The translations under genes and the position numbers were made by a program. Source: Dehalococcoidia bacterium (GTDB lineage: Bacteria; Chloroflexota; Dehalococcoidia; SHYD01). Taken from it: DNA of 40,170 bases. Below are positions 1 through 40,170 of this stretch, piece after piece. The stretch is taken from contig SHYD01000020.1 in assembly GCA_009692945.1 (NCBI GenBank), positions 1-40,170 of the forward strand, given 5' to 3'. The stretch's first letter is position 1. Each line of letters opens with the position of its first letter. The notes under the pieces were generated by a model, which made no database searches, was not told the DNA's origin, and worked only from the letters and a program-made list of their open reading frames with translations.

Positions 1-149
1 AAGGGGTGGAGATGGTGATGCCCGGGGACAACGTGCAGATGACCATCGAGTTGATTACGGAAGTGGCCATCGAGGAAGGTCTGCGGTTCGCCATTCGTGA
101 GGGCGGACGGACGGTGGGCGCCGGCGTTATCACGAAGATAATCGAGTAA
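1..149 (+). CDS. tuf: Elongation factor Tu, C-terminal fragment
   Basis: The frame open from base 3 encodes the last 48 residues of EF-Tu, including the MPGDN stretch of domain 3 and the near-invariant end [19 protein letters not shown]. The GTPase delivers aminoacyl-tRNA to the ribosome. The rest of the gene lies outside the window. It ends in TAA only 6 nt before rpsJ, so the str-type operon (probably rpsL-rpsG-fusA-tuf) appears to run straight into the S10 operon. Confidence 0.97.
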
Positions 150-155
150 AAGACT

Positions 156-467
156 ATGGCTTCTCGCCAGAAGATTCGGATTAAATTGAAAGCGTACGAC
201 CACCGTTTGCTGGACCAATCGGCCCAACAGATCGTGGAAACGGCGGAGCGGACGGGGGCGGCCGTAACCGGGCCTATCCCTCTTCCGACCCACATCAGGA
301 AGTTCTGTGTTATCCGCGGACCTCACATCGACAAGGACTCGCGCGAGCAATTTGAGATCCGGACCCACAAGCGGCTGATAGACGTTGTCGAACCCACCTC
401 GCGGACGGTCGATGCGCTGATGCGCCTCTCGTTGCCGGCGGGTGTGGATATTGAAATAGCGTTGTAA
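156..467 (+). CDS. rpsJ: 30S ribosomal protein S10
   Basis: 103 residues, the usual length. The C-terminal half carries the S10 signature [21 protein letters not shown]10 sits in the head of the small subunit and also serves as NusE in antitermination complexes. It is the first gene of the S10 operon, 6 nt after tuf and 2 nt before rplC, which implies translational coupling. No S10-type leader fits between tuf and rpsJ, so L4-style leader attenuation of the E. coli kind is not possible here. Confidence 0.98.
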
Positions 468-469
468 CC

Positions 470-1144
470 ATGAATGGACTCTTGGGGAAGAAACTGGGCA
501 TGTCCCAATACTTCGCCGCCGACGGCCGCATGTATGCGGTGACGGTGGTTGAGGCTGGCCCATGCATCGTGACGCAGGTGAAGACAGAGGAAAAAGACGG
601 GTACCGTGCCGTTCAGGTCGGTTTTGCCATCGCCAAGAAATTGAGTAATGCCGAAAAAGGACACCTGGGTTTCGGCGGGCTGAAACGAACCCGTAAACGG
701 GAAAACGCCCAGGGCGGCTCCAAGAGTTCTCCCCTGGGACTGCTGAAGCACCTGAAGGAGTTCGCCCTCGCGGAGGAAGAAACTCCCGCAGTGGGTGAGG
801 TGCTGACGGTGCAGGTGTTCAGCGAAGGCCAGAAGGTGGACATCGAAGGGTTGTCCAAAGGAAAGGGTTTCGCCGGGGGCATCAAACTCCACCATTTCCA
901 CGGAGGTCCCAAGAGCCACGGGCAGTCCGACCGGCACCGTGCGCCGGGATCGATCGGCTCTGGCACGACCCCTGGGCGGGTGCTGAAGGGGCTCCGAATG
1001 GCGGCGCATATGGGACACGATAAAGTGACCGCGAAAAACCTGGAAGTGCTCCATGTGGAACCGGAGCGGAACCTCCTGTTCATCAAAGGTTCTGTGCCTG
1101 GTCCAGCGAACGGCCTGGTCGTCGTGAAGCAGTCCAGGGGATAG
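470..1144 (+). CDS. rplC: 50S ribosomal protein L3
   Basis: 224 residues. It has the N-terminal GKKLGMSQ element and the loop [16 protein letters not shown] followed by [15 protein letters not shown], the extension that reaches towards the peptidyl-transferase centre. L3 is an early assembly protein of the large subunit. It starts 2 nt after rpsJ and ends 9 nt before rplD. Long open frames on the opposite strand here are codon-bias shadows. Confidence 0.98.
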
Positions 1145-1153
1145 GAAGACCTC

Positions 1154-1807
1154 ATGGAATTTCCACTCTTGAACCAGCAGGGGGCGAGCGTCGGGACCGT
1201 CGAATTGCGGGACGATGTGTTCGGCGTCCTGCCGCACGAAGCCGTGGTGCATCAGGCGCTCGTCCGCCAGTTGTCCAACGCACGTCAGGGCACGCATTCG
1301 ACCAAGACCCGGGGTGAGGTAGAAGGCAGTACGAGAAAACTCTTCAAGCAGAAGGGAACAGGGCGCGCCAGGCAGGGGTCGATTCGGGCGCCGCACCGGC
1401 GGGGAGGCGGCATTGTCTTCGGTCCCAAGCCCCGCAGTTACCGGAAGGCGATGCCGAAAAAGATGCGGAGACTGGCTATCCGGTCGGTGCTCTCGGCCAA
1501 GGCGAAGGACCGCGAACTTATTCTGCTGGACGCCCTGGTCTTCGAGACACCCAAGACAAAGGATATGGTGCAGACACTGGCCCGGCTTGGGGTTGAAGGG
1601 CGGGTTCTGGTGGTCTGCGATAACCCGAGCCGGAACCTCGTGTTGTCAGGCCGCAACGCCCCCGGAGTGTTCACACTGCCAGCCAACCAGCTCAACGTGG
1701 GTTCGATGCTGTCGTACAGGTATCTCGTGATGACGTTGGATGCGGCCCGCCGGGCTGAGGCTCTGTGGGGTCAGCAGCAGGCGACGGCAGAGGAAGGCCA
1801 GGAATAA
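1154..1807 (+). CDS. rplD: 50S ribosomal protein L4
   Basis: 217 residues. The long tunnel-facing loop is recognisable ([24 protein letters not shown] continuing to the [13 protein letters not shown] segment). L4 lines the exit tunnel and in some bacteria represses its own operon. The stop TAA shares its last base with the ATG of rplW (TAATG), a typical coupled junction. Confidence 0.98.
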
Positions 1808-2091
1808 TGCATCCCTACGAGGTCTTACGGCGGCCGGTGGTAACCGAAAAGAGCACCCTGCTCCAGGGTGAGCATAAGTATGTGTTTGAAGTTGCCGATG
1901 CAGCGAACAAGGCCCAGATCAGGGAGGCCGTCGAAAAGGCCTTCGAGGTTAAGGTTTTGAGCGTCAATGTCGCCCGGGTGAAGGGGAGGATGCGGCGGTT
2001 TGGGCGCAACATCACCCTGACCCAGACCTGGAAGAAGGCAATCGTGACGCTGCGCCCCGGTGACAGCATCGAGTATTTCGAGGGCGTCTAA
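1807..2091 (+). CDS. rplW: 50S ribosomal protein L23
   Basis: 94 residues starting [16 protein letters not shown], the standard L23 opening. I use the ATG at 1807 rather than an upstream in-frame start inside rplD, because it overlaps the rplD stop by one base and gives the family length. L23 sits at the tunnel exit and is the docking site for trigger factor and SRP. Confidence 0.96.
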
Positions 2092-2113
2092 CGCCCGGTT
2101 GGTGAGGCTTCAC

Positions 2114-2941
2114 GTGGCTATCAGAATTTATAAGCCAACATCCCCCGGCCGGCGAGGCATGACCGCAGCCACCTTCGACGAGGTGACCAAGGACCATCCG
2201 GAACGGTCGCTGGTGATATCGCTCAGGAAGAAGGCCGCAGGCCGGAACTTCCGGGGCAAGGTGACGGTCCGCCATCAGGGTGGTGGGCACAAGCGACTCC
2301 TGCGGATCATCGACTTCAAACGGAATAAAGAGGGCGTTCCCGGAAAGGTTGCGGCGATCGAGTACGACCCGAACCGGTCGTCTCGGATCGCATTGATTTA
2401 CTACGCCGACGGCGAGAAGCGGTATATCTTGGCGCCCGATGGATTGGGCGTGGGAGCGACGATCGCGGCCGGGGCCGGTGCCGAGGTGCGGATCGGCAAC
2501 TCGATGCCGCTGCGGCTGATACCGACCGGCACGATGATTCACAACGTCGAGATGAAGCCCGGGCGCGGAGGCCAATTGGGCCGGAGCGCCGGAACGGGGA
2601 TCCAGTTGATGGCGAAAGAGGGGACCAACGCGTTGTTGCGGTTGCCCTCGGGCGAAATGCGGCTTGTGCCCAGCGAATGCGCCGCAACCATTGGTCAGGT
2701 GGGGAATTCGGACCACTCAAATTTGAAGCTGGGGAAGGCGGGAAGAAGCCGCCATATCGGAAAGCGCCCGACGGTGCGCGGCAGCGTGATGAACCCGCGG
2801 GACCATCCACATGGTGGTGGTGAAGGAAAGGCCCCTGTGGGTATGCCAGGTCCGAAGACGCCCTGGGGCAAACCGGCGATGGGCTTCCGGACCCGGCGGA
2901 ATAAGAGCACCGACAAGATGATTGTTAAGCGGCGGAGTTAG
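2114..2941 (+). CDS. rplB: 50S ribosomal protein L2
   Basis: 275 residues from a GTG at 2114 ([17 protein letters not shown]), preceded by GGTGAGG. Longer in-frame starts inside rplW have no support. The C-terminal part carries the L2 hallmark [15 protein letters not shown] with the conserved histidine near the peptidyl-transferase centre. It lies 22 nt after rplW and 25 nt before rpsS. Confidence 0.97.
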
Positions 2942-2966
2942 CGGCCGCTGAGAGTTAGGAACTGGC

Positions 2967-3251
2967 ATGTCACGTTCTACAAAAAAGGGTCCCTATATCG
3001 CGGCCCACCTGGCCAAGAAGGTCGAGGCCGTGCAGCGCAGCGGGCAGAAGACCGTCATTAAGACGTGGTCGCGAGCATCGACGGTGATGCCAAACATGGT
3101 TGGTCTAACCATTGCGGTGCATGATGGCCGGCGGCATATTCCGGTGTTCCTGACCGAAAACATGGTCGGGCACAAGTTGGGGGAGTTCGCGTTGACGAGG
3201 CTGTTTCGAGGCCATCGGGGTTCCGAGGCAACAAGCCGGGCGCGAAGCTAA
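2967..3251 (+). CDS. rpsS: 30S ribosomal protein S19
   Basis: 94 residues opening [15 protein letters not shown] and carrying the S19 core [23 protein letters not shown] and [14 protein letters not shown]19 is in the head of the small subunit near S13 and contacts A-site tRNA. A normal family member within the L2-S19-L22 block. Confidence 0.97.
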
Positions 3252-3271
3252 GCGCGAACGAGGTTCTAGAC

Positions 3272-3604
3272 ATGCGGGTGATTGCGAGAGTGAAGGGATT
3301 GCGGCGGTCGGCATCGAAGATCGCTCCGATCTTGGATGTGGTCCGCGGGAAGCAGGCGGCGGACGCGCTGAACATATTGGCGTTCATGCCGACACCTGCG
3401 GCGCGTGACGTGGCGAAGGTAGTTAAATCGGCTATCGCCAACGCGGAGAACAACTTCCAGATGTTCGCATCGACGTTGAAGATCGTCGCAATCCAGGTCG
3501 ACGGCGGACCAATGTTGAAGCGATTCAAACCACGATCGAGGGGGCGCGTAAGCCCAATTCTGCGGCGGAGTTGCCATATCACCGTTGCAGTGGACAACGT
3601 CTAG
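3272..3604 (+). CDS. rplV: 50S ribosomal protein L22
   Basis: 110 residues with the SASKIAPILDVVRGKQAADAL N-terminal helix pair and the C-terminal beta-hairpin arm ending GRVSPILRRSCHITV. The arm lines the exit tunnel at the constriction with L4; changes there give macrolide resistance in other bacteria. It lies 8 nt before rpsC. Confidence 0.96.
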   Translation: MRVIARVKGLRRSASKIAPILDVVRGKQAADALNILAFMPTPAARDVAKVVKSAIANAENNFQMFASTLKIVAIQVDGGPMLKRFKPRSRGRVSPILRRSCHITVAVDNV

Positions 3605-3612
3605 GAGCAGCT

Positions 3613-4347
3613 ATGGGTCAAAAAACGCATCCGATCGGGTTCCGACTTGGCGTGATCAAAACGTGGCAGGCGCGGTGGTGCGCTCCACGGAAGGCGCTCT
3701 ACACCGTGCTGCTGCACGAGGACCTGAGCATCCGCAAAAGCATTCTGGAGCGGTATCCCGATGCAGGTGTGTCGAAGGTGGAAATTGAGCGTGGCGCCAA
3801 CCAAGTGACGGCTACGATCCACACGGCTCGTCCTGGCATTGTCATCGGCAGGGGCGGGCAGAAAGTCGACGAGTTGCGGCACGAGTTGGAGAAGAGTACG
3901 GGCAAGCGGGTGCGGATCAACATTCAGGAGATCCGGACGCCGGACTTGGATGCTTACCTGGTGGCCCGCAGCATAGCGGATCAAATCCAACGGCGGGTGG
4001 CGTATCGCCGGGCGATCAAGCAGGCGGCAACCCGCGTGCTGCAACGGGGCGCCCTGGGAGTTCGCATTGCTTGCGCCGGGCGCTTGGGCGGAGCCGAGAT
4101 GTCTCGCAAAGAGAAGGAACGGCACGGGCGGGTGCCGCTGCATACGCTGAGAGCTGATATCGACTACGCGCTGGCAGAAGCCCATACCACCCTGGGCCGT
4201 ATCGGCGTGAAGGTGTGGATTTATAAGGGTGATATCTTGCCAGCACAGCAGCCGCGGGTCGCCGCTATCCCGGCGGCTGAGTCTGAACCAGCGGCGGAAA
4301 ATCCTGAAACGGCGGCCATAAGAGATGCTACAGCCGAGCAGAGTTAA
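3613..4347 (+). CDS. rpsC: 30S ribosomal protein S3
   Basis: 244 residues from the ATG at 3613 ([15 protein letters not shown]), which follows an AGGAG site; upstream in-frame starts lie inside rplV. The KH domain motif [14 protein letters not shown] is near residues 78-91 and the C-terminal domain motif [30 protein letters not shown] is intact. The alanine/glutamate-rich tail is lineage-variable. The 3' end overlaps rplP by 23 nt. Confidence 0.97.
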
Positions 4348-4777
4348 ATACCGCAAGGTACACCGTGGACGGCGTTCAGGGATAGCGCTTCGAGGGTCGG
4401 CAATGGCCTTCGGGGATTACGGTCTCAAAGCGCTGGAAACGGCCTGGATAACCTCACGCCAGATCGAGGCGGCCCGGCGGGCAGTGGTGCGCCATATCCG
4501 CCGCGGCGGAAAGATGTGGATCCGGATCTTTCCGGATAAGCCGGTGACGGCAAAACCTGCCGAGACTCGTATGGGTAGTGGTAAGGGCGCCCCCGATCAC
4601 TGGGTTGCCGTGGTGAAACCAGGACGCATTATCTTTGAGATGTCCGGCGTGCGGGAGGAAGTGGCCAAGGAAGCGTTGCGATTGGCGGGCCACAAATTCC
4701 CCATCGCGACCACCTTTGTCACCCGTGAAGAGGCGGTGGTGAAAGAAGCTGCTGACGACGGCGACGAGACAGAGTAG
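4325..4777 (+). CDS. rplP: 50S ribosomal protein L16
   Basis: 150 residues beginning [19 protein letters not shown], which fixes the start although it lies 23 nt inside rpsC. The L16 core [25 protein letters not shown] is intact. L16 shapes the A-site region of the 50S subunit. The acidic tail ([10 protein letters not shown]) extends slightly beyond the common length of about 137-145. Confidence 0.96.
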
Positions 4778-4798
4778 CCGGTCCAAGGATCTAACGAG

Positions 4799-5008
4799 AT
4801 GAACCAGAAGGCGGAAGAATTGCGGGTCCTGTCGGATGTGGACCTCAAGGCGGAACTGGAAGCGACTCACAAGGAGTTGTTCATCACGCGCTTCCGGCTG
4901 GCGACGCGGCAGTTGGCCAATAGCTGGCAGATGGTTATAGCCAGGAAGAAGATCGCTCGCATCAAGACGATTCTGCGCGAACGCGAATTGTTGGGCGCTG
5001 CAGAGTAA
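4799..5008 (+). CDS. rpmC: 50S ribosomal protein L29
   Basis: 69 residues, two-helix hairpin. It carries KAELEATHKELFITRFRLATRQLAN and VIARKKIARIKTILRERE, both typical of L29. The protein sits at the tunnel exit beside L23. AAGGA precedes the ATG. Confidence 0.95.
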   Translation: MNQKAEELRVLSDVDLKAELEATHKELFITRFRLATRQLANSWQMVIARKKIARIKTILRERELLGAAE

Positions 5009-5021
5009 CGAGGACTCGACT

Positions 5022-5306
5022 ATGCGTGAAAAGCGAAAAATTCTTGTCGGCCGGGTGGTGAGCGACAAGATGGACAAGACGGTAGTGGTCAAGATCGACA
5101 CCCGTAAACCGCATCGGCTGTACCACCGCATCGTGCGGAGTACCAAGCGGTTCAAGGCTCATGACGAGGGCAATGTTTGCCATATAGGCGACTTGGTCCG
5201 CCTGATCGAATCAAAGCCGATTTCTCGGGAAAAGCGGTGGGCGGTTATCGAGATCGTGGAGCGGGGCGATGTCGCCGATATTCAGCCGGCCGAAGTCACC
5301 AGTTAA
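5022..5306 (+). CDS. rpsQ: 30S ribosomal protein S17
   Basis: 94 residues, OB-fold primary 16S-binding protein. Diagnostic segments are GRVVSDKMDKTVVVKI near the N terminus and the C-terminal region containing ISREKRWAVIEIVER. It follows rpmC by 13 nt and is followed by the relatively long gap (41 nt) before rplN. Confidence 0.96.
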   Translation: MREKRKILVGRVVSDKMDKTVVVKIDTRKPHRLYHRIVRSTKRFKAHDEGNVCHIGDLVRLIESKPISREKRWAVIEIVERGDVADIQPAEVTS

Positions 5307-5347
5307 CCGTGCTGCTCGCCGAATCTTAGGATAAAGATGGTCGCAGA

Positions 5348-5716
5348 ATGATACAGCAATATACGCGGCTCAAGGTCGCTGATAATTCAGGTGCCCGCCG
5401 CATTATGTGCATCAGCGTACTGGGCGGGACGGGACGCCGGTACGCCCGTGTGGGCGATGTGATCGTTGCGTCCGTAAAGCAGGCTGCGCCTGGCGGCGGT
5501 GTGAAAAAGGGAGAAGTGGTCAAAGCGGTGGTGGTTCGGGTGGTGAAGCAGTACCGGCGGCCCGACGGTTCATACATCCGGTTCGACGAGAATGCCGCGG
5601 TGCTCATCAACGACCAGAACAATCCTCGCGGAACCCGCGTGTTTGGGCCCATTGCCCGCGAGCTGCGCGAGAGGAATTTCATGCGCATCGTCTCGCTGGC
5701 GCCAGAGGTGTTGTAA
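5348..5716 (+). CDS. rplN: 50S ribosomal protein L14
   Basis: 122 residues, exactly the family length. It starts [22 protein letters not shown] and keeps the whole conserved core including [16 protein letters not shown] and [17 protein letters not shown]14 lies at the subunit interface near the factor-binding site. The TAA overlaps the ATG of rplX by one base. Confidence 0.98.
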
Positions 5717-6033
5717 TGGCGGCAAAAGTTCGCAAGAATGATACGGTGCTCGTTATCGCGGGGCGGGAACGCGGAAAACGGGGCAAAGTGGCGCGGATTC
5801 TGCCCAGCGAAGGCCGGTTGGTGATCGAGGGAGTGAACCTGGTAAAGCGGCACACCCGGCCCCGGACGATGGGTCAACCCGGTGGGATCATCCAAAAAGA
5901 AGCATCGCTGAACCTTTCCAATGTTATGTTGGTGTGCAGCCGGTGCGACCATCCCGCCCGTGTGGGTTTTCGGCTGTTGGATGACGGCACGAAGGTCCGG
6001 ACGTGCAAGCGGTGCGGCGAAGTTGTGGATTAG
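5716..6033 (+). CDS. rplX: 50S ribosomal protein L24
   Basis: 105 residues from the ATG at 5716 that overlaps the rplN stop. The KOW motif lies near residues 8-30 (VLVIAGRERGKRGKVARIL). The C terminus has a zinc-ribbon-like CSRC...CKRC pair, a known variant of L24. L24 initiates 50S assembly. Confidence 0.96.
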   Translation: MAAKVRKNDTVLVIAGRERGKRGKVARILPSEGRLVIEGVNLVKRHTRPRTMGQPGGIIQKEASLNLSNVMLVCSRCDHPARVGFRLLDDGTKVRTCKRCGEVVD

Positions 6034-6043
6034 GGGTTAACCA

Positions 6044-6604
6044 ATGCGGGTACCGCGGCTGAAGGAACGCTACCAAAACGAGATCACGCCTGTGATGATG
6101 CAGGAGTTTAACTACCGTAACGTCATGCAGGTGCCGCGTATTAAAAAAGTGGCGGTAAACATCGGGTTGGGCGAGGCGCTGACGAATGCTAAAGCGTTGG
6201 AAGGGGCGGCAACGGATCTGACGGCGATTGTGGGCCAGCACCCTGTCATCACCAGAGCGAAACGCTCCATTGCGCAATTCCGGGTGCGGGAGGGGATGGC
6301 TATCGGCATGATGGTCACCTTGCGCCAAGTCCGCATGTGGGATTTCTTGGACCGCTTGATGAATGCTGCCCTCCCGCGCATCAGGGACTTTCGTGGCGTG
6401 TCGGGAGAGGGCTTCGACGGGCGCGGCAACTACAACCTTGGGTTGCGGGAGCAGATCAATTTTCCTGAAATCGAGTACGACAAGGTGGACCGGATCCGGG
6501 GTCTACAGGTGACGGTGGTCACCACCGCGCGGACGGACGAGGAGGGCCGCCGGTTATTGGAACTGATGGGCATGCCCTTCGAGAAACCCGGGACCCAGAA
6601 GTAA
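6044..6604 (+). CDS. rplE: 50S ribosomal protein L5
   Basis: 186 residues with [30 protein letters not shown] and the conserved [24 protein letters not shown]-terminal part. L5 binds 5S rRNA in the central protuberance and contacts P-site tRNA. It lies 10 nt after rplX and 9 nt before rpsN. Confidence 0.97.
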
Positions 6605-6613
6605 GGAGTCACT

Positions 6614-6799
6614 GTGGCTAAGATTTCGATGATAATCAAGTCGCAGCGGGCGCCGAAGTATCCCGTGCAACACCGGAACCGGTGCAAGCGGTGCGGGCGT
6701 CCTCGTGCGTTCATCCGGATGTTTGCGTTGTGCCGGATTTGTTTCAGAGAGTTGGCGCTTCAAGGGCAGCTCCCGGGCGTACGGAAGTCCAGTTGGTAA
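6614..6799 (+). CDS. rpsN: 30S ribosomal protein S14, zinc-binding type Z
   Basis: 61 residues from a GTG. The two CxxC pairs (CKRC and CRIC) separated by about a dozen residues make this the short zinc-binding form, not the longer zinc-free paralogue. A 55-nt gap to rpsH follows, the widest in this part of the operon. Confidence 0.95.
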
Positions 6800-6854
6800 C
6801 CGGGGGCTGTACGTTACAAGGTAACAGGGTCGTTTCAAAGGCAGGATCACTCTT

Positions 6855-7253
6855 ATGAACATGACTGACCCCATCGCAGACATGCTCACCAGGTTGCGGA
6901 ACGCTTCGGGAGCACGGCATGACTTCGTGTTGGTGCCCGCCTCCAAGATGAAGGCGAACATCGCGCGTATCCTCCGTGAGGAGGGGTTCATCCGGGAATT
7001 CGAACTGCTGGCCGATAGCACCCAGGGGAACATTAAGATCTACCTGAATTACTTGGACCGGAAGACCGCCGCGATCAACGGGTTGAAGCGAGTGAGCAAG
7101 CCGGGGCTCCGAGTTTACGTCAACCGCCAGGAGATCCCGCGGGTGTTTGGCGGGTTGGGGATCGCTATCTTGTCAACGCCTCAGGGGGTGATGACGGGGC
7201 AGCAGGCGTGGCGGAACCGCTTGGGTGGAGAACTGCTCTGCTACGTTTGGTAG
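6855..7253 (+). CDS. rpsH: 30S ribosomal protein S8
   Basis: 132 residues. It begins [17 protein letters not shown]; the ATG two codons in would give the commonest start, but the AGGA site is spaced for the first one. The C-terminal motif is recognisable as [29 protein letters not shown]8 binds 16S helix 21 and in E. coli represses spc operon translation. Confidence 0.96.
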
Positions 7254-7271
7254 CAAGTGGGAGGTAATTCA

Positions 7272-7826
7272 TTGTCTCGTGTGGGAAAGAAACCGATTCC
7301 GGTCCCAACCGGCGTGGTGGTGACGATTGCGGGCTCTGAGGTCTCTGTGAAGGGTCCCAAGGGTGAGTTGAATCGAACCATCCATGGCGATATGAGGATT
7401 GAGCAGCGGGACGGAACGTTGGTGGTCGAGCGCCCCTCCGAGCAGGACCATCACCGGGCACTGCACGGATTGACCAGGACCCTGGTATCCAACATGGTGG
7501 AGGGCGTGACCAACGGATTCCGCAAGGAGATCGAGATCATTGGGGTGGGCTACCGGGCCCAAATGCAGGGATCCACGCTCAATATGCTGTTGGGCTACTC
7601 CCATCCGATCGATGTCCCGCCGCCCGGAGGCATCAGCTTCGAAGTGGCAGGGAACAACCGGGTTTCGGTTGTGGGGATCGACAAGGAATTGGTTGGCCAA
7701 ACGGCGGCCAACCTTCGGAAATGGCGGAAGCCCGAACCGTATAAAGGGAAGGGACTTCGGTACGTTGGCGAAGTGGTCTTCCGCAAAGCAGGTAAGGGTG
7801 GCGGTAAAGGCAAGGGAGGGCGGTAA
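7272..7826 (+). CDS. rplF: 50S ribosomal protein L6
   Basis: 184 residues from a TTG at 7272 (LSRVGKKPIPVPTGV). I reject the in-frame GTG at 7257 because it overlaps the GGGAGGT ribosome binding site, which is correctly spaced for the TTG. Both L6 repeats are present and the end GEVVFRKAGKGGGKGKGGR is typical. L6 contacts the sarcin-ricin region. Confidence 0.95.
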   Translation: MSRVGKKPIPVPTGVVVTIAGSEVSVKGPKGELNRTIHGDMRIEQRDGTLVVERPSEQDHHRALHGLTRTLVSNMVEGVTNGFRKEIEIIGVGYRAQMQGSTLNMLLGYSHPIDVPPPGGISFEVAGNNRVSVVGIDKELVGQTAANLRKWRKPEPYKGKGLRYVGEVVFRKAGKGGGKGKGGR

Positions 7827-7829
7827 GGC

Positions 7830-8198
7830 ATGCCTCGCATTAAGACAAGCCAGCAGGCACGGCGGAGGCGCCATCTGCGGGTACGGAAAAAGGTATTCGG
7901 GACCGCAGCCCGGCCCCGTCTCGCGGTGTTTCGAAGCTCCACTCATATTTATGCCCAGGTGATAGATGACGTGCGGGGGCATACCCTGGCCGCTGCTTCG
8001 ACTCTGGATGCGGTCATTAAAAAGGACGGCGGTGAAGGCAATAAGACTGCCCTGGCCGAACGGGTGGGGAGTGTCGTGGCGGAACGAGCCAAGGCGGCAG
8101 GTGTGGGGACCGTGGTGTTTGACCGGGGCGGTTTTCTTTATCACGGCCGGATCAAAGCCCTCGCCGATGCAGCTCGGGCGGGGGGGCTGGAATTTTGA
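7830..8198 (+). CDS. rplR: 50S ribosomal protein L18
   Basis: 122 residues. The arginine-rich N terminus ([15 protein letters not shown]) is followed by [20 protein letters not shown] and the C-terminal [26 protein letters not shown] typical of L18. It binds 5S rRNA with L5. It lies 3 nt after rplF. Confidence 0.97.
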
Positions 8199-8219
8199 CG
8201 GATCAGCACAGGTGATAGC

Positions 8220-8747
8220 GTGACAACTCGTGCAAATAATAATGACCGGGACTCCCGTGATTCGAATCTCACTGACCGGGTGGTTAAGATCAACCGGGTT
8301 GCGAAGGTGGTGAAAGGCGGCCGCCGCTTCAGTTTCACCGCCCTGGTGGTGGTGGGTGATGGCGCTGGTAAGGTCGGTGCTGGATTGGGGAAGGCAAACG
8401 AGGTGCCGGAGGCCATCCGGAAGGGTGGTCAGGTGGCCCGAAAGAACCTCTTTGAAGTCAAGCTGCAGGGTGTGACGATTCCCCACATGGTGGTGACGAA
8501 GTTCGGTGCTGCCGAAGTACTGTTGAAGCCGGCATCGCCCGGAACTGGTGTCATCGCCGGCGGTGGGATCCGGGCGGTGGTGGAAGCAGTTGGGATTCAT
8601 GATGTGCTAACGAAATCCCTTGGGAGTTCGAACCCCATTAATGTGGTCAGCGCCACGTTGGAGGCGTTGAGGAGTCTCAAGGATCCGCGGAGCGCGCGGC
8701 TGCGGCGCCTGCGTGCCGCGGGACGTGCGCCTGCGGAGGCGGAGTAG
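8220..8747 (+). CDS. rpsE: 30S ribosomal protein S5
   Basis: 175 residues from a GTG. The double-stranded RNA-binding-like N-terminal domain ([28 protein letters not shown]) and the C-terminal fold with [21 protein letters not shown] are both intact. S5 helps maintain decoding accuracy and mRNA unwinding. It ends 2 nt before rpmD. Confidence 0.97.
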
Positions 8748-8749
8748 TC

Positions 8750-8938
8750 ATGGGAACTCTTCGAATCACTTGGACGAGAAGCGCGATCGGCCAAAAAGAG
8801 GACCAGAAACGGACCATTCGCGCGCTCGGGTTTCGCCGGTTGGCCCAGACCGTCGAGCGTCCTGACAATCAATCGGTACGGGGTATGGTGGTGAAGGTGC
8901 GCCACCTGGTTCAGGTTGAGGAGGTGGTGGGCGAATGA
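8750..8938 (+). CDS. rpmD: 50S ribosomal protein L30
   Basis: 62 residues of the short bacterial L30 type: [24 protein letters not shown], then [16 protein letters not shown]. It overlaps rplO by 4 nt (ATGA), consistent with termination-reinitiation. Confidence 0.95.
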
Positions 8939-9372
8939 GACAGCATCAACTGGTTCCGCCGCCGGGGTCGACCCACGTGCGCAAGCGGGTGGGCCGGGGT
9001 TATGGGAGCGGTCATGGCACCACCGCCGGGAAGGGGACGAAGGGCCAGAATGCCCGGACCGGGGGCGGGGTGCGGCCCGGGTTCGAAGGTGGGCAGCTGC
9101 CGATCATCAAACGCTTGCCCCGTATCCGTGGATTCAAAAATATCTTCAAAATTGAGTATGCTGTCGTCAACGTCGGGGACCTGAACGGGTTCGACGGCGT
9201 GGTTGACGCGCCGGTGCTGGCGGCAGCCGGGCTCATACCCAACGCCCGGCGACTGGTGAAGGTGCTGGGCCATGGGGAATTGACCAAGAATCTGACTGTT
9301 AAGGCAAAGAAGTTTTCTGCCTCTGCCAAAGCCAAGATTGCAGCGGCTGGCGGCTCGGTCGAGGAGAAATAG
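8935..9372 (+). CDS. rplO: 50S ribosomal protein L15
   Basis: 145 residues. The glycine/arginine-rich N-terminal extension ([22 protein letters not shown]) and [19 protein letters not shown] are the L15 signatures. It is a late assembly protein of the 50S subunit. It sits 3 nt before secY, in the canonical spc-operon order. Confidence 0.97.
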
Positions 9373-9375
9373 CCA

Positions 9376-10677
9376 GTGCTAGAAGCACTGATCAACGCCT
9401 GGCGCACCCCGGACCTGCGGCGCAAACTGCTGTTCACCCTCGGCATGTTGGTGATCTTTCGGTTTGTGGCGCATATCCCAATCCCGGGCGTGGACCCGGT
9501 GAGTTTGAATCGGTTGTTCCAGAGCAACCAATTGCTGGGGATGCTAGACATGTTCAGTGGCGGCGCCATGCGCAACCTCAGCGTGGCGTCGATGGGGGTG
9601 TACCCCTATATCACCGCATCGATCATCATGCAGCTTATGGTCCCGGTCATCCCGGCGCTGGATGCGCTCTCGAAAGAGGGGGAGGTGGGGCGGCACCGTA
9701 TCAACCGCTACACCCACTGGATCACGGTGCCGTTGGCCGGTCTCCAAGCGTTCGGGCAACTTGCGCTGTTCCAGAGCCAGGGGGTGGTATCGAATGTGGG
9801 CGTCACGGGTGCGGATTTGTTGCCGACGCTGGCGATGGTGATCTCGATGATGGCGGGAACGGTGTTCCTGGTGTGGGTCGGAGAGTTGATCACGGAGAAC
9901 GGGATCGGAAACGGCGTTTCGGTCATTATTTTCGGTGGAATTGTTGCTTCGTTGCCTGAAATGGTGTTGCAGGGGTTTGTGGGGGCGTCTGGTGGGGGAA
10001 ACTTCATGGGGATTGTCGCGTTTGTGGTGCTCGGTGTCGGGTTGGTGGCGGCCATTGTATTCTTCCAAGAGGCGCAACGGCGGATACCGGTGCAGTACAC
10101 CAGAAGCCTGTTCAGAGGTGGTCGGATGTACCGGCAGGGAGGCGCCAGCCACATCCCGCTGCGCGTGAACTCGGCCGGCATGATCCCGCTGATCTTTGCC
10201 GCGTCCATCATGATTTTCCCCGGGACGGTCGCCAGCTATTTCACACTGTCCACCGTCGACTGGGTCAAAGATGTGGCGCAGACCATTCAACGTATCTTCG
10301 ACACCGCGAGCCCGCTGTACTGGACGCTGTATGGCCTATTGGTGGTGGCCTTCACCTTTTTCTATACCATTGTGATCTTTCAGCAGCAGAACCTGGCGGA
10401 GAACCTGCAGAAGAACGGCGGGTTTGTTCCGGGGATCCGGCCTGGGCGGCCCACGGCGGAATACTTCAATTCGGTGTTGTTCAGGATCACCTGGGCAGGG
10501 GCGTTGTTCCTGGGGCTGATCGCCATCATGCCCTACCTTGGCGAAGTGATAACCGGTGTTCGTGCCCTGCAACTGAGCAGCACCGGGCTGTTGATCGTGG
10601 TGGGAGTAGTGTTGGACACCATGCGACAGCTTGAGGCGCAGTTGATGATGCGCAATTACGAAGGTTTCATTAAGTAG
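9376..10677 (+). CDS. secY: Preprotein translocase subunit SecY
   Basis: 433 residues from a GTG, with the ten-helix pattern expected of the protein-conducting channel. Recognisable parts are the N-terminal amphipathic start LRRKLLFTLGMLVIFRF, the plug region MLDMFSGGAMRNLSVASMGVYPYITASI, the cytoplasmic loop with IPVQYTRS, and PLRVNSAGMIPLIFA. The gene ends in tandem stops TAG TAA, 4 nt before adk. Confidence 0.98.
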   Translation: MLEALINAWRTPDLRRKLLFTLGMLVIFRFVAHIPIPGVDPVSLNRLFQSNQLLGMLDMFSGGAMRNLSVASMGVYPYITASIIMQLMVPVIPALDALSKEGEVGRHRINRYTHWITVPLAGLQAFGQLALFQSQGVVSNVGVTGADLLPTLAMVISMMAGTVFLVWVGELITENGIGNGVSVIIFGGIVASLPEMVLQGFVGASGGGNFMGIVAFVVLGVGLVAAIVFFQEAQRRIPVQYTRSLFRGGRMYRQGGASHIPLRVNSAGMIPLIFAASIMIFPGTVASYFTLSTVDWVKDVAQTIQRIFDTASPLYWTLYGLLVVAFTFFYTIVIFQQQNLAENLQKNGGFVPGIRPGRPTAEYFNSVLFRITWAGALFLGLIAIMPYLGEVITGVRALQLSSTGLLIVVGVVLDTMRQLEAQLMMRNYEGFIK

Positions 10678-10681
10678 TAAT

Positions 10682-11344
10682 TTGAATGCGAGGGATAACA
10701 CTCTGTACGTCATTTTGTTGGGGGCTCCAGGAGCGGGGAAGGGGACGCAGGCGGTCTTGCTCAGCCAGCAAGCTCGGCTGGTTCACCTCGCTTCGGGTGA
10801 TCTGTTTCGCGAGGTGCGGCAGCAGGACACCGAGATTGGCCGGTTGGTGAAATCCTATTACGACAAGGGCGAACTGGTGCCGGACGATGTGACCATACGC
10901 ATGATCCTTGAACGCCTTTCCCAACCCGATTGCCAGTCCGGTTGTCTGCTGGACGGCTTTCCGCGCACGCTCCAGCAGGCGCTGGCGCTGGACGACGCCT
11001 TCCATGCGCAGGGCAAGCGGATCGAACGTGTCGTTTCGATCGCGGTAGAGCGGGCTGAGTTGTTGCGGCGTCTTGGGGGGCGATGGCTCTGCCAGCGGTG
11101 CGGGGCGTCCTATCACACCGTGAGTGCGCCTCCCAAGGTTGGGGGAACCTGTGATCGCTGCGGAGGCGAACTCTACCAGCGGGCGGATGATACCGAAGAA
11201 ACCGCGAAGAACCGTTTGGACGTGTACGACCGGCAGACGGCGCCGCTTGTCGATTACTATCGCACCCGTGACGTGCTGGCCGAGGTGAACGGACAGGGTC
11301 AGGTTGAATCGGTCCAGGCGGCTGTCGTGGCGGCGTTGAGGTAA
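10682..11344 (+). CDS. adk: Adenylate kinase
   Basis: 220 residues from a TTG only 4 nt after secY; no stronger in-frame start or clear Shine-Dalgarno site is visible, so it is probably coupled to secY. The P-loop GAPGAGKGTQ is at residues 14-23, and DGFPRT is present. The LID domain has CQRC...CDRC, the zinc-binding form. It interconverts ATP+AMP and 2 ADP in the cytoplasm. Confidence 0.97.
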   Translation: MNARDNTLYVILLGAPGAGKGTQAVLLSQQARLVHLASGDLFREVRQQDTEIGRLVKSYYDKGELVPDDVTIRMILERLSQPDCQSGCLLDGFPRTLQQALALDDAFHAQGKRIERVVSIAVERAELLRRLGGRWLCQRCGASYHTVSAPPKVGGTCDRCGGELYQRADDTEETAKNRLDVYDRQTAPLVDYYRTRDVLAEVNGQGQVESVQAAVVAALR

Positions 11345-11354
11345 CGGAGCGGGA

Positions 11355-12119
11355 ATGGCGACTGTGAGTCAGGGAGCAACGTTGAAGTCACCGCAGGAGT
11401 TGGATCTCATGCGGCAGGCGGGGCGGTACCTGTGGGAGATACTGCAGGTGCTTCAAATGGCGGTGCGGCCCGAAATCACGACTGGTGAACTGGATGCTCT
11501 GGCAGCCGAGGAAATGAAACAGCGCGGCGTGGAACCGTCTTTTTTGGGGTATCATGGCTACCCGGCGCACATCTGTGCTTCGGTGAACGACGAGATCGTC
11601 CATGGAATCCCCGGCAAGCGGGTGCTGAAGGAAGGCGACATCATCGGAATCGACTGTGGGGTTATCTACAGGGGCTGGCAGGCCGACTCTGCGGTTACGG
11701 TTGGCGTCGGCGTTGTCAGCGATGAGGCCAAGCGGCTGATTGAGGTGACCCGCGCCTCGTTGGAGGCGGGAATCGGCGCCGCTCGAAGCGGCGCCCGGCT
11801 GAGTGATATTTCGCACGCCATCCAGCAGGCCATCGAACCGCATGGTTTTTCGGTGGTCCGCGAGTACGTGGGGCACGGCATCGGGCGGGCCATGCATGAG
11901 GAGCCGCAGATCCCCAACTTTGGGCCGCCGGGCCGGGGTCCGGTGTTGCGCCCGGGGATGGCAATCGCCCTGGAGCCGATGGTTAATGTGGGTGAATGGA
12001 AGACCCGTGTGGCACCCGACCATTGGACCGTTCTGACTATTGACGGTAAATGGTCGGCGCATTTCGAGCACACGCTTACCATCACCGATGGGGAAGCCGA
12101 AGTCCTCACGAGGCCGTGA
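11355..12119 (+). CDS. map: Methionine aminopeptidase, type I
   Basis: 254 residues. The pita-bread fold metal ligands are all visible: D100, D111, H174, E207 and E238, plus the substrate histidine H83 in NDEIVHGIP. It removes the initiator methionine from nascent proteins. The adk-map-infA order in the spc operon is common in Gram-positive bacteria and Chloroflexota. Confidence 0.97.
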   Translation: MATVSQGATLKSPQELDLMRQAGRYLWEILQVLQMAVRPEITTGELDALAAEEMKQRGVEPSFLGYHGYPAHICASVNDEIVHGIPGKRVLKEGDIIGIDCGVIYRGWQADSAVTVGVGVVSDEAKRLIEVTRASLEAGIGAARSGARLSDISHAIQQAIEPHGFSVVREYVGHGIGRAMHEEPQIPNFGPPGRGPVLRPGMAIALEPMVNVGEWKTRVAPDHWTVLTIDGKWSAHFEHTLTITDGEAEVLTRP

Positions 12120-12143
12120 GGCCTAATTCCCGTAAGAGGTGGT

Positions 12144-12362
12144 ATGGCGAAAAAAGAGTCGATTGAAGTGGAGGGCGTGGTTAAAGAGCCGTTGCCCAAC
12201 GCAATGTTCCGGGTGGAGTTGGCGAACGGGCACAGGGTGTTGGCCCATGTTTCAGGAAAGATCAGGCTGAATTTTATTCGGATCCTTCCTGGAGACCGGG
12301 TGTTAGTGGAGTTGTCGCAGTACGATCTGACCCGGGGGCGCATCACCTACCGGTTCAAGTAA
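12144..12362 (+). CDS. infA: Translation initiation factor IF-1
   Basis: 72 residues, exactly the family length. OB-fold with [43 protein letters not shown] and the end [11 protein letters not shown]-1 binds the A site of the 30S subunit during initiation. Confidence 0.97.
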
Positions 12363-12392
12363 AAAGGGCAGCAGGAACAGCGGGTTGCAATC

Positions 12393-12506
12393 ATGAAAGT
12401 ATCGGCGTCGGTCAAAGTGCGGTGTGATAATTGCAAGGTCATCCGGCGCAACCGGGTGGTCATGATTATTTGTAAGAATCCCAAGCACAAGCAACGGCAG
12501 GGCTAG
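12393..12506 (+). CDS. rpmJ: 50S ribosomal protein L36
   Basis: A 37-residue gene, easily missed because it is so short. It reads [19 protein letters not shown] and continues to C27 and H32, giving the complete zinc ligand set C11, C14, C27, H32. It stops with TAG 21 nt before rpsM. The infA-rpmJ-rpsM-rpsK order is canonical, which supports the call independently. Confidence 0.96.
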
Positions 12507-12527
12507 TCACAGGGTACCGGGGGAAAC

Positions 12528-12911
12528 ATGGCGCGGATTGCAGGTGTGGACATCCCGAACAACAAGAAGGTGGACGTATCGTTGCGGTATATCTACGGTA
12601 TTGGACCCTCCAATGCCATTAAGATCTGCCGTGATACCCGGATCGACACCGAGACTAAGGTGAAGGATCTTACGGAGGAAGAGTTGGGCCGGCTCAGGGA
12701 GATCATCGATCACTCCTACATCGTGGAAGGTGACCTGCGCCGTGAGGTGAACGGGAACATCCGCCGGCTGGTGGAGATAGGATCCTACCGGGGCATACGG
12801 CATCGGCGAGGCCTGCCGGTGCATGGACAGCGCACCAAGACCAATGCTCGGACCAAGCGGGGTGCCCGGAAAACCGTGGCCGGACGCCGCCGGGCCAGCG
12901 CCAAGAAATAA
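12528..12911 (+). CDS. rpsM: 30S ribosomal protein S13
   Basis: 127 residues starting [19 protein letters not shown]. The helix-hairpin-helix region ([14 protein letters not shown]) and the C-terminal tail with [19 protein letters not shown] are intact. S13 contacts P-site tRNA and bridges to the 50S subunit. First gene of the alpha-operon block. Confidence 0.97.
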
Positions 12912-12923
12912 CGAGGGGTCAAC

Positions 12924-13313
12924 ATGGCAGATCGCCGCAGACAGGTCCGGCGCCGCGAGCGCAAGGTGGTTCCGGTGGGGAGGGCCTACATCCAATCCAC
13001 CTTCAATAACACGATCGTGACTTTGACCGATCCCAACGGCAATGCTATCGCTTGGGCCAGCGCCGGTGGGACCGGGTTCAAGGGATCACGAAAAAGCACC
13101 CCCTACGCCGCCCAGATGGCCGCCGAGAACGCGGTCCGTCGGGGTTCGGAGCAGGGGCTGCGCCAGGTCGACGTATTTGTCCGGGGCACGGGCAGCGGCC
13201 GGGAAGCGGCCATCCGTTCCCTGCAGGCCGCGGGACTCGTCATCACCAGTATCCGGGACGTGACCCCGGTACCTCATAACGGATGCCGGCCGCGCAAGCG
13301 CCGCCGCGTGTAA
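12924..13313 (+). CDS. rpsK: 30S ribosomal protein S11
   Basis: 129 residues. [20 protein letters not shown], the [11 protein letters not shown] helix and the end [18 protein letters not shown] identify S11, which lies on the 30S platform near the mRNA exit. It lies 12 nt after rpsM and 11 nt before rpsD. Confidence 0.97.
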
Positions 13314-13324
13314 GGAAGAGGAAT

Positions 13325-13954
13325 ATGGCTCGTTATGCAGAAGCAGTGTGCCGGTTGTGCCGCCGCCAAGGCGAGAAGCTTTTCCTAAAGGGAGAGCGGT
13401 GCTTCTCGCCGAAATGTGCCATCGAGGATCGCAATTTTCCTCCTGGGCAACATGGGAATGCGCGGCGCCGGAAAATGTCGGAGCATGGACTGCAGTTGAG
13501 GGAAAAGCAGAAGGCCCGGTTCATCTATGGCGTTTTGGAACGGCAATTCCGGCGCCACTACCAAGAAGCCTCCCGGCGGCCCGGCATGACGGGTGAAAAC
13601 CTGTTGCAGGAGCTGGAATTGAGGCTGGATAATGTGGTGTTCCGCCTCGGTTTCGCCGACTCGCGCAATCAGGCCCGGCAAATAGTGCTTCACGGGCACG
13701 TTGCGCTGAACGGCCGGAAAACGGATATCCCTTCGGCTCGGGTGCGGATCGGCGATGTGATTGCTTGGGCGCCCGGGTCGGTCAATACCGAGTTGTTCAA
13801 GATCACGGCGAAGGGTATCAGCAGCAAATCGATCCCAGATTGGCTCGATCTGAGTATCGCTCAGATGACCGGAAGGGTCCTTTCGGTGCCGGCCCGAGGC
13901 CAGGTCGACACCAAGGTTAACGAACAGGCCATTGTTGAGTACTACTCACGCTAA
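13325..13954 (+). CDS. rpsD: 30S ribosomal protein S4
   Basis: 209 residues from the ATG at 13325, preceded by AAGGAAGAGG; an upstream in-frame start lies inside rpsK and is rejected. The N terminus ([15 protein letters not shown] ... CFSPKC) has four cysteines, so this is the zinc-binding form. The S4 RNA-binding domain ([21 protein letters not shown]) follows. S4 nucleates 30S assembly. Confidence 0.97.
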
Positions 13955-14005
13955 CCTGAAAATACAGGTGGGCCCAATTAACCCAAGCGTGAGAGGAGGC
14001 CATCG

Positions 14006-14980
14006 TTGTCACAACTTGTGACCCCTGAAATTGAAATCGTGGAACTGACTTCTGAGTACGGCCGCTTTGTGGCGGAGCCGCTGGAAGGCGGATTCGGCAA
14101 TACCCTGGGGAACTCTCTCCGGCGGGTGCTGCTGAGTTCCCTGCCGGGCGCCGCCGTGACGTGGGTGCGTATCGACGGCGTGCAACATGAGTTCTCAACC
14201 GTCCCGTGCATCAAAGAAGACACCATTGAGCTGCTCCTCAACGTCAAGGAGTTGCGGTTGAAGGCGCTGTCGGACCGGCCGGGGCGCTTGTTTCTGGATG
14301 CGTCGGGGGCAGGCGAAGTCACTGCGGCCGACATCAAACCTTCGGCAGACTATGAGATAGTCAACCCCCACCTGCATATCGCCACGCTTGACTCTGATGA
14401 TGCAAAGCTGACCGTTGAGTTCAACGTGGAACAGGGTATGGGGTACGTACAGGCAGGGGCCCAGAATGGGCTGCCCATTGGGGTGTTGCCGATTGACGCC
14501 ATCTTCACCCCCGTGCGCCGGGTCAATTACCGGGTCGAATCGGCTCGGGTCGGGCAGGCGATCAACTACGACCGGATGGTGCTGGACGTGTGGACCGACG
14601 GTACCCTCTCACCCGTGCTGGCTGTGAACCAGAGCGCGCGGATCCTGATGGAACAGTTCAGTCATTTCGCCCATCTGGGCATTCCCGCTGCTCAACTGCC
14701 CGCTGGGGGGGGGATCATTGGTGCTCCGACCGGCGGTAGGTACGACATGGCCATCGCAGAATTGGCTCTCAGCGTGCGTGCCTACAACGCCCTGAAGCGG
14801 CACAATGTCACCACCGTCGGGCAGGTGCTGGGGTTGACGGATAGTGACTTGATGAACATCCGGAATTTCGGCGAAAAGTCCATGACGGAACTGAAGGACA
14901 AGTTGGTGGAGTTGGGCTTTGCCGAGGCCGCGTCCGGTGGCGACGGCTCCCCCGGCCCAGACGGCGCGGTCCCCGCGTAA
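14006..14980 (+). CDS. rpoA: RNA polymerase subunit alpha
   Basis: 324 residues from a TTG preceded by AGAGGAGG. The N-terminal dimerisation domain (GFGNTLGNSLRRVLLSSLPGAAV) covers about residues 1-230. The C-terminal domain (about 248-310) carries the DNA-binding RAYNALKRHNVTTVGQ and NFGEKSMTELKDKL helices. The arginine that contacts UP elements in E. coli (R265) is kept. A 51-nt gap separates it from rpsD. Confidence 0.98.
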   Translation: MSQLVTPEIEIVELTSEYGRFVAEPLEGGFGNTLGNSLRRVLLSSLPGAAVTWVRIDGVQHEFSTVPCIKEDTIELLLNVKELRLKALSDRPGRLFLDASGAGEVTAADIKPSADYEIVNPHLHIATLDSDDAKLTVEFNVEQGMGYVQAGAQNGLPIGVLPIDAIFTPVRRVNYRVESARVGQAINYDRMVLDVWTDGTLSPVLAVNQSARILMEQFSHFAHLGIPAAQLPAGGGIIGAPTGGRYDMAIAELALSVRAYNALKRHNVTTVGQVLGLTDSDLMNIRNFGEKSMTELKDKLVELGFAEAASGGDGSPGPDGAVPA

Positions 14981-15012
14981 TCCTCCGTCAATCAAGCGAA
15001 CGGGATACCCTT

Positions 15013-15366
15013 ATGCGACACGGTGTAGACGGACGGCAACTTAGCAGACATACCGGTCCCCGGATGGCCCTCTACCGAGGGCTGGTCGGAGATCTGATCC
15101 GGCATGGCAGGATTCGGACCACCGAAGCCAAGGCCAAAGAGACCAAAGGGATGGCGGAAAGGATTATCACTTTGGGTAAGCGTGGCGATCTGCACGCCCG
15201 GCGTCAAGCGTTGGCCTTTGTCGGGCATCCCGAAGTGGTGGACAAGGTGTTCCACGAGTTGGCGCCGCGCTATGCCGAGCGTCCTGGCGGCTACACCCGT
15301 ATCATCAAGATTGGTTTTCGCAAGGGTGATGCCGCTCCGCTGGTCCAGTTGGAGTTCGTGGAGTAA
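15013..15366 (+). CDS. rplQ: 50S ribosomal protein L17
   Basis: 117 residues. MRHGVDGRQLSRHTGPRMAL is followed by ITLGKRGDLHARRQA and a C terminus ending AAPLVQLEFVE, all standard. It follows rpoA by 32 nt as in nearly all bacteria. L17 lies at the tunnel exit. Confidence 0.97.
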   Translation: MRHGVDGRQLSRHTGPRMALYRGLVGDLIRHGRIRTTEAKAKETKGMAERIITLGKRGDLHARRQALAFVGHPEVVDKVFHELAPRYAERPGGYTRIIKIGFRKGDAAPLVQLEFVE

Positions 15367-15374
15367 TCAACATC

Positions 15375-16229
15375 GTGCCGGAGGCGGACGGCCGTGCCGA
15401 GCCCGTGAGCCGCAAACTGGCGCTGCTGATCGAGTATGATGGGACTCGCTACAGCGGGTTCCAGATTCAGGAGAATGCGCTGACGGTCCAGGAGGTCTTG
15501 GAGCGAGCGCTGGACAACATTACGGGTGAGGGAAACAGACTCAAAGGAGCCAGCAGGACTGATACCGGCGTGCACGCCCTTGGGCAGGTGGCAACATTTG
15601 TCACCCGGAGCCGGCATGAGCCCAAGACTTTCGTCGCAGCCCTCAACGCGCACCTTCCCGGAGATGTGGCGGTGCGGGATGCGGCGGAGACGGCGCCTGG
15701 GTTCGATGCCCGCCGTCAGGCGGAGCGCCGTTGGTATCGGTACGTGATAGTCCAGCGGTCCTCGCCGGCGCCGCTCTTGCGGAGCAGTAGTCACCGGATT
15801 GGGCGGCGTTTGGACGTGGAGGCCATGGCGGCAGCGGCGCAGGAACTGGTGGGCCATCATGACTGTGCCAGCTTTAGTGCCAAGCTGTCGAACCAGACGA
15901 CCACGATGCGGGAGATAACGAGAGTGGGCGTCCGGCGCGCGGGAGACATGCTGTTTTTCGATATCGAGGCGAACGCCTTTCTCCCACAGCAGGTCAGGAG
16001 GACGGTGGGTGAGTTGCTGGCCGTCGGAACCGGCCACCTGCCGGTGGAGCGGATCGGTCAGTTGTTGGCGAGGCCGGTTCTGGGGGCGGCCGGCTCTCCG
16101 GTCCCTCCACAGGGGTTATATTTGATGGGGATTACGTACCCGCCCGGTGCGGTGCGGTTTGAACATGAAGGATCATTAGATCGGTCCGGCCCCTGGGCGG
16201 CCGGCATTCAAAACCTAGGACACGAGTGA
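15375..16229 (+). CDS. truA: tRNA pseudouridine synthase A
   Basis: 284 residues from a GTG. The catalytic motif [13 protein letters not shown] places the nucleophile at D63. [13 protein letters not shown] near the N terminus and [17 protein letters not shown] in the C-terminal part are typical. It modifies uridines 38-40 in the anticodon arm. Placement between rplQ and rplM matches Firmicutes and Chloroflexota. Its TGA overlaps the rplM ATG by one base. Confidence 0.96.
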
Positions 16230-16657
16230 TGAACACATACAGCACCAAGGCGTCGGATCTGAAGCCCATTTGGCGGGTTATTGACGCCGAGGGTCAGGTG
16301 CTGGGGCGGCTGGCGTCTCAGGTGGCCCAGATACTCAAGGGTAAGCATAACCCGCTCTATGTGCCGCATCTGAACACGGGCGACTTTGTGATCGTGGTCA
16401 ATGCGGCGAAGGTCGCGGTCACCGGCAACAAGCTCAAGCAGAAACGCTACTACCGCCATTCCGGTTATCCGGGAGGCCTGAAGAGCATCAACCTTGAGGA
16501 CTCTCTTGTGAAATTCCCGACGCGGGTGTTCGAGCATGCGGTGAAGGGCATGTTGCCCCATAATTCGTTGGGCCGTGATATGCTGCGCCGGCTGAAGGTG
16601 TACGCGGGTCCCACCCACCCCCATGCTGCCCAGATCAAAGAAGCAGCTCAAGAATAA
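16229..16657 (+). CDS. rplM: 50S ribosomal protein L13
   Basis: 142 residues. A GTG at 16226 and an ATG at 16229 are adjacent in frame; I choose the ATG because it gives the standard [20 protein letters not shown] start and a TGATG junction with truA. NHKLKQ-type central region and [21 protein letters not shown] are conserved. L13 is an early 50S assembly protein. Confidence 0.96.
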
Positions 16658-16690
16658 TCACCACGTCCTAAAGAGCGCGGGAGGCATCCA

Positions 16691-17089
16691 TTGGTCAGCA
16701 GTCATTATTTTTACGGGTTGGGTCGCCGGAAATCGGCAATCGCCCAGGTGCGGTTGTACCCCAACGGCAATGGCGCCATCGTTGTGAACGGCAAGCCGAT
16801 GGAGGTGTACTTCAGCCGGGCTTTCGTACAACGCCAGGTGCTGGAGCCGTTTTACGCGACAGGCACCCTTGGGAAGTTCAACGCATCGGTGCACGTGGCC
16901 GGAGGCGGGATTTCCGGATGGGCCGGTGCGGTCAGCCTGGGGGTGGCCCGGGCACTCCTGACCATCGACGAAAACCTCAAGGGTCCGTTGCGGAAGGCTG
17001 GGCTGCTCACCCGTGATCCACGGGTCAAGGAGCGCAAAAAGTACGGCCTGAAACGGGCCCGCAAGGCTCCTCAGTACACCAAACGGTAA
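16691..17089 (+). CDS. rpsI: 30S ribosomal protein S9
   Basis: 132 residues from a TTG preceded by GGGAGG. GLGRRKSAIAQVRLYPNGNG at the start and LLTRDPRVKERKKYGLKRAR, KAPQYTKR at the end are diagnostic; the C-terminal arginine reaches the P-site tRNA. Last gene of the ribosomal run; strong hairpins follow. Confidence 0.97.
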   Translation: MVSSHYFYGLGRRKSAIAQVRLYPNGNGAIVVNGKPMEVYFSRAFVQRQVLEPFYATGTLGKFNASVHVAGGGISGWAGAVSLGVARALLTIDENLKGPLRKAGLLTRDPRVKERKKYGLKRARKAPQYTKR

Positions 17090-17093
17090 TTAC

Positions 17094-17125
17094 CCGTCTC
17101 GCACTTGTCTTCCGGTGCGGGACGG
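17094..17125 (+). terminator. Hairpin after rpsI
   Basis: CCGTCTCGCAC and GTGCGGGACGG form an 11-bp stem (one G-U wobble) around a 10-nt loop, starting 4 nt after the rpsI stop. There is no run of T after it, so it is more likely a 3'-end-stabilising or Rho-assisted structure than a classic intrinsic terminator. It precedes the much stronger dyad at 17141-17187. Confidence 0.5.
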
Positions 17126-17140
17126 CCGGAATGCGAATGA

Positions 17141-17187
17141 GGCATAACCAGCGCCCCTGCCGATTCGGCAGGGGCGCTGGTTATGCC
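17141..17187. terminator. Perfect 21-bp dyad, bidirectional terminator
   Basis: The 21-nt arm at 17141-17161 and its exact reverse complement at 17167-17187 enclose a 5-nt loop (GATTC). It lies at the meeting point of two convergent gene runs (rpsI on plus, the cupin gene on minus), so it can end transcription from both sides. T-tracts are absent or very short on both strands (TTATGCC-type ends), so termination efficiency cannot be judged from sequence. Confidence 0.8.
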
Positions 17188-17202
17188 GAACACGAAAGCG
17201 GT

Positions 17203-17577
17203 TCAGGGCGCGATGGTCCCGCTCCGTCCATAGCAGTCCTCCAGACGGACCACGTCGTCGAGTTGAGGCGTCGACACCTCAAAGAAGTCGCAGTCGGCGA
17301 GGGCTTCGATGCGGTGGACGCTTCCCGGAGGGACGTGGAAGCTGTGACCGGGCAGCATCGGGCGGTTGCCGGGAACTCCGGCGTCATCATGGTAGTGCAT
17401 CACGGCTCGCCCGGCGTGAAGGTAGATGGTTTCGTCCTTCTCCCTATGGTACTGGAGGCTGAGGGCGTTGCCCGCCGTGACGTGGAGGATCTTTCCGACG
17501 TATTGCCCGGTTTGCGCCAGCAGCAACTCGTAGCCCCACGGCTTATCGGTGCGGACGGGTGCGAAAGCCTCGATCAT
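17203..17577 (-). CDS. Cupin, phosphomannose isomerase type II domain
   Basis: 124 residues from the ATG at 17577, preceded by AAAGGAA. A single cupin barrel: motif 1 YHREKDETIYLHAGRA and motif 2 HSFHVPPGSVHRIEAL supply the metal-binding histidines and glutamate. KPWGYELLL near the start is typical of the C-terminal isomerase domain of type II mannose-6-phosphate isomerase/mannose-1-phosphate guanylyltransferases, here encoded alone. Likely reaction: fructose-6-P to mannose-6-P. It is the last gene of the sugar-nucleotide operon, 16 nt after the phosphohexomutase gene, which supports the role. Confidence 0.82.
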   Translation of the reverse strand: MIEAFAPVRTDKPWGYELLLAQTGQYVGKILHVTAGNALSLQYHREKDETIYLHAGRAVMHYHDDAGVPGNRPMLPGHSFHVPPGSVHRIEALADCDFFEVSTPQLDDVVRLEDCYGRSGTIAP

Positions 17578-17593
17578 CGCCGGTTCCTTTCCG

Positions 17594-19060
17594 TCACAGG
17601 CCAGCCAGAGTGCGCCCAGCCGCCAGCAACTCGCGTACTCGCTCGATGGTAGACGACTCGGAATAGACGCGCAGCAATGGTTCGGTGCCCGAAAACCGCA
17701 CCAAGAGCCAGCCGCCGTCATTGAAGTGGAAACGGACCCCGTTGACCGGGGCTCCCTGACCTCCGAACACCTCCTGTTGTTTCAGCGGCGCGCCGGCGAG
17801 GCCGGTGCGGGGCTGGGCGACCCGAGCGATGATCGCCTCCCGCTCCTGCTGCGGGTAGTGGTAGTCGGTCCGTTCGTAGTAATGCGGCCCAACCAAGCTA
17901 TAGAGGTGCTCGATGAGCTGGGCTGCGCTCTTGCCGGTGGAAACCATGAGATCGAGGAAATAGAGACCGGCCAGGGTGGCATCCCGCTCGGGGATGTGAC
18001 CGCGGAAGCCGTAACCACCGCTCTCCTCGCCACCCATCAGGGCGTCTCGTGCCATCATTTCAGGGCCGACGTACTTGAACCCCACGTCTGTTTCAACGAC
18101 CGGTACGTCGAAGCGCTCGCCCAAGCGGTAGATCATGCTGGTGGTGGTGATGGTCTTGATCAGGGGGCCGCGCAGCTCTCGGACCTGCAGCAGATAGAGG
18201 GCCAGCAGCGCATAGACTTGGAGTTGGGTGACAAACTCGCCATGCTCATCCACCACCCCCAAGCGGTCGGCGTCGCCGTCGGTGGCGAGGCCCACCGCCG
18301 CGCCGCGGCGCATCCGGGTGCGGAGTTTGCTGAGGTTCCGGGTGATCGGTTCCGGCTGGATACCGGGGAACGCCGGGTTGCGGGTCCCGTTGAGTTCGTA
18401 GACCCGAGTCTTGCCGCCGGACAGCAGGCGCCGGAAGTAGCCGCGGCCGGCGCCATACATGGAATCGACCACCACTTCGAGGCCTGCGTCCTTCAGGCGC
18501 TGCAGCCGTGCCTCGGTGAGCAGCTTTCTGATGGTGGCGTCGTAAGCGGGTTCGGGGTCGACATACTCCACCAAGCCTTGGGACGCCGCCTGGACGATGG
18601 GCAGCGGGCGTACCGCGGCCCGGTTCGACCACAGGGCGGGCAAGAGTGCTTCCACTTGATCGACCATAGACTGGGGGGCGCTGCTGGAATGCTCGTCCTT
18701 GATCTTAAAGCCGTTGTACTCGCCGGGGTTGTGGCTGGCGGTGATGACGATACCGCCGTCGGCCTTCAGGTGTTGGATGGTGTGGCTCACCACCGGCGTG
18801 GGCGCGGCGCGGCGGCAGAGGAACACCTTGATGCCGTTGCCGGCCACCACCTCGGCCGCCGCCGCGGCGAAGTGCTCGGAAGCGAAGCGGGTGTCGTAGC
18901 CGATCACCAGCCCGCCGCCGCCCTTGGCGTTGGCCTGGAGGTGCTGGCAGAGGGCCTGGGCACACAGGCGAACATTGTCGAAGGTGAAGTCTTCGGCGAT
19001 GATGGCCCGCCAGCCATCGGTGCCGAACTTGATGGGAATCACCGGTGGTGTGGCGGTCAC
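17594..19060 (-). CDS. Phosphomannomutase/phosphoglucomutase family protein
   Basis: 488 residues from a GTG at 19060 that overlaps the gmd stop (GTGA); another GTG seven codons upstream is possible. Alpha-D-phosphohexomutase fold: N-terminal IKFGTDGWRAII, phosphoserine loop TASHNP (about S109), metal loop DGDADRLG, and sugar-binding GGEESGGYG, ending with RFSGTEPLLRVY in the phosphate-binding domain. With its neighbours it most likely converts mannose-6-P to mannose-1-P; glucose specificity cannot be excluded from sequence. Confidence 0.9.
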   Translation of the reverse strand: MTATPPVIPIKFGTDGWRAIIAEDFTFDNVRLCAQALCQHLQANAKGGGGLVIGYDTRFASEHFAAAAAEVVAGNGIKVFLCRRAAPTPVVSHTIQHLKADGGIVITASHNPGEYNGFKIKDEHSSSAPQSMVDQVEALLPALWSNRAAVRPLPIVQAASQGLVEYVDPEPAYDATIRKLLTEARLQRLKDAGLEVVVDSMYGAGRGYFRRLLSGGKTRVYELNGTRNPAFPGIQPEPITRNLSKLRTRMRRGAAVGLATDGDADRLGVVDEHGEFVTQLQVYALLALYLLQVRELRGPLIKTITTTSMIYRLGERFDVPVVETDVGFKYVGPEMMARDALMGGEESGGYGFRGHIPERDATLAGLYFLDLMVSTGKSAAQLIEHLYSLVGPHYYERTDYHYPQQEREAIIARVAQPRTGLAGAPLKQQEVFGGQGAPVNGVRFHFNDGGWLLVRFSGTEPLLRVYSESSTIERVRELLAAGRTLAGL

Positions 19061-20106
19061 TGCTGCACCCGCTGCCGCCACCAGTCGAGCAGGTCGCTGA
19101 GGGTCTTATCGAAAGGGATTGTGGGCTTCCATCCGGTGGCGCCGTGGAATTTATGGGTATCCGCCAGCAGCAACGTCACATCCGACGGCCTGAGGCGGGT
19201 GGGGTCGACCTCGATGCTGATTTTTGTGCTAGACATGGACAGCAGCATGTCCTGCATCTCACCCACCGAGATGTCGACGCCACTACCGACGTTGTAGGCC
19301 TCTCCGGGCGTGGCATGGTCCAACGCTGCCCAGTAGGCCCGCACCATATCCCGCACGTCGGTCCAATCACGCCGGCTGCTCATGTCGCCCACATAGACGA
19401 CCGGCGGCCGCAGCCCCCGTTCGATTTCGGCGATCTGCTTGGCGCGGCTGGAAGTGACGAACCATTGGCCGCGGCGTGGCCCGGTGTGGTTGAAGCCGCG
19501 GGTGGTCACGGTTTTCAAGCCGAAGCTCCGGTGGTATTGATAGGCCAGCATCTCCTGGGTCACTTTGCTCACACCGTAGGGACTCAGTGGGCGCAGCGGG
19601 TTGCTCTCCTTGATGGGGGTCTCTTCCGGATGGACCAAGCCGTACTCTTCCGAGGATCCCGCGATATGGATCATCGGGGCGATCTGGGCGTGACGCACCG
19701 CTTCGAAGATGTGAAGTTGGCCGAGGATGTTGGTCTGCAGCGTGGCAGCCGGAGCGCTCTGGGAACCCGGCACGTAGCTCTGAGCGGCCAGGTGAAAGAT
19801 GCGTTCGGGCCGGACGGCTCCAATCACCCGCTCCATGGAGTAGGGGTCCATCATGTCGCCCTCCACCATGTTGACGAACCCGGCTTTGAACTGCGCGTCG
19901 ACCACCTTCTCCATTTGGGCCACCGAGGTGAAGGAGCCATTCTCCCCCAGAAAGTTCAGCTTTCCGGCCCGGCGCAGGTCGTCCAAGTTGTCCATCCGGC
20001 TACGGGGCCGGAACAGGCCGAAGGTCTCGACGCCGGGCATGGGAAGCAGGAACTCCGCCATGTGGCTGCCCACGAAACCGGTGACACCGGTGATAAAGAC
20101 ACGCAC
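19057..20106 (-). CDS. gmd: GDP-mannose 4,6-dehydratase
   Basis: 349 residues from a GTG at 20106 that overlaps the stop of the upstream gene by one base (TAGTG). Extended short-chain dehydrogenase: NAD-binding TGVTGFVGSH at residues 7-16, SSEEYG serine region and catalytic YGVSK. The segment FNHTGPRRGQWFVTSSRAKQ and the following RRDWTDVRDMVRAYW resemble GDP-mannose dehydratases rather than UDP-glucose epimerases. Product: GDP-4-keto-6-deoxy-D-mannose. The neighbouring RMD-like gene would use this product. Confidence 0.83.
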   Translation of the reverse strand: MRVFITGVTGFVGSHMAEFLLPMPGVETFGLFRPRSRMDNLDDLRRAGKLNFLGENGSFTSVAQMEKVVDAQFKAGFVNMVEGDMMDPYSMERVIGAVRPERIFHLAAQSYVPGSQSAPAATLQTNILGQLHIFEAVRHAQIAPMIHIAGSSEEYGLVHPEETPIKESNPLRPLSPYGVSKVTQEMLAYQYHRSFGLKTVTTRGFNHTGPRRGQWFVTSSRAKQIAEIERGLRPPVVYVGDMSSRRDWTDVRDMVRAYWAALDHATPGEAYNVGSGVDISVGEMQDMLLSMSSTKISIEVDPTRLRPSDVTLLLADTHKFHGATGWKPTIPFDKTLSDLLDWWRQRVQQ

Positions 20107-20795
20107 TAACCAAGCTCCTTGAGTTCTTTGCCGGCTTCCAACAGGTCCTTTACCGTATCCACGGCCCGCCAGTAGGCGCTGCTCTTGAACCCGAACAACC
20201 GGCCCGCGCGTGCGAGTTCCGGGAAGGTCGAATCCTCATGGTCGCCCAGGTCGGGGAATGTGGAGAACACTTCCGAGGAGATCACGTAAACCCCCGCATT
20301 GAGCCAGTGGGGAAGCAGCGGCTTCTCGGCGAACCCGCTGATCCTCCCCTCGGCGGTGAGGTCGGCGATGCCGTAGGGGCTCCGCAGTTGGGTGAGGAGC
20401 ACAGTCACCAGAGCGGCGTTCGCCCGGTGTCCCTGGATCATCGGCCCCAGGTCCTGGGCGTTGAGGTTGTCTCCGTTCATGCCTATCACGAGTTCTTCGG
20501 AGGGTGGCACGAAGCTGAAGCCCTTCTTGAAGGCGCCGCCCCGGCCTAGCGGCGTCTCCTCGACAAAATATTCGATGTGCTGCTCCCTGGCGCAGCCGTC
20601 CTTGAAATAGTCCATCACGACATCGGCCCGATAGCCGCACAAGATGACAACGTGGTCGACGCCGTTGGTGCGAAGCCAGTCCAGGCTGTACTCGAGTAGG
20701 GGTTTGCCGTTAACGGGGACCATTCCCTTGGGACGGTCTTCGGTATAGGGGCGGAGCCGCTGGCCTTCTCCGCCGGCGACAATCAGGGCATACAA
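20106..20795 (-). CDS. Sugar-1-phosphate nucleotidyltransferase, probable mannose-1-P guanylyltransferase
   Basis: 229 residues from a TTG at 20795. The N-terminal signature AGGEGQRLRPYTEDRPKGMVPV is the nucleotide-binding loop of the NTP transferase family; NGDNLNAQDL carries a metal-binding aspartate. The protein lacks the C-terminal left-handed helix or cupin domain of larger members, and the isomerase function is instead encoded by the separate cupin gene. GDP-mannose synthesis is inferred from the flanking gmd and mutase genes; the base specificity is not visible in the sequence. Confidence 0.8.
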   Translation of the reverse strand: MYALIVAGGEGQRLRPYTEDRPKGMVPVNGKPLLEYSLDWLRTNGVDHVVILCGYRADVVMDYFKDGCAREQHIEYFVEETPLGRGGAFKKGFSFVPPSEELVIGMNGDNLNAQDLGPMIQGHRANAALVTVLLTQLRSPYGIADLTAEGRISGFAEKPLLPHWLNAGVYVISSEVFSTFPDLGDHEDSTFPELARAGRLFGFKSSAYWRAVDTVKDLLEAGKELKELG

Positions 20796-20851
20796 AGCTG
20801 GGCTGGCCTTTATTTAGGGTCGAGTCGTCTGCCGGCCGGTGGCGTTTGGGG

Positions 20852-21829
20852 TCAGGAAGGATGCGTTTGCGAGCCTACTCGGGCACGCCAGTATTCTAGC
20901 ACGTCAGAAAGCGTGGTCTCCAGAGGGATGGAAGGCGTCCAGCCACACAACGATCGCAGCTTGGTGCTGTCGCCATACACCGATGCCACATCGACGGGCC
21001 TGAAGCGCGCCGGGTCCGTTTCCACTCGTAGCGGCGCCCGGCTTCGGCTGACATAGAAGTCCAGGATGTGCTGGACCGGTATCGCCCGGCCCGAGGCCAG
21101 GTTGTACACCTCTCCCGGCGCCCCATGCTGGACCGCCAACAGGTAGCCGCGGACAATATCGCGCACGTCCGTGAAATCGCGTTGCGCTGTCAGGTTGCCC
21201 ACCCGGATAACCGGTTTCCGCACCCCGGCCTCCACCTCTGCCACCTGTCGGGCAAACGCGCCCGCGACATAGGCGTCGTTCTGGCCGGGGCCGATGTGGT
21301 TGAAGGGCCGGACCCGCACGATGGGGAGGCGGTGGCTCCGGACGTATTGGTACGCCATCAGGTCCTGCGCCGCCTTGCTGACCGCGTAGGGGCTGTCGGG
21401 GCGCAGGGGGTTCGACTCCAGGACGGGGAGTTCCTCGGGGCCGGTGGGCGCGCCGTAGATCTCGCTGGAGCTGACCACCAACAAGCGTGGCTTCGGGTCA
21501 TCAAGGCGCAGGATGGCTTCGATCAGGCCGAGTTGACCCAGGACGTTGGTGGTGTACGTCGTGGCCGGATCACGCCATGAATCCGGGACCGATGCCTGAG
21601 CCGCTAGGTGGAAGACGAGATCGGGTCTGACCTCCCGGACCACCAGATCAATGCCCTCCGCACGGAGGAGGTCTCCCCAATGTGGAGTGACCTCCTCTGG
21701 AAGGCTGTCGGGCGCCGGCTCCAGAGATCCGGCTCGGATCAGCCCGTGGACATCGAACCCCTCGGAAAGCAGGTGGCGAGCCAGGTGCTGTCCAGCAAAC
21801 CCTCCGACGCCCGTGATCAGTGCCCGCAG
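20852..21829 (-). CDS. rmd: GDP-6-deoxy-4-keto-mannose reductase (RMD type)
   Basis: 325 residues if translation starts at the CTG at 21829. The first ATG/GTG/TTG-type start that fits (GTG 21643) would delete the whole Rossmann motif TGVGGFAGQHL, which is clearly encoded upstream in the same frame. From the CTG the protein reads (M)RALITGVGGFAGQHL, matching position for position the start of the adjacent gmd product. Catalytic YAVSK and RMD-like FNHIGPGQ, VGNLTAQRDFTDVRDIV are present. It follows metK by 18 nt in the same frame. Predicted product GDP-D-rhamnose. Confidence 0.8.
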   Translation of the reverse strand: MRALITGVGGFAGQHLARHLLSEGFDVHGLIRAGSLEPAPDSLPEEVTPHWGDLLRAEGIDLVVREVRPDLVFHLAAQASVPDSWRDPATTYTTNVLGQLGLIEAILRLDDPKPRLLVVSSSEIYGAPTGPEELPVLESNPLRPDSPYAVSKAAQDLMAYQYVRSHRLPIVRVRPFNHIGPGQNDAYVAGAFARQVAEVEAGVRKPVIRVGNLTAQRDFTDVRDIVRGYLLAVQHGAPGEVYNLASGRAIPVQHILDFYVSRSRAPLRVETDPARFRPVDVASVYGDSTKLRSLCGWTPSIPLETTLSDVLEYWRARVGSQTHPS

Positions 21830-21847
21830 TGGTACACCCCCGCCCCG

Positions 21848-23065
21848 TTAGTTCTTGATCCCGGCCTCGGCGCGCAGCACAGCCGCTTTGTCGGTGTGCT
21901 CCCAAGGCGCCCCAATGTCGTCCCGGCCAAAATGGCCGTAGGCGGCCGTCTGTTTGTAGATAGGGCGGCGCAGCCCCAGGTGCTGAATGATCGCGGCGGG
22001 CCGGAGGTCGAAGTGCTTGTTGATCAGGCGGCGGATCGTCTCCTCGTCGGTGCGGGCCGTTCCGAAGGTTTCCAAGGAGATGGAAATGGGACGAGACACG
22101 CCAATGGCGTAGGAGAGCTGCAGTTCCACGCGGTCGGCCAGTCCTGCAGCCACCAGGTTCTTGGCGACATAACGTGCCGCATAAGCGCCGGAACGGTCGA
22201 CTTTTGTCGGGTCCTTGCCGGAGAAGGCGCCGCCGCCATGCCGGGCGATGCCGCCGTAGGTGTCCACGATGATCTTGCGTCCCGTGAGCCCTGCGTCGCC
22301 CATGGGGCCCCCGACCACGAACCGGCCGGTGGCATTGATGAAGAAGCGGGTGCGGTCGTCCAGCAACTCCGCGGGGATGACGTGCTTGATGACCTGCTCG
22401 GTAACGTCCCGCCGCAGGACCTCGTTGCTCACCACTTCGTCGTGTTGAGTGGCGATGACCACTGCGTCGACGCGTTTGGGCTTTCCGTAGGCGTATTCGA
22501 CCGTCACCTGCGACTTGCCGTCCGGCCGCAGGTACGACAGGGCGCCGTTTTTCCGGACCTCGGCCAGGCGGCGGGTCAGCCGGTGGGCCAGGCTGATGGT
22601 CAGCGGCATGAGTTCAGGCGTCTCATCGCAGGCGAAGCCGACCATCATGCCCTGGTCGCCCGCGCCCAATCGCTCCATCTCGTCGTGGGACAGGCCGGCG
22701 CCGCGGGTTTCCAGCGATTGATCGACGCCCATCGCGATGTCGCCCGACTGCTCTTTGATGCTGACGATGACGCCGCAGGTGTCGCAGTCGAACCCGTACT
22801 TGGCCCGGGTGTAGCCAATCTCCCGGATCGTCTCCCGCACCACGGTGGGGATGTCCACATAGGAGGTGGTGGAGATCTCGCCCATCACCATGATCAACCC
22901 CGTGGTGGCGGCGGTTTCGCAGGCGACCCGCCCGTTGGGGTCCTGGGCGAGGATGGCGTCCAAGATCGCATCGGAGATCTGGTCGCACATCTTGTCGGGA
23001 TGGCCCTCGGTTACCGACTCCGAGGTCAGCAACAGGGAGGGTGAGGTCATGAAACTCGTGCTCAC
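21848..23065 (-). CDS. metK: S-adenosylmethionine synthetase
   Basis: 405 residues from a GTG at 23065 with AAGGAG upstream. All signatures are present: [12 protein letters not shown] (catalytic histidine and phosphate/metal site), GAGDQGMM, and the glycine-rich [16 protein letters not shown] loop followed by the [17 protein letters not shown]-loop-like stretch. It makes SAM from methionine and ATP. It lies 73 nt after ahcY with a small hairpin between, and the neighbouring genes recycle its products. Confidence 0.98.
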
Positions 23066-23097
23066 GAATGGTGCTCCTTGATGTGTTCAGTGCCTGC

Positions 23098-23124
23098 CGT
23101 GCCGCCGGAGTGGATTCCGGCACG
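23098..23124 (-). other. Small hairpin between ahcY and metK
   Basis: On the transcribed (minus) strand CGTGCC-GGA pairs with TCC...GGCACG with a 3-nt bulge and a 6-nt loop. It lies in the 73-nt gap upstream of metK. No riboswitch family is recognisable to me; it may simply be an operon-internal processing or attenuation structure. Confidence 0.3.
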
Positions 23125-23138
23125 CGGCCGGGTGGTCG

Positions 23139-24449
<1,311 letters not shown>

Positions 24450-25316
24450 TCACCGGCTCATCAACCCATAGAGGGCCGCCAGCAATCGTTCGTACCATGT
24501 CCGGCCCCTCAACATACCCCAAGCCTCTTCCAGCCGGTTTTCCTGCTGGAATCCCAGCCGTTCGTACACCCGGATGGCGGCCGTGTTCTTGGGATCGACA
24601 TTCAGCACCACATCCCGGACCTGTTTGAGCAGGGCAGCGGTCAGGCCGCTGACGCACTCGGTTGCATAGCCCAAGTCCCGGTAACGAGGGTGCGTAAGGA
24701 CGTTGGCCACCATGGCGATGCCGAAGGTGCTGGCGACGGATTGGGTGCCTGCTATAGAGACTACTCTCTCATTATCCCATATCCCGTAGTACACTTCCTC
24801 CGCCAGATGGCGGCGGTTTAGCCAGGCTCCCGAATCGCTGGAGTAGAGGTCGTTCGCCAGCCGGAGGTGCTGCGGCAGCAATTGTTTTCCCCGGGAATCG
24901 ACCGGCCGGAAACTGGCCGCGTCGACCCGCATGCGAACCAGTATCTGACGGCCCCGCAGCGCAAAATAGCGGGGAACGATGCCGGTGTGGCGGTCTTCGT
25001 AGGTGAGGTAACTGTGCCGTGCGGGGCGGAATCGCTCCAGTATCCCGTCAACGGCCGAGGGGTCACCCAAGAGATACACGGCCACTCCCGCCGGCCCTTT
25101 GGATTCGACAGCGAGGCCGGGGCCCGAGGGGGATTCGGCCGCGACCCAGCGGGTCAGTGCCCGGAACCTCTCCTCCAACAGCAGATAGAGGGGTGCGGCG
25201 TAGATGCGTTGGGGTTCCAGGGCGTCGATGATATCGGAGGTGTTGGTCAATTCCCTGACGTCCAACGAACCGCTGCCGGCCAGGCCCCCCACCCCCCACG
25301 TTGCGGATTCGCTCAT
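24450..25316 (-). CDS. GNAT-family N-acetyltransferase
   Basis: 288 residues. The C-terminal half (about 150-275) is a GNAT domain: ANVLTHPRYRDLGYATECVSGL gives the acetyl-CoA pyrophosphate-binding loop (R-D-L-G-Y-A), then NVDPKNTAAIRVYERLGFQ. The N-terminal half (about 20-140) is probably a divergent second GNAT-like domain, as in other proteins of this size. The substrate is unknown. No clear ribosome binding site precedes the ATG, which lies 9 nt after the kinase gene, suggesting coupling. Confidence 0.75.
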   Translation of the reverse strand: MSESATWGVGGLAGSGSLDVRELTNTSDIIDALEPQRIYAAPLYLLLEERFRALTRWVAAESPSGPGLAVESKGPAGVAVYLLGDPSAVDGILERFRPARHSYLTYEDRHTGIVPRYFALRGRQILVRMRVDAASFRPVDSRGKQLLPQHLRLANDLYSSDSGAWLNRRHLAEEVYYGIWDNERVVSIAGTQSVASTFGIAMVANVLTHPRYRDLGYATECVSGLTAALLKQVRDVVLNVDPKNTAAIRVYERLGFQQENRLEEAWGMLRGRTWYERLLAALYGLMSR

Positions 25317-25325
25317 CGGGAGGGG

Positions 25326-26909
25326 TCAGGCGGGGTCCAACCCGAGCTGTTCGACGGCGTATTGCACGCTTTCTCCCACAGGGCGCGCCGAGGTCTGGAC
25401 CACGACACGCCGGCCCTGAGGAACCTCTTCCAACGGCTGGAACTGGCCTTTCTCCTGCTGGTAGATCTCCCAACGCCCGTCCGACACGGAGTTCGCCCGC
25501 TGCTGACGGCGCTTTAACCGCTGCTTGACCGCCTCGTCGTTGGCGACGCATTCCACCGCCCAAAACTCGGCGCCCGTTTCGGCTGCCACCGCTGCCGCTG
25601 CCTCTCGCCTGGCACGGCTGCCGAAGGTGGCGTCCATGACCACAGACCGGCCTTCCTCCAAAAACTGGCGAGCCAACCGGTTCACCTCTAGATACGTCCG
25701 ATCGGAAAACTCCGGCGTGTACAGTCCCTGGCCGAAGTCATCGTAATGATGCGCGGTGGGCGCCACCCCCGCCAGACGCTTGCGCACCAGGTCGGAAGCG
25801 ATCAGTGCCATCCCACAATCGGCCGCAAGATGGCGGGCGATGGTGCTTTTTCCGGACCCGATGAGCCCTGCGCTGATGATCAAGCGGGGTTTATCGGACC
25901 GTTGGATGTAGCGGTACGCCAGATTGAAGTAGCCCCGCGCCCGTTGGGCTGCGGCATCCTTCTCCTCGCGCGGGATGTGGGGGTCGCCCAGGCGGAACCC
26001 CTCCACTTTGCCACGTACATAGGCACGGTAGACCTTGTAGAAGTCGAGCAATTCCATGGCCTCATGATCACCGGTGACGGCCAGCCAGTGCTCCACGAAC
26101 AGCTTCGACAGGTCATGGCGGCCGGCGTGATCGAGGTCCATGGCCATGAATGCCATGTCGGACGCCACGTCGGTGTACCGGAAACGCTTCGTAAACTCGA
26201 TGCAGTCGATGATGCGCACACCCTCCGGGGCGAGGAACACCTGAGCATTGTGGAGGTCTCCATGGCAATCGCGGATGTGCCCGTCAGCCGCCCGACGTTC
26301 GAACAGCGGACGGTGTTTTTCGAGGAAGGCGGTGCTGTAGTCTTTCAGCCGCTGGAATTTCGCCGGAGAGATGGTGCGGCCGATCATCTCAGCGGTCTGC
26401 TCGAAATTCTCAACAACGTTCTGCGCGACTCCCTCGGGAGACCCGAAGCCGGCTATCTCGCTGTTGGTCTCCGCCTTCAGGTGGAAACCGCCGATCATGT
26501 GCCCCAGTTCTTCGACCTGCTGGTCTTTCACCCGGTTCAGGGCCAAAAGCAGATCGAGGGACGATTCCGACGGAAGGCGGCGCATCTTCACCGCGTGTTC
26601 CACCACTTCCCCCGCCCCATCGATGGCGATGCGTCCGCCCGGGCCGCGGCGAATCTTGACGACCTGCAGGTACACATCGGGGCTCAGCCGCTGGTTGAGG
26701 GTCAGTTCTTCGTAGCAGAAGAACCGGCGTTGTTCAAAGGTCGAGAAGTTGAGGAATCCGAAATCGACGGGTTTCTTGACCTTGTACACCGCGTCCGGAG
26801 TCAGGAAGAGATGGGAGATATGGGTCTGCGTGTGTTCGATGCTGCTGGGCCGCTCCGGGTAGGCGCCCGGATGTTGCAGCGCTTCGATGATGGCTTCGTA
26901 GTCGTTCAT
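25326..26909 (-). CDS. Fused APH-like kinase and P-loop kinase/ATPase
   Basis: 527 residues, two domains. Residues about 1-330 resemble aminoglycoside-phosphotransferase-type kinases: the catalytic loop HGDLHNAQ is at 216-223 and the metal motif IDCIEF at 234-239. Residues about 340-510 form a P-loop domain with GLIGSGKST at 348-356 and a Walker-B-like VVMDATF. This domain pair is known as a conserved hypothetical family (COG2187 plus COG0645 type) whose substrate is not established. Antibiotic resistance should not be inferred from the APH fold alone. Confidence 0.8.
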   Translation of the reverse strand: MNDYEAIIEALQHPGAYPERPSSIEHTQTHISHLFLTPDAVYKVKKPVDFGFLNFSTFEQRRFFCYEELTLNQRLSPDVYLQVVKIRRGPGGRIAIDGAGEVVEHAVKMRRLPSESSLDLLLALNRVKDQQVEELGHMIGGFHLKAETNSEIAGFGSPEGVAQNVVENFEQTAEMIGRTISPAKFQRLKDYSTAFLEKHRPLFERRAADGHIRDCHGDLHNAQVFLAPEGVRIIDCIEFTKRFRYTDVASDMAFMAMDLDHAGRHDLSKLFVEHWLAVTGDHEAMELLDFYKVYRAYVRGKVEGFRLGDPHIPREEKDAAAQRARGYFNLAYRYIQRSDKPRLIISAGLIGSGKSTIARHLAADCGMALIASDLVRKRLAGVAPTAHHYDDFGQGLYTPEFSDRTYLEVNRLARQFLEEGRSVVMDATFGSRARREAAAAVAAETGAEFWAVECVANDEAVKQRLKRRQQRANSVSDGRWEIYQQEKGQFQPLEEVPQGRRVVVQTSARPVGESVQYAVEQLGLDPA

Positions 26910-26919
26910 AGGCAGGGCT

Positions 26920-27915
26920 CTAGGTGGCGTTAGGAGGAGTCGGTTCGAGTGCTTGGGCGACCGAGCGGGTGAGGTTGAGCGCCCGGATTGAGTTGGCCTC
27001 GGTGACGTGCGCCAATCCGCAGGCCGGCGTGATCAGGGACTGTTGCCGCAGCAGAGCCGGATCCAACCCGTACCCGTTCAACTGGGACCAAACGTCTTCC
27101 ACACGTGCTGCCAATGAGGGGGCGCTTTCCCGTGCCAGTTCGTCATCGGAAGCCGGAACCATACCCCAAGCGATCACGCCGCCCCGTTCCAGGAATGATC
27201 CCAGCAGCGACGTGTTTCCCCGGAGCGTACTCGCATAATGATACGAGTCGAAGCTGATAACGTCCAGAGGCAGCCTCAGCAGGAAAGGCCACGGCGGGTT
27301 TGCGCAGCAGTGGATGCCTTTCAAGCCCCTGAGCCACACCGCGGCACTGGTCAACAGGTCGGCGGCGAGTCCGGCGCCGAGGTACGGTGAATCCAGCGCT
27401 TCAACCAGCAAGGGCTCGTCGAACAGCATGAGGGTGTGCGGGGAATGCCGCCGCAGTTCCTGTTCCTGGAACGCGGCCACCCGTCCGAGGTGATGGGCGA
27501 TGCGGCGGACCACCCGGATGTCCCGAAACAGGCTGCGCCCGTCCTGCAACCCGACCGACAACGCGGTGGTCAGCGGCCCGGTGACCTGCCCCTTGAGCCC
27601 GAGTGGGTGGCGGCCGGCGACCGCCCGGAGGAACGCTGCCCACCCAGCGGCCCGGTCTTCACTCAATAGGGGCGTGCCATGCTCGGCGTTGTGGCCGGGG
27701 ATGAGTACCCGCTCGCCGTCCATCAGAGCGCCGGGGAACCCCTCCAAGAACTGAGGGACCATATGTTCCAGGGGGGACCGGTGGACCAACTGCGGCCAGG
27801 CCGGCAACTCGGGCAGTGACCCCACCACGGCGGCGACCGCCGCCGTGGTGTCGGTGTGGGGCATGCTGCCGATGGCCGTTCCGGTGAGGGAAAAGGGGAA
27901 CGGCCGCTGGTTCAA
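26920..27915 (-). CDS. Short MetE-like protein, probable folate-independent methionine synthase
   Basis: 331 residues from a TTG, far shorter than full-length MetE (about 750), corresponding to the C-terminal catalytic barrel alone. The zinc site is recognisable: H202-C-C204 (HxC) and C299 in TPACGLA, matching the HxC and CGL motifs of MetE. GSMPHTD and the E/D-rich FDEPLL segment fit the same family. Core-MetE proteins of this kind occur in Dehalococcoidia and archaea, and are thought to take methyl groups from corrinoid proteins rather than folate; which donor is used here is not visible. Neighbours metK, ahcY and mtnP support the role. Confidence 0.75.
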   Translation of the reverse strand: MNQRPFPFSLTGTAIGSMPHTDTTAAVAAVVGSLPELPAWPQLVHRSPLEHMVPQFLEGFPGALMDGERVLIPGHNAEHGTPLLSEDRAAGWAAFLRAVAGRHPLGLKGQVTGPLTTALSVGLQDGRSLFRDIRVVRRIAHHLGRVAAFQEQELRRHSPHTLMLFDEPLLVEALDSPYLGAGLAADLLTSAAVWLRGLKGIHCCANPPWPFLLRLPLDVISFDSYHYASTLRGNTSLLGSFLERGGVIAWGMVPASDDELARESAPSLAARVEDVWSQLNGYGLDPALLRQQSLITPACGLAHVTEANSIRALNLTRSVAQALEPTPPNAT

Positions 27916-27943
27916 TGGTCGGCGGCGGCGGACCGTTGCGCCT

Positions 27944-28807
<864 letters not shown>

Positions 28808-28841
28808 GCTGCCTCGTGGGTTGGGATGGTCGCCCGGGTCT

Positions 28842-29774
28842 TTAGACGTCGAAGGGGACGTCGTGCCATATCTCCATCAGCACTCCGAGGATGCTGCGGG
28901 GGTGGTACCACCCCACTCTGGGGTTGCCGGGCCGCCGCTCGGGCAGCGCCCCGATCTGCTGCATCCCCGATTCGTTCAGCCGGGCGCAGGCGCGCTCCAC
29001 ATCATCGGCGTAAGGGCAGATGTGGTGGATGGCGAAGGGTTGGGTACCGGCAAACCGCTCCACGAAGCGCCCGGTGCCGCTCCGGCCGTCCAGCGGCACG
29101 CTGATCTCGATCTCGGTCTGACCGACCGGGAAATCGAACAACTGGACTGGGTCCGACGCCGGGATGTTGGGGTCGAAGTCGCGCCCGGTGCGGCGGCCGT
29201 CGGGCAACGGCGCACGGCGCGAGTCGACGCTGCAGCCGACCGAGTTGACCCAGAACTCGACTGCTTCGTGCGCGGTGCGGGCTGCCAGTCCGCAGTGGTG
29301 CAGCTTGCTGAACACCCCTTCGCCCCGATACTGGGGGCTGACCACATAGCCGTCGTCCGGCCACACTTGGACGATGACGCCACCGGTGGTGGCGGGGTCC
29401 AGGTACACCGGGCTCTTGCCGTCCCAGTCCTTCTTGTTGGGGGGCAGCCAGAACTTGATGCCCTGGTTCAGCAGGCGGGAGACGTCGTACTCGGGGGTGT
29501 CGGTGATGAGCGAGACGTGAAAGCCGCCGCCGCCCGGTTTCTCTTTCAGAAACCGCGCCATGGGGCTGGCGTCGTCTTGAGGCTTGAACACTCGCACGAA
29601 CGCCTGCCCCAGCGGGAACTCCAGCATGCGGGCGTTCATGGTGGGGTCCAAGACGCCCTCGTCGCCGGGGGTGCGGTCCCGGTTCACGGTGAGGCCCCAG
29701 GCCTTTCCGAGCACGCTCTTGGCCCGCTCCAGGTCGTCCACAACGATGCCCATGTGATGCACTTGTCGAAACAC
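28842..29774 (-). CDS. Two-domain VOC (glyoxalase/dioxygenase-fold) protein
   Basis: 310 residues from a GTG with a good GGAGGG site. It has two vicinal-oxygen-chelate domains: about 1-135, starting VHHMGIVVDDLERA, and about 155-305, starting LHHCGLAARTAHEAVEFW and ending in VLMEIWHD. The paired H...E pattern could bind a metal. Substrate is unknown; ring-cleaving dioxygenase, epimerase and glyoxalase members all share the fold. It heads the minus-strand run, with a TACAAT box at 29805-29810 as a possible -10 but no clear -35. Confidence 0.75.
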   Translation of the reverse strand: MFRQVHHMGIVVDDLERAKSVLGKAWGLTVNRDRTPGDEGVLDPTMNARMLEFPLGQAFVRVFKPQDDASPMARFLKEKPGGGGFHVSLITDTPEYDVSRLLNQGIKFWLPPNKKDWDGKSPVYLDPATTGGVIVQVWPDDGYVVSPQYRGEGVFSKLHHCGLAARTAHEAVEFWVNSVGCSVDSRRAPLPDGRRTGRDFDPNIPASDPVQLFDFPVGQTEIEISVPLDGRSGTGRFVERFAGTQPFAIHHICPYADDVERACARLNESGMQQIGALPERRPGNPRVGWYHPRSILGVLMEIWHDVPFDV

Positions 29775-29834
29775 GTTTGGTCCCTCCTCGGTGGAAACGG
29801 CATCATTGTACCGGTAGAGGGAGCGGGGCGGCTA

Positions 29835-30179
29835 GTACGAGTTCAGAGTCGTAAGAATTCACCGTTGAGGGGCGGCCGGGCTCAGGAGTGGGAGTGCACG
29901 AGGGCGGCAGCCCTCTGCCGGGGGAGTGGGGGTGCCCCCCACAGAGAATGCGCCTCTTTTTGCCTTGGGTTGGGGGGAGTGGCTCATATCCCCCGCGAAC
30001 CCCTGACACTGAATAGATACTCAGAGTCGAGTTCGGAGTCGAGGTTTGGCCACGAGGGTGAAGGGGGCGAAGCCATCCTGCCGGGGGCCTGGGGTGTTCC
30101 CCCAGAAACACTACCTTTTCTTCTTCTCGGGGGGCGGGGCAAACGATCGAGAAACTGCCACTTAAATCTGAACAGATAC
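29835..30179 (+). mobile_element. Miniature element B, interrupted by element A copy 1
   Basis: Outer element of a nested pair. Its left end GTACGAGTTCAGAGTC (29835-29850) and the reverse complement of its right end, GTATCTGTTCAGATTTAAG (right end at 30179), share GTA-NNN-GTTCAGA. The body after the inserted copy (30029-30179) has the family features: GGGGGCGAAGCC hairpin arms and a C-rich CCCCC block. Flanking octamers GGCGGCTA (29827-29834) and GGGAGCTA (30180-30187) match at 6 of 8, consistent with an old target duplication. No coding capacity. Confidence 0.55.
29851..30020 (+). mobile_element. Miniature inverted-repeat element A, copy 1
   Basis: 170-bp non-coding element bounded by GTAAGAATTCACCGTTGAGG at the left and ...CCCCTGACACTGAATAGATAC at the right, which are imperfect inverted repeats (GTA-NNN-ATTCA-TGT--AGGGG). 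It is flanked by a perfect 8-bp direct repeat TCAGAGTC (29843-29850 and 30021-30028). Inside are the hairpins GAGGGC-GGCA-GCCCTC (29900-29915) and GGGGG-TG-CCCCC (29928-29939). The GTAA end and 8-bp duplication recall IS66-type transposons, a tentative link. Confidence 0.8.
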
Positions 30180-30194
30180 GGGAGCTACTCCTTG

Positions 30195-30224
30195 TTGCGC
30201 TCCCCGATCAACGGTTCCTATAAT
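30195..30224 (+). promoter_or_regulatory. Probable sigma-70-type promoter of the SDR gene
   Basis: TTGCGC (30195-30200), an 18-bp spacer and a perfect TATAAT (30219-30224). The predicted start site near 30231 leaves a leader of about 67 nt before the SDR gene. The promoter begins only 15 bp after the end of miniature element B. Confidence 0.6.
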
Positions 30225-30297
30225 GCGGTGCCCCGGCGGCCCGCTCGATTGGCCGATCTTCCGGGGTGGTCCACCAAATGAGAGCGAGGAACAGCAC

Positions 30298-31056
30298 ATG
30301 GGACGGTTCGATGGACGGGTGGCGCTGATCACGGGGGCCGCGCGCGGGATTGGAGCGGCTTCGGCGCGGCAGCTCGCCGGCGAGGGGGCGGCGGTGGTGA
30401 TCACCGACATGGATGCCGGCCCTGCCGAGGAGGTGGCACAGGACGTGAGGTCGTCCGGGGGGAAGGCGCTGGCCGTGGCGTGCGATGTGAGCTCGCGGGA
30501 GCAGGTGTTCGCCGCGGTGGACCGCGGAGTCGCCGAGTTCGGGCGGCTGGACATCATGGTGTCCAACGCCGGCATCACGCGGGACAACATGTTGTACAAG
30601 ATGACCGACGACGATTGGGACGCCGTCATCAACACCCACCTCCGTGGGAGTTTTCTGGCGGCCCAGGCGGCCCAGAAGCCGATGGTGGGCCAGCGGTACG
30701 GCAAGATCATCCTGATGTCGTCGTTGTCGGCGCTGGGTATGCGCGGCCAGACCAACTACAGCACCGCCAAGGCCGGCCTGCAGGGGATGGCCCGGACCCT
30801 GGCCATCGAACTGGGCCAGTTCAACATCAACGTCAACGCCATCGCCCCCGGCTACATCGAGACGAGGATGACGCGCGACACCGCGGCCCGCATGGGGCTG
30901 ACCTGGGAGCAACTTGCCGAACAGTGGGTGAAGCTGGTGCCACTGCGGCGCATTGGCACCCCCGAAGACATTGCGAAGGTGGTGGCGTTCCTCGCGAGCG
31001 ACGAAGCCGGGTTCATCACGGGCGAGACGATCTACGTCTCGGGAGGCGCGAAGTAA
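30298..31056 (+). CDS. Short-chain dehydrogenase/reductase, FabG-like
   Basis: 252 residues from the ATG at 30298 with GCGAGGA upstream; longer in-frame starts run into the promoter. Classical SDR: cofactor loop TGAARGIGAAS at about 12-22, SNAG (90s), catalytic serine in MSSLSA, and catalytic NYSTAKAG (Y and K four apart). The end GETIYVSGGAK is typical. An acidic residue after beta-2 (ITDMDAG) suggests NAD(H) preference. The substrate is unknown; it stands alone between two repeat-bearing gaps. Confidence 0.85.
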   Translation: MGRFDGRVALITGAARGIGAASARQLAGEGAAVVITDMDAGPAEEVAQDVRSSGGKALAVACDVSSREQVFAAVDRGVAEFGRLDIMVSNAGITRDNMLYKMTDDDWDAVINTHLRGSFLAAQAAQKPMVGQRYGKIILMSSLSALGMRGQTNYSTAKAGLQGMARTLAIELGQFNINVNAIAPGYIETRMTRDTAARMGLTWEQLAEQWVKLVPLRRIGTPEDIAKVVAFLASDEAGFITGETIYVSGGAK

Positions 31057-31097
31057 TTGTTCACAGGTGAGGCAACGCTCGAAGGCTGTGCTTCCCA

Positions 31098-31200
31098 CCC
31101 TTCGGCAAGCTCAGGACGGCGCCCACCCACCCATTTCGTCTGTGTGTGGGGACACCCCATGCCCCGGCAGAGGGGCGCCCGCCCCTCGTGCACTCCCCGG
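31098..31200 (-). repeat. Degenerate inverted copy of the GC-rich repeat family
   Basis: In the convergent gap between the SDR and the HdrB-like gene. On the minus strand it reads GGGAGTGCACGAGGGGCG...CCCCTCTGCCGGGGCATGGGG, closely following the core of elements A and B. The hairpin GAGGGGCG-CC-CGCCCCTC (31170-31187) and GGGG-ACA-CCCC (31148-31158) are preserved in place of the shorter arms of element A. CCCTTCGGCAAGCTCAGGAC (31098-31117) is a separate 20-bp repeat also found at 34870-34889. No terminal repeats or target duplication are detectable. The hairpins may serve as terminators. Confidence 0.6.
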
Positions 31201-31211
31201 CCCGAACGCCC

Positions 31212-32090
31212 CTACGCGGGCTGTTTGACCATTCCCAATTTGCGCAGCACCGGAGTCAATGACACCATGTTGCGCTGAATGCCCAACTCCTGGGGGTCGA
31301 TGCCCAGGGCCAACCCGATGAGCTGCGGCAGGTGGAATATCGGGATGCCCAACTCCTTCTTGGTCGAGGCTGCGGCCCGCTCCTGCTGGCCGTCCAGATT
31401 GAGGTGGCAGAGCGGGCAGGGCACCACCATGGCGTCGGCCCCTTTGTCCTTGGCCTCGCCGGTGTGCTTGGCGGCCATGGCCAGTGAGTTGGTCTCGTCG
31501 GCAGCGGCGATGGGGAAGCCGCAGCACTTCCCCTTGCCGCTGATGTCCACGTTGGTGGCGCCCATCCCGGTGATGATTTGTTCGAGGTACCGCTTGCGCC
31601 CGCCCTGCTCAATAACATCGTCGGGGCGGCGCATGTAGCAGCCGTAGAAGGGCGAGACGCCCACATCGGTCAGCGGGTTGGTGACCAGCCCCTCCAGCAG
31701 CTCCACCCCCACCTCCTCCACCAGGATCCAGAGGAAGTGCTTGACCACGGTGGTGCCCTTGTACTCGAGCCCCTCTTCCCGCAGGAACCGTTCGTTGATG
31801 GCGGTGCGGTACTGTTCGTTCATCAACCGCAGCCGGGCCGCGCCGATGACGCCCTGGCAGGTGCTGCAGATGGTCATGATGGGCAGACCCATCTGCTCGG
31901 CCTTAGCCAGGGTGCGTGCGTTGATCGGGTCGGAGATCTCGGTGGTCAGCACGCCGGCGCCGTTGCAGCCCACATCCAGCATCTCGACCAGTTCGACCCC
32001 GATCTTCTTGGCGACCGCGACGGTTGATTGATAGAGTTCGGGGCACGCTCCCTTGGAGACGCAACCCGTATAGAACGCATACTTGTTCAT
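31212..32090 (-). CDS. HdrB-like CCG-domain subunit (SdhE/FrdE type)
   Basis: 292 residues with two CCG domains of the heterodisulfide-reductase B family. The second is complete: C151, C189-C190, C225, C228, suitable for a non-cubane [4Fe-4S] cluster. The first has C10, C42, C75 and C78, but glycine (G41) replaces the first cysteine of the CC pair. In non-classical succinate/fumarate reductases this subunit replaces the membrane anchors SdhC/D. It is the third gene after the SdhA-like and SdhB-like genes (14 nt gap). No membrane helices. Confidence 0.82.
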   Translation of the reverse strand: MNKYAFYTGCVSKGACPELYQSTVAVAKKIGVELVEMLDVGCNGAGVLTTEISDPINARTLAKAEQMGLPIMTICSTCQGVIGAARLRLMNEQYRTAINERFLREEGLEYKGTTVVKHFLWILVEEVGVELLEGLVTNPLTDVGVSPFYGCYMRRPDDVIEQGGRKRYLEQIITGMGATNVDISGKGKCCGFPIAAADETNSLAMAAKHTGEAKDKGADAMVVPCPLCHLNLDGQQERAAASTKKELGIPIFHLPQLIGLALGIDPQELGIQRNMVSLTPVLRKLGMVKQPA

Positions 32091-32104
32091 GCCCTGGGCA
32101 CTCC

Positions 32105-33061
32105 TTATTTCTGGCCGGCCTTGAATTCAGCTTCCACCTTTTCGAAGATGCGCTTGATGTGCTCGGCGCCGGAGCGTTTGGGGTGGATGACGGCCACCTT
32201 GCCCCTGGTCAACGCCTTCAGAGCGACGGGGGCGAGCCGCAGCGACCCCATGATGCCCTCGGTATCCATCGTGATCTTGAACTCGTCCAGCCAGCCGCTC
32301 TCTTTGACGGACTTCGCGAAACTGTCGTAATGGCGGGCGACTTTGGGGTTCTGCTTGCCGGACCGGATGCCGTGGCGCACCGAAAGGTCTCGCATGTCCA
32401 TGATGCGGTGTGTCGGATCAATGCCGACCGGGCAGTGTTCGCTGGCTTCCCAGCAGTGTACGCAGTCCCACATCCCCTTGGGCTCGCCGGCCATGGTGAG
32501 CCGCTCTTTGGTTGCGGTGTCCCGCGGGTCGATCATAAAGCGGTAGGCCTTGGTCAGCGCTGCGGGGCCCATGAACCCCTGGTCCACGTCGATCACGGTG
32601 CAGCCGAAATCGCACAGGCCGCACATGGTGCACCGCATCATGGTACGGACGTTGGCCATCGCCTCCTCGGTGACGGGTTTGGCCGGCGCGCCATCGGAAA
32701 CCAACCATGGTTTCATGGCCCGGTACTTGTCCCAGAGGAAGGTCTGATCGTCGTACATCAGGTCTTTTGTCTGCCTGGCATAGGGGGCAGGCTCAACCGC
32801 GATGACGCCGTCTTTGACCGTTTTGTCCACCGGGGTGAGACAAGAGAGGGTCAGCTTGCCGTTCATGCGGACGACGCAGTCGCCGCAGAAGCCGCGTCCG
32901 CAGTTGCCCCGGAACCCCAGGCTGCCGTCCTGCTCCTCCCGGATCTGGACGAGGGCGTCGAACACCGTGGCCCCTGGGGCCAGGTCGACGCTGTACTCCT
33001 GCTGGGAGGGCTTCCCTCCGGTGCGGGGATCGTGGCGGCGGACTTTGAAGGTTACATCCAT
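32105..33061 (-). CDS. Succinate dehydrogenase/fumarate reductase iron-sulfur subunit-like
   Basis: 318 residues with GGAGGGACC before the ATG. N-terminal plant-ferredoxin domain with the [2Fe-2S] ligands C54, C59, C62 and C74. C-terminal domain: C144, C147, C150, C154 (CxxCxxCxxxC), then C200, C203 and C210-P. The cysteine normally found four residues before the final CP is alanine (A206), with an extra cysteine at 203 instead, so the third cluster is unusual. It passes electrons between the flavoprotein and the CCG subunit. About 60 residues longer at the C terminus than E. coli SdhB. Confidence 0.85.
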   Translation of the reverse strand: MDVTFKVRRHDPRTGGKPSQQEYSVDLAPGATVFDALVQIREEQDGSLGFRGNCGRGFCGDCVVRMNGKLTLSCLTPVDKTVKDGVIAVEPAPYARQTKDLMYDDQTFLWDKYRAMKPWLVSDGAPAKPVTEEAMANVRTMMRCTMCGLCDFGCTVIDVDQGFMGPAALTKAYRFMIDPRDTATKERLTMAGEPKGMWDCVHCWEASEHCPVGIDPTHRIMDMRDLSVRHGIRSGKQNPKVARHYDSFAKSVKESGWLDEFKITMDTEGIMGSLRLAPVALKALTRGKVAVIHPKRSGAEHIKRIFEKVEAEFKAGQK

Positions 33062-33083
33062 GGTCCCTCCGAGAAACCTGACA

Positions 33084-34700
33084 TCAGTTTGTGCTGGGCT
33101 GCCAGCGGGACATCTCCACCGGGCGCTGGGTGACTGCCGGGCTACCGCTGGTCAGTGTCACCAGATGGTGCTGCGCGCCCTGATTGGGGTCGGCGGTGGG
33201 GAAGTCGGTCCGGTAGTGCACGCCCCGGCTCTCCTGCCGTGCTGCGGCGGAGGCGACGATGGCCTGGGCCGCATCCAGCAGGTTGCCCAATTCCAGGTAA
33301 TGGAGGTAACCGAAATTGTAATCCTGGTTGCGGCTGGTGACCCCCGCGGTCTTGTAGGCGTCCGCAACGCGTTCGATGGTCTGGGATGCCTGGCTCAGGC
33401 CGGTGGCGTCTCGAACCAGCCCGGCATGCTGATGCATGGCCGCCGCCAGTTCCTTGCGTAGCGCCGCAACGTTGGGGCCTCCCTCGCGCCGGAAAATGTT
33501 GAGACGGCGGTTCTCCGCGTGGTCCGCCATACGGTCGGTCTCGGGCATGTAGGGGCGCCCGCCGGTGTAGTCGGCCGCGGCCCGGCCCGTTCTTCGGGCG
33601 GTGGTGAGCGAGGCGAGCAGGAAATTCCCGGGAAGCCCGTAGGCGCCATGGACGGTTGCGCCGGCACATTCGCCCACCGCGAACAGCCCGCCGATGCTGG
33701 TCGCCCCCTCGTGGTTGACCGCCACGCCGCCCAGCAGGCGGTGCATGGCGGGGCGCACCGGCAGTTTCCCATCCGCGAGTTTGAGACCCGCCAGTCCGGA
33801 AACCCGCTGGTTGGTGTTGAAGAACCGGTTGGTGAGCCCCTTATCGAAGGTATACTCCAAGGCGACGCAGCCGTCCTCGCCCCGGCCCCCGGCGATGGCC
33901 GCTGCGATGGCGCGCGGCAGTGCCGCCTCAGCTTCAGTGATGGGTTCACCGGATGCGGTGACTCGCTCGGCGGTGGCGGTCAACACTTCGCTGACCGCCA
34001 ACCGGCTGTTTTTGAGGACAAATGGATGGTATTGGACGAACTCCATATCCACCAGCGGGGCGCCGAGCCGGTAGGCGAACGCGATCCCGTCGCCGCTGCA
34101 GTGCAGCGATGCCGTGCTGGGTTCGTACAGGCGGCGCGGGCCGCCGGTGGCCAGGATGACCGCCTTGGCTCCGATGAACTCGAACCGGCCGGTGGCGAGA
34201 TCGAGAACCACCACTCCGCTGACGGCGCTCCCCTCGGTGGTCGCCTCCTCTACCACGAACTCCTCGTAGAGCTTGATCCCTGACTTCAGCACCTGCTCGT
34301 AGAGCACCTGAGTCAGCACATGGCCGGTCATGTCGTCGGCGATCAGCCCGCGCGCGGTTGCGCTGCCGGGCAACCGAGTGAGGTCGTAGGCGGCGCCGTC
34401 TCGATTGAAGGGGACACCCCAACGGTCCAGTTCCTCCACCACCCACGAGGCGTCCTTGCACACCGAGTCGACCACCGCCTGGTCAGCCAAGAAGCCGCCC
34501 GCGTGGATGGTTTCCTTGGCATGGGCCTCCGGAGAGTCGCCGGGTCCCAGCGCCGCGTTGAGTCCGTCCTGGATCGTGATGGAGTAGCTGCTGGTGGGGT
34601 TGGTGCGGGTGATGAGCGCGACCGACGCGCCCTTGGAATGGGCATGAACGGCGGCCTGCATTCCAGCGATTCCGCCGCCCACGACAACGACGTCAAACAT
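33084..34700 (-). CDS. SdhA/FrdA-family flavoprotein, atypical active site
   Basis: 538 residues. N-terminal dinucleotide fold VVVVGGGIAGMQAA, then the SdhA landmarks in order: QYHP (H225), SE (237-238), R263, RPAMH (H320), GLFAVGEC. Two key differences: the FAD-linking histidine of SdhA (SHTVSAQGG) is Y39 here, so the flavin is probably not linked as in SdhA; and the substrate-binding arginine of the HGANRLGSNS motif is missing (HGAYGLPGNF, G355). It is 22 nt upstream of the iron-sulfur gene. It may oxidise or reduce a substrate other than succinate/fumarate. Confidence 0.82.
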   Translation of the reverse strand: MFDVVVVGGGIAGMQAAVHAHSKGASVALITRTNPTSSYSITIQDGLNAALGPGDSPEAHAKETIHAGGFLADQAVVDSVCKDASWVVEELDRWGVPFNRDGAAYDLTRLPGSATARGLIADDMTGHVLTQVLYEQVLKSGIKLYEEFVVEEATTEGSAVSGVVVLDLATGRFEFIGAKAVILATGGPRRLYEPSTASLHCSGDGIAFAYRLGAPLVDMEFVQYHPFVLKNSRLAVSEVLTATAERVTASGEPITEAEAALPRAIAAAIAGGRGEDGCVALEYTFDKGLTNRFFNTNQRVSGLAGLKLADGKLPVRPAMHRLLGGVAVNHEGATSIGGLFAVGECAGATVHGAYGLPGNFLLASLTTARRTGRAAADYTGGRPYMPETDRMADHAENRRLNIFRREGGPNVAALRKELAAAMHQHAGLVRDATGLSQASQTIERVADAYKTAGVTSRNQDYNFGYLHYLELGNLLDAAQAIVASAAARQESRGVHYRTDFPTADPNQGAQHHLVTLTSGSPAVTQRPVEMSRWQPSTN

Positions 34701-34753
34701 AAGGCACCTGCGGTTGCAACGGGGTTCGGGTGTCCGGAGACTGGCCCGGCACT

Positions 34754-34782
34754 ATGCTAGCACGGGGGGTAGACCCCCGCAA
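34754..34782 (-). promoter_or_regulatory. Possible promoter of the flavoprotein operon
   Basis: On the minus strand TTGCGG (34782-34777), a 17-bp spacer and TAGCAT (34759-34754), about 53 bp upstream of the flavoprotein ATG. Each box matches its consensus at four of six positions. The spacer contains the dyad GGGGGT-CT-ACCCCC, where a regulator could bind. Weak evidence. Confidence 0.3.
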
Positions 34783-34798
34783 CCGAAACCGGGCAGAG

Positions 34799-34985
34799 GT
34801 AAGAGTTCACTGTTGAGGGGCGGCTGGGCTCAGAAGTGGGAGTGCGCGAGGGCGACAGCCTTCCTGCTTGTCCTGAGCTCGCCGAAGGGCCGGGGGCGTG
34901 GGGAGGTGCCCCCCACAGAGAATCCTCCTCTTTTTTCCTGGAGTGGGGGGCGTGGCTCCTATCCCCCGAACCCCTGACACTGCTA
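34799..34985 (+). mobile_element. Element A copy 2, right end lost
   Basis: The left end GTAAGAGTTCACTGTTGAGG matches copies 1 and 3 almost exactly, and the body follows them through CCCCTGACACTG at about 34970-34982; the terminal AATAGATAC is replaced by unrelated sequence, so no target duplication can be found. Between the two core hairpins it carries an extra segment with GTCCTGAGCTCGCCGAAGGG (34870-34889), a 20-bp motif seen again near 31098. It lies in the divergent gap between the flavoprotein and amidohydrolase genes. Confidence 0.7.
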
Positions 34986-35031
34986 TGAAAAGGCGCTGGC
35001 TCACCAGGAACAGCATTTCCTCCAGGGGTGT

Positions 35032-35130
35032 CCAGCGGGTCTCCCGCTGGCGGGGAGTGTGAGGGGTGTACCCTCACCATCCAGCTCTGTATTTCTCCTC
35101 CGGCGGGGAGGGGGTCAAGGGGCGCGCCCC
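35032..35130. repeat. Cluster of three strong palindromes
   Basis: CCAGCGGG-TCT-CCCGCTGG (35032-35050), GTGAGGG-GTGTA-CCCTCAC (35059-35077) and GGGGCGCGCCCC (35119-35130) lie within 100 bp of non-coding DNA, following element A copy 2. The style (GGGG-TGT-CCC hairpins, GC-rich) matches the repeat family, but the sequence is a different type and occurs once in the window. It is probably a further repeat element. No gene is visible between 34985 and 35350. Confidence 0.5.
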
Positions 35131-35236
35131 GTTCGCCATGAGTGATCTTGGGGGAGGTCGCCGTCCTAACCTGTTCATGACCCGGTGGTGTCCCCAAGGT
35201 CATGGGCGTCGGATATGGATACACGCGTACGCGTTG

Positions 35237-35263
35237 TTGACAAGTGGGGCCTGTTGGTATAAA
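35237..35263 (+). promoter_or_regulatory. Probable promoter of the amidohydrolase-ADH operon
   Basis: A perfect TTGACA (35237-35242), a short 15-bp spacer and TATAAA (35258-35263). The predicted start near 35270 gives a leader of about 80 nt. The spacer is two bases below optimum, so an activator may help. Confidence 0.55.
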
Positions 35264-35350
35264 ACCGCGGTGCTCCAAGTAATAGCCACGCCCTGCGCCC
35301 GAGGCCCGCACCATGCCGGACCCGGCGCGTTCCAACTCTCAGGAGGCCCC

Positions 35351-36439
35351 ATGAGCGGCGGACGAATCATCGACGGCGACGGCCACATTTTCGAAGACAT
35401 CGCTGGCATCGAACGGCACATGCCGGAGGCGTTCCGCAAGCAACACCGCGTTCCGGTTCCCATCATTCCGTCGCTGGACCACATGCATGGCCCGATGATC
35501 AAGCTTCAGGCTGGGGCCTTTGGCGGCGGGAAGATGATTGGCCAGCCGGAATGGAAGGAGTTCATGGAGGATGTGGGCATCGAATCGGCGGTGCTCTATC
35601 CCACCTCAGCCCTCGCCTACGGCGTCATCACCGACATCGACTGGTCGGTCTGCCTGGCCCGCGCCTACAACGAGTGGCTCCACGAGGCGTACGTGGCCAA
35701 AGGAGACATCTTCAAGGGTATGGCCCTGATCCCGATGGTCGACCCTGACGCCGCGGTGGCGGAACTTCGTTATGCCATCAGAGAACTGGGGATGACCGGC
35801 GCCATGATCCCTTCCAACGGTCTTCAGGCGACCTTGGGGTCGAAGAAGTACTGGCCCGTCTATCAGGAAGCCGAGTCGTTGGGATGCAGCCTGGCGCTCC
35901 ACGGCGGCAGCCACCACAACATGGGAATGGACGACTTCACCACCTTCGCGCCCGTCCATGCCCTGGGCCACCCCTTCGGCATGATGATCAACCTGGCTAG
36001 CATGGTATTCAACGGGGTGTTCGACCGCTTCCCCAACCTGCGGGTCGGCTACCTGGAGGCGGGCGTCGCGTGGTTCCTGTTCTGCCTGGAACGGTTCGAC
36101 GGCTCCTGGGCTGCATTCCAACCCTTCGATTTTGCCGATCAATTGGTCAAAACTCGCCCCGGTGAGAAGATGAGCAAGTACATCAAGCGGCTCATCGAAA
36201 ACGACCGCCTGTTCATCGGCTGTGAAGGGGATGAGCCAACCCTCGGTTACGCCGTGAAGGTGGTGGGATCGAAGCCCTTCATCTACTCCTCCGACTTCCC
36301 CCACGAGGTCACCGCGGAGAGCTGCAAGGAAGAGATCCAAGAGCTGCGAGAGAACCCCGAACTGAGCGACGACGACAAGAGCAACATCCTCTTCCGCAAC
36401 GCCGAGCGGTTCTATCAGGCCAGAGTGCCGGTGGCCTAG
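35351..36439 (+). CDS. Amidohydrolase family 2 (ACMSD-like) metalloenzyme
   Basis: 362 residues from the ATG at 35351, directly after AGGAGG; the frame is open further upstream but only through the repeat region. TIM-barrel metal-site elements: D10-G-H12 near the N terminus, LHGGSHH in the middle, and SDFPHE with the conserved aspartate near the C terminus. COG2159-type members are decarboxylases or hydrolases of aromatic-breakdown intermediates. The substrate is unknown. It is followed after 39 nt by a zinc alcohol dehydrogenase gene, implying a shared catabolic route. Confidence 0.82.
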   Translation: MSGGRIIDGDGHIFEDIAGIERHMPEAFRKQHRVPVPIIPSLDHMHGPMIKLQAGAFGGGKMIGQPEWKEFMEDVGIESAVLYPTSALAYGVITDIDWSVCLARAYNEWLHEAYVAKGDIFKGMALIPMVDPDAAVAELRYAIRELGMTGAMIPSNGLQATLGSKKYWPVYQEAESLGCSLALHGGSHHNMGMDDFTTFAPVHALGHPFGMMINLASMVFNGVFDRFPNLRVGYLEAGVAWFLFCLERFDGSWAAFQPFDFADQLVKTRPGEKMSKYIKRLIENDRLFIGCEGDEPTLGYAVKVVGSKPFIYSSDFPHEVTAESCKEEIQELRENPELSDDDKSNILFRNAERFYQARVPVA

Positions 36440-36478
36440 CCGTCATCCCACGAACGCTCACCAAAGGAGTCCCACCGA

Positions 36479-37570
36479 ATGGCCGAAACACGCGCCGCCG
36501 TCATCACTGGATTCAACCAGCCACTGGAGATTCGCTCAGTCCAGATCCCGGAACTGGAACCGACCGCCATGCTGGCGAAAGTGGAAGCCGCCACCCTCTG
36601 CGGTACCGACGTCCACCGCTGGCACGGCAGGGTCGCCACGGCCGAGATGTTGCCCTTCATCCCCGGCCATGAGACCTGCGGCATCATCGCCGAGATGAAC
36701 GGAGAGCGCCGCGACCTTTTGGGGGAGCCGCTGAAACCGGGCGACCGGGTCCTGTGGTCCTACCCCACCTGCGGCCATTGCTACTGGTGTACCGTGGCAA
36801 AACAGACCTCGCATTGTCCCGAGATCCGGGTGTGGGGCGGCTCCCGTGCCGACCAGTTCCCGTTCCTGCTGGGCGGCCTGGCTGATTACCAGTACGTGCC
36901 GCCCGGCTGTGACGTGATCAAGGTGCCGGCCGCGGTCTCGCCGGCGTCGGCGGCGGCGGCGGCCTGCGCCTACCGGACCGTGATGCACGGCTTCGAACGC
37001 CTCGGCGCCATCGCTCCCCACGAGACGGTGGTGGTCCAGGGCAGCGGCCCGCTCGGCCTATTCGCGTCGGTGGTAGCGCGGGACCGCGGCGCGTACCGGG
37101 TGCTCGTCATCGGGGCGCCCGCCAACCGGCTCCAGGTGGCACGCGAACTCGGCGCCGACGATGTGCTGAGCCTCGACGAGGTCAAGGACTCCGCGGACCG
37201 AGTGAAATGGGTGCAGGACCGCAGCGGCGGACGCGGCGCGGACATCGTGATCCAGTGCGCCACCCATATGGCGGTGCCAGAGGGGATCGCGATGGTGCGG
37301 AAGGGCGGGCGCTATCTCTCGGTGGGGGTCGGTGGCGACGCGGCGATCTCCCCGACCGATTTCTGGCGCAGCGTCACCATCATCCCCGTCACCATGGCCG
37401 AGCCCCGCCACTGGCTGCAGGCGGTGCGATTTCTCGAATCTCGCGGGGCGGCTGTCCCCTTCGACAGCATGATCTCCCGGTCGTACAAGCTGGAGCAGGC
37501 GACCGAGGCGATGAATGCGATGGCCAACTTCGAGGTGGTCAAGCCGGTGATCTACCCCAACGGCGGGTAA
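36479..37570 (+). CDS. Zinc-dependent alcohol dehydrogenase family protein
   Basis: 363 residues with AAAGGAG upstream. Medium-chain dehydrogenase: catalytic zinc ligands C41 (CGTDVH) and H64-E65 (GHE); structural zinc loop C98, C101, C104 and C113; Rossmann motif GSGPLGLFA in the C-terminal half. It oxidises an alcohol or polyol with NAD(P). The structural loop has one more residue than usual before the last cysteine. Probably co-transcribed with the amidohydrolase gene. Confidence 0.88.
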   Translation: MAETRAAVITGFNQPLEIRSVQIPELEPTAMLAKVEAATLCGTDVHRWHGRVATAEMLPFIPGHETCGIIAEMNGERRDLLGEPLKPGDRVLWSYPTCGHCYWCTVAKQTSHCPEIRVWGGSRADQFPFLLGGLADYQYVPPGCDVIKVPAAVSPASAAAAACAYRTVMHGFERLGAIAPHETVVVQGSGPLGLFASVVARDRGAYRVLVIGAPANRLQVARELGADDVLSLDEVKDSADRVKWVQDRSGGRGADIVIQCATHMAVPEGIAMVRKGGRYLSVGVGGDAAISPTDFWRSVTIIPVTMAEPRHWLQAVRFLESRGAAVPFDSMISRSYKLEQATEAMNAMANFEVVKPVIYPNGG

Positions 37571-37639
37571 CCCGATCCCAGATTGGCTCTGGGAAAACCC
37601 CGCCGTTCTCGGCCTATTCATTACCCATAATTCGCGCTC

Positions 37640-37760
37640 AGCCGTTCAACCGCCCCACCCCCGGGAAAAAGAGAGAGGGTTTTTGTTGGGGGACACCCCC
37701 ACGCCCCCAGCGGGAAGGCTTCGCCCCCCTGCACTCCCCCTTCGTTGGCACAGAGAAAGC
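37640..37760 (-). repeat. Inverted, degenerate member of the repeat family (element B-like)
   Basis: In the 283-bp convergent gap between the alcohol dehydrogenase and globin genes. On the minus strand it reads GGGGGAGTGCAGGGGGGCGA..., then GCC, GGGGGCGTGGGGGTGTCCCC and a C/T-rich block, in the same order as element B at 30040-30140. The hairpin GGGGG-ACA-CCCCC (37688-37700) is conserved. Terminal repeats and a duplication are not recognisable. No gene is visible from 37571 to 37853. Confidence 0.6.
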
Positions 37761-37853
37761 AAAGGCTTCGAATTCGGGGCATCCGCAAAGTATGGGCAAC
37801 GAATACGTATTGACGGCTTGGGGCATCGTCGTCCGCCGGACCCGCAGAACGGG

Positions 37854-38264
37854 TCACCGGTTCATCATGGCGATGGAGGCGCGCTCGAAGTATTGACGCA
37901 TCATCTCAGCCCATGGTTCGGGCACTGCAACCTCATCGATCGCCTCCAACATGTCCTTGAGCCATGCATTGCGCTCCGGCAGGCCGATGGGGAAGGGGAA
38001 GTGGCGCATCCGAAGGCGGGGGTGGCCGTATAGGTCGCTGTAGGTCCGAGGGCCACCGAAATACTGGATCAGGAAGAGGTACTGACGCTCGCGGCTCTCC
38101 CCCAGGTCGTCCGGGAACATGGGGCGCAGCAGCGGATCGGCGGCGACCCGGCGGTAGAATGCCGCCACGAGGTCGCGGAATAGCCGGTCACCCAGGGCAT
38201 CATAAGCCTGCGCCTCAATCGTGAGGAGCGGTGATTCCGTGAGGGGTGTCAACTCGGGATCCAT
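37854..38264 (-). CDS. Truncated haemoglobin, group II (trHbO)
   Basis: 136 residues, 2-on-2 globin. LFRDLVAAFYRRVAADPLLRPMFP, QYLFLIQYFGGPRTYSDLYG and GHPRLRMRHFPF (proximal H88) are characteristic of group II. It binds haem and may handle O2, NO or peroxide. No Shine-Dalgarno site precedes the ATG; a TTGACG (38299-38294) and a weak TAGCCT box (38276-38271) would start transcription close to the ATG, suggesting a leaderless message or coupling to the TlpA-like gene 74 nt upstream. Confidence 0.9.
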   Translation of the reverse strand: MDPELTPLTESPLLTIEAQAYDALGDRLFRDLVAAFYRRVAADPLLRPMFPDDLGESRERQYLFLIQYFGGPRTYSDLYGHPRLRMRHFPFPIGLPERNAWLKDMLEAIDEVAVPEPWAEMMRQYFERASIAMMNR

Positions 38265-38338
38265 GTAGGCAGGCTATCGTCTGCCCGGCACGGCGTCAAT
38301 CACCGAGCTGGGCCGAGTGTCGGGGCGGCGAACCCGGC

Positions 38339-38902
38339 TCAGCCTGCCGCCGCCAATCGTTCGAACAGTTGGCGCCACGAGTTCACGTCGCCCACGCCAT
38401 AGCCCGCGGTATACACGATGGCGCCATCCTTGCCCACCACGAACTTGGTCGAGGTGCTGGTGACGCGGTAACGCTCAAGCAGCTCAGGGTTGCCCTGGGC
38501 CACCTTCCACGGGTAGCCGTTGCTGGAGGCGAAGGCGCGCAGCACCTCTGGGCCCTCGCCCGGATCTATCCCGACCGCAACGAGGTTCACCTTACCGGCG
38601 TAGGCTGGATAGAGGTCTTTGAGGAACCGAAACTCGTCCCGGCAGACCGTTCACCAGGTAGCAAAGAAGAAGAGGACGTAGGGCTTGCGTTCGTTCGCCA
38701 GCGAGGCGCTGGAGACCGTCTGCCCGTCGACCGTCTGAAGGGTGAACGCCGGCGCGGAGTCGCCCACTTTCGGGGCGGTCCCGGGGCTCGCAGCCGAAGA
38801 AGGCCCCGCCGCTGGCGTTGGCGCCGCCGCAGGGCCGCAGCCTGCCAGTGCGATGCAGATGAGCACACTTGCCAGCGCCCGCCATGGGTGTCCTGGTCTC
38901 AT
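38339..38902 (-). CDS. TlpA-like thioredoxin-fold lipoprotein, probable selenoprotein (WUxxC)
   Basis: 187 residues if the in-frame TGA at 38653-38651 is read as selenocysteine. The start is the ATG at 38902, 5 nt after AGGAGG. The N terminus has a basic start, a hydrophobic stretch and lipobox LAGC (C22), so the mature protein is probably lipid-anchored outside the membrane, followed by an Ala/Pro-rich linker. The redoxin domain starts VGDSAPAFTL and reaches LFFFATW, then TGA (codon 84), T, V, C87, R, D, E, where TlpA proteins have WCxxC. The homology continues unbroken in the same frame to AGKVNLVAVGID and the C terminus. The usual cis-proline (PT before F) appears to be ST. It lies between the racemase-like and globin genes. 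Confidence 0.8.
38614..38653 (-). promoter_or_regulatory. SECIS-like hairpin downstream of the in-frame TGA
   Basis: Immediately after the TGA the minus-strand RNA can fold as outer stem GGUCU/AGACC (38648-38644 with 38618-38614), a small internal loop, inner stem GGGAC/GUUCC (38640-38636 with 38627-38623) and an 8-nt apical loop GAGUUUCG. The loop opens with G, contains GU, and begins 16 nt after the TGA, within the spacing known for bacterial SECIS elements read by SelB. Confidence 0.6.
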
Positions 38903-38948
38903 TGAACCTCCTGATTCCATGCCCGTTCAGTTGGGGTTGCCGCCTGCG

Positions 38949-39719
38949 TCACCGGCTGAACAATTGCCCGTAGCCCTGGACTTCTGACGGGTCCAATCGG
39001 GCGGTCTTGAGTCCGGCCCAGATCAACGCCTGCAGATTCGTGACAACCGGGATGCCGAGGTCCCGCTCCATCTCCTCGATGATCGCCGCCACGGGGGTGG
39101 AGGCGCCGGTGACCCAGATGCCGTCGCAGTCTGGATGGGCGTTGCGCAGCGACCGCACAGCGCGATAGGTGACCGCAGTCGGTTCGATCTCGAAGTCATG
39201 GTCGTAAACCGCGCGGAGTGCGCTGTGGCCCACCACCTCGATGCCGGCGTGGTGCAGGTAGTCCGGGATGCCATTGATGTAGTCGGTGAAGGGGTTCATC
39301 ACGGCGATGCGTTTCATGTTGAGGGCTCGCATCGCGTCGATGGAGGCGCCGATGCTGGTGACCAGCGGGATCGAGGTGATCTTTGCCATTCGCTGGCGGT
39401 ACACCGCCTCCTGGCCCCAGCCCTTGGTGACGATGGTGGGCAACCCAAGTTGGAGCAGGACGTCCGGATGGCGCGACGCCAACTCGCCCACCGCCTTCTC
39501 GGCGCGCACGACCGCGGCGTCGTAAGCGACCTGCAGTCCGGGCGTGCCGCGCGCCTCCGGGGGGATGACGATGTCCTGCGAGGTGATCACCAGCGTGACC
39601 CCCGGAGGCGCCATCAAGTAGAACTCGAAAGGGATATTCTCGGGGGCCGGATGGGCGGCCAGCAGCCCGAAACGGGCTTTCCAGCCGTACGCTGCACCCG
39701 CAGCAGGTTTGGTTATCAC
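38949..39719 (-). CDS. Asp/Glu racemase / maleate isomerase superfamily protein without catalytic cysteines
   Basis: 256 residues from a GTG preceded by AGGAG. It has the two-domain arylmalonate decarboxylase/maleate isomerase pattern: N-terminal GWKARFGLLAAHPAPENIPFEF, the first active-site loop at LQLGLPTIV and the second at GIWVTGASTPVAAIIEEME, then GIPVVTNLQALIWAGL. The catalytic cysteines expected in these loops are absent; the only cysteine is in HPDCDG. It may be a divergent enzyme with another mechanism or a binding protein. First gene of a minus-strand set with the TlpA-like and globin genes. Confidence 0.72.
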   Translation of the reverse strand: MITKPAAGAAYGWKARFGLLAAHPAPENIPFEFYLMAPPGVTLVITSQDIVIPPEARGTPGLQVAYDAAVVRAEKAVGELASRHPDVLLQLGLPTIVTKGWGQEAVYRQRMAKITSIPLVTSIGASIDAMRALNMKRIAVMNPFTDYINGIPDYLHHAGIEVVGHSALRAVYDHDFEIEPTAVTYRAVRSLRNAHPDCDGIWVTGASTPVAAIIEEMERDLGIPVVTNLQALIWAGLKTARLDPSEVQGYGQLFSR

Positions 39720-39796
39720 AAAATGCTCCTAAGCGCCGAATGGTCGTCGCCCATTATCGCGCCGGGATAGCTCGGGTACGAATCTTCCGGCGCTTG

Positions 39797-39960
39797 GTAA
39801 GAATTCACTGTTGAGGGGCGGCCGGGCCCAGGAGTGGGAGGGCACGAGGGCGGCAGCCCTCTGCGAGGGAGTGGGGGTGCCCCCACATAGAATTCCCCTC
39901 TTTTTTCCTGGGGTGGGGGGAGTGGCTCATACCCCCGAACCCCTGACACTGAATAGATAC
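39797..39960 (+). mobile_element. Miniature inverted-repeat element A, copy 3
   Basis: 164-bp element with ends GTAAGAATTCACTGTTGAGG and ...CCCCTGACACTGAATAGATAC, flanked by a perfect 8-bp direct repeat GGCGCTTG (39789-39796 and 39961-39968). The internal hairpins GAGGGC-GGCA-GCCCTC (39846-39861) and GTGGGGG-TG-CCCCCAC (39871-39886) are exact. It has no coding capacity, so it would move only with a transposase supplied from elsewhere. It sits 22 bp upstream of a strong promoter. Confidence 0.85.
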
Positions 39961-39982
39961 GGCGCTTGGATCGGGGTCCCGG

Positions 39983-40010
39983 TTGACGTCTGGGCCAATA
40001 GTTCTATAAT
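39983..40010 (+). promoter_or_regulatory. Strong sigma-70-type promoter
   Basis: TTGACG (39983-39988), a 16-bp spacer and a perfect TATAAT (40005-40010). This is the best promoter match I noticed in the window. Transcription should start near 40017 and run through a structured leader into the gene at 40132. Confidence 0.75.
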
Positions 40011-40016
40011 CGGTTC

Positions 40017-40131
40017 CAGCCAGAGCTAGCATCAGAAGTTGTGGAAATTGGGCTCCGGTCGAAAAAGGAGCGTCCCTTCCAGGTGAAGAGCAACACCGCC
40101 TCAATGAGGGGCGAGCAAGGAAGGGTACGCT
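40017..40131 (+). promoter_or_regulatory. Structured 5' leader that can hide the ribosome binding site
   Basis: A 12-bp stem pairs AGCGTCCCTTCC (40069-40080) with GGAAGGG-T-ACGCT (40119-40131, one bulged T), enclosing two small hairpins: GGTG/CACC (40082-40085 with 40094-40097) and GCCTC/GGGGC (40098-40102 with 40108-40112), giving a three-way junction. The right arm contains the Shine-Dalgarno sequence AAGGAAGGG and touches the ATG. An alternative stem GCTCC/GGAGC (40052-40056 with 40067-40071) would compete for its base. I do not recognise a known riboswitch. Confidence 0.5.
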
Positions 40132-40170
40132 ATGGGGACACGATATCAGATGGGGTCGGACAAGGCGAGC
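40132..40170 (+). CDS. Start of an unidentified gene, cut by the window end
   Basis: ATG at 40132 follows AAGGAAGGG at suitable spacing and opens 13 codons (MGTRYQMGSDKAS) before the window ends. Too short to identify. Its leader and promoter make it likely to be a real gene; a non-coding transcript is the alternative. Confidence 0.45.
   Translation, partial: MGTRYQMGSDKAS

Follow-up and report, generated by a model that had tools for sequence, protein, structure and literature searches.

The minus strand of the window, the whole 40,170-nucleotide stretch of Dehalococcoidia bacterium DNA that was analyzed (contig SHYD01000020.1), carries an apparently broken gene for a thioredoxin-fold lipoprotein. 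Comparison with relatives indicates that the internal TGA of this gene is a selenocysteine (Sec) codon and that the gene encodes an intact selenoprotein, a reading to which we assign a probability of about 0.95. Judged by sequence, Sec coding is established together with a SECIS element, the fold family, a UxxC motif, and the loss of the cis-proline. In ordinary annotation, genes of this kind are split or labeled as pseudogenes, and their use of selenium is therefore hidden.

Gene, reading frame, and protein

The translation of positions 38902-38339 (-) gave 187 amino acids and a final stop, with one internal stop, TGA 38653-38651, within FFATW*TVC (Table 1). The Pfam matches of the joined protein span the TGA, with AhpC-TSA as the best (E 1.7e-18), followed by Redoxin (1.7e-14) and Thioredoxin_8 (2.7e-10). 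Translation and these matches confirmed the claim of an earlier note on this DNA that two same-frame minus-strand halves are split by a single TGA. TlpA/ResA-like chains from the PDB align from residue 41-50 to about 171, and among solved structures the best matches are thioredoxin-like proteins, ResA being one of them. The TGA sits where the TlpA/ResA-like relatives have the first Cys of CxxC and, as the note had also stated, homology is intact on both sides of it. The sequence agrees with the TlpA/ResA-like description (cd02966), a thioredoxin fold with a selenol-thiol xxC site, and with the general description of a bacterial selenoprotein, in which an in-frame UGA occupies a conserved redox position and homology extends to either side of it. 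The typical peroxiredoxin pattern, Pxxx[T/S]xxC/U with a conserved Arg, is absent; the alignment has ATWUTVC, with Ser at the Arg/cis-Pro position. The best NCBIfam match was ResA NF002854, which at 57 bits did not reach the curated cut-off of 170. The lipobox LAGC is preceded by a basic n-region, a sequence pattern that predicts an export signal and membrane anchor.

Table 1. Features of the predicted selenoprotein gene, in window coordinates
Feature	Position	Strand	Basis or remarks
Predicted selenoprotein CDS	38342..38902	-	187 aa with Sec84; single in-frame TGA, thioredoxin-fold homology on either side
Stop codon of the gene, TGA	38341-38339	-	
Predicted UGA codon of Sec84, first position of UxxC	38651..38653	-	TGA at 25 sites in the class and in 2 orthologues outside it; one Cys orthologue
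Resolving Cys87 codon of UxxC	38642..38644	-	No variation in alignments A1 and A4
Shine-Dalgarno-like AGGAGG, 4 nt before ATG	38907..38912	-	Sequence
Predicted lipoprotein signal peptide, lipobox LAGC, lipidated Cys22 (codon 38839-38837)	38837..38902	-	Sequence pattern
Ser151 codon at the thioredoxin-fold cis-proline position	38450..38452	-	Aligned to Pro of IPAVFIV in 2m72; clade-wide loss
Upper SECIS hairpin: stem 38640-38635 with 38629-38623 (3' single-base bulge), apical loop AGUUU 38634-38630	38623..38640	-	Covariation, 25 sequences
Lower helix: GGUCU 38648-38644 with AGACC 38618-38614	38614..38648	-	Minimum-energy fold alone

The TGA of this gene is the only one in the window that interrupts a sense-strand open reading frame in this manner at a CxxU/UxxC-type site. 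A structure model was discarded as support, since the single-sequence AlphaFold2 prediction reached a pLDDT of only 47, which is too poor. The gene is flanked directly downstream by a gene for a truncated bacterial globin (37854-38264, minus strand) and directly upstream by an arylmalonate decarboxylase (Amdase)/EutA-like racemase gene (38949-39719, minus strand). Neither type of neighbor was seen at the other loci examined, where only part of the neighbors were classified.

Conservation of the TGA codon among relatives

The searches covered 100 relatives, 393 genomes of the class, which is probably Dehalococcoidia of the phylum Chloroflexota, and fetched loci, along with a separate sample of the phylum. 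Within the class, 25 distinct homologous UxxC sites with an in-frame TGA were found in 17 genomes, the window included, and the phylum sample added two TGA orthologues (G542 and G443) from other classes. The closest orthologue found, G542, has FFATWUTTCRAEFRLLKDLYP where the window has FFATWUTVCRDEFRFLKDLYP. On either side of the TGA, its amino acid identity to the window protein is 53%; between the two genes, variation is greatest at third codon positions. One clear Cys orthologue, G156, has WCSTC with a TGT codon. The two comparisons that had been proposed along with the original observation, for conservation of the TGA and for homologues with Cys in its place, thus both gave positive results. 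A scan of genome contigs with the single protein yielded nothing beyond two distant alphaproteobacterial loci, SCO1-like judging by their CPDVC motif, and these were set aside.

Several loci show other arrangements of the gene. Tandem pairs of Sec-TlpA genes, with TGA at UxxC in both copies, were seen at L108, L111, and L110 (genus g11) and at L095, L096, and L097 (genus g135). On contig 199 of G356 (L098, approximately 2404-3840, plus strand), a single frame joins two thioredoxin-like domains by a Pro-rich linker and has an in-frame TGA at the UxxC of each, 254 codons apart; its product is a predicted lipoprotein with two selenocysteines. A close orthologue on contig 4 of G047 (L109:4101, minus strand) has apparent frameshifts after the TGA, which are probably assembly errors, and is followed by genes for a membrane protein that contains NPCG and for a multicopper oxidase.

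The hairpin downstream of the TGA codon

The earlier note had described a two-part hairpin after the TGA. Free folding did produce the lower helix and the upper hairpin, at -14.2 kcal/mol, but this energy is not unusual compared to shuffled sequences (z of -0.7 to -1.2), and folding energy was dropped as proof of a SECIS element. Because the fold energy alone was not below that of the shuffles, the case was based on covariation, and only through covariation is the hairpin convincing. In 25 sequences, a conserved hairpin lies 11 to 28 nt after the UGA, with columns 14-19 pairing with columns 25-30 (UGA being 1-3) around a loop of AGUUG or AGUUU. Pairing was found in 84% of the cells; five of the six pairs were changed on both sides, as were 37 cells. 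The covariation score was 0.565, compared to 0.158 for shuffled sequences and at most 0.182 for slid partners, and every other position tried gave a less well paired 6-bp helix. The expectation that relatives would conserve the pairing was therefore borne out. The apical loop had been said to begin 16 nt after the TGA, starting with G. The offset holds for AGUUU in the conserved register, but the initial G belongs to the minimum-energy fold.

A rigid stem with six of six pairs was present in 15 of 25 Sec forms and in none of 43 Cys homologues, and a hairpin of at least 6 bp in 24 of 25 and 18 of 43, respectively. Cys homologues of the same class usually have GAGATG (Glu-Met) where the Sec forms have GAGTT(G/T) (Glu-Leu/Phe), suggesting that the GU of the loop may be kept at the expense of the residue. 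In the conserved register, the window stem has one mismatch, A17-G27, for which a single 3' bulge is the better reading (G14-C31, G15-C30, G16-U29, and A17-U28, then C18-G26 and G19-C25); the same reading is possible in several relatives (L095-L097 and L099). A covariance-model search, another of the checks suggested earlier, detected the window hairpin with a model built without it, at 32.8 bits (E 3.4e-6), a score that includes a contribution from sequence homology. The same model scored the Cys orthologue at 15 bits and no other part of the window above 11. The window hairpin agrees with the published bSECIS rules (PMC13188914), and nothing in Rfam matched it. Further matches to the model in the genome (13 to 18 bits) were rejected, as the four inspected had no credible open reading frame.

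Selenocysteine machinery of the genome

The assembly that contains the window comprises 2.5 Mb in 99 contigs and is 81% complete. The search for Sec machinery called for by the earlier note was successful for SelB (347.7 bits, over the cut-off), SelD (377 bits), and tRNA-Sec(UCA) (70.7 bits, over the gathering score, with the anticodon tca confirmed by ARAGORN), but SelA was not found in this incomplete assembly with TIGR00474 or PF03841. Sixteen other genomes carry the gene: SelA was full-length in 14 of them, a fragment in one (G356), and absent from one (G096); it is present in G001, a genome of the same family, and in G004, a genome of the same order. At 81% completeness, we read the absence of SelA as assembly incompleteness, and neither this absence nor that of a DsbD/CcdA partner (see below) is decisive. 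Of the 17 genomes with Sec-TlpA genes, 15 have SelB at E below 1e-90, but this co-occurrence counts for little, because 253 of the 393 class genomes contain SelB over the cut-off in any case. The SelD gene carries one in-frame TGA, at codon 18 within SLASCAGUAAKF (L061:4537-4539, minus strand, contig 31 of G000), and SelD is itself a predicted selenoprotein. With the TGA of the lipoprotein gene, at least two genes of this genome thus have a TGA at a catalytic position.

These results bear on three other explanations of the TGA. A pseudogene with a recent nonsense TGA, or a miscalled TGC or TGG, would fit the facts that there is a single assembly and that SelA is missing from it. However, TGA occupies the same codon at 25 sites in 17 genomes and in two further orthologues, amino acid identity is equal on either side of it, and the hairpin covaries; an explanation of this kind is extremely improbable and, through the conserved TGA, already refuted in practice. 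It is also very improbable that the UGA is a real stop that ends a short N-terminal peptide, perhaps with a separately started C-terminal piece. The gene itself ends in UGA and a GTG start is available downstream (open reading frame 38590-38339), but termination would divide the active site, each half of the protein is conserved among the compared relatives, an orthologue has exchanged the UGA for Cys, and Sec machinery is present. Some bacteria decode UGA with Cys-charged tRNAs. A variant tRNA that inserts cysteine or some other residue is possible in principle, and the failure to find SelA in the assembly would agree with it. Yet the tRNA-Sec is canonical, SelD and SelB are present, full SelA occurs in 14 of 16 other carriers of the gene and in the same-family G001, and the SECIS is maintained, which leaves decoding by a variant tRNA with very little probability. 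For selenocysteine, the UGA would be decoded by tRNA-Sec that SelB delivers, and the hairpin, beginning 11 nt downstream, would keep SelB at the codon.

Loss of the cis-proline

The serine that the earlier note suspected at the cis-proline position is real: Ser151 of the window protein stands where 2m72 has the Pro of IPAVFIV, and the loss is a trait of the whole clade. In a tree of 63 proteins, the window protein falls in a clade of 22 (21 Sec and 1 Cys) with support of 100/100. The Sec forms outside this clade (G042 and two of G030) imply at least two further Sec/Cys changes on the tree. Cys homologues have Pro at the position in 38 of 39 cases, the sole exception being the clade's own G156, whereas among Sec homologues Ser was found in 15, Ala in 4, and Pro in 5, so that Pro is lost in 19 of 24. 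The tree requires only two changes at this position and offers no informative independent pairs, and it therefore allows no claim of a statistical correlation between Sec and cis-proline loss. We therefore regard the loss as the trait of one clade and not as repeated co-evolution with Sec. The cis-proline has been described as more conserved than CxxC itself; peroxiredoxins carry Arg in its place, and the proline may prevent metal binding to CxxC (PMC2757866). The clade joins two rare changes at one active site, from Cys to Sec and the loss of the cis-proline, and with G156 as a natural Cys orthologue for a control, what the cis-proline does in a selenol enzyme can be tested directly.

Relation to known proteins and possible function

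The novelty implied by the earlier note was overstated, because a UxxC "thiol-disulfide isomerase-like" selenoprotein family with the TlpA-like domain cd02966 is already described in PMC1088965 (2005, Sargasso Sea set) and PMC13188914 (2026). The window protein shares with it the TlpA-like domain, Sec as the first residue of UxxC, and a SECIS just after the UGA, but belongs to a clade mostly without the cis-proline; the catalogued family was compared by description only. In most features the window protein is of this catalogued kind, and the missing cis-proline and the Sec-rich clade set the variant apart. The Prx-like thiol:disulfide oxidoreductase selenoproteins (PF00578, UxxC/UxxU; PMC13188914) have the same best Pfam family and UxxC, but the closest structures of the window protein are TlpA/ResA-like and it has no peroxiredoxin Arg. 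The TlpA disulfide reductase selenoprotein (cd02966; PMC13188914) resembles it in the TlpA-like domain and Sec, but its motif is UGC, not UxxC. ResA, CcmG, and StoA share the membrane-tethered extracytoplasmic fold, and ResA NF002854 is the best NCBIfam match, but they have Cys where the window protein has Sec, the Cys homologues compared retain the cis-proline, and the window gene has no adjacent cytochrome c biogenesis genes.

On balance, the protein is probably an extracytoplasmic selenol-based thiol/disulfide reductase. We infer its localization, the direction of electron flow, and its substrate; the earlier note's proposal of a lipid-anchored, extracytoplasmic protein with reductase or isomerase activity is a reasonable one. 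Export and lipidation at Cys22 would place the Sec84-x-x-Cys87 active site outside the cytoplasm, where Sec84 would attack the oxidized substrate and Cys87 would resolve the selenenylsulfide. Without its cis-proline the protein is less likely to be an ordinary thioredoxin-type reductase, and it is conceivable, though somewhat unlikely, that the Sec coding is right but that a protein with Ser or Ala for the cis-proline is peroxidase-like or a UxxC metal binder. This would be consistent with cis-proline loss in 19 of 24 Sec homologues and 1 of 39 Cys homologues, with the published roles of this position (PMC2757866), and with AhpC-TSA as the best Pfam match. On the other hand, the resolving Cys of UxxC is invariant, the nearest solved structures are thioredoxin-like, including ResA, and the protein lacks the Arg and the TxxC context of peroxiredoxins. 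More speculatively, and rather doubtfully, the extracytoplasmic TlpA-like proteins of this kind in Chloroflexota may form a distinct, largely Sec-dependent subfamily in which the selenol and the Ser or Ala serve chemistry other than ordinary disulfide exchange, such as direct reduction of peroxide or organic hydroperoxides or, at a UxxC-Ser site, the handling of metals or selenium.

For a thiol/disulfide reductase, an electron donor of the DsbD_TM family (DsbD/CcdA) had no match in the incomplete genome of the window, and one was found beside the G042 gene, outside the clade. A partner reductase was likewise sought in the gene neighborhood without success, as neighbors differ between loci and the NPCG membrane protein of G047 matches no Pfam family. 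At L105, a Sec-TlpA gene outside the main clade (TGA at 3706, plus strand), apparently of separate Sec origin, adjoins a DsbD_TM (CcdA-like) gene at 2692-3426.

Other candidate selenoproteins in the class

In-frame TGAs were also observed at UGIC, UPFC, and UIYC of thioredoxin-fold proteins in class genomes (L056:1636, L058:1629, and L059:1718); these are likely further Prx-like selenoproteins. At L057 and L060 (G090 and G022), an in-frame TGA lies at a peroxiredoxin-like TPGU/TKGU, resembling the known TxxU peroxiredoxin selenoproteins. The single-contig genomes of the class (1.4 to 1.9 Mb) contain 20 to 30 reductive dehalogenase matches each.
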